Origin: Actinomycetales bacterium
GTDB lineage: Bacteria; Actinomycetota; Actinomycetes; S36-B12; UBA5976
Length of the DNA stretch: 64,000 nt
Reading direction: 5' to 3'
NCBI GenBank assembly: GCA_018969715.1
Contig: JAGWXT010000004.1
Span: 1-64,000, forward strand
Shown: one piece after another, positions 1 through 64,000 of the stretch
How the letters are laid out: each line of letters starts with the position of its first letter
Numbering within the stretch: the first letter of the stretch is position 1
Notes under the pieces: model-generated
What the model was told of the DNA's origin: nothing
Seen by the model: only the letters and a program-made list of their open reading frames with translations
Database searches by the model: none
Translations under genes and position numbers: made by a program

Positions 1-26
1 ATGGGCTCGGCCGTGACAGAGCTCAT
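1..26 (-). CDS. First codons of the next trp-operon gene, cut by the window edge (probably trpB)
   Basis: An ATG at 26-24 overlaps the trpC stop codon as ATGA, the same coupling seen between most genes of this operon. The readable codons give MSSVTAEP before the window ends. In actinobacterial trp operons the gene after trpC is usually trpB, or a short extra gene before it. Identity is therefore inferred from context only, since eight residues cannot show homology. Confidence 0.45.
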
Positions 27-835
27 CGGCGGGGCGTGCGCAGCGCGGGGTGGGCGCCAGCGGTGACCAGTTCACTGACCGCCGCCTGGGGATCATCCCC
101 GCGCACCAGGCTCTCGCCGACGAGAACGCCGTCGGCGCCCTCCGCGGCGTACGCGATCAGATCCCGCGGCTCCCGCACGCCCGATTCGGCGATCCGCAGG
201 CAGTCTGGTGGCAGCAGGGGGCTGATCCGGGCGAAGGTCTCGCGGTCGACGGCGAGTGTGTGCAGATTGCGCGCATTCACCCCGATGACCCGCGCACCCG
301 CGTTCAGTGCACGCGGGACCTCCTGGGCGTCATGGACCTCCACCAGTGGCGTGAGCCCCAACGACGTCGCGCGCTCGATCAGCGACTCCAGCGCGGACTG
401 GTCGAGGGCGGCCACGATGAGCAGCACGATGTCGGCACCGCAGGCCCGGGCCTCCCACAGCTGGTACGCCGACACGATGAAGTCCTTGCGCAGCACCGGC
501 ACCTCCACCGCACCGCTCACTGCGGTGAGGTCGGCCAGCGACCCGCCGAAGTGGCGGGACTCGGTGAGCACCGAGACGGCATGTGCACCACCGGCCTCGT
601 AGGCCAGCGCAAGGGCCGCCGCATCGTCGATCGCAGCAATCCGACCGGCACTTGGACTGCTGCGCTTCACCTCGGCGATGACGCTCACACCGTCCTGCTC
701 GAGCACGCTGATGAAGTCGCGAGCCGGCCGCTGGTCAGCCGCCCGCCGCTTGACCTCCGCCAACGGGACGGTCTGCTCGCGAACGGCGAGATCGGCGCGG
801 ACGCCGTCGAGAATGCGCTCCAGGATCGAGGCCAT
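23..835 (-). CDS. trpC: Indole-3-glycerol phosphate synthase
   Basis: Cytoplasmic enzyme that closes the indole ring of CdRP in tryptophan synthesis. The 270-residue length fits the single-domain TIM-barrel family. The family motifs [11 protein letters not shown] (phosphate- and substrate-binding start of the barrel), VLRKDFIV and IAESGV are all present. The ATG at 835 is chosen because [17 protein letters not shown] is the usual family start; an in-frame start 27 bases upstream would add nine unconserved residues. The gene lies 10 bases after the small membrane-protein gene and overlaps the next gene by ATGA, so it is part of the hisI-trpE-trpC transcript. Confidence 0.95.
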
Positions 836-845
836 GGGCAGGGAC

Positions 846-1094
846 TCAGTCCTGCGGGGCACGTGCCGGGGGCGCCTGCTGGCGGTGGCTGCGCCGAAGC
901 GCGGACAGCCCCAGCCCGATCAGCAGGGCCAACGGCACCATGACCACGGCACCGGTGAACATCACCCAGTCGGCCAGCCACACCCCGAGGGTCGCGAAGA
1001 CCGAAGCGGTGATGAGCAGCAGGACGACGAGCCAGGCTGAGAATGACTGGCCGTGCGAGTCATGGGCGTCGGGCGCCCCCGTGTCAGCGGTCAT
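846..1094 (-). CDS. Small HGxxPAAW-like membrane protein of the trp operon
   Basis: An 82-residue protein with an N-terminal HGQSFSAW motif followed by two hydrophobic segments (about residues 20-38 and 44-65) and a short basic tail. Small two-helix proteins with an HGxxPAAW motif are commonly encoded between trpE and trpC in actinobacteria; here the proline is replaced by serine. The function of the family is unknown to me. The start is the ATG overlapping the stop of the preceding gene as ATGA, which argues for translational coupling. Confidence 0.75.
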
Positions 1095-1741
1095 GACCGG
1101 ATTGTGGCACTTGCCGTTTCGGTCGGATCGCGGCCAGCATCCTGCCCATCCCACAGCGCCGCCACCTCGGCCGCATCGGCTGCCAGGGGCTCGGCCGGCC
1201 CCGCAGGTGACGGCGGTGGCACTGATGACACCAACGCAGGGGGCGGCGGCGCGAGCGGGCGGAAGCGCGCGGCCAATCCCCGCCAGTGGCGGGCGCCCAG
1301 GATCGCGAGACCGCCAGCGCCGACGCCGAGGAGGGCACCGAGGAGGGCGACGAGCCACACGGGGGTCGGCTCCGCGGTGATCAGGGCACCGGGCGGCGCG
1401 AGCAGGGCCCGGTGTGGTGCCCCGGCCGCCTGGGCATGATCCGCAACCCCGAACCGGACGGCCACCGCGGCGGTGGCCGCGCCAGTGGCGATAAGCACGC
1501 CGCCGACGAGGGCCGCCCCGATCCGCCGCACGACGATGAGGGCCCCGCCGCCGGCGAGGAGGACAAAGCCGCCCGCGATGACACCGGGGGCGACAGTCGC
1601 CGCAGCAAGACTGGCGGTGATCCGCGGCATCCCCTCCCCGAGGGTGGTCGCCACCTGCAGCCACGGCTGGCTGCCGGACAGCAGCAGCACTGCCCCGGCG
1701 ATGACGCTGCAGATGATGGCCGCTGGCCGCGCCCGGCTCAT
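1091..1741 (-). CDS. Trp-biosynthesis-associated membrane protein
   Basis: A 216-residue integral membrane protein with about four hydrophobic segments (roughly 8-27, 46-70, 76-95 and 127-150) and a proline-rich cytoplasmic-type tail. The short SGSQPWLQV stretch after helix 1, with its conserved tryptophan, is typical of the membrane protein found next to trpE in actinobacteria (TIGR02234 type). Its role is not established; a part in tryptophan transport or enzyme anchoring is only a guess. It begins by ATGA overlap with trpE and ends by ATGA overlap with the small HGxxPAAW-like gene. Confidence 0.8.
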   Translation of the reverse strand: MSRARPAAIICSVIAGAVLLLSGSQPWLQVATTLGEGMPRITASLAAATVAPGVIAGGFVLLAGGGALIVVRRIGAALVGGVLIATGAATAAVAVRFGVADHAQAAGAPHRALLAPPGALITAEPTPVWLVALLGALLGVGAGGLAILGARHWRGLAARFRPLAPPPPALVSSVPPPSPAGPAEPLAADAAEVAALWDGQDAGRDPTETASATIRS

Positions 1742-3279
1742 GTGCGCGCCGCCGCCACCGCACGGAGCACGGCATGGGCCTTGTGGAGGCACTCGGCGTC
1801 CTCGTTCACCGGATCGCTCTGCGCGACGATCCCCGCCCCCGCTTGCACGATGATCCGGCTGCCGGTGATGACAGCGGTGCGGATGGCGATGGCCATGTCG
1901 AGGTTGCCCGCAAAATCGACGTAGCCCACCACACCGCCATAGACCCCGCGCCGCACCGGTTCGCACTGCTCGATGATCTCCATGGCCCGGATCTTGGGGG
2001 CACCGGTGAGGGTGCCGGCCGGGAAGGTTGCGTACAGGGCGTCGAGGGCGGTTCGCCCCGGCGCGAGGACGCCGGTGAGGGTGGACACCAGGTGCATGAC
2101 ATGGCTGTAGCGCTCGATGGCCATGAACTCGGCAACGCGCACGCTGCCCGGTGTGCACACCCGACTGAGGTCGTTGCGGCCAAGGTCGACCAGCATCAGG
2201 TGCTCGGCGCGCTCCTTGTCGTCCGCGCGCAGCTGCTCGGCGTGGGCAGTGTCGTCCTCACGCGTTGATCCGCGTGGTCGGGTGCCGGCGATCGGATGCA
2301 TGCGGACCTGCTCGCCGGTGACCGTCACCAGCGCCTCCGGACTCGAGCCGACAATGTCGAAACCCGGCTCGCCGAGATCAGCGCCAGGCATGCGGATGAG
2401 GTACATGTACGGGGAGGGGTTGTCTGCGCGCAGTGCCCGGTATACGTCCAGCGCATCGACCTGCGCTGCCGCCTCGAAGCGCTGGGAGAGCACCACCTGG
2501 AAGACATCACCGGCGCGCACGTGCGCAATGCCCCGGCGGACGTCATTGCGGTACCGATCACCCGAGGTCAGTCGAGTCCACTCGGCCGGCACTGCCTGCG
2601 TTCCCACCGAGCCGGTGGTCATGGCATCGTGCGGCAGAGCCAGCGACCGCAGTGGCCGCGCGGGGGAACGCACCTGAACGGCCATTGCGGAAACCCGGCG
2701 CTGGGCGTCGGCATAGGCCGCGTCAACGCCCGCATCGGAACCGTCGAAGTTGACCGCATTGGCGATGATCGTGATGGAGCCGTCGAGGGCGTCGTGCACG
2801 ACCAGATCTGTTGCGAGCAGCAGACCGACCACGGGCAGCGCCAGCGGGTCCGCCGCCCGCTCGGGCAGCCGTTCCAGGCCTCGCACGAAGTCGTATCCGA
2901 GGTAGCCGACCAGGCCTCCGGTGAGTGGGGGCAGGCCAGCCTGGGCGGGCGTGGCCAGATGATGCAGGGTGCTGGCGATGACCTCCGGCAGCGGCCCTGT
3001 CCGTGGCACACCAGCGGGTACCCGGCCGATCCAGTGGGCGATGCCCGCACGCTCGGTCAACAGGGCAGGGCAGCGCACCCCGATGATCGAGTAGCGCGAC
3101 CATGATCGCCCCGGCCCGCACGACTCCAGCAGGAAGGTTCCCGGTCGACCACCCGCGAGTCGGTGGTAGAGACCGATGGGGGTGTCCGCATCGGCAAGCA
3201 GGCGCTGGCTGACCGGAATGACACGCAAGTGGGCGGCGAGCTCCCGAAACTGCGGGAGGCCCGGTCGAATGCCGCTCAT
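1738..3279 (-). CDS. trpE: Anthranilate synthase component I
   Basis: Large subunit of anthranilate synthase, which makes anthranilate from chorismate using ammonia supplied by the glutamine amidotransferase TrpG (not in this window). The 513-residue length is normal. The LLES motif near residue 50 belongs to the N-terminal tryptophan feedback site. The chorismate-binding half contains [28 protein letters not shown] and [12 protein letters not shown]. It overlaps hisI at its start and the membrane-protein gene at its end by ATGA, so histidine and tryptophan genes are cotranscribed here. Confidence 0.97.
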
Positions 3280-3659
3280 CCGCTGCCCCCGACATCGATC
3301 CCGGACCCAACGGCCGCACGCACGTCGTCACCGGCATCGAAGCAGCTGCGCAGGCCGGTGTGGCAGGCGGGGCCGGTGGCGTTGACGCGCACCAGCAGGG
3401 CATCCCCGTCGCAGTCGGATCGCACGTCGATGACCGCGAGGGTATTGCCCGAGGTCTCACCCTTCTGCCACAGCCGCTGCCGGGAGCGCGACCAGAAGGT
3501 CGCCAGCCCCGTGCGCAGGGTCGCCGCAAGGGCCGTCTGATCCATCCACGCCACCATGAGGACCCGGCCATCGGCGCCGTCCTGCACCACCGCACAGCGC
3601 AGGGGGCCAACGGGCTGCCCCGGTGGCGGGGCGACCTCGCTCCCGGGCGAATCGCTCAT
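3276..3659 (-). CDS. hisI: Phosphoribosyl-AMP cyclohydrolase
   Basis: Opens the adenine ring of PR-AMP, the third step of histidine synthesis. The 127-residue length matches the single-domain enzyme, not the HisIE fusion. Visible family features are [27 protein letters not shown], a DxDGD metal-binding stretch (DCDGDA) and conserved cysteines in [12 protein letters not shown]. The gene is separated from the other his genes by a plus-strand gene and heads the trp operon. A perfect 5-bp hairpin lies directly before the start codon. The 242-base upstream gap should hold its promoter, but I see no convincing hexamers. Confidence 0.95.
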
Positions 3660-3675
3660 GGGGGCATTCTCCCCC
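3660..3675 (-). promoter_or_regulatory. Hairpin over the hisI ribosome-binding site
   Basis: GGGGG at 3660-3664 and CCCCC at 3671-3675 form a perfect 5-bp stem with a 6-base loop. In the hisI mRNA the purine-rich arm (GGGGGAGA) is the only Shine-Dalgarno-like run before the ATG, and the other arm touches the start codon. The site could therefore be self-sequestering. This is structural inference only. Confidence 0.35.
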
Positions 3676-3917
3676 GGCCTGACTGCGGCGCTGGGATGCC
3701 TTGTGCGAGCGGGGTCGGGGTGGCTGCGGGTATCTCATCGAGGGCGCCAGCGAGGGCGTGTGGCGAACCTGCCGTGCTCGACCCCGAACCGGGAACCCAG
3801 TTCCTCACCGCTCTGCACGCTGCCCGGCAACCCGCCGCCCCCGCGAGCGCCCCCGCCTGTCAGGCACTGACCAACCGCGACCACCCCCACACCGGCCACC
3901 CCCTAGCCTCCCCTGTC

Positions 3918-4583
3918 ATGCCGGTCGCTCAGCCCCGCCCCGCCACGCTGGTCGCCCGCGAGCGAGCCGCCCTCGTCGCACTGCTGCACGAGCGTGGGCC
4001 GGATGCCACCACCTGCCGGCCGGACTGGCAGGCCCGGGACCTGATTGCGGACCTGATGGCACGCGAGCGGACACCACCGGGCGGGCCGCTTGCGGGTCTG
4101 CTGCGCCACGCATCGCATGCGGAGCGCAGCTCCGGCCGGCCCTCCTTCGATGACCTCGTCGCCCAGTTGGCGCGGGGGCCGCAGTTTCGGGGCGCACCGT
4201 TGAACCCTGAGGTTGACCGCCTGCTCAACACCGCCGAGGTCTTCACCTGCCATGAGGATCTGCGTCGCGCACGTGACCCCTGGCAGGCGCGCACCTTCCG
4301 CAGCGACGATGAGGCGGAGCTTGGCTCAGTGCTGCAGCGCACCGCTCGAGTTGCGCTGGCGGGCTGTCCCGTCGGCATGGTGTGTGTCACCCCCGATGGC
4401 CGCTCCCGCCGCCTGCATCGGGGCCGGCATCGGCACACCGGTGACGTGCGCGCCCACGGCGCGGCCAGTGAGGTGCTGTGGTGGTGTGCCGGACGGGGCC
4501 GGGTCGCCGAGATCGACTGGGATGGCTCGGCAGGTGCCCTGGCCGCCGTGTTCGCACATGTCGCCGGGGCGCCGGCGGCATGA
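3918..4583 (+). CDS. TIGR03085-type metal-binding protein (DinB-like / maleylpyruvate isomerase fold)
   Basis: A 221-residue protein of the mycothiol-dependent-enzyme-like, DinB four-helix family. The N-terminus RERAALVALLHERGPDATT and the WQARDLIADLMARE and NTAEVFTCHEDLRRA segments match the TIGR03085 pattern. The histidines in the last motif are possible metal ligands. The reaction is unknown. The start is the ATG at 3918; in-frame sequence upstream looks non-coding. It converges on hisF with only six bases between stop codons and is the only plus-strand gene between the two his/trp transcripts. The region 3676-3917 must carry divergent promoters; I see only a short GGAAC/GTTCC dyad in it. 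Confidence 0.8.
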   Translation: MPVAQPRPATLVARERAALVALLHERGPDATTCRPDWQARDLIADLMARERTPPGGPLAGLLRHASHAERSSGRPSFDDLVAQLARGPQFRGAPLNPEVDRLLNTAEVFTCHEDLRRARDPWQARTFRSDDEAELGSVLQRTARVALAGCPVGMVCVTPDGRSRRLHRGRHRHTGDVRAHGAASEVLWWCAGRGRVAEIDWDGSAGALAAVFAHVAGAPAA

Positions 4584-4589
4584 GTGGAC

Positions 4590-5378
4590 TCAGTGGCAGG
4601 TGGCAGGCAGGACGCGGACGGATACCCCCGCGGCGCCCAATGCTGACTTCACCTCGGGGATGGTCAGCAGGCCGAAGTGGAACACGCTTGCCGCCAGCAC
4701 TGCATCGGCTCCCGCGCTGACCGCGGGCGGGAAATGCCCAGCTTCGCCCGCTCCCCCGCTGGCGATGAGGGGAAGGCTGGTCACCGCACGCGCGGCGCGG
4801 ATCAGTTGCAGGTCGAAGCCGTCGCGGGTGCCGTCGGCGTCCATGGAGTTGAGCAGGATCTCCCCCGCTCCCCGCCGCTCGCCCTCGGTGATCCACTGGA
4901 GTGCGTCGACACCGGTGCCGCGCATGCCGCCGTGCGTCGTCACCTCGAACCCCGACCCGGTGGCACGGGCACAGCGGCGGGCATCCACCGACAGCACGAG
5001 CACCTGGCACCCGAAACGGTCGGCGACCCTCGTCAGCAGCAGCGGGTCGGCCATTGCCGCGGTGTTGATGCTCACCTTGTCTGCGCCGGCGCGCAGCAGG
5101 GTGTCGACATCGTCAACGCTGCGCACCCCCCCGCCGACCGTGAGGGGGATGCCGACTTCCGCAGCCGTTGCGGCAACCGTGTCGAGCAGGGTGCCCCGGG
5201 ACTCCCGCGACGCGCTCACATCAAGGAATACGACCTCATCGGCGCCGGCGGTGGCGTAGGCGCCGGCACTCGCCACGGGGTCACCGGCATCAACGAGGTC
5301 CCGAAACCGCACTCCCTTGACGACGCGCCCATCGTGGACATCGAGGCAGGCGATAACCCGGACGGCGAGGGCGGTCAC
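4590..5378 (-). CDS. hisF: Imidazole glycerol phosphate synthase, cyclase subunit
   Basis: TIM-barrel subunit that joins ammonia from HisH to PRFAR, giving imidazole glycerol phosphate and AICAR. The 262-residue length is usual. The catalytic aspartates sit in [14 protein letters not shown] (near residue 10) and VLSVDARR (near residue 130); [10 protein letters not shown] and IASGGAG form the phosphate sites. The GTG start overlaps the priA stop codon as GTGA, and this is the last gene of the hisD-to-hisF transcript. Confidence 0.96.
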
Positions 5379-6124
5379 GAACCGGCTGCCGCAAGGGCGT
5401 CAGCGAGGCTGAATCGGCCTGCGTAGAGGGCCTTCCCGATGATGGCACCTTCCACGCCGATGCCCGTCAGCGCGCGCAGGGCCTGCACATCGGCAAGGGT
5501 GGCGACCCCCCCGGAGGCGATGACCGGGCGCTGGGTTGCTGCGCAGACCGCTCGCAGCAGGGCCTGGTTCACGCCGGTGAGGGTGCCATCGCGGGCAACG
5601 TCGGTAACGACGTAGCGCGCCGCGCCATCCCGTTCCAGCCGGCTGAGCACGTCGAACAGATCGCCGCCATCCTCAGTCCACCCCCGGGCGGCCAGGATGG
5701 TGCCGCGGACGTCCAGTCCGATCGCCACCGCCTCACCGTGGCGGGCGATCACCGAGGCCGTCCACTCCGGATCCTCGAGGGCGGCGGTGCCGAGGTTGAT
5801 GCGGGCCGGCCCGAGCGCAAGGGCAGCGTCGAGGGTTGCCTCATCACGGATGCCACCGGAGAGCTCCACCGGCACATCGAGGGTGCCGATGACGGCGGCG
5901 AGGACGCCATGGTTGCTGCCGGTGCCGAATGCGGCATCGAGGTCGACGAGGTGGATCCACTCTGCGCCCGCTTCCTGCCAGCTGAGCGCCGCCTGCACCG
6001 GGTCGCCGTAACCGGTCTCCTCCTCCGCCCTGCCTTGGACGAGTCGCACCGCGACGCCGGCGCGGACGTCAACGGCCGGCAGCAGGATCAGCCGCCCGGA
6101 CCCGGTCACAGGGTCGCGCGCCAT
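5375..6124 (-). CDS. priA: Phosphoribosyl isomerase (HisA, probably bifunctional PriA)
   Basis: A beta/alpha-barrel isomerase converting ProFAR to PRFAR. The 249-residue protein contains [55 protein letters not shown] and VIASGGV, an arrangement closest to actinobacterial PriA, which also performs the TrpF reaction. No trpF is visible among the trp genes in this window, which fits a dual role, but bifunctionality cannot be proved from sequence alone. It overlaps hisH by 19 bases and hisF by 4. Confidence 0.9.
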
Positions 6125-6768
6125 CGACGGAGGAGGGCCACGCCAGCAGGGCCGGATTTCTCCGGATGGAACTGAGTGCCGGCAAGGGGACCGGATTCGA
6201 TGGCGGCGATGAAACGACCCCCGTAATCAGCGGTGGTCACCCGCAGGTGTGCGTCGGCGACCGGGGGGTCGGCAGCCGCAGGCGGCGGCCACGGCACGGC
6301 ATAGGAATGGACGAAGTAGTACCGCTGACCCGGCTCATCAGTGAACAGCGCACTGCCGGGAGCGGGATCGATGAGGTTCCAGCCCATGTGCGGAACGATC
6401 GGCGCCGTGAGCCGCACGAGGTGACCCGGCAGCAGTCCCAGGCCCGTGACATCCGCCGAGTCGCGCTGATCGGCGTGCTCTGCACTGCCCTCGCACATCA
6501 CCTGCATTCCCACGCAGATCCCCAGCACGGCGGCCCCGCGGGCGTACCGCTCACGGATCAGGTCATCGCCCCCCGCCTCCCGCAACGCCGCCCGGCAGGC
6601 CGCGAATGCCCCGACACCGGGCACAACCAGACCGGCCGCCGACCGTGCCGTCGGCAGGTCATCGCTTACGGTCACAGCACACCCCGCCGCCGTCAGGGCG
6701 CGCGCAACGGAGCGGATGTTCCCCGACCCGTAGTCGAACACGACCACCGGTGGCCCGGCAGCGATCAC
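6106..6768 (-). CDS. hisH: Imidazole glycerol phosphate synthase, glutaminase subunit
   Basis: Class I glutamine amidotransferase that hydrolyses glutamine to supply ammonia to HisF. The GTG at 6768, overlapping the hisB stop as GTGA, is chosen because [13 protein letters not shown] follows within a few residues; longer readings only add hisB shadow sequence. This gives 220 residues. The nucleophile cysteine lies in GICVGMQ (near residue 90) and the His-Glu pair in FHPEKSG near the C-terminus, so the catalytic triad is complete. Confidence 0.95.
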
Positions 6769-7361
6769 AGTGCACCCTTGGTCGAGGGGATGCCGACGAT
6801 CCGGGGGTCGGCGCTGACCGCCTCTCGCAGGGCCCGGGCGAGGGCCTTGAACTGGGCCTCGACGATGTGGTGGGCATTGCGACCGGCAAGGACCCGCAGG
6901 TGCAGGGTGCACTGCGCGGTCGCCGTGAAGGACTCCAGGATGTGGCGGGTGAGACTCGTGTCGTAGGTGCCAATCGATGGCGGCAGGACGGGCTCGGTGT
7001 GCACCAGGTACGGCCGCCCCGAGAGGTCGACCACAGCACAGGCGAGCGCCTCGTCGAGGGGCACCGTCGCGTCACCGAATCGGCGGATGCCCGACTTGTC
7101 GCCGAGTGCCTCGCGCACGGCCTGGCCGAGTGCGAGGCTGGTGTCCTCGATCGTGTGGTGGTCATCGATGGCCAGATCGCCCTGTGTGCGCACGATGAGG
7201 TCGAACCCCCCATGTCGCCCGATCTGGCTGAGCATGTGGTCGAAGAACGGCACGCCAGTGTCGATGTCGGTGTGGCCAGTGCCATCGAGAGTGAGGTCGA
7301 GATCGACTTCACTCTCACTGGTGGCACGTCGAACCCGGGCCCGCCGCACGTCTCGGCTCAT
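6765..7361 (-). CDS. hisB: Imidazoleglycerol-phosphate dehydratase
   Basis: Manganese enzyme that dehydrates IGP to imidazole acetol phosphate. At 198 residues it is the monofunctional form, without the N-terminal phosphatase of enterobacteria. The paired metal-binding motifs are visible as [15 protein letters not shown] and DDHHTIED in the N-terminal half, with their internal repeat [16 protein letters not shown] near the end. It begins by ATGA overlap with hisC and ends by GTGA overlap with hisH. Confidence 0.96.
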
Positions 7362-8509
7362 AGCCTGCGCCCCTCCCCACTGTCGCTCCCGGCAGCATCA
7401 CTCCCAGCAGCATCCCCCCCGGCCAGTGCCAGGATCTCGGCCAGTGCACTGAGGAAGGCCGATGTCTCAGCGTCAGTGCCGGCGGTCACCCGCAGCGTCC
7501 CGGGTAGACCGACATCGCGGACGAGCACCCCACGATCGACCAGCGCCTGCCACGTCGCACCGGAGTCTGCCAGCCCGCCGAAGAGCACGAAGTTGGCGTC
7601 CCGCCCGTACACCTCGCACCCGAGGCCGCCCAACCCCTCGATCAGTCGATCCCGCTGGCGGCGGATCTCCGACACCATCTCGAGCATCGCCCCGCGGTGC
7701 GCAAGTGCCACCTCAGCCGCGCACTGGTTGAGCGTCGACAGGTGGTACGGCAGGCGCACCAACCGAATACCGGCCAGCAGTTCCGCATCGCCGATGAGGT
7801 ACCCGACCCGGGCACCGGCAAGCCCGAATGCCTTGCTCATCGTGCGCGAGACCAACAGCCGCGGGTAATCAGCCAGCAGGGTCACCGCGCTGGGTGCATC
7901 GGTGAACTCGGCGTAGGCCTCGTCGACGATGACCAGCCCCGGCGCCTCCTCACACGCCGCTGCGACCGTTGCCAGGTCGACGCCGGCACCGGTGGGGTTG
8001 TTCGGGCTGACGAGGACGACGATCTCCGGCTGGTGGCGACGGAGGGCGCGCTCAACACGTCCCCTCGTGAGCGGTCGTGGATCCAGTCCATGCCCTGACA
8101 GCTCGGGCTCGGCATCGATCCAGCCGCTGGCCGTTGCGCTCGCCAGCAGCGGGTGCATTGAGTAGGACGGGGGGAAGCCCAGCACGCGTCGACCCGGACC
8201 GGCATAGGCGGCGAACAGCTGGCTGAAGATCTCGTTGCTGCCGTTGGCCACCCACACCGACGCGGCCGACACCGCCACACCGGTGCGCTCGGTGACGTAC
8301 TGGGCGAGTGCCACCCGCAGACCCGTGGCCTCCCGGTCGGGGTACCGATTGAGGGTCGGCACCCGGTCGATCAGCGCGGCGGCGATGGCCTCGGCAACCG
8401 ATGGCGGCAGCGGGAAAGGGCTCTCATTGGTGTTGAGCCGCACCGGCACGAACACCTCCGGCGCACCGTAGACGGCACGGCCGACGAGATCATCCCGAAG
8501 CCGGCTCAT
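7358..8509 (-). CDS. hisC: Histidinol-phosphate aminotransferase
   Basis: PLP-dependent fold-type I aminotransferase of 383 residues that transaminates imidazole acetol phosphate. [14 protein letters not shown] marks the substrate-binding start, VSPNNPTG and VDEAYAEF the PLP pocket, and [16 protein letters not shown] carries the Schiff-base lysine near residue 223. It sits between hisD and hisB with ATGA overlaps on both sides. The C-terminus ends in a short Ala/Gly/Ser/Asp-rich tail with an internally repeated AAGSD, not expected to be catalytic. Confidence 0.95.
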
Positions 8510-9801
8510 GACCGAGACAGCCGCTGGTCGACAGCGTGGGCATGGGCCGGCAGGTCCTCGGCATATGCCAGTACCCGCAGGTGACCGGCACTGGCGTGCA
8601 GGGCCGTCGCGTCGTAGTGCACCAGCGTCCGGTGCCGCAGGAAGGTCATGACACTCAGCCCGGATGCATAGCGCGCGGTCCCGGCCGTGGGCAGGACGTG
8701 GTTGGAACCGGCAACGTAGTCACCCAGTGGCACCGGTGAGTGATCGCCGATGAAGATGCAGCCCGCAGCGGAGATCTGCTCGGCCACCACCTGCGGCTCG
8801 CGGGTGAGGATCTGCAGGTGCTCGGCCGCGTAGGCGTTGGCCACGGCCACCGCATCGGCGAGTTCGGCCACGATGACCACGGCACTCTGGTCGCCGCTGA
8901 GCGCGGCGGTCACCACTGACCGGTGGGGCGTGGCCGGCACCTGTTCGGCCAGAGCAGTCTGGACGGCCTCGGCGAGCTCGGCGCTGGTGGTGATCAGCAG
9001 GCAGGCGGCCAGCGGATCGTGCTCGGCCTGTCCAATGAGGTCGGCAGCAACCCAGGCTGCGGATGCGGTCTCATCGGCGATGATGGCGATCTCGGTGGGT
9101 CCTGCCTCCGCATCGATACCGACGTGGCCGTGGACACAGCGCTTGGCCGCGGCGACATAGGCATTGCCCGGGCCGGTGATGACATCCACTGGCGGGCAGC
9201 TGCCGGTGCCGTGGGCGAGCATTGCGATCGCCTGTGCCCCACCGGCGGCATAGACCTCGTCGATGCCAAGGATCGCGCAGGCAGCGAGGATGGTCGGATT
9301 GGGCCAGCCGTCCGGACGCTGCGGTGGGCTGGCAACGGCGATCGAGGGGACCCCCGCAACCTGCGCGGGAACGACGTTCATCACGACACTGCTGGGGTAC
9401 ACCGCCCGGCCACCGGGAACGTAGACGCCGGCCCGCGCAACGGCCTGCCATCGCCCGCTGACCCAGCCCCCGGGGACCACCTCGACATCCGTCGGCGTCA
9501 GCGCCGCCCGCTGCACCTCATGCACTCGACGCAGCCTCGTGATCGACAGGGCCAGGGCCTCGCGAACCTGCGGGTCGCAGTCAGTGTGTGCCTCAGCGAG
9601 GATGCGTGCGGGCACCCGGAGGGCGGGCGGGCGAACCCCGTCGAAGCGTTCACCCGCGGCAAGCACCGCCTCATCCCCGGTCTGGGCCACCGCCTCGACG
9701 ATCGCGGCGACGGTGGGCCCCGCAACGACAGTGGAACGTGGTCGCAGCGATGGCCACGGACGGGACGGGTCGTGGCCGCGGAGGTCCACGCACCGCATCA
9801 C
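8506..9801 (-). CDS. hisD: Histidinol dehydrogenase
   Basis: Zinc enzyme performing the last two NAD-dependent oxidations to histidine. The 431-residue protein shows the family hallmarks VYVPGGRAVYPSSVVMNVVPA, GAQAIAMLAHGTG, GPGNAYVAAAKR and IGDHSPVPLGDY, and GSNHVLPT near the C-terminus. It is the first gene of the minus-strand his operon, so the promoter should lie in 9802-9937, which it shares divergently with the LON-domain gene. The first two codons are both methionine, so the start could be one codon later. Confidence 0.95.
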   Translation of the reverse strand: MMRCVDLRGHDPSRPWPSLRPRSTVVAGPTVAAIVEAVAQTGDEAVLAAGERFDGVRPPALRVPARILAEAHTDCDPQVREALALSITRLRRVHEVQRAALTPTDVEVVPGGWVSGRWQAVARAGVYVPGGRAVYPSSVVMNVVPAQVAGVPSIAVASPPQRPDGWPNPTILAACAILGIDEVYAAGGAQAIAMLAHGTGSCPPVDVITGPGNAYVAAAKRCVHGHVGIDAEAGPTEIAIIADETASAAWVAADLIGQAEHDPLAACLLITTSAELAEAVQTALAEQVPATPHRSVVTAALSGDQSAVVIVAELADAVAVANAYAAEHLQILTREPQVVAEQISAAGCIFIGDHSPVPLGDYVAGSNHVLPTAGTARYASGLSVMTFLRHRTLVHYDATALHASAGHLRVLAYAEDLPAHAHAVDQRLSRS

Positions 9802-9937
9802 CGGCTCAGTCTGCCACCTGCTGACGCCGGCAGGGTCCGTCCGATGTCGTGATCGGCGCCCGCCGATACCGCACGGCAGTGGCCGCGCGCACCGGCCAGC
9901 GGCTGCGACAGCGCACTGGTGGCCCTACGGTGAGCAG

Positions 9938-10642
9938 GTGAGCGAGTCACGGACTGCGCTGCCGCTGTTCCCCTTGGGTACCGTGCTGATGCCGCGGCTG
10001 ATCATGCCGCTGCACATATTCGAACCGCGCTATCGCGCCCTCATCAACGACCTGCGTGCGCTGCCGGAGCCGGATCGGCGGTTCGGCATCGTCGCCATCC
10101 GTGAGGGGTGGGAGGCCGGCCCGGGTCGGGTTCGCGCCCTGCACGTGGTCGGCACGGCGGCACGCCTCCACGACGTCACGCCACATGAGGACGGCCGCTT
10201 CGACATCATCGCGGTGGGCACGGAACGGTTCATCCTGCGCGACCTGCTCGACACGTCGACGCCCTATGCCATGGGCAGCGTGACCTTCATCGGGGAACCG
10301 GATGGCGAGCGGGTGGCGCCGGCGGCCGAGGCCGTTCGGACGCGGTTCGCGCGCTACCGCTCGGCACTTGCCGGGTCCGTGCAGATCACCGCGATGTCCG
10401 GTGATGGGCAGCCGGTGGACCCGATCGACGGCCCCGAGCTCGACCCGATGGCGCTTTCATACCTCGTGGCCTCGGCCACGATCCTCGACATCGCTGAACG
10501 CCAGGCGCTCCTCGAGGAGCACGACACCGCCTCCCGACTGCGGTGCGAGGCCGGGATTCTCGCCCGCGAAACCGCCCTTGCCCAGGCCCTGCCGAGCCTG
10601 CCGACAAGTGAGTTCGCCCGGGTAACGCAGAGTCCCAACTGA
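9938..10642 (+). CDS. LON-type substrate-binding domain protein
   Basis: A 234-residue stand-alone LON N-terminal (PUA-like) domain, without the AAA+ or protease parts of Lon. LPLFPLGTVLMPRLIMPLHIFEPRYRAL is split here into the diagnostic pieces PLFPLGTVL and LHIFEPRYR; GIVAIREG and RFDIIAVGTERF follow, and the C-terminal third is helical. Such proteins are common beside the his operon in actinobacteria, and their role is unknown. The GTG at 9938 is chosen because homology begins within ten residues; no strong ribosome-binding site is visible. Confidence 0.85.
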   Translation: MSESRTALPLFPLGTVLMPRLIMPLHIFEPRYRALINDLRALPEPDRRFGIVAIREGWEAGPGRVRALHVVGTAARLHDVTPHEDGRFDIIAVGTERFILRDLLDTSTPYAMGSVTFIGEPDGERVAPAAEAVRTRFARYRSALAGSVQITAMSGDGQPVDPIDGPELDPMALSYLVASATILDIAERQALLEEHDTASRLRCEAGILARETALAQALPSLPTSEFARVTQSPN

Positions 10643-10679
10643 GTATCCGGGTCGATGTCGGATCGGCCCGGTCACTCAG
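10639..10679. terminator. Bidirectional terminator-like hairpin between the LON gene and dnaE1
   Basis: Inverted repeat with outer arms CTGAGT (10639-10644) and ACTCAG (10674-10679) and inner arms CCGGG and CCCGG around a 15-base loop. It lies exactly between two convergent genes and overlaps both stop codons. There is no T-run, as is common in high-GC genomes. Confidence 0.6.
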
Positions 10680-13600
10680 CCGAGCACTCCCGGTCCCAGC
10701 AGCGCCTTCAGGTCGGCATGGAGGGCGGCGCTGGGTCGCACCCGCAACGGGTCGGCCAGACGCAGGACGGTCGTCCGCGAGCCGTCGAGCAGGTGGACGT
10801 GCACCTCCGTGGCACCTGGATGGTCGGCGAGCACCGATCGCAGGCGCTCGACCACCGGCGGCACGCAGCGGGCCGCCGCAATCCGCAGAACCACCGGACC
10901 CGCGGGCTCAGCGTCGATATCGACGGTCGACACCGACAGCGCCACCACCCGCGGGGTGTCCTCCTCGCGCGCCTCGACCCGCACGCGGAGGGCGAGGACG
11001 GCATCCTCGGTGAGCAGCGTCCCCGCACTCGCGTACACCTGCGGGAACACCATCACCTCGACGCTGCCCTCGAGATCGGCCAGGGTGACGATCGCCCAGG
11101 CGCCCCCTTGGCGGGTGACTCGACGCTGCACGCCCGTGACGAGGCCTGCCACTGTGACGACCTCGGCCTCGCCATGGTCGCCGGCGTGCACGGCGGCGAT
11201 TGAGCAGTCCGCACTCGCGGCGAGCACCCGCTCGAGCCCGGCGAGGGGGTGATCGGTGACGTAGAGACCGAGCATCTCCCGCTCATGGGCCAGCAGCACC
11301 GGCTTATCCCATTCGACAATGGGGATTCGTGCGGGCAGGCCGGGCGCATCGGTCACCGGCGCGGCGGGCGATGACACGGTGGAGAACAGGTCGAACTGGC
11401 CCACCGCCTCGGCCCGCTTGACGTCCACGATCAGGTCGACTGCCTCACCGCAGATGGTGATCAGGCCCTTGCGGGTGTGGCCAAGGGAGTCGAAGGCGCC
11501 CGCCTTGATCAAGGACTCGATCACCCGCTTATTGCAGACCGATGCGTCAACCTTGGCGAGGAAGTCCGAGAAGTCCCCGAATCGACCCGCACTGGTGCGT
11601 GCCCGCGCGATGGACTCCACGACCCCGGCGCCGACATTGCGCACGGCACCGAGCCCGAACCGGATGTCGCTGCCGACCGGCGTGAAGTCGGCCTGGGACT
11701 CGTTGACATCCGGGGCGAGGACCTTGATCCCCATCCGACGGCACTCATTGAGGTACCCGGCCAGCCGATCCTTGTCGTCCTGGACGCTGGTGAGCAGTGC
11801 CGCCATGTACTCGGTCGGGTAGTTCGCCTTCAGATGCGCCGTCCAGTAGGACAGCAGCGCATAGCCCGCAGAGTGGGCCTTGTTGAAGGCGTAGTCCGAG
11901 AAGGGCACGAGGATCTCCCACAGCACGCCACTGGCCTGCGGGGAGTACCCATTCGCGGCCATGCCGGCCTGGAAGGGCCCGAACTCGCGCTCGAGGATCT
12001 CCTTCTTCTTCTTGCCCATGGCTCGCCGCAGCAGGTCCGCCTGCCCGAGGCTGTAGCCGGCGAGGCGCTGTGCAATCGCCATCACCTGCTCCTGGTAGAC
12101 GATCAGGCCGTAGGTCTCCGCAAGGATCTCCGACAGCGGCTCGGCCAGTTCCGGATGGATGGGATGGACGGGACTGCGGCCGTTCTTGCGGTCGGCGTAG
12201 TCATTGTGGGCATTGGCGCCCATGGGGCCCGGCCGATACAGGGCGAGCACCGCGCAGATGTCATCGAAGCAGTCCGGGCGCAGGGAACGCAGCAGGGAGC
12301 GCATCGGACCGCCATCGAGCTGGAAGACCCCCAGGGTGTCCCCACGGGAGAGCAGCCCGTAGGTGGTCGGATCGTCCAGTGGCAGCGATGCGAGGTCCAG
12401 CCGGTGCCCGCGGTTGGTCAGCACGTGGCCGCAGCAGTCATCGAGGATGGTGAGGTTGCGCAGGCCAAGGAAGTCCATCTTCAGCAGGCCGAGGGCCTCA
12501 CAGGCGGCCATGTCGAACTGGGTGATGATCGCCCCGTCCTGCTCCCGCCGCCACACCGGGATGACGTCGGCCAGCGGCTCCCGGCACAGGATCACGCCGG
12601 CAGCGTGGACGCCGGGCTGACGCTTGAGTCCCTCCAGGCCGCGCGCGGTCCGCACCACCTCGGCGACCGCCTCATCCTGGGCGATCATCTCGCGCAGCTG
12701 CGCGGCCTCGCCATAGCGTTCATGTGTCGGGTCCAGCACCCCCGACAGGGTGATGTCCCGACCCATGATCGAAGGCGGCATCGCCTTCGTGATGCGGTCA
12801 CTCAGGGCATAGGGATGGCCGAGGACGCGCGCTGCGTCCTTGATCGCCGCCTTCGCCTTGATGGTGGAGTACGTGACGATCTGTGCTACGTGATCACTGC
12901 CGTAGGTCTGGGTTGCGTAGCGGATCACATCGGCGCGACGACGCTCATCGAAGTCGATGTCGATATCGGGCATGGAGACCCGGTCCGGGTTGAGGAAGCG
13001 CTCGAAGAACAGCCCATGGGCGAGCGGATCGAGGTCGGTGATCCCCAGCGCATAGGCGACAACCGAGCCGGCGGCCGAGCCACGACCGGGGCCGACCCGG
13101 ATGCCGTTGTCCTTTGCATGGCGCACGAGGTCCGCGACCACCAGGAAGTAGCCGGGAAAGCCCATCCGGCAGATGACCGCCACCTCGTACTCGGCCTGCG
13201 CACGGTGGGCCTCCGGCACGGAGCCGGCGAAACGCCGCAGCAGACCGGCCGCCACCTCGCGCACCAGCCAGGAGTGCTCGGACTCCCCGTCCGGGACGGG
13301 AAACCTCGGCAGCAGGTCGGCACCCTCGGTGAACTCCACTCGGCATCGCTCCGCGATTGCCAGTGTGGCATCGCATGCCTCCGGCAGCTCCCGCCACAGA
13401 TGCCGCATCTGTGCCGGGGACTTCAGATAGAACTCCTGCGCGTCGAACCGAAAGCGCTTGGGATCGGCCATCGTGGTGCGCGTGCCCACGCACAGCAGCA
13501 CCTCATGCGCCTCGGCGTCGGCGGCGTGCGTGTAATGGGTGTCATTTGTCGCGACCAGGGGCAGCCCCAGGGAACGGGCAAGCCGCAGCAGGTCCTCGCG

Positions 13601-14218
13601 ATGCCGTCGCTCGATGGGCAGCCCATGATCCATGAGCTCGCAGAAGTAGTTGTCCGGACCGAGGATGTCGCGCAGGTCCGCCGCGACCTCGCGGGCCCGG
13701 TCGTAGCGTCCCGCCTGCAGCCAGCGATTCACCTCGCCGGAGGGGCAGCCGGTGGTCGCGATGATCCCGCTGCCGTACTGCTCAAGCAGTTCCCGGTCCA
13801 GCCGCGGCTTGTGGTAGTAGCCCTCGAGGCTGGCCAGGCTGGCGATCCGGAACAGGTTGTGCATCCCCACGGTGGTCTCGGCTAGCAGGGTGATGTGGGT
13901 ATAGGCCGCTCGGCCGCGGCCACCAGCCTCCCCGTCGCCGGCCGCGTCAGCACTGCCGAACTCCATCGGTGCGCGACCCCGCCTGCCCCCGGGGGCGTAG
14001 TACCCCTCAAGCCCGATGATCGGGTTCACACCGTGACGGTTCCCCGCCCGCCAGAACTCGTGGGCGCCGAAGAGGTACCCATGGTCGGTCATCGCCAGGG
14101 CGGGCATGCCGAGTCGGGCTGCCTCAGCGAACAGGTCGTCAATGCGCGCAGCCCCGTCGAGCATGGAGTACTCGGTATGGACGTGCAGGTGGACGAAGGA
14201 GTCCGGACCGGCTGCCAT
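10676..14218 (-). CDS. dnaE1: DNA polymerase III alpha subunit (replicative)
   Basis: Main chromosomal replicase, 1180 residues. The PHP domain opens with FVHLHVHTEYSMLDGAARI, and the palm carries RVGPGRGSAAGSVVAYALG and the catalytic aspartate motif MPDIDIDFDERRRAD near residue 415. These are followed by a tandem HhH region and a C-terminal OB-fold (VTVAGLVTGVQRRV). The ATG at 14218 is preferred over an upstream one because the PHP domain begins at once. The gene follows rluD by eight bases, as in other actinobacteria. It is distinct from the second alpha subunit, dnaE2, at 49.9-53.3 kb. Confidence 0.97.
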   Translation of the reverse strand: MAAGPDSFVHLHVHTEYSMLDGAARIDDLFAEAARLGMPALAMTDHGYLFGAHEFWRAGNRHGVNPIIGLEGYYAPGGRRGRAPMEFGSADAAGDGEAGGRGRAAYTHITLLAETTVGMHNLFRIASLASLEGYYHKPRLDRELLEQYGSGIIATTGCPSGEVNRWLQAGRYDRAREVAADLRDILGPDNYFCELMDHGLPIERRHREDLLRLARSLGLPLVATNDTHYTHAADAEAHEVLLCVGTRTTMADPKRFRFDAQEFYLKSPAQMRHLWRELPEACDATLAIAERCRVEFTEGADLLPRFPVPDGESEHSWLVREVAAGLLRRFAGSVPEAHRAQAEYEVAVICRMGFPGYFLVVADLVRHAKDNGIRVGPGRGSAAGSVVAYALGITDLDPLAHGLFFERFLNPDRVSMPDIDIDFDERRRADVIRYATQTYGSDHVAQIVTYSTIKAKAAIKDAARVLGHPYALSDRITKAMPPSIMGRDITLSGVLDPTHERYGEAAQLREMIAQDEAVAEVVRTARGLEGLKRQPGVHAAGVILCREPLADVIPVWRREQDGAIITQFDMAACEALGLLKMDFLGLRNLTILDDCCGHVLTNRGHRLDLASLPLDDPTTYGLLSRGDTLGVFQLDGGPMRSLLRSLRPDCFDDICAVLALYRPGPMGANAHNDYADRKNGRSPVHPIHPELAEPLSEILAETYGLIVYQEQVMAIAQRLAGYSLGQADLLRRAMGKKKKEILEREFGPFQAGMAANGYSPQASGVLWEILVPFSDYAFNKAHSAGYALLSYWTAHLKANYPTEYMAALLTSVQDDKDRLAGYLNECRRMGIKVLAPDVNESQADFTPVGSDIRFGLGAVRNVGAGVVESIARARTSAGRFGDFSDFLAKVDASVCNKRVIESLIKAGAFDSLGHTRKGLITICGEAVDLIVDVKRAEAVGQFDLFSTVSSPAAPVTDAPGLPARIPIVEWDKPVLLAHEREMLGLYVTDHPLAGLERVLAASADCSIAAVHAGDHGEAEVVTVAGLVTGVQRRVTRQGGAWAIVTLADLEGSVEVMVFPQVYASAGTLLTEDAVLALRVRVEAREEDTPRVVALSVSTVDIDAEPAGPVVLRIAAARCVPPVVERLRSVLADHPGATEVHVHLLDGSRTTVLRLADPLRVRPSAALHADLKALLGPGVLG

Positions 14219-14226
14219 GGCCGCCC

Positions 14227-15273
14227 TCAGTCGGCCTGGACGGCGGCGAGAGCCACCTGCAGGTCGGCGGCGGGTCGGCTGGTGAACTCCCACCAACCCG
14301 TTTCCGCCGCCCCGGGCCGAGGTGCGAGGCGGGGGTCACGGAAGCCCAGCCGCACCGCATGCAGCCACTGGCGGGTCAGCCCGAGCCGCACGGCGAGGGT
14401 CGGGTCGGCTCCATAGCGCAGATCGCCGACGCAGGGATGCCGCAGCGCGGACAGGTGGACCCGGATCTGGTGCGTCCGGCCGGTCTCCAGTTCCAGGTCG
14501 AGCAGGGTGACACCCCGGTATGCCTCCCGCACGGTGTAGTGGGTGACGCTCGGCCGGCCACCGGCGACCACCGCGAACCGGTCGCGCGACCGCGGGTGGC
14601 GGTCGATCGGAGCGTCGATGGTGCCCCGGGTTGGGTCAGGCAGTCCCTGGACGAGCGCCTGATACGCCTTGGCCACCTCCCGGTGCCGGAACTGGTCCTT
14701 CAATGCGGTGTAGGCCGCACTCGTGCGCGCCACCACCATCAGCCCGGAGGTGCCGACATCGAGCCGGTGAACGATGCCCTCGCGTTCGGCAGCGCCGACC
14801 TGGGCCGGCGGCAGGCCAAGGGCGGTCAGACCCCCCACCACGGTGGGCCCGTGCCAACCGGGGCTCGCGTGGGCGGCGACCCCGGCGGGCTTGTCCACCA
14901 CGATGAAGGCATCCTCGACGCAGACCAGATGGCGCTCATCAAGACCCACCTCGGCCACCGGTTCAACCCCGGGCACGCCCGCTGCGAGGTCGGCCCCGGT
15001 TCCGCCGTCATTGCCCTGGCCCGGTCCGCGGATCCCCGCATCGGGGCCGGCCATCGGTTCATCCCCCAGCCGTGGATCGACCCCGGAGCGCTCGACGCTC
15101 ACGACCTCCCCACCGCGCACCCGCAGTGAGCGGGACAACGGCTCGCCCATGCTGCGCACCGCCCCGGCGTCGATGAGCGCGGCCGCCCGGGTCCGCGAGA
15201 CCCCCATCGCCTCGGCGAGGGCGGTGTCCAGCCGCTGGCCCGCCGATCCGGCCGCGAGGGTTACCGTCGCCAT
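14227..15273 (-). CDS. rluD: RluA/RluD-family 23S rRNA pseudouridine synthase
   Basis: A 348-residue pseudouridine synthase. It has an N-terminal S4 RNA-binding domain (GQRLDTALAEAMGVSRTRAAALIDAGAV) seen here as QRLDTALAEAMGVSRTRAA, and a catalytic domain with VHRLDVGTSGLMVVART, whose aspartate is the nucleophile. ELETGRTHQIRVHL follows near the C-terminus. A hydrophilic insert of about 40 residues (about 70-110) separates the two domains. The ATG at 15273 lies inside the end of lspA (13-base overlap). Confidence 0.92.
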   Translation of the reverse strand: MATVTLAAGSAGQRLDTALAEAMGVSRTRAAALIDAGAVRSMGEPLSRSLRVRGGEVVSVERSGVDPRLGDEPMAGPDAGIRGPGQGNDGGTGADLAAGVPGVEPVAEVGLDERHLVCVEDAFIVVDKPAGVAAHASPGWHGPTVVGGLTALGLPPAQVGAAEREGIVHRLDVGTSGLMVVARTSAAYTALKDQFRHREVAKAYQALVQGLPDPTRGTIDAPIDRHPRSRDRFAVVAGGRPSVTHYTVREAYRGVTLLDLELETGRTHQIRVHLSALRHPCVGDLRYGADPTLAVRLGLTRQWLHAVRLGFRDPRLAPRPGAAETGWWEFTSRPAADLQVALAAVQAD

Positions 15274-15878
15274 GTCGGGGCGACCCCGAGGATGCCGAGG
15301 ATCACAATGGCGACCGCCGAACAGGTGACAGCGCTGTCGGCAACATTGAAGATCGGAAAGTGGGGCAGCCCGAGGAAGTCCACCACGTGTCCGCGCAGGG
15401 GTCCGGGCGACCGGAACACTCGGTCGACGAGATTGCCCAGCGCCCCCCCCAGCAGGCCACCGAGGGCGAATGCCCACGCAAGGTTCGTCACCCGCCGGCC
15501 ATAGCCGAGGATCCCGATGGCGACGGCGACCGCGAGGACGCTGAACAGCAGTGTGAGCCCGGCTGAGGCGCCCAGGCCGAAGGCTGCCCCCGGGTTGCGC
15601 CAGAAGGTCAGCCGCAGCAGGGGCCCGACCTGCTCACCGAGGAGTGCTGGGACGAGGACGATCTCCGGTCGGCCCTCAAGCCGGGCGACCGCCCAGATCT
15701 TGGTCAGCACGTCAAGGACGAGCACCACGGCGGCAACGGTGACGATGACCCGCCAGCGGGCGGGCGGATCGGGCTGCCCGGCTCCCGCCATCGGATCCGG
15801 GGCCGCTGGGCCGGCTCCCGCCATCGGATCCGGGGCCGCTGGGTCGGCTCCCGCCAGCGGATCGCGCGCAGCTGCCAC
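15261..15878 (-). CDS. lspA: Lipoprotein signal peptidase (signal peptidase II)
   Basis: Membrane aspartyl protease that removes the signal peptide of prolipoproteins. Four transmembrane segments follow residue 42. The two catalytic aspartates lie in GNLVDRVFR and FNVADSAV. The 205-residue length exceeds the usual 150-180 because of an N-terminal extension, of about 40 residues before the first helix, made of an 11-residue repeat. Each repeat unit carries an in-frame ATG (residues 1, 19 and 30 are methionine), so the true start could be any of them. It is divergent from ileS and overlaps rluD. Confidence 0.93.
   Translation of the reverse strand: MAAARDPLAGADPAAPDPMAGAGPAAPDPMAGAGQPDPPARWRVIVTVAAVVLVLDVLTKIWAVARLEGRPEIVLVPALLGEQVGPLLRLTFWRNPGAAFGLGASAGLTLLFSVLAVAVAIGILGYGRRVTNLAWAFALGGLLGGALGNLVDRVFRSPGPLRGHVVDFLGLPHFPIFNVADSAVTCSAVAIVILGILGVAPTWRR
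15780..15863 (-). repeat. 33-bp tandem repeat at the 5' end of lspA
   Basis: Two full copies (15780-15812 and 15813-15845), differing at one base, plus a degenerate third of about 18 bases. Each unit encodes DPMAGAGPAAP. Because the period is a multiple of three, copy-number change would lengthen or shorten the N-terminus without a frameshift and would add or remove candidate start codons. Confidence 0.9.
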
Positions 15879-15901
15879 GTCGCCAGCCTACGTCCGAGGT
15901 C

Positions 15902-15907
15902 TACCCT
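15902..15907 (+). promoter_or_regulatory. Candidate -10 element for ileS
   Basis: TACCCT fits the actinobacterial TAnnnT pattern and sits seven bases before a GTG at 15914. A transcript starting there would begin almost exactly at that GTG, which opens a six-codon reading frame ending at the presumed ileS start. No good -35 is visible. Confidence 0.3.
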
Positions 15908-15930
15908 GAGCCGGTGATCGGGAGCGCGTC

Positions 15931-18900
15931 CTGAGCGTCGGATACCGCGAGGTTCCCGGTCACGTCGACCTCGTGGCAATGGAGCACGCGGTCCTGGAGT
16001 TCTGGCGATCCGAGCAGGTCTTCGCGGCCTCCGTCGCCCGCACGGCCGACGGACCGCTGTGGGTGTTCTACGAGGGCCCGCCCACGGCGAATGGCGCCCC
16101 CGGCGCCCACCACGTCGAGGCACGAGCCTTCAAGGACGTCTTCCCCCGCTATCGCACGATGAAGGGCTATCACGTACCCCGCCGCGCCGGCTGGGACTGC
16201 CATGGGCTGCCGGTTGAACTGTCCGTCGAGAAGGAACTCGGCTTCACCGGCAAGCGCGATATCGAGCAGTACGGCATCGCTCAGTTCAATGACCGGTGCC
16301 GGGAGTCCGTCCAGCGATATGTCGGTCAGTTCCTGGCGATGAGTGAGCGGATGGGCTACTGGGTTGACTACGACCAGGCCTACTGGACGATGAGCCCGCA
16401 GTTCATCGACTCGGTGTGGTGGTCGCTGGCGCGAATCCACGAACGGGGCCTGCTCGTGCGCGACCACCGAGTCGCCCCCTACTGCGCCCGCTGCGGAACC
16501 GGCCTCAGCGATCACGAGGTCGCCCAGGGGTATCGGGACGTCACGGACACCGCCGCCTTCGTCGCCCTGCCCGTGATCGGCCCCCTCGCCGAGGCGTACC
16601 CGGGGCTGGCCCTGCTGGTGTGGACCACAACGCCATGGACGCTGGTTGCCAACACCGCCGTCGGCTTCAACCCGCAGGTCGAATACGTGGTCGCCCGACC
16701 CGGGCCGGGGGGGCCGCTGGCGGGACGTCCGCTCATCGTGGCGGCCCCGCTGCTGGCCTGCTGCGGGCCCGGCGGCGAGGTCATCGCCAGACTGGCGGCA
16801 GCGGACCTGCGTGGCACCCGCTACGAGCCGCCATTTCCCTTCGTCGACCAATCCGTCCACGATCATCAATCCGTCCCCGATGACCAATCCGTCCCCGATG
16901 ACCAATCCGTCCCCGACCCGCAGGTGCCACGCCGAGCGGGAGCGATAACAGCCCTCATGCACTCGGTGATCGACGCGGACTTCGTCACCACCGAGGATGG
17001 CTCCGGTCTGGTGCATCTGGCACCGGCCTTCGGCGCCGAGGACTTCGCCGCCTGCCGGGCCGTCGGCCTGCCCGTGCACAACCCGATCCGGTCGGATGGC
17101 ACCTTCCAGCCCGAACTGCCGCTGATCGGCGGCCGGTTCTTCAAGGAGGCCGATCCCCTGCTGCTGGCCGATCTCGACGCGCGCGGCCTGCTGCTGCGCG
17201 CTGAGCCCTATGAGCACGCCTATCCCCACTGCTGGCGGTGCCACACCCCGCTCATGTACTACGCAACTCCCTCGTGGTACATCCGGACGACCGCAGTGAA
17301 GGAGGCGCTGCTCCGCGAGAACGAGGCGACGGACTTCTTCCCCCCCACCATCAAGCACGGCCGCTACGGCGACTGGCTGGCCCACAACGTCGACTGGGCC
17401 ATCTCTCGGGATCGGTACTGGGGGACCCCGCTGCCGATCTGGATCTGCCCCGCCGGTCACGAGACGGCCGTGACATCCCGGCAGCACCTCGGCGAGCTCA
17501 GCGGCACCGATCAGTCCGCACTCGATCCGCACCGCCCGTTTGTCGATGAGGTGACGCTGCCGTGCCCGACCTGCGGTGAGGATGCGCACCGGGTTGCCCA
17601 GGTCATCGACTGCTGGTACGACTCGGGGGCGATGCCGTTCGCCGCCCTCGGCTATCCCCTGTGCAATGAGGCACAGTTCCACGAGCAGTATCCCGCCGAC
17701 TTCATCTGCGAGGCGGTTGACCAGACCCGCGGCTGGTTCTACACGCTGATGGCGGTCGGCACCCTCGTCTTCGACCGCAACTCCTATCGGGCGGTCGTCA
17801 CCCTCGGCCACATCCTCGACGAGTCGGGGCGCAAGATGAGCAAGAACCTCGGCAACGTCCTGGAGCCGATCCCGTTGATGGACGAACACGGTGCCGATGC
17901 CGTTCGCTGGTTCATGCTCGCCGCCGGCAGCCCGTGGCAGTCACGACGGCTGGGCCACTCGGCTATCGCCGAGGTGGTGCGGCGCACCCTGCTCACCCTG
18001 TGGAGCAGCGCATCGTTCCTCAGCCTCTATGGCCGGCTCGCCGACGGCGATCCCCTTGCCGAGGCCCCGGACATCGCCGACCGGCCGATCCTCGATCGGT
18101 GGGTGCTGGCCCGCACCGCCCGCACTGCCCGCGAGGTCGACGCAGCACTGGCCGAGTACGACTCCGCTGGCGCCGGCCGGCTGATCTCCGACCTCGTCGA
18201 CGAGGTCTCCAACTGGTACGTCCGTCGGACCCGGCGCCGCTTCTGGGAGGGGGATCCCGCGGCACTGGCGACACTGCACAGCGTCCTGCGCACCCTGACC
18301 CTCGTCATGGCGCCGTTCACGCCATTCATCACCGAACGGATCTGGCAGGACCTGTTCCGAACCACGGGTGATGCGACAACCATGTCCGTGCACCTCGCTG
18401 AGTGGCCGCAGTTCCCGCAGCAGGACGTCGACCCGGAGCTGGAGCAGCAGGTGGCGCTCACCCAGCGCCTGGTCCTGCTCGGGCGCGCGGCACGCGCACG
18501 CGGTGGCGTGAAGACGCGCCAGCCACTCGGGCGGGCCCGGGTGTCGGCGCCCGGGTGGGCCCAGCTGCCCGAGGAACTGCGCTCGGAGATCGCCGCCGAG
18601 CTCAATGTCGGCTCGGTGGAGGGCCTCGATGCCGCGGACGGCCTGCTCGACGTCACGGTCCGCCCGAACTTCCGCGCCCTCGGTCGTCGCTTCGGAGCCA
18701 GCACCCCCGCCGTTGCCGCGGCCGTGGCGGCGGCTGACCCCGCCCGGCTCGCCGCGGAACTGCGGCGCCAGCAATGGGCGACCGTCCACGTGCGGGACGA
18801 GGGCTTCCGCCAGCCGGGGCTCCCGCCGGCGTCGGGGGACGTGAGCGAGCAGACCCCGCCGGCGGGATCGACCGGACCGGCCGAGCCGACCTCAGCGGGC

Positions 18901-19308
18901 CACCCCGGCCACCTGGCCGAGGTGAGGATCACCGCCGAGGAGGTGATCCTCACCGAGACTCCCCGCCAGGGCTGGGCGGTTGCAAGCGGCGAGGGCGAGA
19001 CGGTCGCCCTCGACCTCACCGTCGATGACGAACTGCGGGCTGCCGGCCATGCCCGCCAAGCCGTGCGCTTCCTGCAGGAGGCACGCAAGCGTGCCGGCTA
19101 TGCGGTCTCCGATCGCATCGACGTGCAGTGCGCAACCCCGGATCCGCAGGTGCATGCGGCACTGGTGGCGCACCGGGACGCGATTGCTCAGGAGGTGCTC
19201 GCCCGCACGCTGATCGTCAGCGACTGGCCGCTGACACCCCCGGACGGGTCCTTCATGGCCTCGGCCGACGATGCCGAGACCGTGCTCAGCGCCGCGCTCG
19301 TGCGCTGA
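15931..19308 (+). CDS. ileS: Isoleucyl-tRNA synthetase
   Basis: Charges tRNA-Ile; class I synthetase of about 1125 residues. The HIGH-type site is PPTANGAPGAHHVEAR, the editing domain holds LLVWTTTPWTLVANTAVGF, and the KMSKS loop is GRKMSKNLGN. The conserved N-terminal stretch YREVPGHVDLVAMEH starts upstream of the first ATG or GTG in frame (15979, 15973). The only initiator that keeps it is CTG at 15931, with GGGAG six bases before it. Upstream of 15910 the frame is closed by TGA. Residues about 305-328 are an 18-bp repeat insert in the editing domain, and a hydrophilic insert lies near residue 975. Confidence 0.93.
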   Translation: MSVGYREVPGHVDLVAMEHAVLEFWRSEQVFAASVARTADGPLWVFYEGPPTANGAPGAHHVEARAFKDVFPRYRTMKGYHVPRRAGWDCHGLPVELSVEKELGFTGKRDIEQYGIAQFNDRCRESVQRYVGQFLAMSERMGYWVDYDQAYWTMSPQFIDSVWWSLARIHERGLLVRDHRVAPYCARCGTGLSDHEVAQGYRDVTDTAAFVALPVIGPLAEAYPGLALLVWTTTPWTLVANTAVGFNPQVEYVVARPGPGGPLAGRPLIVAAPLLACCGPGGEVIARLAAADLRGTRYEPPFPFVDQSVHDHQSVPDDQSVPDDQSVPDPQVPRRAGAITALMHSVIDADFVTTEDGSGLVHLAPAFGAEDFAACRAVGLPVHNPIRSDGTFQPELPLIGGRFFKEADPLLLADLDARGLLLRAEPYEHAYPHCWRCHTPLMYYATPSWYIRTTAVKEALLRENEATDFFPPTIKHGRYGDWLAHNVDWAISRDRYWGTPLPIWICPAGHETAVTSRQHLGELSGTDQSALDPHRPFVDEVTLPCPTCGEDAHRVAQVIDCWYDSGAMPFAALGYPLCNEAQFHEQYPADFICEAVDQTRGWFYTLMAVGTLVFDRNSYRAVVTLGHILDESGRKMSKNLGNVLEPIPLMDEHGADAVRWFMLAAGSPWQSRRLGHSAIAEVVRRTLLTLWSSASFLSLYGRLADGDPLAEAPDIADRPILDRWVLARTARTAREVDAALAEYDSAGAGRLISDLVDEVSNWYVRRTRRRFWEGDPAALATLHSVLRTLTLVMAPFTPFITERIWQDLFRTTGDATTMSVHLAEWPQFPQQDVDPELEQQVALTQRLVLLGRAARARGGVKTRQPLGRARVSAPGWAQLPEELRSEIAAELNVGSVEGLDAADGLLDVTVRPNFRALGRRFGASTPAVAAAVAAADPARLAAELRRQQWATVHVRDEGFRQPGLPPASGDVSEQTPPAGSTGPAEPTSAGHPGHLAEVRITAEEVILTETPRQGWAVASGEGETVALDLTVDDELRAAGHARQAVRFLQEARKRAGYAVSDRIDVQCATPDPQVHAALVAHRDAIAQEVLARTLIVSDWPLTPPDGSFMASADDAETVLSAALVR
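16843..16914 (+). repeat. 18-bp tandem repeat inside ileS
   Basis: Four consecutive 18-base copies, the last two identical, encoding variants of DDQSVP. They lie between the CP1 editing-domain segments FPFVDQ and the conserved DADFVTTEDGSGLVH. The insert is in frame, hydrophilic and probably an exposed loop. Confidence 0.9.
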
Positions 19309-19329
19309 CCGGCCGCCCTGGCCCGATAA

Positions 19330-19557
19330 CTAGGCGGGTGGCGGACAGTGCGGGTCACCGGGCGGGCACAGGTGTGATGCGCCCTCGGCATCGGCGGCCA
19401 CGTCGGCCGCGAGGCTGGTCGCCCATGCCAGCAGCCGCGCCCGGTACTCGACCTCAATGGCCGCCAGCCGTTCGGTCGGCGACCCACCGGCTGCCGCCGA
19501 TGTGAGATCCCCGTCCGGATGGCTCGCGGGCGGTGCGGGCAGGAAGTCGCGCGTCAC
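19330..19557 (-). CDS. Small protein of unknown function, in the position where divIVA is usually found
   Basis: A 75-residue protein starting at a GTG that overlaps the yggT stop as GTGA. The middle (about 27-58) is predicted helical and rich in Ala, Leu and Glu. The tail CPPGDPHCPPPA has two cysteines spaced by seven residues, reminiscent of a metal-binding or disulfide pair. I do not recognise a family. In many actinobacteria divIVA lies at this spot, but none of its conserved N-terminal sequence is visible here. The strict overlap supports real coding. Confidence 0.55.
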   Translation of the reverse strand: MTRDFLPAPPASHPDGDLTSAAAGGSPTERLAAIEVEYRARLLAWATSLAADVAADAEGASHLCPPGDPHCPPPA

Positions 19558-19838
19558 AGGTTGCGCACCAATGAGAGCAGGATCTGCAGCAGGATGATGA
19601 CGATGAGGAAGGAGAGGTCCAGGGCAACGCCCCCCAGCCGCAGCGGCGGGATGAACCGGCGGAAGAACCGCAGTGGCGGGTCGGTCACGGTGTACACCGC
19701 CTCGAATGCGAGCAGGGTGGCGCCGGTCGGCGTCCAGGACCGTGCGAACAGCCGGACGTAGTCCATGACCAGACGGGCAAGCATGAGCAGCAGGTAGATC
19801 CACAGCAGGGTGGTCAGGACCTGACCGATGATCGTCAT
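19554..19838 (-). CDS. YggT-family membrane protein
   Basis: A 94-residue protein with two hydrophobic segments (about 5-25 and 66-90) flanking the family motif VTDPPLRFFRRFIPPLRLGG, whose paired prolines and arginines identify YggT/YlmG. The family is linked to membrane and division organisation and is usually found between sepF and divIVA. The ATG at 19838 is used because the first helix begins there. It lies four bases after sepF. Confidence 0.92.
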   Translation of the reverse strand: MTIIGQVLTTLLWIYLLLMLARLVMDYVRLFARSWTPTGATLLAFEAVYTVTDPPLRFFRRFIPPLRLGGVALDLSFLIVIILLQILLSLVRNL

Positions 19839-19842
19839 GGGG

Positions 19843-20445
19843 CTAACTCTGGTTGAAGAACCCTGCTCCTGACAACTGCACCCGCGCCTGCTCACCCACA
19901 TCCACGCTCTCCGGGGAGAGCAGGAACACCTTGCTGGTCACGCGCTCAATGGTGCCGTGCAGTCCGAAGACCAGCCCGGCTGAGAAGTCGATGATGCGCT
20001 TGGCATCCGAGTCGTCCAGATCGGTGAGGTTCAAGATGACCGGGACCCCGCTTCGGAACTCCTCGCCGATGGCCCGGGCATCGTTGTAGGCGCGCGGATG
20101 CAGGGTCATGATGCGGTTCACCACATGGGAGGGCACGGCCCTGATCCGTTCCCGCGGCAGGGGCCGCTCCGCGAGGGCGTTCGCACCGACGGTCTGCAGG
20201 GGCGGCTGCCGGGATCCTCGATAGCCGCCGATCGCCGTTGCTGGCTCGGCCGGGGGACCACCCCGCCGCACTGCCGACAGCGGCTCCGCCCGCCCCGAAC
20301 GAGGGTGCCGTTCACTGGCTGGCTCATAGGCCTCCTCATCGGCAAAGGGGTCCTCGTCATCGGCGAAGGCCGCATCATCGCTGTCGTTGAGGTCGTCTTC
20401 GACCAGGCCGAGGTAGGAGGCCCACCTGCGAAGTGCGCTGGCCAT
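19843..20445 (-). CDS. sepF: Cell division protein SepF
   Basis: Cytoplasmic FtsZ partner that anchors the Z-ring to the membrane; the main FtsZ tether in bacteria lacking FtsA. The 200-residue protein has the N-terminal amphipathic helix ([14 protein letters not shown]), an acidic and variable linker (about 18-95) and the C-terminal SepF fold with [20 protein letters not shown] and [20 protein letters not shown] 229-base gap separates it from yggS; I see no gene or clear terminator there. Confidence 0.95.
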
Positions 20446-20674
20446 GCCACTGCCCTCCTCGCCTAACGCTCCTGGTCGGTGCCTGCCGGTAATGCTCGGT
20501 CGCTACTGGTGGTGGTCGGTGCCTCGTGGAACTCGTCGATGCCGGTCGCTGCCCATCCGTTGCCGGGATCCCCGCCTACTCACCCCGACCCCGGTGCGCC
20601 CCGGCGGCCGCACCTTGTTTCCGTCGGTTCAGGGATCCCTTTGGCCACTTGCGTCACATGTTCTGCGGCGGACG

Positions 20675-21439
20675 CTACCGGAGTGGACCCCGCTGACCGA
20701 GCAACGCAGACCCAATGCGCACGTGTGTCGCGCCCATCGCCACCGCCTGTTCGAAGTCGCCGCTCATTCCGGCCGAGATCCACGATGCTGCCGGCACAAT
20801 CGTCCGCACTTGGGATGACACCACCGCCACCGCTGCGAGGGCGCGCACCGGCTCCTCGCCCAGCGGCAGGACGGCCATGACACCGCGCAGGCGAAGGGTG
20901 CCGTGCTGGCAGATGCGATCCGCGAGCGCCGCCACGTCCGCAGTCGCCACCCCGCCGCGGGCGCCAGCCGATACCGCCGTCGCACCCGTCGGGGTGCGGG
21001 CCTCGACATCGACCTGGATGAGGACATCCAGGGGCGCGCCGGTCGGCTCGCGCGCGAGGGCGAGGGCATCCGCGAGGGCGATGCGGTCAACGGACTGCAC
21101 GACATCGGCCCAGCGGGCGACCGAGGCCGCCTTCCGTCGCTGGACCTGCCCGATCATGTGCCAGGTGAGGCCACTGGCCGCCAGATCGGCGCATTCGGCA
21201 ACCTTGACTCGCGCCTCCTGATCCCTGTTCTCCCCGACATCGCGCACTCCCACGGCCTGCAGGTGCTCGATGTCCGACGAGGGGAACCCTTTCGTCACCG
21301 CGATCAGGGTGACCTCGGCGGGATTGCGGCCGGCCGCGTGTGCGGCGTCGTCGATGCGGCCACGCACCTGCGTGAGGGCGGCGGCCAGCGCCCTGCGCCG
21401 CTGGCCGTCACTGCGGTGCGGCGCCTCGCCCACTGTCAC
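20675..21439 (-). CDS. YggS-family PLP homeostasis protein
   Basis: A 254-residue fold-type III PLP-binding protein related to the N-terminal domain of alanine racemase but without racemase activity. The PLP lysine lies in LIAVTKGFP, followed by VGENRDQEARVK, WHMIGQVQRRKA and a C-terminal ISAGMSGDFEQAVAMGATHVRIGSALLG, of which SAGMSGDFEQA is diagnostic. It sits 16 bases after ftsZ. The pgeF (laccase-domain) gene that usually lies between ftsZ and yggS is absent. Confidence 0.93.
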   Translation of the reverse strand: MTVGEAPHRSDGQRRRALAAALTQVRGRIDDAAHAAGRNPAEVTLIAVTKGFPSSDIEHLQAVGVRDVGENRDQEARVKVAECADLAASGLTWHMIGQVQRRKAASVARWADVVQSVDRIALADALALAREPTGAPLDVLIQVDVEARTPTGATAVSAGARGGVATADVAALADRICQHGTLRLRGVMAVLPLGEEPVRALAAVAVVSSQVRTIVPAASWISAGMSGDFEQAVAMGATHVRIGSALLGQRGPLR

Positions 21440-21455
21440 GCTCTAATCGGAACGG

Positions 21456-22805
21456 CTACTTCAGGAAATCCGGCACATCGAGATCGTCCAGTCCCTCCGC
21501 ACCCACGGCGTCGTCGAACACCACCCAGCGCTGCGGCGGCGCATCCACGGCATTGACCGGCGGTGCTGCCAGCGGCGGCACCGAGACCGGGCCCACAGCC
21601 GCGGCCACCGGCGCAACCGGCGAACCTCCCGCACCCGCCGCTGACGTCATGCCGCCCCCGGGCTGTTGCGCGGGGAGGACCGCCGCACCAGCGGCTGCCG
21701 GGAATGCCGCGGCGGCGGGGTCGACCACGCTCGGTGCGCCGGCCGCTCCGACCGCGGCCGGCCGCGGCCGGACATCACCTACGGCAAGCGGATTGACGCT
21801 CTGGCGTACCGCGGGATCGGGTTGCCGGTGCAGGGTGGGCACCGCCAACCGCGGCAGGATCCCGCCATCGAAGCCCGCAGCGATGACGGTCACCCGCACC
21901 TCGTCACCCAAGGTGTCGTCGATGACCGTCCCGAAGATGATGTTGGCATCGGGGTGCGCCACTCCCGTTACCAGGTTCGCTGCCTCATTGATCTCGAACA
22001 GCCCCAGGTCGGAACCACCGGAGATCGACAGCAGCACACCCCGCGCGCCGTCAATGCCTGCCTCGAGCAGTGGGCTGGCGATCGCCGCCGAGGCCGCGGC
22101 CACCGCACGGTTCTCCCCCCGCGCCGAGCCGATACCCATCAGTGCTCCGCCTGCTCCGCTCATGATGCTGCGCACGTCGGCGAAGTCGAGGTTGATCAGG
22201 CCCGGTGTGGTGATGAGATCGGTGATGCCGCCGACGCCCTGCAGGAGCACTGCATCGGCCTGACGGAATGCGTCCACGACGCTGATGGAACGATCCGACA
22301 GGCTCAGCAGCCGGTCATTCGGGATGACGATGAGGGTGTCGACCTCACTGCGCAGCACCTCCACGCCGAGCTCGGCCTGATCGGCCCGTCGACGTCCCTC
22401 GAACTGGAAGGGCTTGGTGACCACCCCGATGGTGAGCGCGCCCAGCCCGCGGGCGATCCGCGCCACGACCGGCGCCCCGCCGGTGCCGGTGCCCCCGCCC
22501 TCCCCCGCAGTGATGAAGACCATGTCCGCGCCGCGGAGCACCTCCTCGAGCTCATCCGCGTGCTCCTCGGCTGCCTGGCGCCCGATTTCCGGATCGGCGC
22601 CGGCGCCGAGTCCGCGCGTGAGCTGGCGGCCGATGTCAAGCTTGACGTCAGCGTCGGACATCAGCAGCGCCTGCGCATCGGTGTTGATCGCGATGAACTC
22701 CACGCCGCGCAGCCCGGCCTCGATCATTCGGTTCACCGCATTGACCCCGCCACCGCCGATGCCGACGACCTTGATCACTGCGAGGTAGTTCTGCGGCGCG
22801 ATCAT
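21456..22805 (-). CDS. ftsZ: Cell division GTPase FtsZ
   Basis: Tubulin homologue forming the division ring. Of its 449 residues, the GTPase core carries the tubulin signature GGGTGTGG at 103-110 and the T7 loop NLDFADV near 207. A long Ala/Pro/Val-rich linker (about 320-430) ends in the conserved C-terminal peptide [10 protein letters not shown], which binds SepF. The start [20 protein letters not shown] is normal for the family. In most actinobacteria ftsQ directly precedes it; here a 12-kb block separates the two. A strong inverted repeat lies 45 bases upstream. Confidence 0.98.
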
Positions 22806-22849
22806 GGGCGGTCTCCCCTCACCCGGTGCCAGCCGGCATGGAGTGCGTG

Positions 22850-22874
22850 GTTCAACCTCAGGAAAAGGTTGAAC
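22850..22874 (-). promoter_or_regulatory. 9-bp inverted repeat upstream of ftsZ
   Basis: GTTCAACCT (22850-22858) and AGGTTGAAC (22866-22874) form a perfect stem around a 7-base loop, 45 bases before the ftsZ start. The AT-richer composition stands out from the surroundings. It could be an operator, an mRNA leader hairpin, or a terminator for the L,D-transpeptidase gene upstream, though no T-run follows on either strand. Confidence 0.5.
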
Positions 22875-22978
22875 GTTATGTCAGTGGCCATCGCGATGAC
22901 GCTAGCGGCCGCGCGCCCGGCAGGTGTGCAGGACCGGCGTTCGCATCGGGCGCGTCGCGACCCGATGCGACTCGCGGA

Positions 22979-24052
22979 CTAGGGACCGGCGGCTCGAACG
23001 ACGACGCGATCGGGCACCGCGGGTGCCGGCTGCGCCCCCGTGGCCAATGAGGAGCGGGCTCGCCACTGGGCAGCAGTGAGGTTCCACGGCCCGCCGTAGC
23101 CGTTCCACAGTTCCATCTTCGGACCCGAGTTGCTGAAGACGACGACATCGCCAGGGGCGGCGGCGTTGTCATAGAACCACAGGGCGTCCGCTGCCGTGAC
23201 GTTCACGCAACCATGCGACCCGTGGGCACGGCCGATCCGATGGGTCGCCCAGGGTGCGGCGTGGACGAACTCCCCCGTCCAGGTGAGCCGGGCGGCGTGG
23301 CTGACCTCAACGTCGTACTGCTCAGCCTCCGGCAGATTCTGTCCCTCACTGGTCATCCGCTTGCGCTCATGCTTCTCGGCGATGACCTTCACACCGTCAC
23401 GCGTCTCGAAACCGGGCTTGCCCAGTGACACCGGAATGACACGCACGACTTCCCCGTCGATGGTCACCGTCATCTCATAGGTCGCGCCATCCACGTAGGA
23501 GATCACCGCCGGTCCCGTCCGAAAGGTCCACTGACGGTCCTGGTCGAGGCCACCGGTGAGGGGGCGATCGCGATACTCGCCGGCGGCCACCCCGGCGAGG
23601 GTGGCGGTGACCTCGATCTCGGCGTTGCCGGGCCAGTAGCGGTACGGGCGGAACCACACCTGCTGCGAGGTCATCCAGCCCCAGTCACCCAGTGCCGGCG
23701 CCCCGTTGAGGCGCACCTGCAGCTGCTGCTCGATGGCCGACCGCCCCGACTCGTCGATGGGGCGGCTGAGGGTGAGGACAATGGGCTGGCCCACCCCCAC
23801 GACGGCACCATCACCGGGCAGCAGGGATGCGGTCAACCGGGTGGGCGCATTGCCCACCGGCGTATCGGATCGCGTGACCGACCCGATCTGCCCGATCAGC
23901 AGATCCGGGCGGATGGCAATGCCTCGACTGGACTCCGCGCCGACCGAGGGCAGCGCCCACACTCCGCCGGCGATGAGGGCGCCGATGAGCGCGACAGCGA
24001 TGCGCCTGGCCCTGTGGCCGATGCAGGTCGTGGGCCGCCAGCGGTCAGGCAT
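22979..24052 (-). CDS. L,D-transpeptidase (YkuD domain)
   Basis: Secreted or membrane-anchored enzyme forming 3-3 peptidoglycan cross-links. The 357-residue protein has an N-terminal hydrophobic signal or anchor (about 16-38). Ig-like domains follow, resembling those of actinobacterial LdtMt2-type enzymes (VVGVGQPIVLTLSRPI). The C-terminal YkuD domain has the catalytic HGSHGCVNV near residue 288. The ATG at 24052 gives a proper signal peptide; in-frame sequence upstream is shadow of the neighbouring gene, with which it overlaps by eight bases. It precedes ftsZ on the same strand. Confidence 0.9.
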   Translation of the reverse strand: MPDRWRPTTCIGHRARRIAVALIGALIAGGVWALPSVGAESSRGIAIRPDLLIGQIGSVTRSDTPVGNAPTRLTASLLPGDGAVVGVGQPIVLTLSRPIDESGRSAIEQQLQVRLNGAPALGDWGWMTSQQVWFRPYRYWPGNAEIEVTATLAGVAAGEYRDRPLTGGLDQDRQWTFRTGPAVISYVDGATYEMTVTIDGEVVRVIPVSLGKPGFETRDGVKVIAEKHERKRMTSEGQNLPEAEQYDVEVSHAARLTWTGEFVHAAPWATHRIGRAHGSHGCVNVTAADALWFYDNAAAPGDVVVFSNSGPKMELWNGYGGPWNLTAAQWRARSSLATGAQPAPAVPDRVVVRAAGP

Positions 24053-24710
24053 GGGCCCGGAAGTACGCGAGCAGCGCCTTCGCCGAACGCAGGTGCGCGG
24101 CCGACTGCCGATGGCGTTCCCCGGTGGGGCGGGTGATGAAGGCGAACGGCTCCGGCGTCTCCCAGTCGCCCGGGCAGACTCCGTAGCTGACTCCCCCGCT
24201 GGCATAGGTCAGCACGAACGTGTCGGCGAGCAGCCAGTCGACGCCGGGGGCATCCGGCGCGTGCCATCGACACAGGCGCGTCAGTGCCTCCTCACCGGTG
24301 GTGAACCACGACATGACGACCTGCGCGTGGCGGGGATTGATCCGCAGCGGTTCACTCGGGTCAACACCACCGACGACCTGATTGACCGGCGGTTTTCCCG
24401 ACAGGCCCATGGCGGAGGCGGTCTGCTGCACGGTTGCACCCCAGCGGAACCGCCGCTCGGTGGTCCCGCGCAGCGGTGAACCGCGGGTGCCCGTCAGCGG
24501 GACGCCGCTGCCCTCCCGTGCCCGCTGGACCGCCAGGCCCCGCGCGGACATCGTCACCTGACGCAGCCCACCGGGGAGCAGCGGGGTGCTGATGACCGAC
24601 CCGGATACCCGCAGCCGCGGCCAGCCGGTGCGCTGTTCCGCCGTCCCCGCGAGGATGACATTCGCCACAGCATGGAGGCCCCGACGGGTCTGAACGAGAT
24701 CAGCAGCCAC
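24045..24710 (-). CDS. Conserved actinobacterial protein of unknown function
   Basis: A 221-residue protein probably starting at GTG 24710 (VAADLVQTRRGLHAVANVILAG). The N-terminal half looks beta-rich (WPRLRVSGSVISTPLLPGG), and the C-terminal half has WETPEPFAFITRPTG and a helical end. RRGLHAVA-type starts are found in a widespread but uncharacterised actinobacterial family, so I regard this as that family with moderate certainty. It overlaps the L,D-transpeptidase gene by eight bases and is divergent from pntAA, with an 84-base shared promoter region. Confidence 0.65.
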   Translation of the reverse strand: MAADLVQTRRGLHAVANVILAGTAEQRTGWPRLRVSGSVISTPLLPGGLRQVTMSARGLAVQRAREGSGVPLTGTRGSPLRGTTERRFRWGATVQQTASAMGLSGKPPVNQVVGGVDPSEPLRINPRHAQVVMSWFTTGEEALTRLCRWHAPDAPGVDWLLADTFVLTYASGGVSYGVCPGDWETPEPFAFITRPTGERHRQSAAHLRSAKALLAYFRAHA

Positions 24711-24794
24711 GACTGCAAGCCTATTCCCGAACCCGTCACTAGAGTCGGACCGCTGCGGACAGGGTGTCCGCCAATGCTGCCGGGAGGGGTGCAC

Positions 24795-25970
24795 ATGCGG
24801 GTGCTGGTGGCAGCCGAGACGGCGCCGAAGGAGGCCCGGGTCGCACTCGTGCCGGCGGTTGTCACACGACTGGTCGGCCAGGGGTGGCAGGTGTCCGTCA
24901 CTGCCGGAGCCGGTCGCGGGGCACTCGCCGCCGACGCCGACTACGAGCAGGCTGGTGCCGAGGTCGTGACCGACGTCGACCAGGCCCTGCCGGCGGCCGA
25001 CATCGTCGTGTCCGTGCAGCCGCTGCCGGCGGAGCATGCCGCACGGATGCGTCCCGGGGCGGTCTCGCTCAGCCTGCTGCAGCCCGGCAGCGACGTGGCC
25101 ACGGTCGCCGCGGTGGCCGCGGCGGGTGCCTCGCTGCTGTCCTTCCATCTGCTGCCGCGCATCTCGCGCGCGCAGGCGGCCGATGCCCTGACCTCGCAGG
25201 CGATCGTCACCGGCTACCGCGCGGTGCTCGTCGGCGCCGGCCTGCTGCCGCACTTCCTCGGACTGTCGATGACGGCGGCCGGGACGATTCGACCGGCACG
25301 GGTACTGGTGCTGGGAGCCGGTGTCGCCGGACTGCAGGCGATGGCAACCGCCCGTCGGCTCGGCGCCCTCGTCTCCGGGTACGACGTGCGCCCCGCCAGT
25401 GCCGACGAGGTCCGCTCGGTGGGCGCGACCTTCATCGACCTGGGACTGCCTCCGATCGAGGGGGCCGGGGGGTATGCCCGGGAGATGGATGAGGAGCGCG
25501 CAACCCTCCAGCGTGAGCGGCTGGCCGAGTACATCGCAACCCACGACCTGATCATCACCACCGCTGCCGTGCCGGGCCGGCGCGCGCCGGTGCTCATCAC
25601 GCCAGCCATGCTGGCGGGAGTGCGACGGGGCACCGTCGTCATCGACCTCGCGGCGGAGAGCGGTGGGAATGTCGAGGGCTCCGCGGCGGGCAGCATCCGC
25701 GAGATCGGACCGGCACGCGTGTGGGGGGCAGAGGCGCTCGCCAGTGACATGGCCCCCGATGCGTCCTTCCTCTACGCCGGCAACGTCGCCGCGATGCTGG
25801 GATTCATCTCGCCCGGTGCCGCCGAGGCCGATGTGGCGAGCGGACCGGTGCCCCTGGACACCTCCGATGAGGTGATCGCCGGGTGCGCGGTGGTCATCAA
25901 CGGCGAGGTCGTCAATCCAGTGGCGCAGGAGCTGCTGTCCGCGTCGGGGCCGGCGGGTGGCCGCACCTGA
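24795..25970 (+). CDS. pntAA: NAD(P) transhydrogenase alpha subunit, part 1 (NAD-binding)
   Basis: Soluble NAD(H)-binding domain I of the proton-translocating transhydrogenase, 391 residues. The alanine-dehydrogenase-like start is MRVLVAAETAPKEARVALVP, cut here as the family-defining E-P-K-E-x-R-V-A pattern. The dinucleotide fold has VLVLGAGVAGLQAMATARRLGA shortened to LGAGVAGLQA, and RRAPVLIT follows. A strong Shine-Dalgarno run (GGGAGGGG, 24782-24789) precedes the ATG. It heads the pntAA-pntAB-pntB operon. Confidence 0.95.
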   Translation: MRVLVAAETAPKEARVALVPAVVTRLVGQGWQVSVTAGAGRGALAADADYEQAGAEVVTDVDQALPAADIVVSVQPLPAEHAARMRPGAVSLSLLQPGSDVATVAAVAAAGASLLSFHLLPRISRAQAADALTSQAIVTGYRAVLVGAGLLPHFLGLSMTAAGTIRPARVLVLGAGVAGLQAMATARRLGALVSGYDVRPASADEVRSVGATFIDLGLPPIEGAGGYAREMDEERATLQRERLAEYIATHDLIITTAAVPGRRAPVLITPAMLAGVRRGTVVIDLAAESGGNVEGSAAGSIREIGPARVWGAEALASDMAPDASFLYAGNVAAMLGFISPGAAEADVASGPVPLDTSDEVIAGCAVVINGEVVNPVAQELLSASGPAGGRT

Positions 25971-26055
25971 TGGCTCACATGGCAGGCCGTCGAGGAGGGC
26001 CCGCGAAGGCGGGGTACGTGGGCACCGGATCGCTGAGCGAAAGGTCACACAGGAC

Positions 26056-26379
26056 ATGAGCGAGCCAATCGCACTGCTGACGATCTTCGTCCTCAGCGTG
26101 TTCGTGGGGTTCGAGGTCATCAGCAAGGTCTCGGCGGTTCTCCACACACCGCTGATGAGTGGTGCCAACGCGATCCACGGCATCGTGCTCATCGGGGCGG
26201 TGATCGTCACCGGCCATGCGGAGGCCCCTACCGTGACGGTGCTCGGGCTGATCGCAGTCCTGCTGGCCACCATCAACCTCGTCGGGGGCTTTGCGGTGAC
26301 GGAGCGGATGCTCGAGATGTTCCGACCCAGACAGCCCCGCCCCGTATCGGCTGACCAGCAACGGGGTACGGCGGCATGA
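26056..26379 (+). CDS. pntAB: NAD(P) transhydrogenase alpha subunit, part 2 (membrane)
   Basis: A 107-residue membrane subunit with three hydrophobic segments (about 5-25, 36-53 and 61-82). HTPLMSGANAIHGIVLIGA is the conserved signature of the domain II part of the transhydrogenase, cut here to TPLMSGANAIHGI. Together with PntAA and PntB it moves protons while reducing NADP with NADH. The split-alpha, three-gene arrangement is common in actinobacteria. It overlaps pntB by ATGA. The 85-base gap after pntAA contains no gene. Confidence 0.95.
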   Translation: MSEPIALLTIFVLSVFVGFEVISKVSAVLHTPLMSGANAIHGIVLIGAVIVTGHAEAPTVTVLGLIAVLLATINLVGGFAVTERMLEMFRPRQPRPVSADQQRGTAA

Positions 26380-27752
26380 CGCCGACCTGGGCGCAGGTCG
26401 TCGACCTCGCGGTGGCGGTCGCCTTCATCCTCACCCTCAAGGGGCTGTCTTCGCCCCGGACGGCTCGGACCGGCGTGCGGATCGGGTCGATCGGTGCCCT
26501 CGTGGCCGTGATCGCAGTGTTCTTCGCCACCCGCGAGCTCAACCACCTGCCCTGGATCATCGCCGTGATCGTCGTCGGATCGGTCATCGGCATCGTCGCG
26601 GCCCGGCGGGTGGCGATGACCGCCATGCCGCAACTGGTCGCCCTGTTCAACGGTGTCGGTGGTGGTGCGGCGGCGATCGTTGCCGCCGTGGAGTTCCATG
26701 TCGCAACCGAGAAGGACGTCCTCTTCCTCACCGCAACTGCCTTCACCGCGGCGATCGGCTCGATCTCGCTGACCGGCTCGGTCGTCACATTCCTGAAGCT
26801 GCAGGAGCTGATGACCGGTCGTCCGGTGGTCCTGCCCGGTGGGCGCTTCCTCACCATCGCGATCGCCCTGCTCACCCTCGGCTTTGCGGTCACGGTCATC
26901 GCCACCGGATCACTGCCGGCGCTGATCGGCCTGCTGATCGCCTCGCTCATCCTCGGGGTGCTGTTCGTCCTGCCCGTGGGCGGGGCCGACGTGCCGATCG
27001 TGATCAGCCTGCTCAACGCCTTCACCGGGCTGGCGGTGGCCGCCGGTGGGCTGGTGCTCAGCAATACGCTGCTGCTCGTCGCCGGCACGCTGGTGGGCGC
27101 CTCCGGCACCCTGCTGACGCGGATGATGGCGCAGGCGATGGGCCGGCCACTGACGAGCACCCTGTTCGGGGCGTTCACGGCAAGGGCAGCTGCTGCCGGC
27201 GGCGGCGGCGCAGAGAACCGTCCGGTACGGTCGGGCACCCCCGACGACATCGCGATCATGCTCGGCTACGCGTCGAAGGTGATCATCGTCCCCGGCTACG
27301 GCCTGGCCGTGGCACAGGCCCAGCAGGCGCTGCGCGAGGTGGCGGATCTGCTCACCGCGCGCGGGGTGTCGGTCTCCTATGCGATCCACCCCGTGGCCGG
27401 CCGGATGCCCGGCCACATGAACGTGCTGCTCGCTGAGGCCGACGTGCCCTACGACATGCTCGCCGAGTCCGAGGTCATCAACCCCGAGTTCGCGGCCACC
27501 GACGTCGCCCTGGTCGTGGGTGCCAATGACGTGGTCAACCCGGCTGCGCGCACCGACCCCACCTCGCCGATCTACGGAATGCCGATCGTCGACGCCGATC
27601 GCGCCGCACAGGTGGTGTTCATCAAGCGGTCCATGCGGCCGGGCTTCGCCGGGGTTGAGAACGAGCTGCTCTTCGATCCGCGGACGACCCTGCTGTTCGG
27701 TGACGCCAAGGACGCACTGACCAAGGTCGCGGCCCGGCTCAAGGCCTCCTGA
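26376..27752 (+). CDS. pntB: NAD(P) transhydrogenase beta subunit
   Basis: A 458-residue subunit with about eight membrane segments in the first 260 residues (FNGVGGGAAAIVA is a family motif) and a C-terminal NADP-binding domain III. That domain contains IIVPGYGLAVAQAQ near residue 308, HPVAGRMPGHMNVLLAEA (key part RMPGHMNVLL) and GANDVVNPAA. The length and domain order match the family. The next gene follows after six bases. Confidence 0.96.
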   Translation: MTPTWAQVVDLAVAVAFILTLKGLSSPRTARTGVRIGSIGALVAVIAVFFATRELNHLPWIIAVIVVGSVIGIVAARRVAMTAMPQLVALFNGVGGGAAAIVAAVEFHVATEKDVLFLTATAFTAAIGSISLTGSVVTFLKLQELMTGRPVVLPGGRFLTIAIALLTLGFAVTVIATGSLPALIGLLIASLILGVLFVLPVGGADVPIVISLLNAFTGLAVAAGGLVLSNTLLLVAGTLVGASGTLLTRMMAQAMGRPLTSTLFGAFTARAAAAGGGGAENRPVRSGTPDDIAIMLGYASKVIIVPGYGLAVAQAQQALREVADLLTARGVSVSYAIHPVAGRMPGHMNVLLAEADVPYDMLAESEVINPEFAATDVALVVGANDVVNPAARTDPTSPIYGMPIVDADRAAQVVFIKRSMRPGFAGVENELLFDPRTTLLFGDAKDALTKVAARLKAS

Positions 27753-27758
27753 GGTGCC

Positions 27759-28628
27759 GTGGACCCCCTGACCGGTCTCGCCGAACCGGTGGCGGGCGCG
27801 TCCGCCGGGCCGGCACGCCGCTCGCGGACCCAGCAGTTGAAGCTGCAGCGGGCGCCCGCGATCTTCCTCGCGGGTACCGACGAGGCCATCAGCAACCGGT
27901 TCCATGGCGCACTGGCCAAGGTTGCGCGCATCCGCGGTGAGCACCCGGACTGGGATGACGATCGGGTGGCGCGTCAGCTCACCGACCGGTACCTCGCCGA
28001 GGTGACGGTCAGTGGGGCCGCTGCCGGGGGAGCCGCCGCACTGCCCGGCGTGGGCCTGGCCACCGGCATTGCCGCCACCACCGCTGACATGGCCTGGTAC
28101 GGCTGGGCGACAGCCCGCATGGTCCTCGGTGTGGCGGGCGCCTACCGCGTCGACATCAGCCATCCGCAGGTTCGGCGCGCGTACGTCCTCGGCGTGCTCG
28201 CCGCGGATGAGACCGCCGTCGCCCTTGCCGCGCAGGTCGGGTCCAGTATCGAGGCGTACGGCCACCATGCGCTCACGGCGGTCAACAGCCGGCTGGCGCG
28301 GGTGATCCTGCTGCGGCTGAGCACGCGGCTGGCCACATCCCGCGCTCTGGCACTGATCCCGGTGGGCATCGGGGCGGCCGCCGGCGCCGGCGTGAACTAC
28401 GTCCTCGGACGCGATATCGCACGCCGATCGGTGTCCATGTTCCGCACCCTGGCCGCCGCCGGCACCCCCGCCGCCGACGCGACCTCCTGGCCCGCGCTCA
28501 CCGGCGCCGGCCGCGACACATCCCCGGTCGTCGTCCGCAGCCCCCTGCCCCGCTCACTGCGGCACCTGACCCCGGTGCCGCCCCACGCCGCTGACCGACC
28601 GATCACGTCAGCCGGCAACGGCCGATGA
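27759..28628 (+). CDS. EcsC-family protein
   Basis: A 289-residue protein whose middle (about 90-235) has the Gly/Ala-rich hydrophobic stretches of the EcsC fold: AAGGAAALPGVGLATGIAAT, cut as GGAAALPGVG, and LALIPVGIGAAAGAGVNYVLG, cut as IPVGIGAAAGAGVNY. The family is named after the third gene of the Bacillus ecs transporter operon; its biochemical role is unknown. The start is a GTG six bases after pntB, and it ends by ATGA overlap with the next gene. Confidence 0.75.
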   Translation: MDPLTGLAEPVAGASAGPARRSRTQQLKLQRAPAIFLAGTDEAISNRFHGALAKVARIRGEHPDWDDDRVARQLTDRYLAEVTVSGAAAGGAAALPGVGLATGIAATTADMAWYGWATARMVLGVAGAYRVDISHPQVRRAYVLGVLAADETAVALAAQVGSSIEAYGHHALTAVNSRLARVILLRLSTRLATSRALALIPVGIGAAAGAGVNYVLGRDIARRSVSMFRTLAAAGTPAADATSWPALTGAGRDTSPVVVRSPLPRSLRHLTPVPPHAADRPITSAGNGR

Positions 28629-30196
28629 TCCCCGCTGCATTCCGCCTGACGCGCACCGCCTGGCTGGTGATCGCCCTGGGCACGGCGGCGGGGATGGTCC
28701 TCGCGGCTCGGGTGGGGGTTGCGAACTACACCAGCGACCACTGGGCGTACGTCGACATCGCGGCCAACCTGCTCACCGATCCCGGGGCGATGAACCAGAT
28801 CCGCTCCTTCTACCATCCCGCGTACACCAATACCGGCTGGCCGTTCGGATGGCCGCTGCTGCAGTTGCCGCTCATTGCAGTCCTCGGCCCGAATGCACCT
28901 GTTGCAGTGATCCTCAACGTGCTGGCACTCAGTGCCGCGGCGGTCCTGCTGATGGCGCTGATGCGGTCACTGCGGCTGTCCCAGTGGTTCGGACTGGCCG
29001 CGCTGGTCACCATCCTCGCCCTCCCGCCGACGATGCCCTCGGCACTGTCGGGCGCGGTGAACATCATCGGCGCGGTGCTGGTCCTTGCCGGACTCACGGT
29101 CGCGATCATCTGGCGGGACACCGCCAGCGGACCCGGACGGGAGCGCAGAGCGGGTCGGCCTGCCGGCGGCCTCATCGTTGCGGTGGTCCTCGGCCTGATC
29201 GCCGCGGCGATGGCGAACGTTCGCTTCGACCTGATCGTCGTCGCCGTGCCGCTGGGCATCATCGCCTGGTGGCTGCGGACGATCAGCCGCCGCGGGCTGC
29301 TCGCCTTCATCGGGGTGCTGCTCGCTGTCGGGGTGCTGCCCTGGGCGCTCTACAGCAGGGTGGTCCTCGGCGCCTGGTGGGCCTCGGACAACTCCGGGAT
29401 CGCCACCGCCGTGGCGCCATGGCCGGGATACCTGCAGTACGGGCTGACCGGTCCGCGGGCGGGTGCCGGTGACGATCCCATCGGCTGGATCGCCCGGCTG
29501 GTGGGGAACATCCCGGAGGTCCTCACCAGCCTCGAGGGAACCCTCGGCGGAGCCGCCGTGATCCTCGCCGGCGTCGCGCTGGTCTGGGTGGCTGTCACCA
29601 CCCGTCGCTCCGGCTGGGCGGTGGCAGCACTGCCGCTGCGACAGGAGGACTGGGCCCGTGCGCTGGCGGCCACCGCAGGCTACGCAGCCGGGATCGGCCT
29701 GGCCCAGTTCGGCATCCTCATCGCGATCAACAACTGGGAGGACCGCTACTGGCTGCCCACCGCTGCGGTGCTCGTCGTCCTCACCTGGCTGGGCATCGCC
29801 GGGGTATGCGCCACGATCCGAGGCGGGCGGGCCCGACTGCCGGTGGTGCTCACCGTCACCGCGACCGTCCTGACCCTGGCCGCCACCTCACCGGAGGTCG
29901 TCGGCGCCCTCATCGCCCGGTCACCGACCACCGCCTGGGCCCAGTGCCGCGCTCCCGGCCCGGCATCGGCGATGTACGCCCAGCACCGGATGGCCGCATA
30001 CTTCGGGGCCCTCGGCGATCGAACCGTCTATCAGCCGGATAACGCCGCAGACCTGACAATGGAGCAGTGGCAGCAGATCGTCGACGCCTACGGCATCCGC
30101 ACGGCCGTGATGCCCACCCAGATGTGGCAGTCGCTGCCTGCCCTGCACCCGCTCGTGGCGCATCAGCCGTGTCCGTACCTGTTCGGAGCCGCCTAG
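28625..30196 (+). CDS. Polytopic membrane protein, GT-C glycosyltransferase-like
   Basis: A 523-residue protein with about 10-11 hydrophobic segments, and a first loop carrying YTSDHWAYVDIAANLL and HPAYTNTGWPFGWPL. An acidic pair early in the first periplasmic loop and a polytopic layout are typical of GT-C glycosyltransferases that use polyprenyl-phosphate sugars. The C-terminal 90 residues are soluble and look extracytoplasmic. No closer family is recognised. It overlaps the EcsC gene by ATGA and the protease gene by 28 bases, suggesting one operon. Confidence 0.65.
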   Translation: MIPAAFRLTRTAWLVIALGTAAGMVLAARVGVANYTSDHWAYVDIAANLLTDPGAMNQIRSFYHPAYTNTGWPFGWPLLQLPLIAVLGPNAPVAVILNVLALSAAAVLLMALMRSLRLSQWFGLAALVTILALPPTMPSALSGAVNIIGAVLVLAGLTVAIIWRDTASGPGRERRAGRPAGGLIVAVVLGLIAAAMANVRFDLIVVAVPLGIIAWWLRTISRRGLLAFIGVLLAVGVLPWALYSRVVLGAWWASDNSGIATAVAPWPGYLQYGLTGPRAGAGDDPIGWIARLVGNIPEVLTSLEGTLGGAAVILAGVALVWVAVTTRRSGWAVAALPLRQEDWARALAATAGYAAGIGLAQFGILIAINNWEDRYWLPTAAVLVVLTWLGIAGVCATIRGGRARLPVVLTVTATVLTLAATSPEVVGALIARSPTTAWAQCRAPGPASAMYAQHRMAAYFGALGDRTVYQPDNAADLTMEQWQQIVDAYGIRTAVMPTQMWQSLPALHPLVAHQPCPYLFGAA

Positions 30197-31557
30197 TCCG
30201 CGTCATGGGCGTCCTGGCGATGGTGACCCTGACCGCCCTCGCAACAGTCCTGCCCCCCTCCCCCAGTGCCGCGGTCATGGGCGGTGCACCCGCCACGGGT
30301 GATCCGGCCGTCGTGGAGCTCACGATCGGCTCGGGCACGTCGCGGGTGGGGCTGTGCAGCGCAACCCTGTGGAAGCCGCGGGTGCTGTTGACGGCAGCGC
30401 ACTGTGTTGTTCCCATCGGCTCGGCGGCACCGGTCGACCCGTCCCTCATCCGGGTGCACGCTCCCGGGGTGGTCGCGATCGGCCCGGGCTCGGCCGGGAC
30501 GGTGACCGGGGTGACCGTCCCGGCGGGGTTCGTCAATGCCAGCAGCCGGGTGCAGCCCGATGACATCGCCGCCCTCACCCTCGCCGCGCCCCTGGCGCCC
30601 CCGGGAGTGGTGCGCCTCGCCAGCCGAGCCGAGATCGACGCGTGGGCGCGGGTCGCCGCCCCCGTGGAGCACCTCGGGTACGGACGGATCTCACCGACCC
30701 GCAGCACGGACACCCCGCACACCCTCACGCTCCCGCTGGGCTCATATGACCCGGGCACCGGTCGAGTGCGCACCGTCAACACCCTCACCACCTCCCCGTG
30801 CCCGGGGGATTCCGGCGGTCCGCTGCTGCGCTCCACTCCCGGGGGACGGGTCTCGGTGGGAGTGTTCGCGGGGGCGAATGCCACGTGCACAACCCCGGCC
30901 CTGATCGGTGAGCCCAGTACCGTCGCATTCGCCCCGATCGGATACGCAGCCCTGCTCAACCCGGTGCTCACCGCGGTCGGGGAGCCGGAGATTCCCGGTG
31001 CCCCCGGGGCAGTCACCGCTGCGGTGCGCAATCGCGATGTCACCATCAGTTGGCAGCCGCCGGCCCTCGGGGTGGGCGCCCTCACCGGATACGACGTCCT
31101 CGACGGTGGTGGCAACCCCGTGTGCGCCACCAGCGACCTCAGCTGCGTGATCGGCGGTCTCGCCGACGGCATTGCGGAGTTTACGGTTCGCGCGCGCAAT
31201 GGACAGGGTGAAGGGGATGCGGAGGTCACCCGTGCCACCGCGGTCATCGCACCGCCCACCGCACCCGGCCGCCCGCGTGTCCGCCAGTCCCGGGGGCGGG
31301 CAACGGTGTCGTGGACCGCACCCGGCGGATCGGCGGTGGTGGAGCGCTACGAGGTGCGCCTGCGGCCGACCGCGGGCGGGGTGAGCCGAACCCTGTGCAC
31401 CGCGCGGGCCGGGGAGCAGCCCGCACCCACCGAGTGCACCGGGCAGCTGCCGCCGGGGACCCACCGCCTGATCGTGCGCACATGGACGGGTATGGGACAG
31501 GCACCGCCATCACCGCCCAGCCGGCCCGTCACCGTCAGGACGGCCCGGGACTCCTGA
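30169..31557 (+). CDS. Secreted trypsin-like serine protease with fibronectin type III domains
   Basis: About 462 residues starting at GTG 30169, which supplies the basic VRSRLVR region of a signal peptide ending near SPSAA; an ATG at 30205 is an alternative. The catalytic triad is complete: His in LLTAAHCV (near 77), Asp in PDDIAALTL and Ser in CPGDSGGPLL (near 215). Two FN3-type domains follow (about 280-365 and 370-460, TISWQPPALG and VSWTAPGGSA). It is probably an exported S1 protease; its substrate is unknown. Confidence 0.88.
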   Translation: MSVPVRSRLVRVMGVLAMVTLTALATVLPPSPSAAVMGGAPATGDPAVVELTIGSGTSRVGLCSATLWKPRVLLTAAHCVVPIGSAAPVDPSLIRVHAPGVVAIGPGSAGTVTGVTVPAGFVNASSRVQPDDIAALTLAAPLAPPGVVRLASRAEIDAWARVAAPVEHLGYGRISPTRSTDTPHTLTLPLGSYDPGTGRVRTVNTLTTSPCPGDSGGPLLRSTPGGRVSVGVFAGANATCTTPALIGEPSTVAFAPIGYAALLNPVLTAVGEPEIPGAPGAVTAAVRNRDVTISWQPPALGVGALTGYDVLDGGGNPVCATSDLSCVIGGLADGIAEFTVRARNGQGEGDAEVTRATAVIAPPTAPGRPRVRQSRGRATVSWTAPGGSAVVERYEVRLRPTAGGVSRTLCTARAGEQPAPTECTGQLPPGTHRLIVRTWTGMGQAPPSPPSRPVTVRTARDS

Positions 31558-31583
31558 GCCGGGTGGGCACCCCGCGGGCTCAG
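31554..31583. terminator. Bidirectional terminator-like hairpin
   Basis: Arms CTGAGCC (31554-31560) and GGCTCAG (31577-31583) enclose a second stem GGGTG/CACCC. The hairpin spans the stop codons of two convergent genes. There is no T-run. Confidence 0.6.
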
Positions 31584-33160
31584 TTCCGCAGGATCTCGCA
31601 CAGGTGCCGCGCCGCATTGTGACCGGGGATCCCCGAGACCGCGCCGCCACGGGCGGCGGAGGATCCGCACACGACCAGCCGCGGGATGTCCGTGGCCACC
31701 CCCCACGTTCCAACGTCCGCCCGGACGAGACTCGACCCGTCCTGCGGTGTGCCGTCAGCGGGAACGAAGGGCCAGCGCAGGGGGGTGTGGAAGATGTTTC
31801 CGCCGGGCAGGCCCAACTGCTGCTCGAGGTCGACCGGCGTGGCGACATCGAGGCAGGGCCTGCCGTCGGCGTCGATCAGCAGGCAGTCCTGCAGCGGTTC
31901 GGCGAGGACCGTATCGAGGCTGGCCAGGGCGGCCCGTCCGGCCGCCTGCGCATCACAGGTGCCGGTGAAGAGGCGGTGTGGGGTGTGCAGGCCGAAGAGG
32001 GTGAGCGTGTGCACCCCCGTGCCGCGCAGGTGCTCGGCGAGGATCGTCTCGTCGGTGAGGCTGTGGCAGTACGCCTCGATCGGCAGCGGACTGGGCAGTC
32101 GGCCGGCCACCGCCGCATCGTGGGCACGATCGAGGGCGGTCAGCGTCTGCTGGCAGTGGAAGGTGCCGCTGAAGGCCGCCTGCGCAGTGACCGCAGGGTC
32201 ATGCAGCCGAGGCAGCCTGGACAGCACGAGGTTGACCTTCACCTGGCAGCCCGCGGTGCGGTCGGTCAGTTCCGGGGGGGTCTGGCCGAGCAGGCGAAGC
32301 AGGGTGTGCTCGGGGACACCGGCGGCAAGCGCGTCACCGGTGAACCGCCGCAGGCGACCATCGACGGTGCAGGTCACCGACGCCCCCCGATGATCGGCGT
32401 CAACCGCTACCGCCGCAACGCCCGTGAGGATCGTCACGCCCAGGGTTCGGGCGCGCCGGCACAGGGCGTCGACGAGCGCGCCCATCCCCCCGACCGGGAC
32501 ACGCCACTGCCCGGTGCCGCGGCCGATGACATGGGCGATCAGGCATCGGTTCTGCGCAAGGGTGGGATCGTCACTGCGGGCGAAGGTGCCGATGACGGCG
32601 TCGGTTGCGAGCACCCCACGCACGAGGTCATCGCCGATCAGTTCGCACAGTGTCTCGGCGATCGGAACCCGTGTGAAGGCCTGCCACAACCGGTCGTCGC
32701 CGACGCGACCACGCAGCTCTGCCTCACTCGGCAGCGGCTCGGTGAGCGAGCCGGCGATGGTGGCGGCGAGTCGGCTGCACATGCGCTGGAAGTGCAGGTA
32801 GCCCTCGGCGTCGGATGAGCGGCCGGTGAAGTCGTGGATGGCGGCCGCCGCCCGCCCGGCATCCGGCGCCAGCAGCAGCCCACGCCCGGGTCCATCGGGG
32901 TCAGGGGTGTACGAGGCAACCTGCCGCGGGGCCAAGGTGATGTCAAGGCCCAGCTCCTCGATGATGTGTTCAGGCAGCAGGCTGACCAGGTAGGAGTACA
33001 CCGACAGTCGCACCGGCACCCCCGCGAAGACCTCCTGCGATCGGGTGGCGCCACCGGGCTCATCGCGCCGCTCAAGGACGGTGACGCGGTGGCCGGCGGC
33101 GGCCAGGTAGCAGGCGCACACCAGCCCGTTGTGACCTCCGCCGAGGACGAGGACATCCAC
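31580..33160 (-). CDS. FAD-dependent oxidoreductase of the phytoene-desaturase-like family
   Basis: A 526-residue flavoprotein. The Rossmann motif LGGGHNGLVCACYLAAAG (GxGxxG with VLERRDEPGGATRS after it) sits at the N-terminus, and the C-terminal FAD loop reads VCGSSAARGGAVSGIPGHNAA, of which GGAVSGIPGHNAA is typical. The overall pattern fits the NAD(P)/FAD-dependent oxidoreductases related to CrtI and pyridine nucleotide-disulfide oxidoreductase domain protein 2. No other carotenoid genes are nearby, so the substrate is unknown. The start is GTG 33160, 13 bases after the protease gene. Confidence 0.85.
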   Translation of the reverse strand: MDVLVLGGGHNGLVCACYLAAAGHRVTVLERRDEPGGATRSQEVFAGVPVRLSVYSYLVSLLPEHIIEELGLDITLAPRQVASYTPDPDGPGRGLLLAPDAGRAAAAIHDFTGRSSDAEGYLHFQRMCSRLAATIAGSLTEPLPSEAELRGRVGDDRLWQAFTRVPIAETLCELIGDDLVRGVLATDAVIGTFARSDDPTLAQNRCLIAHVIGRGTGQWRVPVGGMGALVDALCRRARTLGVTILTGVAAVAVDADHRGASVTCTVDGRLRRFTGDALAAGVPEHTLLRLLGQTPPELTDRTAGCQVKVNLVLSRLPRLHDPAVTAQAAFSGTFHCQQTLTALDRAHDAAVAGRLPSPLPIEAYCHSLTDETILAEHLRGTGVHTLTLFGLHTPHRLFTGTCDAQAAGRAALASLDTVLAEPLQDCLLIDADGRPCLDVATPVDLEQQLGLPGGNIFHTPLRWPFVPADGTPQDGSSLVRADVGTWGVATDIPRLVVCGSSAARGGAVSGIPGHNAARHLCEILRN

Positions 33161-33173
33161 TGGCCGGGCCCGG

Positions 33174-34802
33174 TCAGTCGCGCTGGACGGTGAACAGCAG
33201 GGTCGCGGCCTGCCCCCGCCCAGCGGAGGAGGCGGCCACCCGGCACGTTCCCGGACGAGTGACGGTGAGCGCCTGACCACGGACCGCACAGGCCCGAGTC
33301 CCCGCCCCGACCGTGATCCGCAGATCCGCGGCTCCCGCAAGTGACAGGCAACCGCGCCGGACGACCTGATCGGCGAGCACCTGCTGCCCGACCTCCAGTC
33401 GGGGCAGGGCGCACACCCGTTCCGAGGACGTCGCCGGCTCGCCCACGGGCGTGCCGTTGAGCAGGGGCCACACGCGCACTGCGTGGCGGCGGCCCGGGGT
33501 GAGGCCGACGATGGTGCAGCCCAGTCCGGTGGCGGTCTCACACGACTTCCCACCGGGGTCCGCCACCGCCCGGTAACCGAGGGCACCATCTGCTGCCGTG
33601 GGCACCTGCCACGCCACTCGCAAGGCGCCGGATCGTGGGATCACGTTCACCTCGGCCGGCCTACCGCGGACCTGCTCGGTCACCGTCACCGTCACCGGCG
33701 ACGTGGCCGGGGAGCGTCCCGCGGAACTCTCGGCGACGACCGTGATCTGCTGGGTCTGGCCAATGGGAAGTCCGCTGATGACGCAGGTGACGGTGGTCGT
33801 GGTGCAGCTCAGGCCACTGGGTGCGGCGGTGACGAGGTACCCGCTGATCAGACCGCCCCCATCATCGCCAGATGCTCGCCAGGCAACGCTCACCTGCTGC
33901 GGTCCGGTCTGCAGCACGCTCACCGCAGTGGGGACCCCTGGGGTCCCGGCGACCGGCACACGGGAGGCGATCCACGGGAGCATGGCGGAGATGCGTGTGT
34001 AGATGCCGGGATAGGTGGCCAGGCCGCACCCAACCCCGAAACTCGTCACACCCGCCAGCACCCAGCGACCACCGTCGTTCACCGCCAGCGGTCCGCCGCT
34101 GTCCCCCTGGCAGGAGTCGGCGCCACCGCCGGGGGTTCCCGCGCAGATCATGATCGCTGACTGGAAGGACACCCCATAGGAGCCGCAGTCGACGTCGGCC
34201 GGCCCCCGCAGCACCCGGATCCACGCACCCTGCAGGCTGTCGGCGCTGGGCCCGCGGTCGCGCGTGGATCCCCAGCCGGAGATGAAGGCGTCGGTGCCGG
34301 CTGCCGGCCAGGCGACCGGATCCCGGCCAACCGGCAGGCCGATGACTCCGACCTGACTGGAGAGGACCACCGGCTCGGGCAGGCTGAGCAGGGCCACATC
34401 GTGAGCCTTGCTGCCACTGCTGTAGGCGGGGTGGATGTAGGTGGCCGACGGTCGGATCACCTCGGTGACACCGGCCTGGGAGACCGTGGCGCGTCCGATG
34501 AGCACCCCCAGCCCGCTCAGCGGTCCCACCCCGTCGAGGCAGTGGGCGGCCGTGATGACCCACGTGGGGGCGATGAGGGAGCCGCCGCACGTTGCACTTC
34601 GGCTGGTGACGAGTACCTGCCAGGGCACGGTGGTGATGGGAGTGTCGCCGCCGCCGACGATCATCGCCTCCTCGACGGGAGGCGCCACGCCTGCCGCGAC
34701 GTCAACCGGCAATCCCAGTGCCAGGACGGCAGCCAGCGCACCGATGGCACATCGCCAGTGCGCCGCCATCGGTGCGGACGGCGGCCGAATGGGGCCAGGC
34801 AC
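33174..34802 (-). CDS. Secreted trypsin-like serine protease with FN3 and C-terminal beta domains
   Basis: A 542-residue exported S1 protease. A signal peptide ends near residue 37, and the mature enzyme begins around IVGGGDTPITTVPWQ, as in a zymogen cut before IVGG. The triad is VITAAHCL (near 86), AHDVALL and CQGDSGGPL (near 235). About 285-370 and 375-460 are FN3-like, and the last 80 residues form another beta-rich domain. It shares domain plan with the protease at 30.2-31.6 kb, on the other side of the FAD gene and in the opposite direction. Confidence 0.9.
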   Translation of the reverse strand: MPGPIRPPSAPMAAHWRCAIGALAAVLALGLPVDVAAGVAPPVEEAMIVGGGDTPITTVPWQVLVTSRSATCGGSLIAPTWVITAAHCLDGVGPLSGLGVLIGRATVSQAGVTEVIRPSATYIHPAYSSGSKAHDVALLSLPEPVVLSSQVGVIGLPVGRDPVAWPAAGTDAFISGWGSTRDRGPSADSLQGAWIRVLRGPADVDCGSYGVSFQSAIMICAGTPGGGADSCQGDSGGPLAVNDGGRWVLAGVTSFGVGCGLATYPGIYTRISAMLPWIASRVPVAGTPGVPTAVSVLQTGPQQVSVAWRASGDDGGGLISGYLVTAAPSGLSCTTTTVTCVISGLPIGQTQQITVVAESSAGRSPATSPVTVTVTEQVRGRPAEVNVIPRSGALRVAWQVPTAADGALGYRAVADPGGKSCETATGLGCTIVGLTPGRRHAVRVWPLLNGTPVGEPATSSERVCALPRLEVGQQVLADQVVRRGCLSLAGAADLRITVGAGTRACAVRGQALTVTRPGTCRVAASSAGRGQAATLLFTVQRD

Positions 34803-34889
34803 GTCACAACGGTAACGTCCGTCCCGTCACGCTCAGGCTCCGGTACCCAGGCTGCACAGGATCCGCCCGCCCCGGGCTCCCGCCGGGGG

Positions 34890-35543
34890 TCAGCGGGTGA
34901 TGGTGGCGATCTGCGGTGTGGAGACGTCGTAGACGCGCGCGGGCAGCCGACGCAGCACGGCAAGGACCGCTCCCTTGCGGTCGGCCTCGTCGGCGCCCCC
35001 CCAGATGACCGTCACGCCATCGGCCAGGCTGAGCCGGACGCTGTGCGCACTTGGCGCGGTCACCCTGCTCACCTCGGGGGCCAGCCACTCCGGAAGGGCC
35101 GCGATGGTGGCGGCCGCCGCCTGTCGCGCGGCGGGGCCATCCGCACTGAGGACGGGCAGCCCGGCCCCCGACTGGGCGCCGGGGAACGTCACCCCTGCCT
35201 CGTCGACGAACAGCCACTGCCCGGACTCCCGGGTGACCGCCAGCGGAGCCCGCTCGACGATGGTGATCCTGACCGTGTCCGGCCAGCGGCGGACGACGGT
35301 TGCACTGCGGACGCGAGGGAGCAGTGTGACGCGGCCCGCGCTGGCCCTCGTGTCCAGCGTCACGAGCCGACCACCGACGGCGATCCCGGCGGCCTCGGCC
35401 ACGGCAACCGGATCCAGCGACCGCGTTCCGGTCACCGTGACGCGGCGAACCGTGAAGGTGTCGGTTGCCAACAGCACCCACAATGACCCGGCCAGGGCGC
35501 AGGACGGCAGCAGGAGCAGAACCGTCAACCGGCGGGCGGTCAC
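34890..35543 (-). CDS. ftsQ: Cell division protein FtsQ
   Basis: Bitopic divisome protein, 217 residues: a short cytoplasmic start, one transmembrane segment (about 5-26), and then the POTRA domain (FTVRRVTVTGTRSLDPVAVAEAAGI; FTVRRVTVTG is typical). The beta domain follows, with VRSATVVRRWPDTVRITIVERAPLA, of which WPDTVRITIVER is diagnostic. The GTG start overlaps murC as GTGA. It is the last gene of the dcw run; ftsZ is not next to it. Confidence 0.92.
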   Translation of the reverse strand: MTARRLTVLLLLPSCALAGSLWVLLATDTFTVRRVTVTGTRSLDPVAVAEAAGIAVGGRLVTLDTRASAGRVTLLPRVRSATVVRRWPDTVRITIVERAPLAVTRESGQWLFVDEAGVTFPGAQSGAGLPVLSADGPAARQAAAATIAALPEWLAPEVSRVTAPSAHSVRLSLADGVTVIWGGADEADRKGAVLAVLRRLPARVYDVSTPQIATITR

Positions 35544-36982
35544 GGTTCCGGCTGCGCGAGGCGGGCGAGGGTGTCTGACACGAGGCTGCCGAGACTGGGG
35601 CCGACGGTCATGACCACATCCCCGGGGCGTGCCCACTCAGCCACCCACCGGGCCATCTGGGCACAGGAGGCCTCGAAGGCGACGTGTGCGGTGGGCAGGG
35701 GGATGCGGCTGGCGACGACAACCCCGCTGGCCCCGGGGATCGGCTCCTCACCGGGGCCGTACACCTCGGTGACGACGACTCGATCCGCCAGGGCCAGGGC
35801 GGCCGCGAAGTCCTCGATGAAGTGCGCGGTCCGGTAGTAGCGATAGGGCTGGAAGGCGACGATCACCCGTCCCTCGCCGGCGAGCTGGCGGGCGGCGGTG
35901 AGGGTCACGGCCACCTCGGTTGGATGGTGGGCGTAGTCGTCGAAGACGCGCACCCCATTGACCGTTCCCCGGTATTCGAACCGCCGGCGGGTTCCGGTGA
36001 AGGCGGCCAGCCCGGCCGCAAGGGCCGGCGCCGGCAGGCCCAGTCCGATCCCGGCAGCAAGCGCCGCGGCTGCATTGCGAACGTTGTGCACACCGGGGAC
36101 CCGCAGCGTGACCGGGACTGCTTCCTGCCCGCCGGAGTCGGCCGGGCCGGAGAGGGTGAACTGCCAACCCGGCCATCCGGGCACGACGTCGAGGATGCGG
36201 TAGTCGGCGTCACCGGATGTCCCATAGGAGCGCACGTCGACACCAGCGCGGCCCGCCCGTTCGATCAGTCGCCTCGCCCCCGGATCATCGGCACAGGCGA
36301 TGAGGAAGCCGCTGGGGTCGATGCCGGCGGCGAACTCCGTGAAGGCATCCGCCACGGCCTCATAGGAACCCCAGTAGTCGAGGTGATCGGCCTCCACGTT
36401 GGTCACCACGCCGCACCGGCGCGGCAGCTCCAGGAAGGTCCCGTCAGACTCGTCCGCCTCGACGATGAACCACGCATCCCGGCCGAGGTGCGCATTGGCC
36501 CCTGTCTCGGCCAGCTCACTGCCGATCACGAATGTCGGATCCACTCCGCAGGCCTGCATGCCGACGGTGATCATCGATGTGGTTGTCGTCTTGCCGTGGG
36601 TGCCACAGACGGCAACTGTCGGCAGCCCTCGTGCCAGCAGCGCCAGGATCTCCGCCCGGCGCAGGATGCGCTGGCCGCGCTCACGCGCTGCCCGCAGTTC
36701 GGGGTTGCCCGGCTTGACCGCGGTGGAGTGCGCCACCGCGCCCGTCGTCGGAACGTGTGCGGCATCGTGCCCAACCCAGACGGTGGCGCCGAGGGCACGC
36801 AGCTCCACGATCCGTCGGGACTCGCGTGCATCACTGCCCGTGACCGGCACGCCGCGCGCGAGCAGGACGCGCGCAATGCCCGACATCCCGTCCCCGCCGA
36901 TACCGATGATGTGGACGCCACCGAGTTCGTCGACCAGCCCGTCCACTGCCGCCGGGTCGGGCCCGGACGAGGGTGTGTTCAC
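35540..36982 (-). CDS. murC: UDP-N-acetylmuramate-L-alanine ligase
   Basis: First amino-acid ligase of peptidoglycan precursor synthesis, 480 residues. The N-terminal Rossmann part reads VHIIGIGGDGMSGIARVL, the ATP loop is CGTHGKTTTTSM, and the ligase domain has NVEADHLDYWGS and FDDYAHHPTEV. The GTG start overlaps the ftsW stop as GTGA; longer readings only add ftsW shadow. In the canonical cluster murG lies between ftsW and murC, but here the overlap leaves no room for it. Confidence 0.96.
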   Translation of the reverse strand: MNTPSSGPDPAAVDGLVDELGGVHIIGIGGDGMSGIARVLLARGVPVTGSDARESRRIVELRALGATVWVGHDAAHVPTTGAVAHSTAVKPGNPELRAARERGQRILRRAEILALLARGLPTVAVCGTHGKTTTTSMITVGMQACGVDPTFVIGSELAETGANAHLGRDAWFIVEADESDGTFLELPRRCGVVTNVEADHLDYWGSYEAVADAFTEFAAGIDPSGFLIACADDPGARRLIERAGRAGVDVRSYGTSGDADYRILDVVPGWPGWQFTLSGPADSGGQEAVPVTLRVPGVHNVRNAAAALAAGIGLGLPAPALAAGLAAFTGTRRRFEYRGTVNGVRVFDDYAHHPTEVAVTLTAARQLAGEGRVIVAFQPYRYYRTAHFIEDFAAALALADRVVVTEVYGPGEEPIPGASGVVVASRIPLPTAHVAFEASCAQMARWVAEWARPGDVVMTVGPSLGSLVSDTLARLAQPEP

Positions 36983-38190
36983 CGTTCCTCCGCGCCGGCG
37001 CCGGCGCCGGCGGACAGCGCGGATCGCGGGGGTGCGCCGGGCTGGTCCGGTGCGCTGCGCTCCCGCCGTGCGCAGCCCATCACCAGCCCCAGGCCCACCA
37101 GCGTGGTGACCAGCGAGGAGCCGCCATAGGAGATGAGCGGGAGCGGGACCCCGGTGATGGGCAGCAGTCCCAGCACTGCGCCGATGTTGATCAGGGACTG
37201 GCCGAGCAGCCACGCGACCACCGCGGTGACCAGCAGGCGAGCGTAGGTGTCGGTCGTCCGCGCTGCCAGCCCAAGCGCCACCGCCGCCATCACCCCCAGC
37301 ACGGTCAGCAGCCCGAGGGTGCCCAGCATTCCCAACTCCTCGCCCACGATGGCGAAGATGAAGTCGGTGTGGGACTGCGGCAGCCCACCCCACTTCTCCC
37401 GGCTCGCCCCGATCCCCAGGCCGGACCAGCCCCCCGCGGCGAGGGCGAACTTGCTGTGGGTGAGTTGCCAGCCGCTGCCCAGCGGATCGGTCTGCGGATC
37501 CAGCCAGGAGCGAAGCCGGTCAAGCCGGTAGCCCTGCTGCAGAGACACGAGGGTGAACAGGGCAACGCCCCCCACACCGATGGCGATGAACAGGCGCAGC
37601 GGGGCACCCGCGGCGAAGAGCAGTCCGAAGACGATCGGAATGATGATCAGTGCGGTACCAAGGTCGTTCTCAGCGAGGATCAGCACCACGATCAGCAGGC
37701 TGACCGGCAGCAGCGGCACGAGCAGTGACCGCCACCGGTTGAGTCGCTCCGCACGCCGGGCCAGCAGTGACGCACCCCAGACGGCAAGAGCCAGCTTGGC
37801 GAATTCACTGGGCTGGATGTTGAAGGGCCCGCCCAGATCGATCCAGTTGCGCTGGCCGCCCACGCTCACGCCGATCCCCGGGATCAGCACGGCGATCAAC
37901 AGGACGATCGCCACGGTCAGCAAGATCGGCGCCAGTCGTGCGATGACCACCGGGCGGACCCACGCGGCCACCAGCATCAGGATCACGCCAACCGTCGCGA
38001 AGATGAGCTGGCGGGTGAACAGGGCGGTCGCCGATCCGTAGTTCAGGTACGCGGTGACGTTCGACGATGAGAGCACCATGATCAGCCCGAAGCCGACGAG
38101 GAGCAGGGTCGCGGTGAGCAGCACATGGAAGGCCGACCGCGTCCGCAGGAAGGCGCCGAGGCCCCCCACTGCGTGCACTTCGGCTGTCAC
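36979..38190 (-). CDS. ftsW: Lipid II polymerase FtsW
   Basis: SEDS-family peptidoglycan glycosyltransferase working with FtsI at the septum. The 403-residue protein has about ten transmembrane segments and the family signatures NWIDLGGPFNIQPSEFAK, LAENDLGTALIIIPI and GVPLPLISYGGSSLVT. Its place between murD and murC favours FtsW over RodA. It begins and ends by four-base overlaps with its neighbours. The C-terminus is short and Ala/Gly-rich. Confidence 0.95.
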   Translation of the reverse strand: MTAEVHAVGGLGAFLRTRSAFHVLLTATLLLVGFGLIMVLSSSNVTAYLNYGSATALFTRQLIFATVGVILMLVAAWVRPVVIARLAPILLTVAIVLLIAVLIPGIGVSVGGQRNWIDLGGPFNIQPSEFAKLALAVWGASLLARRAERLNRWRSLLVPLLPVSLLIVVLILAENDLGTALIIIPIVFGLLFAAGAPLRLFIAIGVGGVALFTLVSLQQGYRLDRLRSWLDPQTDPLGSGWQLTHSKFALAAGGWSGLGIGASREKWGGLPQSHTDFIFAIVGEELGMLGTLGLLTVLGVMAAVALGLAARTTDTYARLLVTAVVAWLLGQSLINIGAVLGLLPITGVPLPLISYGGSSLVTTLVGLGLVMGCARRERSAPDQPGAPPRSALSAGAGAGAEER

Positions 38191-39830
38191 TGGCGATGCT
38201 CCCGCCTGATCCGAGCGCGGACGGCGGCGGTGAACAGCTCGCCACGTTCACCGTAGTCAGCGAACATGTCCCACGATGCACAGGCGGGTGCGAGCAGCAC
38301 CGTGTCCCCGGGCTGTGCGAGGTCGGCGGCCGCGGCGACCACTCGTTCCATGATCGACGCCGCATCGGGCCGGCCGGATGGCAGGGTGGGCCCGGTCACC
38401 TCGACCACCGGCAGCTCCGGCGCCCAGCGGGTGAGGGCCGCAGCCAGCAGTGCCCGGTCCGCGCCGAGCAGGACCACCGCCCGCAGCCGTGACCTCACTG
38501 CCGGGATGAGCCCGTCGAAGTGCTGGCCCTTCGCATCACCGCCGGCGATCCACACCACTCGGTCCCAGCCGGCAATCGATGCACGGGCGGCGTGGGCATT
38601 CGTGGCCTTGCTGTCATCCACCCAGGCGACCCCGGCCGCGTTCGCAATGAGGGCACTGCGGTGCGGGGCCGGGCGAACTGCACCGAGTCCGCCGGCGATC
38701 GCATGGGCAGCAACCCCCACGGTGCGGGCCAGTGCCGCTGCGGCCAGGGCGTTGGCGAGGTTGGGCCCGGCCAGTGCCGCCTGCCCGGCGACGGGGGTGA
38801 GCGGCTCGGCGTCGGCGAACGCCCGGTCGATCAGCCAGCCGTCCGAGACCCCCAGCTGGCCGTGTGCCGGCTCGGCCTGGGTCACGCCGATGATCGGGCA
38901 GTCCGCAGGACAGCCGCCGAGTCGGGGCAGGTCGATGGTGGCCGGATCGTCGACGTTGACCACCGCGTGCCTGGCCCCCCGGAAGACCCGAGCCTTGGCG
39001 AGCCGGTAGGCCAGCGCCGGGCCCCCGGCCGGCAGGTCCGCAACGGTGAATTCGGCCGGCAGGTCCGCACCGGTGAATTCGGCCGGCAGGTCCGCACCGG
39101 TGAATTCGGCCGGCAGGTCCGCACCGGTGAAGTAGTCGAAGTGATCGTCGGCGATATTCGTCACCGCCGCGGCATCTCCGCGCAGGTCACCGGCGCGCGA
39201 TAGCTGCTGTGCACTCACCTCCAGCGCCAGTGCGTCGAGGGGATCGTCGAACATGACAGCCGCGACAACGCTGGTACCGATATTGCCCAGTGCCGGCGCC
39301 CGCATGCCGGCGGCGGTGAGCATGGCACTGAGCATGAGCGTGGTCGTCGTCTTGCCGTTCGTGCCGGTGATGAGCAGCCACGGCCCATCGCCGGGGCGGC
39401 GCAGCTGCCAGGCCAGTGCCAGTTCCCCCCAGATCGGCACGCCCATCACCTGCGCCCGTTGCAGGATCGGGGTGCGCGCCGGCAGGCCGGGGGAGGCGAT
39501 CAGCAGTGCGCACGACCCATCGAGGTCGGCCCATGCGTCGGTGGGCCCGGATCCTCCCGCACGGGTGGACGAGGTTGGGTCGCCCACGATCACCCGTGCA
39601 CCCAGGTGTTCGGCCACTGCCGCGTTATCCCCCACCTGGCGGCCGACGCCGGAGTCCCGGACGGTGACCGCCGCCCCGAGGGCGCACAGGGCGCGAACGG
39701 CGCCGATCCCCGCCACTCCCAGCCCGACGACGGTCACCGGCAGCCCCGTCCAGTCGCTGTCCCGCGTCAGGTCGGCAACCGGGCTGCGGCCGACCCGCCG
39801 GGGCGTCGGCGCGGTCAGGTGCGAATCCAT
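38187..39830 (-). CDS. murD: UDP-N-acetylmuramoyl-L-alanine-D-glutamate ligase
   Basis: Adds D-glutamate to UDP-MurNAc-Ala. At 547 residues it is longer than the usual 450-490. The ATP loop is ITGTNGKTTTTLML, and the ligase motifs include NIADDHFDYF and VDDSKATNAHAA. The excess comes mainly from a 27-bp tandem repeat that inserts copies of FTGADLPAE directly after DDHFDYF and before YRLAKARVF, where the family normally has a short loop. A hydrophilic N-terminal extension also contributes. It overlaps mraY by 16 bases. Confidence 0.95.
   Translation of the reverse strand: MDSHLTAPTPRRVGRSPVADLTRDSDWTGLPVTVVGLGVAGIGAVRALCALGAAVTVRDSGVGRQVGDNAAVAEHLGARVIVGDPTSSTRAGGSGPTDAWADLDGSCALLIASPGLPARTPILQRAQVMGVPIWGELALAWQLRRPGDGPWLLITGTNGKTTTTLMLSAMLTAAGMRAPALGNIGTSVVAAVMFDDPLDALALEVSAQQLSRAGDLRGDAAAVTNIADDHFDYFTGADLPAEFTGADLPAEFTGADLPAEFTVADLPAGGPALAYRLAKARVFRGARHAVVNVDDPATIDLPRLGGCPADCPIIGVTQAEPAHGQLGVSDGWLIDRAFADAEPLTPVAGQAALAGPNLANALAAAALARTVGVAAHAIAGGLGAVRPAPHRSALIANAAGVAWVDDSKATNAHAARASIAGWDRVVWIAGGDAKGQHFDGLIPAVRSRLRAVVLLGADRALLAAALTRWAPELPVVEVTGPTLPSGRPDAASIMERVVAAAADLAQPGDTVLLAPACASWDMFADYGERGELFTAAVRARIRREHRQ
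39027..39131 (-). repeat. 27-bp tandem repeat inside murD
   Basis: Nearly four copies of a 27-base unit (39027-39053, 39054-39080, 39081-39107 and a partial fourth to 39131), almost identical in sequence. Each encodes nine residues (EFTGADLPA in rotation). The high identity between copies indicates recent expansion within an essential gene. Confidence 0.95.
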
Positions 39831-40882
39831 TCCCAGTAGAAGAGCGCCAGCCCGGCCACGACACAGAGGGCCTGCACGAGCCAGAAGCGCACGACGATCT
39901 GCTGCTCGGGCCAGCCGAGCATCTCGAAGTGGTGGTGGATGGGACTCATCCGCAGCACCCGTCGCCCGGTGGTGCGAAAGGAGATCACCTGGACGACCAC
40001 CGACAGCGTCACCAGGACGAACAGCCCACCCACCAGTGCCAGCAGCAGCTCCGTGCGGGTGAAGATCGCCAGTGCGGCGATTGCCCCACCGATGCCCAGG
40101 GATCCGGTGTCACCCATGAAGATCTGGGCTGGTGAGGTGTTCCACCAGAGGAAGCCGATGAGGGCGCCGCCGATCGCGGCGGCGAACACCGCTAGGTCGA
40201 GTGGGTCCCGAACCTCGTAGCAGCCGGGACCGGGTTGACCGGTACAGGTCTGGTTGAACTGGAACAGGGCGATCAGCACATAGGAGCCGACCGTGAGGGC
40301 GGCCGCGCCGGTGGCGAGGCCATCGAGGCCATCGGTGATGTTGACCGCATTGGTGGTGGCGGTCACGAGGAACCAGATCCACAGCAGGAAGACGATCAGC
40401 GGGAGGGTGGGAGTGAGATCGCGAATGAGCGAGATCGCCTGACTGGCCGGTGCAATGCCGTCAACGTCGACGAACTGCACCGACAGCAGGGCGAAGGCGA
40501 TGGCCACCACCGTCTGGCCGATCAGCTTGGTGCGCGCCCGCACGCCCGAACTGCGGCGGCGGAAGACCTTCAGGTAGTCGTCGAGGAAGCCCACCGCCAT
40601 CAGCCCCGCCATCAGGCCCATGGCGAGCAAGGCGCTGACCGTTGGCGGGGTGAGGGTGAGGGCATGGGCGGTGGCATAGCCGAACAGGGCCCCCGCACCG
40701 ATCATCAGGCCCCCCATCGAGGGCGTGCCGACCTTGCCCTCATGCGCCGGGTACCGCACGCCGTTCTCACTGACCCGGATCGCCTGGGCATGACCCCGTC
40801 GTCGCAGGTACCCGATCAGCACCGGCGTGCCCAGCAGTGCGATGAGCAGGCCCGTGACACCGGCGATGATGATCAGCCTCAC
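39815..40882 (-). CDS. mraY: Phospho-N-acetylmuramoyl-pentapeptide transferase
   Basis: Integral membrane enzyme that makes lipid I from UDP-MurNAc-pentapeptide and undecaprenyl phosphate. The 355 residues form about ten transmembrane helices. Diagnostic stretches are GTPSMGGLMI, VGFLDDYLKV, NAVNITDGLDGLA and FMGDTGSLGIGG, all with their catalytic aspartates. The C-terminal SPIHHHFEMLGWPEQQIVVRFW, of which HHHFEMLGW is typical, is complete. It overlaps murF by ATGA. Confidence 0.97.
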   Translation of the reverse strand: MRLIIIAGVTGLLIALLGTPVLIGYLRRRGHAQAIRVSENGVRYPAHEGKVGTPSMGGLMIGAGALFGYATAHALTLTPPTVSALLAMGLMAGLMAVGFLDDYLKVFRRRSSGVRARTKLIGQTVVAIAFALLSVQFVDVDGIAPASQAISLIRDLTPTLPLIVFLLWIWFLVTATTNAVNITDGLDGLATGAAALTVGSYVLIALFQFNQTCTGQPGPGCYEVRDPLDLAVFAAAIGGALIGFLWWNTSPAQIFMGDTGSLGIGGAIAALAIFTRTELLLALVGGLFVLVTLSVVVQVISFRTTGRRVLRMSPIHHHFEMLGWPEQQIVVRFWLVQALCVVAGLALFYWEWIRT

Positions 40883-42258
40883 GAGGCGTCATCCTCCCGC
40901 GCCGAGTGGAGCAGGGCAGCCGCGACGCGCTCCAGCCCGACGACCCGGCTTGCCTTGCACAGCACCACCGAGTCGGGCCTGAGGATCGTGTCGAGCGCAG
41001 ACAGGGCGTCATCGATGCCCGCAACGCAGATCGCAGCCGGGTACCCCCGGGTGATCTCGGTCGCCGGGCCGACGACGATCACCGTCCGGATCCCCAGTGC
41101 CGTCGCCAGTTCGCCGAGCCGGGCATGCGCGGCCTGGGAGTGCTCACCGAGCTCGGCCATCTCCCCCAGCACTGCCACCGTCGGCCGACCGGCAGCGATC
41201 GTCACCAGCGAGCCCAGTGCGGCCGCCATCGACTCGGGGTTGGCGTTGTACGCATCGTCGATGACGATCACCCCGTCCGCTCGCTCATGGACTGCCATCC
41301 GGTGCGGGCTGCGCGGCGCGGCATCGGCCAATGCCTCGGCGATGGCGGTCGCAGACAGGCCAAGGGACCACCCGACGCCGGCGGCGGCGAGGGCGTTGTC
41401 GACCTGATGACCACCGGCAAGGGGCAGTTCGACGGCCACACTGGCATCCGGGGTGATGAGGGTGAAAGCACTGCCACCGGGCGCGGTCCGGATGTCGACG
41501 GCGCGGATCGCGGCCCCCTCCCCCCGGCCGAACCACACCACCTCACCGGCGCAGCGTGCGGCCATGGAGCGCACGCGTGGGTCATCGTGGTTGAGGATCG
41601 CCACCCCCTGGGCGTCCAGCGCCGCGACAATCTCCCCCTTCGTCGCGGTCGTCGCCGCCAGTGACCCGAAGATCTCGATGTGTGCATGACCGACGTTGGT
41701 GACGACGCTGTGGGTGGGTCGTGCGATGGCGCACAGCTGCGCGATATTGCCCGGACGCCGGGCGCCCATCTCCACGACCAGTGCGCGGGTGTCCGCACAC
41801 ACCTGCAGGACGGTCAACGGCAGGCCGATCTCATTGTTGGCGCTGGCGCGGGCACCGACAGTCGGCATCGAGCCGCCCAGAACCGTGACGAGAAGATCCT
41901 TGGTCGAGGTCTTCCCGGAGGACCCGGTCACGGCGATGACGGCGAGGTCGGCCACCCGGCCTCGGACGGCACCGGCCAGCGTGGCCAGGGCGGTGAGCCC
42001 ATCGTCGCCAGCAGGCAGGACCAGGCAGGGCACGCCCGCGATCGGCCGAGTCACGACCGCCGCCACCGCCCCGGCCGCGTGCGCGTGCGCACAGTGGTCA
42101 TGGCCATCGGTGCGAGTGCCGGGCAGGGCGACGAAGAGCGAGCCGGGCCGGGCAAGCCGGGAGTCGATGACAACCGAGTCGACCACCGGTGTCCCCGGGC
42201 AGGAATCGGGGTGCGCCCCGAGGATCCCCGCGATCTCGGCCACCGTCAGCGCGATCAC
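40879..42258 (-). CDS. murF: UDP-N-acetylmuramoyl-tripeptide-D-alanyl-D-alanine ligase
   Basis: Adds the D-Ala-D-Ala dipeptide, completing the UDP-linked pentapeptide. The 459 residues include VTGSSGKTSTKDLL (ATP loop), ARPTHSVVTNVGHAHIEIFGS with the conserved NVGHAH, and VIDDAYNANPESM in the C-terminal ligase domain. It starts one base after the murE stop and overlaps mraY by four bases. Confidence 0.96.
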   Translation of the reverse strand: MIALTVAEIAGILGAHPDSCPGTPVVDSVVIDSRLARPGSLFVALPGTRTDGHDHCAHAHAAGAVAAVVTRPIAGVPCLVLPAGDDGLTALATLAGAVRGRVADLAVIAVTGSSGKTSTKDLLVTVLGGSMPTVGARASANNEIGLPLTVLQVCADTRALVVEMGARRPGNIAQLCAIARPTHSVVTNVGHAHIEIFGSLAATTATKGEIVAALDAQGVAILNHDDPRVRSMAARCAGEVVWFGRGEGAAIRAVDIRTAPGGSAFTLITPDASVAVELPLAGGHQVDNALAAAGVGWSLGLSATAIAEALADAAPRSPHRMAVHERADGVIVIDDAYNANPESMAAALGSLVTIAAGRPTVAVLGEMAELGEHSQAAHARLGELATALGIRTVIVVGPATEITRGYPAAICVAGIDDALSALDTILRPDSVVLCKASRVVGLERVAAALLHSAREDDAS

Positions 42259-42259
42259 G

Positions 42260-43783
42260 TCATTCCCCCTTCCGGGCTGCCCGGGTCAGGGTCTCGGCAA
42301 GGACACGGTGATCATCGAAGTCCAGCTGCCGGCCGGCAACCTCCTGCCCGGTCTCATGGCCCTTGCCGAGGACAAGGACGATGTCCTCGGGTGCTGCAAG
42401 CGCGACGGCTCGCGCGATTGCGGCAGCACGTCCGGCGACTTCCTCCACCCGGTGGGCCGATCGGCCGAGGATCTCCGTCCCTGCCAGGATCTGCGCCCGG
42501 ATTGCTGCCGGATCCTCCCTGCGGGGGTTGTCATCGGTGACGAGGACGATGTCCGCATGGCTTGCCGCGGCTGCTCCCATGCCAGGCCGCTTGCCGGTGT
42601 CGCGCTCGCCGCCGGCGCCGATGACGACGATCAGCCGGGACCCCGCGGGCAGCACCGCCCGCATGGCGGAGCACACCGCCTCCACGGCATGGGGGGTGTG
42701 GGCGTAGTCCACGATTCCCAGTGGCGCACCCGGCACCAACACCTGCGCCATCCGCCCGGGGACCCGGGCGCTGGCGAACCCGGCGACGATCGCCTCCGAT
42801 GGCACAGCCAGTTCCGTCAGCAGGGCTGCGGCCATCGCCGCATTGGCGAGGTTGATTGCACCCGGCATCGACAGCGAGACCGTCAGGCTGCCACCAGGGC
42901 CGATCAGCTCGGCCGTGCTCCCTTGCGGCCCGAGCCGCGGCCGGGCGACCGTCCAGTCCGCACTCGGATCGTGCAGCGACACCGTGGTGCACATCAGGTC
43001 ATCGGCGATGAGGCCCGCCAGTCGCCGGCCCCAGAGGTCATCGATGGCGACGACCGCCCGGGCGGTGAACCCCCTGCTGAACAGGCGGCGCTTGGCGGCG
43101 AAATAGGACTCCATGTCGCCGTGGAAGTCGAGGTGGTCGCGGCTGAGGTTGGTGAAGGCCGCAACCGCCATCGTGGTGCCGTCCACGCGGTGGCTGGCAA
43201 GGGCGTGACTGGACACCTCCATCGCCACCGCCTGCACCCCGCGCGTGCGCAGCTCGGCAAGCGTGCGCTGCAGCACTGGCGCCGGCGGGGTGGTGTAGCC
43301 CAACGGCAGGGTCTGGCCGTCGACAACGCACCCAAGCGTCCCCAAGGTCGCCGATGGGATGCCGGCGGCCGCGAGTCCGGCGGCAACCAGCCAGGTGACG
43401 GTCGTCTTGCCGTTGGTGCCGGTGACGCCGACGATACGCATCGCATCGGCGGGCCGGCCGGCAACCCTCGCCGCGAGGGGACCGAGGATCGCCTCCGGGT
43501 CGTCCACGACCGCCACCGGCACCGTGACGTCGTTGAGAAAGCGCAGCCCCGCCTGGTCGGTGAGCAGTGCGACGGCGCCGGCGCGGATCGCGGCATCGGC
43601 GAACTGCGCTCCGTGCACCCGGGCACCGGGCAGGCCGGCGAAGAGATCCCCGGGATGGACGTCCGCAGCACGGTCGGTGATGCCCCGGATCACGATGGCC
43701 GGCAGTGCCCGCCCGGGCAGCAGTTCAGCAAGGATGAGCGGGACCCCGGGTGGATCCACCGGGGGGTGGGGGCTGTCGGTCAC
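42260..43783 (-). CDS. murE: UDP-N-acetylmuramoyl-tripeptide synthetase, probably meso-DAP-adding
   Basis: Adds the third stem residue. About 507 residues, with GVTGTNGKTTVTWL as ATP loop, TNLSRDHLDFHGDMESY, and VTDDNPRREDP near residue 416. DNPR is the motif that selects meso-diaminopimelate rather than lysine. I take GTG 43783 (VTDSPHPPVDPP) as start because a GGCGG run lies six bases before it; an in-frame GTG at 43807 would add eight basic residues. A 34-base gap separates it from ftsI. Confidence 0.95.
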   Translation of the reverse strand: MTDSPHPPVDPPGVPLILAELLPGRALPAIVIRGITDRAADVHPGDLFAGLPGARVHGAQFADAAIRAGAVALLTDQAGLRFLNDVTVPVAVVDDPEAILGPLAARVAGRPADAMRIVGVTGTNGKTTVTWLVAAGLAAAGIPSATLGTLGCVVDGQTLPLGYTTPPAPVLQRTLAELRTRGVQAVAMEVSSHALASHRVDGTTMAVAAFTNLSRDHLDFHGDMESYFAAKRRLFSRGFTARAVVAIDDLWGRRLAGLIADDLMCTTVSLHDPSADWTVARPRLGPQGSTAELIGPGGSLTVSLSMPGAINLANAAMAAALLTELAVPSEAIVAGFASARVPGRMAQVLVPGAPLGIVDYAHTPHAVEAVCSAMRAVLPAGSRLIVVIGAGGERDTGKRPGMGAAAASHADIVLVTDDNPRREDPAAIRAQILAGTEILGRSAHRVEEVAGRAAAIARAVALAAPEDIVLVLGKGHETGQEVAGRQLDFDDHRVLAETLTRAARKGE

Positions 43784-43817
43784 GGGATGCCGCCGATATC
43801 GGCGCACGACATCGCGC

Positions 43818-45596
43818 TCACCACTCCAATGGCAGCGACGCGCGAGGCGTCACTGACGGGGGGATTCGCATCGCCTGCACCAGGTAGGTGGCCATGGCCT
43901 GGAAGGCGGGCGCAGCCACCTGCCCACCGTAGTAACCGTTGCGGGGATTCTGCAGGATCACCGCAATGACTGCCCGCGGCTGCTCGGCGGGGATCATGCC
44001 GACGAACGACGAGGTGTACCCGCGATAGCACCCGCACTCCGGGTCGATTCGGTCGGAGGTGCCCGTCTTGCCCGCAACCCGGTAGCCGGGCACCGTCGCT
44101 GCTGACCCCGTGCCCTGCTCGCTGGTTGCCATCTCCAGCATCTGACGCATCGTCCGTGCCGCCTCGGCGCCGACCACCCTGGTCCGCGCGGGCGGAGCTG
44201 GCGCCCGGATACCGCCCTCCGGTGGCTGGTAGCCCAGGATCAGGCTCGGCTGAATGCGGATACCGTCATTGGCCAGTGTGGCGAAGACGCTCGCAATCTG
44301 GACGGCATTGGCCGCAACCCCCTGGCCGAAGGCGATCGTGGGGAAGGAGGCGTCATTCCACTGGCCGACTGGGGCGAGGATGCCGCGGGTGGCCCCCGGG
44401 AAGTCAATGCCCAGCGGTTGGCCGATGCCGAACCGAACCAGGTAGGAGTAGAAGGTCTCGGGGCTCATCCGCTCCCCCGCGATGATCGTGCCGATATTGC
44501 TGGATCGCGCGAGCACCCCGGTGAGCGTCAGCGGCAGCCGTCCATGCTCGAAGGAGTCCCGATAGTCCTCCCCCTTGCGGTACAGCACACCCGGAACCGT
44601 GAAACGAGTGGTGGGCGTGGCCAGGCCCTCATTGAGCACCGCGGCCAGGGTGATGACCTTGCTGGTGGACCCGGGCTCGACGATCTCCTGCAGGGGCCGG
44701 TTGCGCCGCGACTGCGGATCGGAGGCGGTGGGGGCATTGGCATCGAAGGTGGGCGCGCTCGCCAGTGCCAGCAGTTGCCCGGTCGCCGGATCGATGACGA
44801 CCAGGGAGCCGCTGTCGGCCCCGGCATTGCGGACAGCCCGGGCAAGGGTGCGCTCCGCCACGTATTGAATGTCTCGATCGAGGGTGAGGCGCACCGAGGT
44901 TCCGGCCACGGCACTGCGCTCACTGTGCTGGCCGGTGGGAATCCGCCGGCCGCCCGCCGAGGCCTCATAGATCAGCAGGCCATCCTCGCCGGCAAGGATG
45001 TCCTCCAGCCCGTACTCGAGGCCGTCCAGGCCATGACCGTCGGTCCCGACGAATCCGACGACGGTTGCCGCCACGGCGCCGGCCGGGTACACCCGCTGCC
45101 GAGTGGGCTGCCCGAACACGCCGGGCACCCCAAGGTCGCGCACCCGCTGCCATTGGGCGGGAGTCACCCCGCGGGCGACGTAGGCGAAGCGGCGTTCTCC
45201 GGTCAGCGCCCGCCGGACCTGCCAGCGCGGCAGTGCCACGATCGGGGCAATGCCGCCGGCGGCCCCCACCGCGTCCTCAACCATCGTCTGGTCCACGACG
45301 ATGTCGAAGGCCTGCACCGTGGCGGCCAGCGGGGCCCCGGTGCGGTCGAGGATCTGGCCTCGCTGGGCCGGGATCACCGCCTCGCGCATTCGGCTGGCGA
45401 CCGCGGAGGTGGAGACATCCGCGGCATCGAGCACCTGCACCTGGACGACGCGGCCCCCGTAGACCATGAGCAGGGCGAGGGTGAGGACGAGTCCCAGCCG
45501 CAGCCGACGGCCAGGATTGCCGGGCCGGAAGTCCCCGCGGGTCCGCCGGGGCCGCCGTTGCCTCGCGGGGGCGCCCCGCTCGCGGATCAGGGTCAC
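43818..45596 (-). CDS. ftsI: Septal penicillin-binding protein (class B transpeptidase)
   Basis: Cross-links septal peptidoglycan in partnership with FtsW. About 592 residues: a basic cytoplasmic tail, one membrane anchor (about 34-55), a dimerisation domain (RGQILDRTGAPLA) and a transpeptidase domain. The active-site motifs are EPGSTSKVI (SxxK near 306), ARSSNIGT (SxN) and AGKTGTSD (KTG). GTG 45596 is chosen because GAGG lies five bases before it, while longer frames cover ftsL. It follows ftsL by seven bases. Confidence 0.96.
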   Translation of the reverse strand: MTLIRERGAPARQRRPRRTRGDFRPGNPGRRLRLGLVLTLALLMVYGGRVVQVQVLDAADVSTSAVASRMREAVIPAQRGQILDRTGAPLAATVQAFDIVVDQTMVEDAVGAAGGIAPIVALPRWQVRRALTGERRFAYVARGVTPAQWQRVRDLGVPGVFGQPTRQRVYPAGAVAATVVGFVGTDGHGLDGLEYGLEDILAGEDGLLIYEASAGGRRIPTGQHSERSAVAGTSVRLTLDRDIQYVAERTLARAVRNAGADSGSLVVIDPATGQLLALASAPTFDANAPTASDPQSRRNRPLQEIVEPGSTSKVITLAAVLNEGLATPTTRFTVPGVLYRKGEDYRDSFEHGRLPLTLTGVLARSSNIGTIIAGERMSPETFYSYLVRFGIGQPLGIDFPGATRGILAPVGQWNDASFPTIAFGQGVAANAVQIASVFATLANDGIRIQPSLILGYQPPEGGIRAPAPPARTRVVGAEAARTMRQMLEMATSEQGTGSAATVPGYRVAGKTGTSDRIDPECGCYRGYTSSFVGMIPAEQPRAVIAVILQNPRNGYYGGQVAAPAFQAMATYLVQAMRIPPSVTPRASLPLEW

Positions 45597-45603
45597 GGGC
45601 ACC

Positions 45604-46056
45604 TCATCGCCCGATCGCCACCGGGTCGACCCCGGCCGCACGAAGTGGCCGCGCCAGACGGATGGGCACTCCGCCACCGACGATCCGGCCGTCGGAGAGA
45701 TACAGGAACGCAGGCCCCGGGGCGGGCACCATCCCCAGTGCTCGCGCCCGACGTGCCACGGTTGTCGGGGACTCGAGGACCGAAACCTGCTGGGCGAGCT
45801 GCTCCTCCGTGACGGCAAGGTCCCGGCCAGTGGCACGCAGCTCACTGAGCGTGAAGGCATCGGCGGCGAGCAGGGTCGTGAGCAGCAGCGAGGAGATGAG
45901 TGCGCCCAACAGCAGGCCGATGACGAGCACGGCGAAGCGCGCCGCCGACATCCGCGAACGTTGCTCCGCCCGCTGGGACGTGCGCTGGCGTGCGGCGGCG
46001 GCCGCGGATCGGTACCGAGCCCTCGGGGCGGCGAGGCCTGATTCGAGGATCGCCAT
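45604..46056 (-). CDS. ftsL: Cell division protein FtsL-like
   Basis: A 150-residue bitopic protein: a basic N-terminus (about 1-38), one transmembrane helix (about 40-66), then a leucine-zipper-like coiled coil (about 67-100; LSELRATGRDLAVTEEQLAQ region). A short Pro/Gly-rich tail with GMVPAPGPAFLYLSDG follows, typical of actinobacterial FtsL. It starts one base into the rsmH stop (TGATG) and lies between rsmH and ftsI, the canonical position. Confidence 0.88.
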   Translation of the reverse strand: MAILESGLAAPRARYRSAAAAARQRTSQRAEQRSRMSAARFAVLVIGLLLGALISSLLLTTLLAADAFTLSELRATGRDLAVTEEQLAQQVSVLESPTTVARRARALGMVPAPGPAFLYLSDGRIVGGGVPIRLARPLRAAGVDPVAIGR

Positions 46057-47042
46057 CAGGTCACCATCTCCAGGCAGCGCAAGTGCGCCGAGCGGGCGCG
46101 GGGATTGGCCGCCACCTCTGCGGGATCAGGTCGCTCCCCGCCGCGGGTGACCAGGCGTGCCGGCGCCGGGTCACTGTCATGGGTGACCGGCAGGTCGAGC
46201 GGGGCGGTGCGGCGGGTGAGCGCAGCGAAGGCGTGCTTGACGATCCGGTCCTCACTGGAGTGGTAGGCCAGCACTGCGCAGCGGCCCTGAGGTTGGAGAA
46301 GGGCCAGGGCCTGCTGGAGACCGCGACGCAATTGGCCGAGCTCATCGTTGACCTCGATGCGCAGGGCCTGGAATGTGCGCTTGGCGGGATGCCCACCGGT
46401 TCGGCGCGCCGCCGCGGGGATCGCCTCCCGGATCAGCGCAACCAGCTCACCGGTGCGGGTGATGGGCTGCCGCTGTCGCTGGCGGACGATGCCGGCCGCG
46501 ATCCGGCCGGCCCAGCGCTCCTCACCGAACTGCCACAGCAGAGCCCGCAGGCGATCGACCTCGTAGCCGTTGATGATCTGCGCTGCGGTGAGCACGGTGC
46601 TCGGGTCCATGCGCATGTCAAGGGGAGCGTCCCGGGCGTAGGAGAAGCCTCGACTGGGTGTGTCCAGCTGCCAGGAGGACACCCCCAGATCGATCACGAC
46701 CGCCGCCGCCGGACGATCCTGTGGATCCTGGCCGGCCGCCCGCACAGCCTCATCGAGCTCGCCCAGCGAGCCGCGGACGAGGCGGACCCGGGGTGCAAAC
46801 CCCGCCAGCCGCTGGCCGGCAATGAGCAGGGCATCCGGATCCCGGTCAACTCCGATGGCGCGAGCCTGCCCGCACCGGCTCAGCAGGGCCGCGCAGTGAC
46901 CCCCCATGCCGACGGTCGCGTCGATCAGCAGGGCACCCGGTTGGCGCTGCAGGCAGGGGGCGAGCAGATCGCAGACACGGTCGAGCAGCACCGGGATGTG
47001 AGTCCCGGCGCTGCAGCTGGTGTCGGACCGATCGGCCGCCAT
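46056..47042 (-). CDS. rsmH: 16S rRNA (cytosine-1402 N4) methyltransferase
   Basis: SAM-dependent methyltransferase also called MraW. The 328-residue protein has HIPVLLDRV at the start, DATVGMGGH as the SAM loop, GVDRDPDAL, VIDLGVSSWQLD and the C-terminal LAYHSSEDRIVK. A good Shine-Dalgarno run (GAGGAG) precedes the ATG. A 190-base gap with G-rich short repeats separates it from mraZ. Confidence 0.96.
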   Translation of the reverse strand: MAADRSDTSCSAGTHIPVLLDRVCDLLAPCLQRQPGALLIDATVGMGGHCAALLSRCGQARAIGVDRDPDALLIAGQRLAGFAPRVRLVRGSLGELDEAVRAAGQDPQDRPAAAVVIDLGVSSWQLDTPSRGFSYARDAPLDMRMDPSTVLTAAQIINGYEVDRLRALLWQFGEERWAGRIAAGIVRQRQRQPITRTGELVALIREAIPAAARRTGGHPAKRTFQALRIEVNDELGQLRRGLQQALALLQPQGRCAVLAYHSSEDRIVKHAFAALTRRTAPLDLPVTHDSDPAPARLVTRGGERPDPAEVAANPRARSAHLRCLEMVT

Positions 47043-47232
47043 TGGTCACTCCTCATGAGCGCGGACGGACAGGGACGGACGGTGGGGGTGGGCGGTGGGG
47101 GTGGACGGGAGTCGGCGGGAGTGGATGGCGGGCGACGCTGTGGTCGTGCGCACTGGTCCCGCGCCACCTCGGGCTCCGGCGCCGGGGAAGTGCGTCGGAG
47201 CCCGGCGGTGGCGAGGGGCCACTGCACACGGC

Positions 47233-47670
47233 TCACCTGAGCGGCTGGGGGGGCATCACCGCCTCGTCAAGATCAGCGAACGCGGTGTCGGCGCTGGCGA
47301 GGTACGACGCCCACTCCGCCGGCTGCCAGATCTCGGCAGTGACGTTGGCGCCCACGACGACCAGTTCCCGATCAAGCCCGGCGTACTCCCGCAGGGTCGC
47401 CGGCAGCGTGATTCGGCCCTGCCGATCGGGGACTTCGTCCACCGCAGTCGAAAAGAGCACCCGAAGGTACGAACGGACGCGGGCATCGGATCGTGAGGCC
47501 TCGCGCAGGTCATCGGCATAGGCGCGAAACTCGGCCACCGGCCACAGCACGACGCATCGGTCCTGGCCCTTGGTGAGGACGACCCCGGGCGCGAGGGTGT
47601 CACGGAAGCGCGCCGGCAGCACGAGTCGGCCCTTCTCGTCCAGCCGCGGCTGGTGCGTGCCGAGGAGCAC
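47233..47670 (-). CDS. mraZ: Transcriptional regulator MraZ
   Basis: AbrB-like double-SpoVT protein of 145 residues that binds its own promoter and regulates the dcw operon in other bacteria. The two SpoVT halves are visible as PRLDEKGRLVLPARFR and VDEVPDRQGRITLPATLREY, each with its DxxGR core. The GTG start is preceded by an excellent ribosome-binding site (GGGAGGTGA). It is the first dcw gene, so the promoter lies in 47671-47800. Confidence 0.96.
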   Translation of the reverse strand: MLLGTHQPRLDEKGRLVLPARFRDTLAPGVVLTKGQDRCVVLWPVAEFRAYADDLREASRSDARVRSYLRVLFSTAVDEVPDRQGRITLPATLREYAGLDRELVVVGANVTAEIWQPAEWASYLASADTAFADLDEAVMPPQPLR

Positions 47671-47716
47671 CGGTCACCTCCCGCCTTGCCTCCCTTGGGA
47701 CCCGGATCCGTCCCCT

Positions 47717-47760
47717 GAGCGCCACAGAGCGCCACTATAACCCTATTTCCTCCATTTCCC
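47717..47760 (-). promoter_or_regulatory. Candidate mraZ promoter and MraZ operator
   Basis: On the minus strand TATAGT (47734-47739) is a good -10 box. Two copies of GTGGCGCTC lie directly downstream, offset by exactly 10 bases (47717-47725 and 47727-47735). GGAGG and AGGG runs repeat at about one helical turn upstream. MraZ proteins bind short G-rich direct repeats near their own promoter, so this is the natural operator candidate. Unproven. Confidence 0.4.
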
Positions 47761-47811
47761 TCCACCACGCCCGCCCGAAGGATGGACCGGGGGGCTGGTT
47801 GAAGGGGGACC

Positions 47812-47907
47812 GGGACTACAGGTGCGCCGAACGGCGCACGAACCCCCGGGACTACAGGTGCGCCGAACGGCGCACGAACCCCCGGGACTACAGGTGCGCC
47901 GAAGTGC
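47812..47907. repeat. 36-bp tandem repeat with an internal perfect hairpin
   Basis: Two identical 36-base units (47812-47847, 47848-47883) and a shortened third (from 47884). Each full unit contains GTGCGCCG-AA-CGGCGCAC, a perfect 8-bp palindromic stem. It lies about 140 bases upstream of mraZ and 40 bases after the DUF3040 gene. Open frames through it exist in several phases, but they only reflect the repeat. Confidence 0.9.
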
Positions 47908-47949
47908 GCCGACGCTCAGCGCGTCCACACCGCCGCGGGCGGGCGGCCG

Positions 47950-48360
47950 TCATTCCGACGGCGCATCCCCCTCGTTGCGACGCTGCCAGCGATCCTCCAT
48001 CCGCTGGACGAAACCGCTGCGGCTCGGGGTGGCCGGACCACGTCCTGGCTGCCCTGATTCGGCTGCGGGACCCGGGAGGCCGGCGGGATGCCGTCCCCCC
48101 TCGAATGCCAGCGCGGCCCCGGCAACCATGGCGATGAACCCGAGGATCCCCAGTGGCATGAACCGCACGACGATGCTCATGATGACGAGCACCACCCCGG
48201 CCAGGGCCAGCAGCGCCCCGAGGAGAAGCCAGCGTCGCTGGCCGCGCGCAGGCCCCGGTGCCCCCGTCTTGCTGATCGTCGTCGCGAATCGTGGATCCTC
48301 GGCATAGAGCGCGCGTTCCATCTGCTCGAGCAAGTGCTGCTCACGGTCGGACAGTGGCAT
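47950..48360 (-). CDS. DUF3040 membrane protein
   Basis: A 136-residue protein starting MPLSDREQHLLEQMERALYAEDPRFA, of which LSDREQHLLEQME and YAEDPRFA define DUF3040. Two transmembrane helices follow (about 43-62 and 66-86), then a hydrophilic tail. The family is restricted to actinobacteria and often sits beside the dcw cluster; its function is unknown. A GAGGAGG ribosome-binding site precedes the ATG. Its 5' region carries a triple 17-bp repeat. Confidence 0.88.
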   Translation of the reverse strand: MPLSDREQHLLEQMERALYAEDPRFATTISKTGAPGPARGQRRWLLLGALLALAGVVLVIMSIVVRFMPLGILGFIAMVAGAALAFEGGRHPAGLPGPAAESGQPGRGPATPSRSGFVQRMEDRWQRRNEGDAPSE

Positions 48361-48378
48361 GTCCCGCCTCCTCTTCCA

Positions 48379-48429
48379 ATCGTGGCCGGCGTCCCGTCGT
48401 GGCCTGCATTCAATCGTGGCCGGCATCCC
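48379..48429. repeat. Three tandem 17-bp repeats upstream of the DUF3040 gene
   Basis: Copies at 48379-48395, 48396-48412 and 48413-48429. The first and third differ by one base; the middle is diverged but keeps TCGTGGCC. They lie in the presumed 5' untranslated region, 18 bases before the start codon. The role is unknown; the rest of 48430-48532 shows nothing recognisable. Confidence 0.8.
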
Positions 48430-48532
48430 AGCCGGGGGATGCTGTGTCCCGATCCGGTAAGGGGGCATCTGCTGCCGGTCTACCCACGGTACTCCTGACC
48501 TCCACAGTATGCGGGGGCCACCGCCGTGGGGC

Positions 48533-49870
48533 CTAGCCCGGGGCCCCCGGAGGCGGGCCTGCCCCATGCGGGGTCGGATGCTGCGGCGGCTTTACAGGCA
48601 TGCCCCCCGCGTGCGGACCGGACCGTGCGGAATGAGTGCCGCCGAGCAGTCTGGCTGGGGTGACGGCGTCCTCCCCGAACCTTGCCACCGCGCGATCCCG
48701 TGCGACATCCACCTCCCGCCACCCTCGATCGGCCTGCCCGAGGGTCAATTGCTCGGTTGCCTCTGCCGACGACACCAGACCGGACACGCGCAGGCCGATC
48801 AGGCGGATGCGTGCACGCTCCCAGCGCAGGCCGGCGTATAGGCCACGAGCCGCCGCATAGAGTTCCTGACCCCGATCAGTGGGATGGTCGAGGGTGCGGG
48901 AGCGGGTGAGAGTCACCAGGTCAGCGCGTCGCACCTTCACCACCACCGTCCGACCCCGCACCGCTGCCCGGCGGAGACGCGCAGCGGTGCGCTCACATAG
49001 GGCGAGCAGCATCGCCGTGAGTCGCTCCGAGTCCAACACGTCCTCATCGAAGGTGTGCTCGGCGCCGAAACTTCGGTCCGGGACGTCGGAGACAACGGGA
49101 CGAGGGTCCTCTCCCCGGGCAAGTGCAGCCAGCCGGTGCGCCTGATTCGCCCCGAATGCGCGCTCCAGTGTGGTCAGCGGCACCTCGATGAGATCGGCAA
49201 CCGTCCGCACCCCCAGCTCGCCCAGCCGGTGCGCGGTCCGGGCGCCGATCCCCCACAGTGCGGTCACGTCGAGGGGGTGAAGGAACTGCGCCACATCAGC
49301 CGGCGGGATGACGGTGAGCCCATCCGGCTTGCCGGCGTTGGTCGCGAGCTTGGCCAGCAGTTTCGATCCAGCCACCCCAACCGAGCAGGTGAGGCCGGTC
49401 TGCTCACGGACGGCGGCACGGATCTGCTCGCCGATGAACCGTGGACTGCCAAGTAGGCGGCGGGCACCGGCCACATCGAGGAATGCCTCGTCCAGGGAGA
49501 GCGGCTCCACCAGGGGGGTGAACGATCGGAGGATGTCCATGACCTGCCCGGAGGCCTGCGCATAGGCGGCATGGGCGGGTGGCACGATCACCGCGGACGG
49601 GCACAGCCGGTGCGCCTGGGCGATCGGCATCGCCGATCTGACGCCGTATGCGCGCGCCTCATAGGTGGCCGAGAGAACAACCCCCCGATGACCAGCCGCA
49701 GCGACGATCACGGGCCTGCCACGGAGCTGGGGGTGATCACGTACTGCCACCGAGGCATAGAAGGCATCCATGTCGACGTGGAGGATGGTGCAGCCGACAT
49801 CACCCACCCGATGACTGACAGTGTCGGCATCATGGCCAGACGGTTCGTCGGCTCCGGGGTCATCGATCAT
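48533..49870 (-). CDS. dinB: Y-family DNA polymerase IV (DinB)
   Basis: Translesion polymerase of 445 residues. The catalytic carboxylates are present in LHVDMDAFYASV (33-35) and LSLDEAFLDV (near 130), so unlike ImuB-type partners of DnaE2 it should be active. SVGVAGSKLLAKLATNAGKPDG and GIGARTAHRLGELGV (HhH) follow, then the little-finger domain. The ATG at 49870 overlaps the dnaE2 stop as ATGA. I see no clear C-terminal beta-clamp motif by eye, apart from EQLTLG near residue 385, which could serve. Confidence 0.94.
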   Translation of the reverse strand: MIDDPGADEPSGHDADTVSHRVGDVGCTILHVDMDAFYASVAVRDHPQLRGRPVIVAAAGHRGVVLSATYEARAYGVRSAMPIAQAHRLCPSAVIVPPAHAAYAQASGQVMDILRSFTPLVEPLSLDEAFLDVAGARRLLGSPRFIGEQIRAAVREQTGLTCSVGVAGSKLLAKLATNAGKPDGLTVIPPADVAQFLHPLDVTALWGIGARTAHRLGELGVRTVADLIEVPLTTLERAFGANQAHRLAALARGEDPRPVVSDVPDRSFGAEHTFDEDVLDSERLTAMLLALCERTAARLRRAAVRGRTVVVKVRRADLVTLTRSRTLDHPTDRGQELYAAARGLYAGLRWERARIRLIGLRVSGLVSSAEATEQLTLGQADRGWREVDVARDRAVARFGEDAVTPARLLGGTHSARSGPHAGGMPVKPPQHPTPHGAGPPPGAPG

Positions 49871-52800
49871 CGACCGGATCCACTCGCTCCCCTGGCGCCG
49901 TGCCACAGCCGCGATGCAGGCGTCGGTGGGCTCCCATGGCGGCCGGATACCCCAGTCGCGCGCAGCGCCTGCCAGACGGCATCACGGCCATGCCGTCGCC
50001 AGATGCCGTGCAGCGCTGACAGCGACCAGCAGCCGGTCGCTCGCAGGGAGACTCCGCTCCCCCCGCTGCGGCGCACAACACCCCGGGCAAGCAGGAGCCA
50101 CTCCCCGAACAGGACCGTCGCACAGTGCTGCTGGACATCGTCGAAGAAGGCAAGGTCGACGGGACCGGTGGCGTCATCGAGGGTGAGGAACACCACGCGC
50201 TGACCGGATCGCACCGGTGGCGCCTGAATGGCGACCTTCACCCCTCCGACGAGGATCTCCGTCCGGGTGCGGCAGGTGAGGAGGTCGCGGGAGCGGGTGG
50301 CACGGATGTCGAGGAGCATCCCGGAATAGAAGTCGACAAGGTGGCGGCTCACGTCCAGGCCGAGGACTTCGATCTCGGCGCGCACCCGGTCGGCGTCGGT
50401 GAGCAGGGGAAGCCCAGCCCGTGATCGGCGGCGGGCCTCGGACGGCGACTCGGTCGAGGTGCCACCCGGATCGGCCGGTGGCGGATGCGATGCCGGCAGG
50501 GTGAGAGCGAGCTGTCCGGCCAGTGGCCGAGCACGCCGGCTACTGGCCACGCCAGCAAGGTCGGCCAAGTCCAGCAGCAGGTCGCGATGATCGCTGCCGG
50601 GACACGCGGAATCGAGGCCGCCGACGCGGATCAGCCGCTCGGCGGTGGCCCGACTGACATGGGTTCGCGACCAGAAGTCCGCCAGCCCCCGATACGGGTC
50701 CTCCGCGCGGGCGGTGACGATGCGCCCCACCTCCACCGCACTGATCCCCTTCACCTCCGACAGTGCCAGCCGGATCCCGGGCCGGCCATCAGCGGTGGGC
50801 TCGACGATGTAGTCCGCAACCGATCGGTTGACGTCAAGGCCGAGCACAGCCACCCCCTGTTGACGGGCATCATCAAGGATGAGTCGCTTGGGGTACATGC
50901 CCGGATCATGGGTGAGGACACCGGCATAGAACGCCGCCGGATGGTGCGTCTTGAGCCATGCCGACTGGTAGGTGGGCAGCGCGAATGCCGCGGCATGCGC
51001 CTTGCAGAAGCCGAAGGAGGCGAATGCATCGAGCACTCGCCACACCCGCTCGATGACATCGTCGGGATAACCGCGCTCACGGGCGCGCTCCCGGAACCAC
51101 TCGGCGACCACCGCCCGTCCCACCGGCGGCCCCAGTGCCCGGCGCTGCTCATCGGCATGCGCCAGGGAGCAGCCGGTCATCCGAGCGATGAGGGCGATGA
51201 CCTGCTCATGGAAGACGACCACCCCCTCGGTCTGGCACAGGATGTCGTGGAGGTCCGGATGGATCAGATCGGCGACCTGCCAGCCATGCCGGGAGGCGAG
51301 GAAGGGGGTGATCATGTCGGAGGTGACCGGACCGGGTCGGAACAGTGAGATGTCGATGATGAGATCGTGGAAGATGCGAGGGGCAAGCCGACCAACGAGT
51401 TCCCGCTGCCCCGGTGACTCGATCTGGAAACAGCCTAGGGTGCGGCTGGAGCGGATGAGGGCGTAGGTGGCGGGATCGTCGAGTGGCAGCGCATCGATGT
51501 CCACCGCATCATCGGCGATCTGGCTGATGGCATGTGCCATCGCCGACTGCATGCGCACTCCGAGCACATCGAGCTTCAGCAGGCCGAGTGCCTCGACATC
51601 GTCCTTGTCGAACTGCGCCATCGGATAGCCCGCGGCACTGGGCTGCACCGGCACCCGGTCGCGCAGACCCGCATCGCTGATGATCACCCCGCATGGGTGC
51701 ATGGCTAGGTGGCGAGGCAGCCCATCGAGTGCCTCCACCAGTTGGAGTACCCCGGTCAGACGTCCAGCCGCGAAGAGGCGTCCCCAGGTGGAGTCGCGCA
51801 ACTCCGGCAGGGCGGCCAGTGCGGCACGCGCATCCCGGGCGCGAATATGCGGGAATGCCTTGGCCAGGGCGTCGATCTCCCCAGCGGGGAGCCCCAGGGC
51901 CGCCCCGACATCGCGGATGGCATGACGAACCCGGTAGGTGTCTCGCATCATCACCGTGCACACTCGGTGCCGGCCGAAGCGTTCGACGATGGCGTCGTAG
52001 ACCTCCAGTCGGCGAGCAGACTCCACGTCGATGTCGATATCGGGCAGCCCGGTGCGCAGTGGGGAGAGGAACCGTTCCATGAGCAGGCCATGGGCCACCG
52101 GATCCACCCCGCTGATGCCGAGGACATGGTTGACCAGGCACCCGGCACCCGATCCACGGGCGGCAACTCGAATCCCGCGCGCTCGTACCAGATCGCACAC
52201 CTGGGCAACGGTGAGGAAGTAGGTTGCCAGGCCCAGTCGACTGATGACCGACAGTTCATCGTGGAGTCGGCTGCGATATTGCTCCCGATGGGCGTGGCCG
52301 CGGTGCGCCAGCCCACTCTCGGCCCGCCGCCGCAGCACATCATCGGCATGCAATGGGCCACTGCCGCAGACGACCTCGCTCTCCGGCACGTAGACCCGCC
52401 CCATCCCCACCGCCGCTGCAGTGAGGTGGTGGGCGCTCGCCACCTCCTGGGTCCACCCCCACATGTGGCTGGCATATCGCGACAGCCCGGCCGCCTCGGC
52501 GACCTCCACGCACACCCTGCGCATCTGCGCAGTGCCAGCCAGGTGCCCCTGGGCATTCGGGCGATCGACATGGCCTGCATCGAGTGGGATGAGCCTGCGC
52601 ACCGCATCGAGGACATCGACGATCGGCGCCTCCGCGACGGTGGCGAAGCGCACCGCATTGGTCAGCACCGCTCGGCAGCGGAGTCGTTGGGCGAGGGTGA
52701 GCAGGTGGGCCGCGGTGGCGGTGGCAACCGGTGAGCCGGTGGGCGCCCGGTGGCTGACGATCTCGAGGTGGACGTGATCGGGACCGAGCGCCGCCACCCA

Positions 52801-53337
52801 GGATCGGGCGCGCATGAGAGCACCCTCGTAGTCGCGTGCACACAGCGCTCGACCGACCGGGGACCATGGGCCGAGCAGGACGGTGAGTGTGGAATCGACG
52901 GCGTACTCAAGGATGCTGCTCTCCGGCAGGGCAACATCATCGGGTCCCGTTGCCGGACCACCGGCGTGGGCCGATCCGGCGTGAGCGGCACTGATGAGCC
53001 GGCACAGCCCGGACCAACTTCTCGCATCGTGGGCGAGAACCAGCACCCATGGGTGGCGTGGATCGCGAGCACGCGCAGCCGGCGGGTCCCCGGGAGCAGC
53101 GCGCACCGGGATGATCGCCCCGATGATGGACGCAAGGCCCGCGGCCTGGCAGGCATGGAGGAACTGGACGGCACCGGACACCGAGACCCGATCGGTCAGC
53201 GCCAGAGCGGTCTGACCATGCGCCTGGGCTCGTGCCACGAGCGCCTGCGGGGTGCTCGCCCCGTAGCGCAGGGAGTGACACGAGGCGACATGCAGGTGGG
53301 TGAACCCGGCCGCGTCGGCATCGTCAGCCCCGCACAC
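49867..53337 (-). CDS. dnaE2: Error-prone DNA polymerase III alpha subunit DnaE2
   Basis: Damage-inducible C-family polymerase, 1156 residues. The PHP domain starts FTHLHVASCHSLRYG; the palm has RVAARGSGAGCLVNHVLG and the catalytic LPDIDIDVES near residue 430. FGFCKAHAAAFA and an OB-fold (AIQAPPVRSGQRVVFLTLDD region) complete the family order. The start is a GTG lying inside the last unit of a 16-bp repeat. It sits between the DUF6504 gene and dinB, behind an SOS box, so it should be LexA-controlled. Confidence 0.94.
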   Translation of the reverse strand: MCGADDADAAGFTHLHVASCHSLRYGASTPQALVARAQAHGQTALALTDRVSVSGAVQFLHACQAAGLASIIGAIIPVRAAPGDPPAARARDPRHPWVLVLAHDARSWSGLCRLISAAHAGSAHAGGPATGPDDVALPESSILEYAVDSTLTVLLGPWSPVGRALCARDYEGALMRARSWVAALGPDHVHLEIVSHRAPTGSPVATATAAHLLTLAQRLRCRAVLTNAVRFATVAEAPIVDVLDAVRRLIPLDAGHVDRPNAQGHLAGTAQMRRVCVEVAEAAGLSRYASHMWGWTQEVASAHHLTAAAVGMGRVYVPESEVVCGSGPLHADDVLRRRAESGLAHRGHAHREQYRSRLHDELSVISRLGLATYFLTVAQVCDLVRARGIRVAARGSGAGCLVNHVLGISGVDPVAHGLLMERFLSPLRTGLPDIDIDVESARRLEVYDAIVERFGRHRVCTVMMRDTYRVRHAIRDVGAALGLPAGEIDALAKAFPHIRARDARAALAALPELRDSTWGRLFAAGRLTGVLQLVEALDGLPRHLAMHPCGVIISDAGLRDRVPVQPSAAGYPMAQFDKDDVEALGLLKLDVLGVRMQSAMAHAISQIADDAVDIDALPLDDPATYALIRSSRTLGCFQIESPGQRELVGRLAPRIFHDLIIDISLFRPGPVTSDMITPFLASRHGWQVADLIHPDLHDILCQTEGVVVFHEQVIALIARMTGCSLAHADEQRRALGPPVGRAVVAEWFRERARERGYPDDVIERVWRVLDAFASFGFCKAHAAAFALPTYQSAWLKTHHPAAFYAGVLTHDPGMYPKRLILDDARQQGVAVLGLDVNRSVADYIVEPTADGRPGIRLALSEVKGISAVEVGRIVTARAEDPYRGLADFWSRTHVSRATAERLIRVGGLDSACPGSDHRDLLLDLADLAGVASSRRARPLAGQLALTLPASHPPPADPGGTSTESPSEARRRSRAGLPLLTDADRVRAEIEVLGLDVSRHLVDFYSGMLLDIRATRSRDLLTCRTRTEILVGGVKVAIQAPPVRSGQRVVFLTLDDATGPVDLAFFDDVQQHCATVLFGEWLLLARGVVRRSGGSGVSLRATGCWSLSALHGIWRRHGRDAVWQALRATGVSGRHGSPPTPASRLWHGARGASGSGR

Positions 53338-53401
53338 CGTCAGCCCCGCACACCGTCAGCCCCGCACACCGTCAGCCCCGCACATCGTCAGCCCCGCACA
53401 T
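53323..53401 (-). repeat. 16-bp tandem repeat covering the dnaE2 start codon
   Basis: Five consecutive copies (starting at 53323, 53339, 53355, 53371 and 53387), nearly identical. Read in the dnaE2 direction each unit begins ATG or GTG followed by TGCGGGGCTGAC. Because 16 is not a multiple of three, each upstream start opens a ten-codon frame ending at the TGA of the next unit; only the last start reads into dnaE2. Confidence 0.9.
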
Positions 53402-53431
53402 ATGAATATGAGGCCTGCTCACGTCCATCCC

Positions 53432-53770
53432 TCAGTCCCATAGCCGGGACAGCCACCAGCACCGCTGCATCTCGACCAGGTCGTAGACCCCGGCAGGTGT
53501 GGTCGACCGTTGCTGCAGCCGCGCCACCACTCGCCAGAATCGATGGTCAGCACCGCTCACCATGTCGGCAGCACCCAGATCCGCCCCGAATGGGCCAACT
53601 CCCGACCACCCCGCCCCGGCATCGCACTCCCGCCACCAGATCGGGCCCTCCTGCCAGGAGGTGAGGATCTCCCGGATGAGGTAGCCCCGACCGCGCCAGC
53701 GGAAGCCACAGGGCCGGTCGTGCGCGTCCACCCACACCGTGACCGGCTCATGGGTGAGGCGTTTGACCAC
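53432..53770 (-). CDS. DUF6504-family protein of the dnaE2-dinB operon
   Basis: A 112-residue beta-rich protein starting at GTG 53770. EPVTVWVDAHDRPCGFRWRGR, cut as RPCGFRWRGRGYLIR, then HRFWRVVA, VYDLVEMQRCWWLSRLWD near the end match the small proteins encoded beside dinB and dnaE2 in many actinobacteria. Function is unknown; co-regulation with the polymerases suggests an accessory role in mutagenic repair. It is the first gene after the SOS box, with only 12 bases between box and start codon. Confidence 0.8.
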   Translation of the reverse strand: MVKRLTHEPVTVWVDAHDRPCGFRWRGRGYLIREILTSWQEGPIWWRECDAGAGWSGVGPFGADLGAADMVSGADHRFWRVVARLQQRSTTPAGVYDLVEMQRCWWLSRLWD

Positions 53771-53782
53771 CCAGCCATGCTA

Positions 53783-53798
53783 TCGAACATATGTTCGA
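53783..53798. promoter_or_regulatory. SOS (LexA) box
   Basis: TCGAACATATGTTCGA is a perfect 16-base palindrome matching the actinobacterial LexA consensus TCGAAC-N4-GTTCGA. It lies 12 bases before the DUF6504 gene (minus) and 47 bases before the glycosyltransferase-like gene (plus), so it may control both directions. Confidence 0.88.
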
Positions 53799-53845
53799 AT
53801 TCGTACCGGGGGTCCCGTTCAGGCCCGAGAAGTACGCTTCCCGGC

Positions 53846-54733
53846 GTGTCCGGCGATCTGCCTGTGCTTGTCGTGACGACCACTGCCGCATGGCCGGACG
53901 CCCTTGCCGCTCAGCGACGACTGCTCAACCGGCATCTCCGCGACGCCTACCGCTTCCTCGTCGTGGTCAACACCCCGGTTGAACCGTCCCAGTCAAACCT
54001 CTGGGATCGGACGATGCGCGACCGCACCATCGCGATGGCCCACGAGACTGCCGACGAGGTCATCGTCGTCCCACCAGAGGTCCATCAGGACCGGCGCACC
54101 CTCTTCCCGCGCACCATCGCTCGCCGCGCCGCCGACACCAATGCCACCCTGATGCACGCCGATGCACTGCAGTACACATGGAACACCCGCCTGCGAGGGT
54201 GCGGAACGGCCGCCATGATCCTGGACTCCGACATGTTCCCGATTCGCGACTTCAGCATCCGCGAACAGCTCGGCGCGAACATCCTGATCGGACTGCCCCA
54301 GCATCGCCGCCGGCGCTTCCCGCCACGGGAGGTGACCTACCTGTGGAGTGGATTGGCGCTGTTCGACTTCGCCCGCATGCCCCATCAGGACCACTGGTCC
54401 TACGACGTGGGGTTCGTCGCCGGCATCCGGCTTGACGGAGGTGGGCAGACTGCACGCTGGCTGGACCGCCTCACGCCGCCCGAGCGTGCCCAGGTGGGCA
54501 CGATGCGCTCATTCCACAGCGGCGCATGGACGGCCCAGGATCTGCCGGCCGACCTGCCCGAGCCGGTGCGCGACTTCATCCTCACCGATGACCGGAACCG
54601 GGCGGGAACCCTCTACTGCGAATATTTCCTCGACTGCCTGCTGCACTACCGCGGTGGGGGCTCCAACTGGCAGAACGAGGAGGCCGCGATCGTCACCGCG
54701 CGCCAGCAGCGGCTGCTTGCGGCCCTGCAGTGA
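53846..54733 (+). CDS. Glycosyltransferase-like protein of unknown specificity
   Basis: A 295-residue soluble protein starting at GTG 53846. LVVVTTTAAWPDALAAQ and YRFLVVVNTPVEPSQSN form an N-terminal alpha/beta core, and AAMILDSDMFPIRDFSI contains a DxD-like DSDMF typical of metal-dependent GT-A enzymes. WSGLALFDFARMP resembles the acceptor region of such folds. No specific family is recognised. It overlaps the following membrane-protein gene by GTGA, so the two probably act together. Confidence 0.6.
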   Translation: MSGDLPVLVVTTTAAWPDALAAQRRLLNRHLRDAYRFLVVVNTPVEPSQSNLWDRTMRDRTIAMAHETADEVIVVPPEVHQDRRTLFPRTIARRAADTNATLMHADALQYTWNTRLRGCGTAAMILDSDMFPIRDFSIREQLGANILIGLPQHRRRRFPPREVTYLWSGLALFDFARMPHQDHWSYDVGFVAGIRLDGGGQTARWLDRLTPPERAQVGTMRSFHSGAWTAQDLPADLPEPVRDFILTDDRNRAGTLYCEYFLDCLLHYRGGGSNWQNEEAAIVTARQQRLLAALQ

Positions 54734-56667
54734 GCGTCAGCGCGGAGAACCCGGTCACCAATACCGGCCCTGAGGTGGCTCCTACCGACGGATACGACCA
54801 TCGCTGGTGGGGATGGCAGAGGCTGCCGCTGCTCACGACCGGCATCGGCTGGCTGCTGGCATGGGTTGTTGCGACCCGCGGCACCCTCAGTCCGTTGACG
54901 GAATGGCCCTATATCCACGGCACCACCTGGTTCTACCGGGAGCAGCTGCAGGCAATCCTCGAGGGCCGGCTCTACGTCACAACCGGACTGCTGACCGACT
55001 GCTATGACTGGCAGGGGCACTGCTACGGCTACTTCGGCATCACCCCCTCCCTGCTGCGGCTGCCACTGCTCGCCCTGCCATGGGAGGCCAGTTGGAGCCC
55101 GCTCATGGTCTGGCTCGCCGCAGCGGCGGGTATCGCGTGCTCGGTGGCGATCGTGGTGCTGTGCTGGCAACTGCTGGGGCGATGGCCGCAGCGCCACGTG
55201 CGAACCCCCGACACATTGGGCACGCGCATCACCTTCACCCTCGCCCTGATCATCGTCTCCGTCGGCAGCCCGCTCCTGCTCGACCTGACCCGCACCGTCT
55301 ATCAGGAGGCCGTCGCCTGGGGTGCGGCCTTCGTCCTTGCTGCCTGTGCGCTGTTCCTGCGGTGGTGGCTTTCACCGCACTGGGGTTACGCCCTCGGGAT
55401 GGTCGTGGCCCTTGTGGCCGCGTCCAACGCGCGCGTGGGAACGCTGGTGGTCGGGGTGCCCCTTGCCGTCGCCTTCCTGCTTGTGGATCGGTCACGACCG
55501 CGACCCCCCGCTCGCGCCATCTCGCTGATATGGGCCGGGGCGATCGCACTACTGCCAATCGTCGGCGCCCTCGGGGTTTTCTATCTGAAGTTCGGCGTGC
55601 TGATCCCGTCCATTGAGTTGAACGTCTCCTATCCCGAGACGCCAGTGCTCGGCGAAGCCCTGGCAGCCGCGGGAGGCCACCTCTCATCGCCAGTGTTCCT
55701 CACCACCATGGCATGGGCCTACCTGCGACCGGACTCCCTCGTATTCGATCCTGCAGCGCCGCTGGGGATGGTCCCGCGGGAGACCTTCACCCTCCTGTGG
55801 CCCACCCCTGCCGGCAGCGTCGTGATGGAGCAGACCCCCGGCGTCGTCGCCCTCACCCCCGTCGCCGCAGTGCTGACTGTGATCGCCGTTGCGTGGATGC
55901 TCCGCGGCACCATCGCGGGCACACTGGCACCGGACGGCACCCGCAGCCGAATGCCAGGTGCGATCTGGCTGGCCCTGACCGGTGCTGCCGCAGCGCCGAC
56001 CGCGGCCATCCTGACCTTTCACTATCTGGTCCTGCGCTACACGATGGATTTCACGCCCCTGCTCGTGCTGGGGGTGGCAGTGGGATCAGCGGTGCTGATC
56101 ACCTCGCGACCCGGCAGCGCCCCCTGGCGAACCACGTCCTGCATCGCCGCCATCGCGGGCACGCTATGGACGGTCATCGCGGTCAACGCCGTGGGTCTCG
56201 ATGCTGCACAGCCCCTACACGTCCCCCGCTTTCTGCCGGCGCCAACAGTCGCGATGCAGGCCCGTGGCCACCTCTGCCCACACCCCTCGCAGGTGCCCGC
56301 CCTCGGCGCCGCAGGGGTGAGCCCCGCATGCGCCATCGCAATCGCGTCCTATGCCGATCCGCAGGCCAATGCGGTCCTCGCCACCTCAATCGAGCCGCAG
56401 GCGCGAGCGGTCATCGCCACGCTGGCCGATGAGCCGCTCCTGCGCCAACTCGCTGCCGACCCCGCCGGGCAGGTTCGCGTCGCCGTCGCTGGTCGCGAGC
56501 GGACTCCGCAGGACGTCCTGGCCACGCTCGCCCAGGATGCCGACCCGACGGTTCGGGCCGCTGTGGCACGTAATCCGCAGACCTCGGTCCTGATCCTCGT
56601 GGCCCTGTTCGCCGACGTTGACCCTGAGGTGGCGGCCACCGCTCGCGCCAACCCCGGGGCACCATGA
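54730..56667 (+). CDS. Polytopic membrane protein with a C-terminal repeat domain
   Basis: A 645-residue protein with about 11 hydrophobic segments up to residue 500, in a GT-C-like layout. The last 100 residues, after SPACAIAIASYADPQANAV, consist of helical repeats about 24 residues long (LRQLAADPAGQVRVAVAG, LATLAQDADPTVRAAVARN, LFADVDPEVAATARAN). These look like leucine-rich variant or HEAT repeats. Such repeats usually bind proteins, so this is an unusual fusion. The GTG start overlaps the preceding gene. Substrate is unknown. Confidence 0.6.
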   Translation: MSVSAENPVTNTGPEVAPTDGYDHRWWGWQRLPLLTTGIGWLLAWVVATRGTLSPLTEWPYIHGTTWFYREQLQAILEGRLYVTTGLLTDCYDWQGHCYGYFGITPSLLRLPLLALPWEASWSPLMVWLAAAAGIACSVAIVVLCWQLLGRWPQRHVRTPDTLGTRITFTLALIIVSVGSPLLLDLTRTVYQEAVAWGAAFVLAACALFLRWWLSPHWGYALGMVVALVAASNARVGTLVVGVPLAVAFLLVDRSRPRPPARAISLIWAGAIALLPIVGALGVFYLKFGVLIPSIELNVSYPETPVLGEALAAAGGHLSSPVFLTTMAWAYLRPDSLVFDPAAPLGMVPRETFTLLWPTPAGSVVMEQTPGVVALTPVAAVLTVIAVAWMLRGTIAGTLAPDGTRSRMPGAIWLALTGAAAAPTAAILTFHYLVLRYTMDFTPLLVLGVAVGSAVLITSRPGSAPWRTTSCIAAIAGTLWTVIAVNAVGLDAAQPLHVPRFLPAPTVAMQARGHLCPHPSQVPALGAAGVSPACAIAIASYADPQANAVLATSIEPQARAVIATLADEPLLRQLAADPAGQVRVAVAGRERTPQDVLATLAQDADPTVRAAVARNPQTSVLILVALFADVDPEVAATARANPGAP

Positions 56668-56679
56668 GCTGCGGACGAC

Positions 56680-57159
56680 ATGGCTGAGCAGGAGCAGGAA
56701 TCGGTTGTCCGCGTCCGCACAACTCTCTCCGCCGCTGGCGTATCCGGTCAGCTGCGACGTCTCGCGGATTCAGCACGCACTGCCAAGGAGGCCGCCACCG
56801 CGTTGGGAATCGAGCCCGGGCAGATCGCGAGTTCCCTGATCTTTCTTGCCGATGGCCGACCGGTTCTCGTCGTCGCATCAGGCGGACACCGTGTGAACAC
56901 CGACAAACTCTCCACGATCCTCGACGGCGCACGGATTTCCAAAGCCAACGCCGACGACGTGAGGAATGCGACAGGCTTCGCCATCGGCGGCGTTGCACCG
57001 ATCGGCCACCCCGCTCCCCTGCGCACGATCGTGGACATCGCGCTCTCGCGATACGACGTGGTGTGGGCCGCTGGTGGCCACCCGCACTACGTCTTCCCGA
57101 CGTCGTTCGACGAGCTAGTACGCATCACGAGCGGGACTCCCGCCAACGTGGGGGCCTGA
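56680..57159 (+). CDS. ybaK: YbaK/EbsC-family aminoacyl-tRNA deacylase
   Basis: A 159-residue editing-type protein that hydrolyses mischarged tRNA (often Cys-tRNA-Pro) in related species. ALGIEPGQIASSLIFLADGRPVLVVASG is represented by GQIASSLIF; TGFAIGGVAPIGHPAPLRTI, cut as GGVAPIGH, and VWAAGGHPHYVFPTSFDEL are the conserved C-terminal motifs. The gene looks complete. Its last 174 bases (56986-57159) recur in three partial copies downstream, making it the anchor of a cassette-like array. The next cargo gene ends two bases after its stop codon, in the opposite direction. Confidence 0.93.
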   Translation: MAEQEQESVVRVRTTLSAAGVSGQLRRLADSARTAKEAATALGIEPGQIASSLIFLADGRPVLVVASGGHRVNTDKLSTILDGARISKANADDVRNATGFAIGGVAPIGHPAPLRTIVDIALSRYDVVWAAGGHPHYVFPTSFDELVRITSGTPANVGA

Positions 57160-57160
57160 T

Positions 57161-57694
57161 TCACCCATTGTCGGCATCGAGCAGCGCCTGCAATTCAGGC
57201 AGGGCCTCTAGGTCCTTCGGTCGCCCGGCAAAGCGCTTCGACTCAATGATGTCCTCTAGGGAAGCAACGCAGATCGTCAGTTCGCCTACGGACACCGAAG
57301 AGGCGCGGGTGGCCAGGTCTGCATAGGGGTGTCGGCCGCCAGACGAATCTCTCAGCTCCACGAGAACGTCGAGTGGCCCGGCGTCGGTGGTCCACGTGGA
57401 GCTACCGAACGCTGCGAGTGTGGCGGCATCCAGATGAAGCGGCAGTTGCCGTGCCTCCTCGTCAGTCATCCCGCCCACTCTCAATCGGGCATTCAGTTCC
57501 ACCAGCGCCGAGGCCAAGCACTCCAGGTTTTCTTGGGTCGTCGCCGGCACACAGTCAATGTCTGCTGTGGCGCGCTGGGCACCGTGGACGCGACCTGCTA
57601 CTCCGCCGACCAGCACATAGTCGACGCCGTGGTGATCGAGAACCGTGAGGATGCGATCCGGGTCGAACTGGGAACTCGACACAACGGCATCCAC
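57161..57694 (-). CDS. Nucleotidyltransferase, AbiEii-like (possible toxin)
   Basis: A 177-residue protein with the minimal nucleotidyltransferase signature VDYVLVGGVAGRVHGAQRATADID, whose GG and TADID elements give the metal-binding DxD. SLEDIIESKRFAGRPKDLEALPELQ closes the fold as in AbiEii/AbiGii-type proteins. It is preceded by a 57-residue gene with a gap of eight bases, a typical toxin-antitoxin layout. The start is GTG 57694. It is the cargo of the first ybaK-ended unit, and its 3' end abuts ybaK. Confidence 0.75.
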   Translation of the reverse strand: MDAVVSSSQFDPDRILTVLDHHGVDYVLVGGVAGRVHGAQRATADIDCVPATTQENLECLASALVELNARLRVGGMTDEEARQLPLHLDAATLAAFGSSTWTTDAGPLDVLVELRDSSGGRHPYADLATRASSVSVGELTICVASLEDIIESKRFAGRPKDLEALPELQALLDADNG

Positions 57695-57702
57695 GCGGTT
57701 GC

Positions 57703-57876
57703 CTAAGCGGTACGGGCGCGCTCGAGAGTGGCGAGGAACTCACGGACCTTGTCGGCGGAGTCCAGAGGCTCGCCTGAGAGCGTCGTGGGGAGGTCATCCG
57801 ACGTCGGCGGCTCGCTGCCAACCAGATCGCGCGCACTATCCCAGTACTTGGCCGACGTCGGATGCTTCACGTCCAC
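57703..57876 (-). CDS. Small protein upstream of the nucleotidyltransferase (possible antitoxin)
   Basis: A 57-residue hydrophilic protein (KHPTSAKYWDSARDLVG, then SADKVREFLATLERARTA). It starts at GTG 57876, with GAGG seven bases before it. I do not recognise a family. Size, acidic character, helical C-terminus and close spacing before the nucleotidyltransferase suggest an antitoxin or a cofactor of it. It was chosen over a longer frame because that frame would run through the ybaK fragment in antisense. Confidence 0.55.
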   Translation of the reverse strand: MDVKHPTSAKYWDSARDLVGSEPPTSDDLPTTLSGEPLDSADKVREFLATLERARTA

Positions 57877-57940
57877 GACTCTACCTCTGCGCCATGGGAT
57901 CCGGCCATCAATGGCCACGCCACGGGTTACGGGAACCACA

Positions 57941-58111
57941 GGGGGCGTCGCACCGATCGGACACCCCGCTCGCCTGCGCACCATCGCCGACATCGACCTG
58001 GGCAACTTCGACGAAGTCTGGGCGGCCGGTGGCCACCCGCACGACGTCTTCCCGACGTCCTTCGACGAGTTGGTGCGCATCACCGGTGGCACCCCCGCCG
58101 GCGTCGGCGCG
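57941..58111 (+). pseudogene. Partial 3' copy of ybaK (copy B)
   Basis: The frame encodes GGVAPIGHPARLRTIADIDL, then VWAAGGHPHDVFPTSFDEL and ends GTPAGVGA, aligned with the last 57 residues of YbaK. At DNA level it differs from the resident ybaK end at many positions (roughly three quarters identical by eye), so it comes from a different ybaK allele. Homology begins abruptly at GGCGT. The reading frame runs on into the next cargo gene and stops at 58156. Confidence 0.85.
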
Positions 58112-58149
58112 GCTTGCCGGTCCGGCAATGGGGCCGCTAGCCTCAATAT

Positions 58150-58677
58150 GTGGTGAAGGCTCTGCGCGACCACTTGAGCGGCGGCACCCGCACATCGGTG
58201 GGGCAGGCCCCAGCAATCATCAAGCAGGTGACCCGGTCTCCCGAACTGCTTGACGAGATCTACGACCTGTTCCTTGACCAGGACTCTGTTGTTGCCATGA
58301 GGTCAAGCTATGTCGCCATGAAGGTCGCCGAGACGGATCCTGAATCCACGTGGAGGTTCAAGAAGAGGGTGCTGCGTGAACTCCCGCGCTACGTCCAGCA
58401 GGAGGTCCGCTGGCACATCCCGCAGCTCCTCATCCACATGAATCTCACTCCTGCGGAACGCCGCAAGGCCTACGCCGCGGTGATGGAGTGGTCGGAGACG
58501 GACAAGAGCAAGATCGTTGCCTACTACGGACTGGAAGCCGCCGCCCAGTTCGTCGAGGCTGATGACACTCTCGAGGCGGATTTCGTGCCGCGACTGCGCG
58601 TGCTCAACCAGCGCGGGGCAGCGTCGGTAGCCAGCAGGTGTCGCAAGATTGCCAAGAGACTCGACATCGCTCTGTGA
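58150..58677 (+). CDS. Small alpha-helical (HEAT-like) protein
   Basis: A 175-residue, almost wholly helical protein. SVVAMRSSYVAMKVAETDPE and LPRYVQQEVRWHIPQLLIHM, cut as VQQEVRWHIPQLL, resemble successive HEAT-type helices. No exact family is recognised. The start is one of two adjacent GTG codons (58150 or 58153), lying over the stop region of ybaK copy B. It is the only cargo of the second unit, and its stop codon is 21 bases before copy C. Confidence 0.6.
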   Translation: MVKALRDHLSGGTRTSVGQAPAIIKQVTRSPELLDEIYDLFLDQDSVVAMRSSYVAMKVAETDPESTWRFKKRVLRELPRYVQQEVRWHIPQLLIHMNLTPAERRKAYAAVMEWSETDKSKIVAYYGLEAAAQFVEADDTLEADFVPRLRVLNQRGAASVASRCRKIAKRLDIAL

Positions 58678-58698
58678 GTCGCCGTTCACAGGGGCCAT

Positions 58699-58793
58699 GG
58701 GCGGCAGGCGGCCACCTGCACTACGTCTTCCCGACCTCCTTCGACGAGTTCGTACGCATCCCCGGCGGGGCATCCGCCGACGTCGGGGCATAG
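58699..58793 (+). pseudogene. Partial 3' copy of ybaK (copy C)
   Basis: Shortest copy: WAAGGHLHYVFPTSFDEFVR, then IPGGASADVGA and a stop, matching the last 31 residues of YbaK. Its sequence differs from copies A, B and D. A CTGTGA/TCACAG dyad lies immediately upstream. The converging CcdA gene ends 10 bases after it. Confidence 0.85.
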
Positions 58794-58803
58794 CGACGCG
58801 TCA

Positions 58804-59535
58804 TCAGCCCTGGGGGATGAACTCGGAGTCGAACTCCCACGGCCGGATAGGTGAGTTCTCGATCACCCACGTCTGCAGATCCTTGTCCCATCCGGCGATG
58901 ATCGCGATGCCCACGAAGATGAAGATCCAGCTCAGGCCGCGCCGGAACCAGCCGTGGGGATCCGCGGCCCAGCGAGCGGCGCCGGTGAGTCGCTGTCCGA
59001 GCAGGGCAATGGCGAGCAGGGTGCCACAGAGCCCGATCACGTAGGCCACGAGCAGCGCCAGGCCTTGGCCTAGTGACGCCGGAAGCACCGTCACGATGAC
59101 GTAGCCATAGAGCGGACTGCACGAGGTGAAGACAGGTCCGAGAGCCGCACCCGTGAGGATCGCGCCCGCCGTGCCCTCGCGCTGCCGTGCCGCTGCCAGT
59201 CGCGCCGTGCTGCGCTGCTGCAGGGACAGCCGCATGGACACGTAGTCCCACAGTGACGGAAAGGCCGAGAAGAGCCCCAGGGCGATGAGGATGAGTCCAC
59301 TGATCCACTGCCACACCGACGTGGGAATCCCAATGAGCGCGGTGCTGGCCTTCAGGGCGAGCGTGAACACCACGACGGAAGCGCCGAGGGACGCGGTGAT
59401 GACGTAGGCGCGACGGCGCGCACGCTTGCTGGATTCGTCGAGGGAGCCACCAACGATGACCGGGAGCAGTGGTAGGACGCAGGGGGCCGGCGTCGTCAGG
59501 ACTCCGGCGACCACAGCCCCCAGCAGCGGGAGCAT
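58804..59535 (-). CDS. CcdA/DsbD-like thiol-disulfide transport protein (copy 1)
   Basis: A 243-residue membrane protein with six or more transmembrane helices that would carry reducing equivalents across the membrane. The cysteine motifs APCVLPLLP and TSCSPLYGYV are conserved. It is a close paralogue (about three quarters identical by eye) of the protein at 61.9-62.6 kb and has the same length. ATG 59535 is chosen to match that paralogue; in-frame sequence upstream is unrelated. Unlike copy 2 it has no adjacent thioredoxin-like partner. Confidence 0.85.
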   Translation of the reverse strand: MLPLLGAVVAGVLTTPAPCVLPLLPVIVGGSLDESSKRARRRAYVITASLGASVVVFTLALKASTALIGIPTSVWQWISGLILIALGLFSAFPSLWDYVSMRLSLQQRSTARLAAARQREGTAGAILTGAALGPVFTSCSPLYGYVIVTVLPASLGQGLALLVAYVIGLCGTLLAIALLGQRLTGAARWAADPHGWFRRGLSWIFIFVGIAIIAGWDKDLQTWVIENSPIRPWEFDSEFIPQG

Positions 59536-59616
59536 CACACCGACCCCCTGGTCGATCCCGGCAAGCACCGGCGTGCGGCGAGCCAACCCGGCCAGGAACC
59601 GGGACGCCACCGCGTC

Positions 59617-59787
59617 CAACTGGCGTACGACTTCTTCTCACTCGCTGTCGCTGGCGACGCAGGACTCGCACAGGACATCATGCTCGTCTACGACGGCCTC
59701 TACACCAGTTGCAGGCTCGATCCCGATCGCGGAAGGGTCCGCGACGCTCGGGACCTTGCGCGACGGCTTGCAGGTCAGCCCAAGTAG
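59617..59787 (+). pseudogene. Remnant of a TetR-type regulator (C-terminal part)
   Basis: An open frame without a start encodes LAYDFFSLAVAGDAG, then IMLVYDGLYTSCRLD and a helical end LARRLAGQPK before TAG. This resembles the ligand-domain C-terminus of TetR-family regulators, where a LYDG element is common. The DNA-binding domain is missing, apparently lost at the junction with the CcdA gene. Confidence 0.5.
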
Positions 59788-59810
59788 CGTGCAGACGCCT
59801 GGGGCGATTC

Positions 59811-60275
59811 CTACTCCAGTTCGGCGATCACGATCTTGCGCATCGTCATAATGCGCTCGGTCGTGCGGCGGACCACATCGGGCTCGGAACTAGAGAGGAG
59901 TTCGGTGAGCCGGCGCGGGATGATCTGCCAACTGACGCCGAAGTGGTCGCTGCACCACCCGCACATGCTCTCCTCGCCACCCTTCGAGACGAGGGCATCC
60001 CACAGCCGGTCCACTTCCTCCTGCGTGTCGCAGAAGACCTGGAAGCTGATGGCGTGCGAGTGCGTGTACTGAGGCCCGCCGTTCAGTGCCAGAAACGGTC
60101 GGCCGAAGAGTTCGAACTCGACGGCGAGGACCGAGCCCTCCGGCCTTTGAGCGTCGGCCGCGTAGTACGACGTCGACACGATCGTGGAGTCAGGGAACGT
60201 CTCAACGTAGAACTGCACGGAGTCCTCGGCCTGATCGTCAAACCACAGGCACGTGGTCACTCCATCGATCGCCAC
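59811..60275 (-). CDS. VOC-family protein (PhnB / 3-demethylubiquinone methyltransferase-like fold)
   Basis: A 154-residue protein with CLWFDDQAEDSVQFYVETFP at the start, FELFGRPFLALNGGPQYTHS in the middle and DALVSKGGEESMCGWCSDHFG, of which CGWCSDHFGVSWQIIP defines the PF06983-type vicinal oxygen chelate fold. The enzyme activity is unknown; such proteins are frequent cargo of gene cassettes. The start is GTG 60275. It is the second gene of the third ybaK-ended unit. Confidence 0.85.
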   Translation of the reverse strand: MAIDGVTTCLWFDDQAEDSVQFYVETFPDSTIVSTSYYAADAQRPEGSVLAVEFELFGRPFLALNGGPQYTHSHAISFQVFCDTQEEVDRLWDALVSKGGEESMCGWCSDHFGVSWQIIPRRLTELLSSSEPDVVRRTTERIMTMRKIVIAELE

Positions 60276-60334
60276 GCGAAAACCCGACGCACTCCCGCGC
60301 GTGAGGCCTCCGCGCCCTCCTTCTCAAGGACCCT

Positions 60335-60362
60335 TCGAACGCCGCCGCCCGGGGCCGTTCGA
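60335..60362. repeat. Inverted repeat in the gap before ybaK copy D
   Basis: TCGAACG (60335-60341) and CGTTCGA (60356-60362) form a 7-bp stem with a 14-base GC-rich spacer. The spacing is wrong for a LexA box. The remaining gap 60276-60512 holds no gene I can recognise. Confidence 0.55.
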
Positions 60363-60512
60363 GCGCTCAACCTCACGGGCACCAACGGCGGTAGCGGGAT
60401 CTGTCTGGACGGTTCTCGAGCGGGGATGTGCGCCAAACACCCCGGGCCAGCCGACCCCCTAGCCAAGGACTCGCCCCGTACCGCTCAAGGCGCACGGGTT
60501 GCAGAACCCAGA

Positions 60513-60686
60513 GGCGGCGTTGCACCGATCGGCCACCCCGCTCCCCTGCGCACGATCGTGGACATCGCGCTCTCGCGATACGACGTGGTGTGGGCCGCTG
60601 GTGGCCACCGCCACTACGTCTTCCCGACGTCGTTCGGCGAACTGCTGCGAATCACCTGCGGTGACGCCGCCGGGGTTGGTGACTGA
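60513..60686 (+). pseudogene. Partial 3' copy of ybaK (copy D)
   Basis: Exactly 174 bases long, like the corresponding end of the resident ybaK. About the first 95 bases are identical to it by eye; the last 50 are clearly diverged (ending CGDAAGVGD plus stop). A mosaic of this kind implies a recent exchange within the shared part. Upstream lies GGGTT-GCAG-AACCC, a short hairpin similar in place and sequence to one before copy B. Confidence 0.88.
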
Positions 60687-60917
60687 GGCGCATGTCAGTC
60701 ACCGTCAGCGCCCAGTCGCTCCGGCAGCTCAGGGAGGCCATCGAGATCTGTCGACCGCGACGCGGGCGCTGCCATGCAACGACCTCCTCCGGCGAGGCCA
60801 CTGTGATGGCCAGTTCGCCTCACGTCACCTACCATCGCCGAGTATCGTCTGTCGCGCAGGTGCACGACGGGAAGTCGAGGGCCTCGCGTGCCGTGTCGTC
60901 CCAACGAAGGAGGAGCG

Positions 60918-61208
60918 ATGGGCAAGATCGCCGTCGAGAACGTCAACGTGCCCGGACACACCACCCAGATCGACGCCGAGAAGTATCACGCCATGAAGAC
61001 AGCCCTGCTCACGATCACGCCCGATGAGGCGCCCGGCCTCACTGCCGCTGAGATGATCGAGCAGGTCACACGCATCCTGCCCGGTGAACTGTGGCCCGGC
61101 GGGGCAAAGGTCGGCTGGTGGCAGAAGACGGTGCAACTCGACCTCGAAGCCAAGGGGATGTTGAAGCGCGACGCCACCTCGAAGCCGATGCGCTGGTACC
61201 GCGCGTAG
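60918..61208 (+). CDS. DUF6958-like small protein
   Basis: A 96-residue protein: MGKIAVENVNVPGHTTQID, then KYHAMKTALLTITPDEAPGL and GWWQKTVQLDLEAKGML, ending in RDATSKPMRWYRA. The layout resembles a small winged-helix domain, and the sequence matches what I know of DUF6958. A strong AGGAGGAG ribosome-binding site precedes the ATG. The 231-base gap before it contains no recognisable gene. Confidence 0.75.
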   Translation: MGKIAVENVNVPGHTTQIDAEKYHAMKTALLTITPDEAPGLTAAEMIEQVTRILPGELWPGGAKVGWWQKTVQLDLEAKGMLKRDATSKPMRWYRA

Positions 61209-61372
61209 GCGCGGTGGCCGCCCAGATCCCATCGTGCATCGCCTGCGGAGCTGTTGCGGAGCGCTGCGGGCGAGGCCGCCGGAGAAGGTGCACGAGGCAG
61301 GCACCTGCCGGCAGGCACCCACCGGCAGGCAAGGTCCCGAGTCAAGGTTCTTCGAGTGTTGGGGGCACGCGC

Positions 61373-61879
61373 ATGCTGCCTGACGATCTGATTGCCGGCC
61401 TCATGAGTGATTTCGAGGGGCTACGGCGTCAATCCTCATGGGGCGAGACGGCGCTCTTCTACAACCCCGGCAACACCTTCAAGCGTGGGGTCTACTTCGC
61501 CACGCTAAAGGAGCACGATGGGGCGAGCGACAGCGCATCCCACCTCGATCGCGAGAGTGTCTTTCGACTCGCCTTCGGACTTCTCGATGCGGATTACCAG
61601 CGGCTGTTCGGCTCTCGTCCGACGCGACCCAGAGCAGGCGGGATCGTCGCAACCGGACATGACTTCACCTCCTTGGACGTGCTGACGCCCCATCCGGTGT
61701 ACGCGTGGATGGGCTGGGTGCAGGTGCTCTGCCCCACGCAGCGCACCATGCTCACACTCAAGCCGCTGCTTTCGCAGGCACACACCAAAGCGAAGGCCGC
61801 ATTCGACAAGCGGATCACACGGTCACTCGCGCGGGCTGACCGCGAGGGCAACCAGCTATCCCTGCGGGATGAATCCTGA
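61373..61879 (+). CDS. DUF6194-family protein
   Basis: A 168-residue protein with ETALFYNPGNTFKRGVYFAT, LDRESVFRLAFGL, DFTSLDVLTPHPVYAWMGWV and a C-terminal helix, a motif order typical of DUF6194. Function unknown. Its end overlaps the converging CcdA copy 2 by 24 bases. Upstream (61290-61332) GGCAGGCA occurs three times at short intervals, otherwise nothing. Confidence 0.8.
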   Translation: MLPDDLIAGLMSDFEGLRRQSSWGETALFYNPGNTFKRGVYFATLKEHDGASDSASHLDRESVFRLAFGLLDADYQRLFGSRPTRPRAGGIVATGHDFTSLDVLTPHPVYAWMGWVQVLCPTQRTMLTLKPLLSQAHTKAKAAFDKRITRSLARADREGNQLSLRDES

Positions 61880-62587
61880 ATCGAGCTCCCACGGGCGGAT
61901 AGGTGAATTCTCGATCACCCAAGTCTGGAGGTCCTTGTCCAGGCCGGCGATAACGATGATCCCTACGACGATGAAGACCAATCCCAGTCCGCGTCGAAAC
62001 CACCCGTGTGGATCGGCAGCCCAGCGTGCCGCGCCAATGGCACGCTGCCCAAGGAGGGCGATGACTAGCAGCGTTCCACACAGCCCGATGACGTAGGCGG
62101 AAAGAAGTGCGATACCGCGGCCGAACGACGCCGGCAGGACGGTGACGATGACGTAGGCGTACAGCGGGCTGCATGAGGTGAAGACCGGGCCAAGCGCTGC
62201 TCCGGTGAGGATGGCCGCCAGGGGGCCTTCGCGCCGACCTGCCGAGACCAGGCCCTCAGCGCTGCGTCGTTGCAACGAAAGGCGAACGGACAGGTAATCC
62301 CACAGCGAGGGGAACAGCGAGACAAGGCCAAGGCCGATCAGGATCAGGCCGCTGATCCACTGCCATACCGAGGCGGGAACTCCGATCAGGGCCGTAGTGG
62401 CCTTGAGGATGAGGGTGAACACAACCACAGAGGCACCGAGGGACGCTGCGATCAGGTAGGCCCGCCGACGTGATTGTCTGCCAGTGGGACCTAGTGAACT
62501 GCCGACGATGACCGGCAGCAGCGGAAGCACGCACGGCGCCAGCGTTGTCAGAACTCCAGCAACGGCGGCCCCCAGCAGCAGGAGCAT
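61856..62587 (-). CDS. CcdA/DsbD-like thiol-disulfide transport protein (copy 2)
   Basis: A 243-residue polytopic protein with LAPCVLPLLP and TSCSPLYAYV. It begins directly after the stop codon of the thioredoxin-like lipoprotein gene, so the two are one operon. The membrane protein would pass electrons from cytoplasmic thioredoxin to the extracytoplasmic lipoprotein, as in DsbD- or Ccd-type systems. It shares its C-terminal signature ENSPIRPWELDSGFIPQG with copy 1 (WEFDSEFIPQG). Confidence 0.88.
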   Translation of the reverse strand: MLLLLGAAVAGVLTTLAPCVLPLLPVIVGSSLGPTGRQSRRRAYLIAASLGASVVVFTLILKATTALIGVPASVWQWISGLILIGLGLVSLFPSLWDYLSVRLSLQRRSAEGLVSAGRREGPLAAILTGAALGPVFTSCSPLYAYVIVTVLPASFGRGIALLSAYVIGLCGTLLVIALLGQRAIGAARWAADPHGWFRRGLGLVFIVVGIIVIAGLDKDLQTWVIENSPIRPWELDSGFIPQG

Positions 62588-63196
62588 CTAGACCGTGTTC
62601 TTCGCAATCTGATCGACCGTGACACTGCCCGCCCACTTGGCAAGCTCGGTGCCGTCAGCATCGACCTGCACGAAGGTGTGCTGGACTGTCACCCCGTACG
62701 TGCGCCGCAGGTCATTGGCCGTGTCGAAGTCGACGACGACGATGGTCAGGTCAGGCGGAATGCTCGCAAGGTCGGCCTGGATGTTGTCTCGAGCCACCTT
62801 GCAGGTCGAGCACCACCTCGCGTTGAAGAACAGCACGACATCAGTCCCCGCATAGCTTGCCGGATCCGCCTCGTACTCAGCCAGCGTGATGTAGGAACCG
62901 GCCCCTGGCGCTGTGGCATCGCTGGTCGATTCCTCCGGCTCCCCCGGCTCCCCCGGCTCCCCCGGCTCCCCCGGCTCCCCCGGCTCCCCCGGCTCCCCCG
63001 GCTCCCCCGGCTCCCCCGGCTCCCCCGGCTCTGCCGGAGGTACCGGGGTGGCTGAGGTCGCTGCTTGCTCGGAGGCCGTCGCGGTCGGAGAAGGCATCGG
63101 TGAATCGGACGCTGGTGACGAACAGCCTGTCACCGCGAGAGCGAGCACAGTTACCAGGAGTGGACCGACCCTGCGATCGCCGTCTCTCGTGCACAT
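62588..63196 (-). CDS. Thioredoxin-like lipoprotein with a Gly-Glu-Pro repeat linker
   Basis: A 202-residue exported protein. The lipobox VTGC (Cys 25) follows a hydrophobic signal segment, so it should be lipid-anchored. A linker of ten GEP repeats lies between the anchor and a thioredoxin-like domain, which has FFNARWCSTCKVARDN (CxxC) and VTVQHTFVQVDADG. Probably the redox partner of the adjacent CcdA protein. The repeat would hold the domain away from the membrane. Confidence 0.88.
   Translation of the reverse strand: MCTRDGDRRVGPLLVTVLALAVTGCSSPASDSPMPSPTATASEQAATSATPVPPAEPGEPGEPGEPGEPGEPGEPGEPGEPGEPGEPEESTSDATAPGAGSYITLAEYEADPASYAGTDVVLFFNARWCSTCKVARDNIQADLASIPPDLTIVVVDFDTANDLRRTYGVTVQHTFVQVDADGTELAKWAGSVTVDQIAKNTV
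62937..63026 (-). repeat. 9-bp tandem repeat coding (Gly-Glu-Pro)10
   Basis: Ten identical 9-base units in frame within the lipoprotein linker. Perfect identity makes the array prone to slippage, which would change linker length in steps of three residues without a frameshift. Confidence 0.95.
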
Positions 63197-63293
63197 TCAG
63201 CGAGCATAAGTCCAACAGCTGCGAGGCGCCGAGGACTCTCAGCACCGTCATCGCTGCATGGGCTCCTCACCGCGCTGGGGCGTGGGCACGGCG

Positions 63294-63908
63294 TCAGGGA
63301 CGGTAGGCCTCCTCGTGCACCGCATGTGCAAGCAGCAGCTTGGCAAGCAGGATCGGCGGCAGCCAGGCCCAACCCGGGGGTCCCGGAAGGTCGAGTGCGA
63401 TGGGACTGGCGAGCACGAAGATCGCCATGGCGGTGGGGCGCTGAAGATACCCGGGAACAATGCGAGCGACGACGACGACTGCGCTGACCGTCACCGCGTA
63501 CCAGCCAATCCCCCACCACCAGGAACCACCCGGATACAGCGCGACGACGACGATGGGATACACGTGCAGCGCAGTGAACGACACCGGATTGCGCACCAGG
63601 TGCACCCACGTCGAGGTACCGACAGCCGGTGACGCCTGATACTGGCGTTTGGTCGAGCTCAACGCGTTCGCCACGGCGCCGCCGAACAGGTCGGCCGTCA
63701 TGACCAGGGCGATCCCCGATTGCCAGATGGCCCAAGGCTCGTTCTTCTGGATGAGCCACCACACCAGCGCTGCTCCCACAACTGCCGATCCGTATACGAG
63801 TGCGAGTTCACTCCGCGTCGCACCGGCGCCGGTCCACCAGTTCGGCCGCGTGCCCTCCGGGATGGTGTTGTCTATGCGGAACCGCGTGCGCATTGTCATT
63901 CCGGCCAC
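63294..63908 (-). CDS. Membrane protein of unknown function
   Basis: A 204-residue protein with five or six hydrophobic segments (about 34-52, 62-80, 105-125, 132-150, 155-190). The loop PNWWTGAGATRSELALVYG and the end LLLAHAVHEEAYRP are distinctive, but no family is recognised. The start is uncertain: GTG 63908 or ATG 63899 or 63893, none with a ribosome-binding site. Confidence 0.6.
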   Translation of the reverse strand: MAGMTMRTRFRIDNTIPEGTRPNWWTGAGATRSELALVYGSAVVGAALVWWLIQKNEPWAIWQSGIALVMTADLFGGAVANALSSTKRQYQASPAVGTSTWVHLVRNPVSFTALHVYPIVVVALYPGGSWWWGIGWYAVTVSAVVVVARIVPGYLQRPTAMAIFVLASPIALDLPGPPGWAWLPPILLAKLLLAHAVHEEAYRP

Positions 63909-63943
63909 TCGCGTGCAGTCCCCGCGTTCAAGGGCAATCCGGC

Positions 63944-64000
63944 TGCCCGCGACATGCTCTCAGGATGAGATTGCCCGCGGCATGCTCAGGACGAGAGTGC
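63944..64000. repeat. Tandem repeat at the window edge (unit about 26-28 bp)
   Basis: TGCCCGCGACATGCTCTCAG at 63944 is followed by a near-copy at 63972 lacking two bases, and TGC at the very end could start a third. The array probably continues beyond the window. Confidence 0.6.

Follow-up and report, generated by a model that had tools for sequence, protein, structure and literature searches.

An ileS gene without a canonical start codon before its conserved N-terminus, and a candidate CTG start, in an Actinomycetales genome

The window analysed in this work, a stretch of 64,000 nucleotides from an uncultured Actinomycetales bacterium, belongs to a genome of 2.15 Mb (36 contigs, completeness 94.84%), in which it is part of contig 34. 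Its genus is represented by this one genome and its family by 42 others, while the closest named loci come mostly from uncultured Actinomycetota and in some cases from Candidatus Nanopelagicales. On the forward strand the window carries ileS, the gene for isoleucyl-tRNA synthetase (IleRS), which extends over 15931..19308 and comprises 1125 codons if the CTG at 15931 is its start. The frame is intact, without an internal stop across the 1125 codons and with an IleRS match throughout. Read from 15931, the protein matches TIGR00392 with 829.9 bits over profile positions 3-849 of 861 (cut-off 621.4), contains the Pfam domains PF00133 and PF08264, and aligns with solved IleRS structures, e.g., 1ile; by the curated family match, the product is an ordinary isoleucyl-tRNA synthetase. 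An 18-base tandem repeat of 3.9 copies (16846-16916) lies within ileS and results in a protein insert of repeated DDQSVP. On the reverse strand, the ORF list contains a divergent ORF at 15261..15878 that is putatively lspA-like by its sequence. The N-terminal part of this ORF contains a 33-base tandem repeat (15765-15869, 2.6-3.4 copies) giving repeated APDPMAGAG, and the true start of the ORF may fall within it.

The ileS frame is limited on its 5' side by an in-frame TGA at 15907-15909, after which it reads GCC GGT GAT CGG GAG CGC GTC CTG AGC GTC GGA TAC CGC GAG GTT CCC GGT CAC GTC GAC CTC GTG. No ATG, GTG or TTG is present in this frame between the TGA and the final GTG (15973..15975), and the second canonical codon is the ATG at 15979. 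Since GTG 15973 is the first canonical codon, the program-made ORF list opens ileS at that position. A start there would remove the conserved N-terminus, whose codons (GYREVPGHVDL, 15940..15972, forward strand) all lie 5' of it. In 118 rows of relatives, duplicates included, these positions are highly occupied by the same residues (Y in 113, R in 112, V in 110, P in 115, D in 107 and L in 117). The gene is thus without a canonical start codon before its conserved N-terminus, as claimed in a preliminary description of this DNA and as borne out both by the reading of the frame and by the relatives described below.

One explanation is that IleRS starts at GTG 15973 or ATG 15979 and that the conservation upstream is a remnant. 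These are the first canonical codons, and the family profile drops by only about 3 bits without the residues upstream of GTG 15973 (827.0 bits, from profile position 11). Nevertheless, neither codon has a GGAG-type core in range, the nearest GAGG to the GTG being 20 nt upstream; the residues upstream of it match conserved positions; and in all relatives read the canonical codon lies farther upstream. Because the conserved beginning of IleRS sits between the TGA and GTG 15973, a start at this GTG is very unlikely, and the remnant explanation as a whole appears very doubtful. We looked for relatives with an ATG or GTG at the position of 15973 and no conservation upstream, and found the opposite. 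The truncated start at GTG 15973 was rejected on the grounds of its missing binding site and the conservation upstream of it.

The relatives set the window apart. Among 110 distinct ileS 5' regions, a canonical start (ATG, GTG or TTG) precedes the conserved tyrosine in 109, with the window as the sole exception; this count leaves out two paralogues (L002 and L085) as well as the locus L113/L126 of genome G019, where the beginning of the gene is masked by a run of N. In the order, all 102 readable further loci have a canonical start, in every case ATG or GTG; they were retained from 106 loci after dropping three without a usable match and L311, whose match begins too late, at a contig end. Genomes G136 and G146, in which the match begins at query residue 87 or later, are outside the order set, and the sets of 110 and 102 regions are not independent, as many of their loci belong to the same genomes. 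A CTG start shared by relatives was not found, since none of the 109 other distinct regions and none of the 102 order regions is without a canonical start. Within the family, in which no match to ileS was obtained for G016, G036 and G041, the 38 other readable genomes start with ATG (29), GTG (8) or TTG (1), and the distance from start to tyrosine is 1-3 codons in all 38 and 2 codons in 20 of them. Judged by these comparisons, the absence of a canonical start in one of the 110 distinct regions, and in none of the 102 of the order, is well beyond chance.

Three near-cognate codons are in frame before the conserved residues, GTC 15928, CTG 15931 and GTC 15937, and the sole GGAG lies 3, 6 and 12 nt upstream of them, respectively. 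The candidate ribosome-binding site is GGGAG at 15920..15924 on the forward strand. In the family, the spacer between a GGAG-type core and the start codon is 4-9 nt in 30 of the 38 genomes, 11 nt in three and 13 nt in three, with no core in the remaining two. The 6-nt spacer of the CTG (15931..15933) falls within the range of 4-9 nt, and the comparison with the family therefore favors CTG 15931, as no other near-cognate codon here is spaced as well from the ribosome-binding site. As a measure of chance, a GGAG-type core is found at such a distance before 8.2% of the CTG triplets of the window (230/2795), and a 5-base core before 1.5% (42/2795). The preliminary description had placed the ileS start upstream of GTG 15973, with CTG 15931 as best candidate, a proposal that gains support from the relatives and from the ribosome-binding site. 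Its statement that the CTG is the only initiator including the N-terminus held in part: the sole GGAG is best placed for this codon, but GTC 15928 and GTC 15937 are also in frame, and the second of them, located at the homologous start position, had been overlooked.

GTC 15937 (15937..15939, forward strand) is in fact the main rival within the explanation by a non-canonical start, with a product beginning fMet-Gly-Tyr-Arg-Glu-Val-Pro. It stands 2 codons before the tyrosine, the homologous site at which 20 of the 38 family relatives start, whereas CTG 15931 stands 4 codons before it and the family starts 1-3, so that in this respect the GTC fits better. The distance from the -10-like element TACCCT (15902..15907, forward strand) to GTC 15937 is 29 nt, inside the 26-36 nt seen in relatives, and that to the CTG is 23 nt. 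In addition, GTC is a proven start codon in an actinobacterium, namely in sigR of Streptomyces (PMC5472188). The 12-nt spacer between GGAG and GTC 15937 argues against it, given the 4-9 nt of most family members, even though values of 11 and 13 nt do occur there, and we regard initiation at GTC 15937 as unlikely, if a genuine contender. The efficiency of CTG as a start codon also has to be considered. Initiation from CTG in Escherichia coli amounts to 0.86% of that from AUG, and CTG makes up 0.024% of bacterial start codons (PMC11497404). Such poor efficiency is awkward for an essential gene and counts against a CTG start. On balance, the translation of ileS from the non-canonical CTG 15931, as a weak start, seems to us marginally better than an even proposition.

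Should ileS start at CTG 15931, it would be an intact housekeeping gene with a short leader, presumably transcribed from a promoter with TACCCT as its -10 element, in which GGGAG 15920-15924 would direct initiation at the CTG. This codon would be read by the initiator tRNA, its initiation would probably be weaker than that from ATG and sensitive to IF3, and the weak start would represent a lineage-specific change, not a conserved device. After removal of fMet, the predicted IleRS would begin with SVGYREVPGHVDL. A literature search at the level of record listings found no report of an ileS gene started by CTG.

A different origin for the missing start is that one base of this assembly is wrong in the consensus, or represents a rare variant, and so masks an ATG, GTG or TTG like that of all relatives. 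The isolation of the window among the 110 distinct regions, to which the order adds 102 out of 102 with a canonical start, is in line with this idea, as is the presence, at the right place, of codons that a single substitution would make canonical; moreover, the genus has no second genome to compare. Because the CTG is not shared by relatives and the genus is known from one genome, an error or private mutation is not separable from a fixed start. The quality of the assembly was surveyed by comparing 751,887 bases of the source genome with 800,000 bases from G028, a relative, which gave 162 best gene pairs, 109 of them usable after filtering against antisense shadow ORFs. No gene was split between frames among the 162 pairs. 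With respect to indels the assembly thus appears clean, and this is an argument against an error, although substitutions are outside the scope of a frame-break check. Among the 109 usable pairs, ileS was the sole clear gene on the source side with a conserved N-terminus upstream of every canonical codon; the survey flagged six genes, and the five besides ileS rest on 3-8 columns with 1-2 identities. As no other clear case was seen in the 109 pairs, CTG starts are not broadly used in this genome.

The infC gene of the same genome also weighs against an error, since it makes real non-canonical starts likely in the source genome. It was located by PF05198 (locus L207, C4 of the source genome, near 15288-15497), and no ATG, GTG or TTG was found in frame before its conserved N-terminus. 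Its apparent start is ATC, in ATC AGC GAC GAG CCA CGG, behind GGAGG, and an ATC start has been described for infC of Streptomyces (PMC5472188). Apparently, therefore, ileS would not be alone in this genome in using a non-canonical start, and infC is a positive control, in which a known kind of non-canonical start is visible by the same reasoning as that applied to ileS. Taken with this evidence, a masked canonical start is improbable, yet by no means negligible.

Upstream of the CTG, the GTG at 15914 opens a six-codon frame, GTG ATC GGG AGC GCG TCC TGA (15914..15934, forward strand), which is not conserved in relatives and is probably not functional. Its stop (TGA, 15932-15934) overlaps CTG 15931 in the sequence CTGA. 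The preliminary description had correctly located this frame, the overlapping TGA, TACCCT, and GGGAG 6 nt before the CTG, and it had offered two ways in which the GTG could serve ileS. Both gain from the fact that the GTG follows the -10-like hexamer by 7 nt, as a possible leaderless start site would, and from the finding that Mycobacterium smegmatis translates any mRNA beginning with ATG or GTG and that leaderless GTG is efficient in mycobacteria (PMC4633059).

In the first, the frame of GTG 15914 is fused to ileS by a frameshift, either programmed or caused by an indel error. The absence of frame breaks in the 162 gene pairs makes a frameshift unlikely; in addition, no ribosome-binding site is within range of GTG 15914, and its distance to the tyrosine is about 10 codons, as compared with 1-3 codons in all 38 family starts. 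We consider this fusion highly improbable, and a frameshift from GTG 15914 was rejected on the family start distance and the unbroken frames. In the second, the frame acts as a leaderless micro-ORF, and ribosomes that terminate on it reinitiate at the CTG with which its stop overlaps (CTGA). Inspection by eye, however, revealed no ATG or GTG 5-9 nt after the hexamer in any of the 15 relatives in which TATCCT, TATCGT or TATTCT lies 26-36 nt ahead of the start. The helix proposed to occlude the binding site did not exceed shuffled sequences in strength: the predicted fold of 15914-15990 pairs the GGGAG leader with early ileS codons, with z -0.53 against shuffles. Coupling to the micro-ORF did not survive this comparison and has very little probability; the six-codon frame is most likely due to chance.

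The same hexamers inform the promoter of ileS. Of the 31 relatives without a T-box core, 15 carry TATCCT, TATCGT or TATTCT at a distance of 26-36 nt from the start, and for this reason TACCCT is probably the -10 element of the ileS promoter. A scan for the two-hexamer sigma-70 consensus found no ileS promoter.

Regulation of ileS by a translational T-box has been described in several Actinobacteria (PMC1262725); such a T-box acts on ileS at translation initiation. The ileS of the window differs from these genes in that the T-box core GGNACCGCG is absent within 260 nt upstream, no Rfam T-box was found before the gene either at the gathering score or at a relaxed E-value, and the leader, as we place it, would be too short for one. 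Rfam likewise gave no T-box at the gathering score in 20 relative loci, even though 9-base cores are present in several, and the Rfam model seems to miss these forms of the T-box. For this reason the core motif was used for T-box calls; its chance rate is low, with some 12 occurrences expected in 64 kb when both strands are counted. The loci with a core and no Rfam signal, among the 20 searched, were L004, L006, L007, L087, L093, L101 and L105.

By this criterion, 20 of the 39 family loci counted (in the set of L087-L125 and L001) have a T-box core upstream of ileS, and all 20 start with ATG. Of the 19 family loci without a core, 10 have a non-ATG start, i.e., GTG, TTG or, in the window, no canonical start (Fisher p 1.5e-4, kinship ignored). 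The pattern is uncorrected for descent and involves few lineages: four genera supply the non-ATG starts, and two the cores. In the closest-locus set outside the family count, eight T-box carriers have non-ATG starts (six TTG and two GTG), and there the link fails; in the order-wide set, all 11 carriers start with ATG and 8 of the 91 loci without a T-box start with GTG. The link between weak start codons and a missing T-box within the family is thus a lead, not a result. A possible scenario is that the T-box was lost and that the start codon then came to throttle IleRS synthesis, the CTG placing it, like that of infC, under the influence of IF3 and of initiation fidelity, perhaps with the aid of ribosomes that end the leaderless six-codon ORF, which contains an isoleucine codon, at the overlapping TGA. 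We consider this scenario quite improbable. The coincidence of weak starts and T-box loss in one family nonetheless provides a testable idea on how ileS control may be replaced.

Rare non-canonical starts are already known, and ileS would add a case, witnessed by one genome. The infC gene, with its ATT or ATC start and autoregulation by IF3 in E. coli and Streptomyces, resembles ileS in being an essential translation gene with a non-canonical start and a good ribosome-binding site. Its start is known to regulate (PMC5472188), whereas the CTG of ileS is known from a single genome. The GTC start of Streptomyces sigR, repressed by IF3, is conserved across Streptomyces and has been proven by mutation (PMC5472188). 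Like ileS, sigR belongs to an actinobacterium and has no canonical start codon where its protein truly begins; unlike the GTC of sigR, the putative CTG start of ileS is not conserved. If the CTG is real, ileS would be a rare example of an essential synthetase gene that starts at a near-cognate codon, and initiation fidelity could then be a means of its control. In practical terms, gene finders limited to ATG, GTG and TTG would annotate the ileS of this window without its conserved N-terminus.

Elsewhere in the window, an mraW RNA (RF01746) was identified at 47134-47237 on the reverse strand, with 55.6 bits, over the gathering score.

Follow-up and report, generated by a model that had tools for sequence, protein, structure and literature searches.

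How is a mutagenic DNA polymerase translated when its start codon is written five times over at the head of the gene? In the operon of an uncultured actinobacterium, a tandem array spans the start of dnaE2, and the original prediction, made from a 64,000-nt stretch of DNA (all of it analyzed here, and called the window), described five 16-bp units of which only the last opens dnaE2. Both points hold. The five-unit repeat at the dnaE2 start was confirmed by sequence and by Tandem Repeats Finder, and the frame of unit 5 runs on for 1156 codons as dnaE2, while units 1-4 terminate.

The dnaE2 operon and its repeated start

The operon consists of an exact LexA box, DUF6504, the array, dnaE2 and dinB, in that order:

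53783-53798: LexA (SOS) box TCGAACATATGTTCGA, palindromic, an exact match to TCGAACNNNNGTTCGA
53777-53782, minus strand: candidate -10 element TAGCAT, 6 nt before the DUF6504 GTG (TANNNT scan, a consensus match only)
53432-53770, minus strand: DUF6504 gene, which opens the operon and encodes 112 aa, with its TGA stop at 53434-53432 (Pfam PF20114, 38.3 bits against a cut-off of 24.2)
53372-53428, minus strand: leader mini-ORF MDVSRPHIHMCGADDVRG-stop, 18 codons, 3 nt past the DUF6504 stop
53322-53401, minus strand: tandem array of 5 x 16 bp, RTGTGCGGGGCTGACG (sequence and Tandem Repeats Finder)
49867-53337, minus strand: dnaE2-type C-family DNA polymerase of 1156 aa (assigned by NCBIfam, Pfam and alignment with relatives)
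48533-49870, minus strand: dinB, DNA polymerase IV (NCBIfam PRK03858, 397.5 bits against a cut-off of 367)

An exact LexA site occurs just twice in the 2.15-Mb genome, in this box and as the LexA-type palindrome at G000:C11:33279-33294 (L121). The DUF6504 start is predicted to be leaderless, and no mention of DUF6504 was found in the literature searched. At the other end of the operon the dinB start overlaps the dnaE2 stop on ATGA, by which this downstream junction is presumably coupled as well. dinB, with its motifs VDMDAF and SLDEAF intact, is the sole Y-family gene (PF00817) found in the 94.8%-complete genome, where the same search found no ImuB. A DnaE2 would be expected in a LexA-regulated cassette with imuA/imuB; the locus has the exact LexA box, but its Y-family gene is dinB. 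In the loci of most relatives, too, dnaE2 is followed downstream by a Y-family gene.

The polymerase shares 46-68% identity with DnaE2-type relatives from actinobacteria. Its best NCBIfam match is the PRK05672 error-prone polymerase with 624 bits, under the curated cut-off of 939; of two actinobacterial relatives that score about 609 with this model, L004 gets a slightly better score with DnaE1. As the polymerase and these relatives fall below the error-prone cut-off, the name DnaE2 rests on kinship and context. A separate, clear DnaE1 is encoded in the window at 10985-14206 (1435 bits, cut-off 1002). In DnaE2 proteins the OB fold is not followed by a C-terminal domain (PMC3919608), and here it occupies residues 1035-1102 of 1156 with no domain beyond it.

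Tandem Repeats Finder calls the array at 53322-53400 (period 16, 4.9 copies, 98% match, score 151), and its exact limits are 53322-53401, that is 80 bp in five head-to-tail units read on the minus strand from 53401 to 53322. Reading-frame analysis gave the following features, all on the minus strand:

53386-53401: unit 1 (ATG), in frame with the leader ORF
53370-53385: unit 2 (ATG), whose 9-codon frame (53385-53356) stops in unit 3
53354-53369: unit 3 (GTG), 2 nt past the leader ORF stop
53340-53369: relay mini-ORF VCGADGVRG-stop from unit 3, with its TGA 2 nt before the dnaE2 GTG
53338-53353: unit 4 (GTG), whose 9-codon frame (53353-53324) stops in unit 5
53322-53337: unit 5 (GTG 53337), the sole usable canonical dnaE2 start
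53196-53321: decoy frame of 41 codons from an out-of-frame ATG that follows the array immediately, 16 nt past the dnaE2 start

In array order the units start with ATG, ATG, GTG, GTG and GTG, each followed by TGCGGGGCTGACG, and they differ solely at this first base (A or G). The prediction that the copy nearest the leader keeps ATG was right about that copy, although two units (53401 and 53385) carry ATG and not one. Likewise, the upstream starts do stop in the next unit as proposed, at a TGA, but the stated length of ten codons is corrected to nine sense codons plus the stop in each of units 1-4. Three features had been overlooked. Upstream of the array there are in-frame starts at ATG 53428 and GTG 53422, which make the first frame an 18-codon leader ORF that passes through unit 1 and ends in unit 2; the alternative start GTG 53422 is accompanied by an SD-like GAGGG. 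Further, every unit has a nested GTG at +2 that opens the frame VRG-stop, and the array is followed by the out-of-frame ATG 53321.

Since the period of 16 is a multiple of three plus one and the TGA lies at unit offset 11-13, each reading frame is closed every 48 nt in the array. With two or more units the leader frame always ends at the TGA in unit 2 and therefore never continues into dnaE2, which leaves the last unit as the sole canonical start of the gene. No ATG, GTG or TTG other than GTG 53337 stands in the dnaE2 frame from the preceding stop codon (53358-53356) to the first conserved residue. The DnaE2 protein is unaltered by expansion of the array at any copy number of at least two, a protein-silent expansion that was absent from the original prediction. 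Frame-based phase variation, with n = 1, 4 or 7 restoring the leader frame, was rejected, as the TGA of unit 2 halts the leader at every n of at least two.

The array belongs to this locus. The 16-mer has no further occurrence in the window with fewer than two mismatches, and its 14-bp core GTGCGGGGCTGACG has no second exact copy in the 2.15-Mb genome and none in viral contigs, for which reason a dispersed repeat or mobile element was rejected. The genome is a draft of 36 contigs, probably metagenome-assembled (94.8% complete, 2.65% contamination), and the copy number or the array itself could in principle be an assembly error. We find this extremely improbable, because an 80-bp array with unique flanks can be spanned by a single short read of ordinary length, repeats are more often collapsed than expanded by assembly errors, and the units differ in an ordered fashion (A, A, G, G, G).

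The array could also act at the level of transcription, if a promoter or leaderless start within it let transcripts begin at a unit RTG so that the decoys were bypassed. Mycobacteria commonly use leaderless RTG starts (PMC4633059), and tandem repeats exist in promoters of M. tuberculosis (PMC12817950). However, 53200-53900 contained nothing resembling a sigma-70 site, and none of the leader or array starts had a TANNNT in the 10 nt before it, TANNNT sites in the scan of these starts being confined to the vicinity of the LexA box (53770-53778). An internal promoter in the array was rejected on these two counts, and we regard a role in transcription as very unlikely.

A predicted relay into dnaE2

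We propose, with a probability of roughly one half, that slippage produced an array that multiplied the dnaE2 start in this SOS operon, and that the array is tolerated because each unit is a self-contained module of stop, SD-like element and start, the mini-ORFs relaying translational coupling. Ribosomes that end DUF6504 would re-initiate 3 nt further on at the leader ATG, stop in unit 2 and re-initiate 2 nt on at unit 3; those from unit 3 would terminate in unit 4 and resume 2 nt on at unit 5, the start of dnaE2. Such a relay would carry the coupling that the 94-nt length of the array would otherwise break, and a basal level of DnaE2 may be added by direct entry of 30S at unit 5 via the weak GGGG. 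Coupling is most efficient at a stop-start spacing of -4 to +3 nt and in most studies falls off by 30-40 nt, and in a tested case ribosomes took the nearest start; these data are mainly from E. coli, and the spacing rules vary between species (PMC12548453). The gaps of 3, 2 and 2 nt along the predicted relay are inside the reported best range, and a direct gap of 94 nt is beyond 30-40 nt.

That translation may depend on re-initiation had been suggested before, through a chain of overlapping short frames. The anatomy for this is present and can now be tied to the DUF6504 stop; the chain itself was inexact, since a walk under nearest-start rules uses only the leader ORF, unit 3 and unit 5, with units 2 and 4 forming a parallel track that misses dnaE2. 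When the walk was repeated over copy numbers, dnaE2 was reached at n = 3, 5 and 7 and missed at n = 2, 4, 6 and 8, the walk for even n ending on the out-of-frame ATG (53321 in this sequence). Each hop would be expected to cost some ribosomes, and DnaE2 output should therefore respond to copy number, most of all to whether it is odd (on) or even (low). The nested GTGs may shift ribosomes to the other track, and together with backward re-initiation they would soften the effect of parity. The relay, the loss per hop and the parity effect are thus predictions from the sequence.

If the parity effect operates, slippage could switch translation of the mutagenic polymerase between high and low in subpopulations, so that the array would be a contingency locus. 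The alternation of odd and even n in the walk fits such a switch, as do the rates at which tandem-repeat copy number varies in promoter repeats of M. tuberculosis, 10^-2 to 10^-3 per chromosome (PMC12817950), and the correlation of fpg1 mRNA with repeat length in that species (PMC2734929). Against this, the nested GTGs and backward re-initiation blur parity, and the copy number is that of the one genome representing the genus of the source organism. We consider a contingency locus improbable; if true, each hop would correspond to two units and mutagenesis would be controlled by counting repeats modulo two, a single-unit slip turning the SOS mutagenic polymerase up or down while its sequence never changed.

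The relay geometry was compared with two kinds of randomized sequence, using a test that was chosen after inspection of the sequence. A relay with all gaps within -4 to +3 nt occurred in 0.5% of 2000 dinucleotide shuffles of the junction and in 13% of arrays built from randomly permuted units, and given the latter figure the unit may have produced the relay by accident. The relay is not expected of random sequence, yet this is no proof of selection on the unit.

The main rival to the relay is direct initiation: the array would be a neutral product of slippage, 30S would enter independently, by binding the SD-like GGGG that precedes the last GTG, with the decoys as bystanders that at most take some ribosomes. 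A GGGG is found in each unit 6 nt ahead of the next start, and it could suffice; tandem units of RBS and start 15-21 nt apart are each used in Bacillus licheniformis (PMC9723656). The junction RNA is also less structured than its shuffles (z = +2.0), so that no hairpin need be opened, and a neutral array would suit a repeat-rich genome (105 arrays in 464 kb). On the other hand, the SD-like match is weak, with predicted energies that are weak and alike for all starts (the anti-SD being assumed, as the 16S 3' end of this genome is unassembled), and the relay geometry is rare in the shuffled junctions. Direct initiation is possible, and we hold it to be rather unlikely. An RNA hairpin or attenuator was rejected, since the junction is less stable than all 200 shuffles and has no terminator-like site.

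Should the relay function, short tandem repeats could expand within operon junctions and leave translational coupling intact, because each unit brings its own stop and start. This would explain why such arrays are tolerated and would offer a simple natural system in which to measure serial re-initiation. If copy number also alters output, a slippage-prone element would control a mutation-making polymerase.

Known repeats at gene junctions

Phase-variable contingency loci carry a slippage-prone repeat at a translation start, and in the classical loci slippage changes the frame of the protein. At dnaE2, by contrast, neither frame nor protein varies, and a change could affect only which track reaches the start.

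The MIRU elements, for example at senX3-regX3 in M. tuberculosis, are tandem repeats at operon junctions with small ORFs joined to the downstream start, and their copy number differs among strains (PMC12548453, PMC4213456). The dnaE2 array resembles them as a set of short tandem repeats at an actinobacterial operon junction, and here too small ORFs, whose translation is predicted, link the upstream stop to the downstream start with gaps of 3, 2 and 2 nt. MIRU are 40-100 bp long, mobile and dispersed, and overlap the next gene by -4 nt, whereas the dnaE2 unit has 16 bp, a length not divisible by three, is unique to its locus, comes from the start of the gene itself and copies the start codon.

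The rnc-fpg1 VNTR of M. tuberculosis (ETR-F/VNTR3239) has likewise grown into a short junction, 1-20 bp in most other mycobacteria, and ends at the start codon of a DNA-repair gene. It differs in its complex 55/79-bp units, which lie upstream of the start codon, and in that the effect was measured on mRNA, longer arrays going with more of it; the accessible part of the report mentions no replicated start codons such as those at dnaE2 (PMC2734929).

The engineered initiation sites of B. licheniformis share with the array units of SD and GTG or ATG, their spacing, and their use there by ribosomes (PMC9723656). They are synthetic, each start gives its own protein band, which implies readable N-terminal extensions, and output rises with the number of copies, while the upstream starts at dnaE2 are out of frame and terminate. 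The array is also akin to termination-reinitiation at operon junctions in having stop-start gaps of a few nt per step, but in place of a single junction we predict a serial relay via mini-ORFs born of the repeat. No natural equivalent of repeats multiplying a start codon was found in the literature searched. The dnaE2 array differs from these known cases in that it replicates the start codon itself, at a period not divisible by three, and leaves the protein unchanged.

Relatives and the origin of the array

In relatives with DUF6504 directly before dnaE2, most dnaE2 genes start within about 12 nt of the DUF6504 stop and the first conserved DnaE2 residue is found 1-24 nt past it; in two of them (L075 and L062) the dnaE2 ATG is at the same +3 position as our leader ATG. 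In other relatives about 400-800 nt separate the two genes. Given these near-immediate starts, the leader ATG is plausibly the ancestral dnaE2 start, and the array would have displaced the start now in use to a point 94 nt beyond the DUF6504 stop. An ancestor with one unit would have the sequence ATG-TGCGGGGCTGACG-ATG, and the array could have arisen by a slip between the first of these ATGs, the original one, and the second, which lies 16 nt further on and corresponds to today's 53321. Every unit would then begin with a start codon because the slip ran between two ATGs, and ATG 53321 is likely the 3' microhomology of the first duplication.

One relative, the Actinomycetales MAG L061, has a degenerate 19-20 bp array through its dnaE2 start, located about 90 nt upstream of the conserved start, in which upstream copies carry ACG or AGG and only the last copy has ATG. 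An array was present in the dnaE2 start region of 6 of 104 relatives against 2.2% of random windows from the same loci, a weak difference with a control that mixes coding and intergenic DNA, and we do not claim the dnaE2 start as a general repeat hotspot.

Tandem repeats are frequent in the genome itself: of the arrays in the 464 kb from which the background was drawn, 28 have at least three copies and a score of at least 80. At a junction of two genes that we take to be cysD and cysN, from our own reading of the translations, a 21-bp x 2.9 array (L149, G000:C18:80001-100000, positions 6138-6225, minus strand) forms a 26-codon bridge ORF, MGGTPRLMGGTPRLTGGTPQRLVPGE, which runs from TGATG at the CysD stop to an overlap with the cysN GTG. 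Considering the repeat-rich genome, this bridge array and the array of L061, the dnaE2 array appears to be one of a kind of event that the genome tolerates.

Elsewhere, an 18-bp x 4.2 in-frame array lies just past the start of an ORF (L140, G000:C35:60001-80000, positions 9656-9730) and multiplies an ATG codon (SSMPQA repeats), so that the ORF has several starts in frame. Further strong arrays in the window are at 62931-63031 (9 bp x 11.2), 39026-39131 (27 bp x 3.9) and 47810-47903 (36 bp x 2.6).
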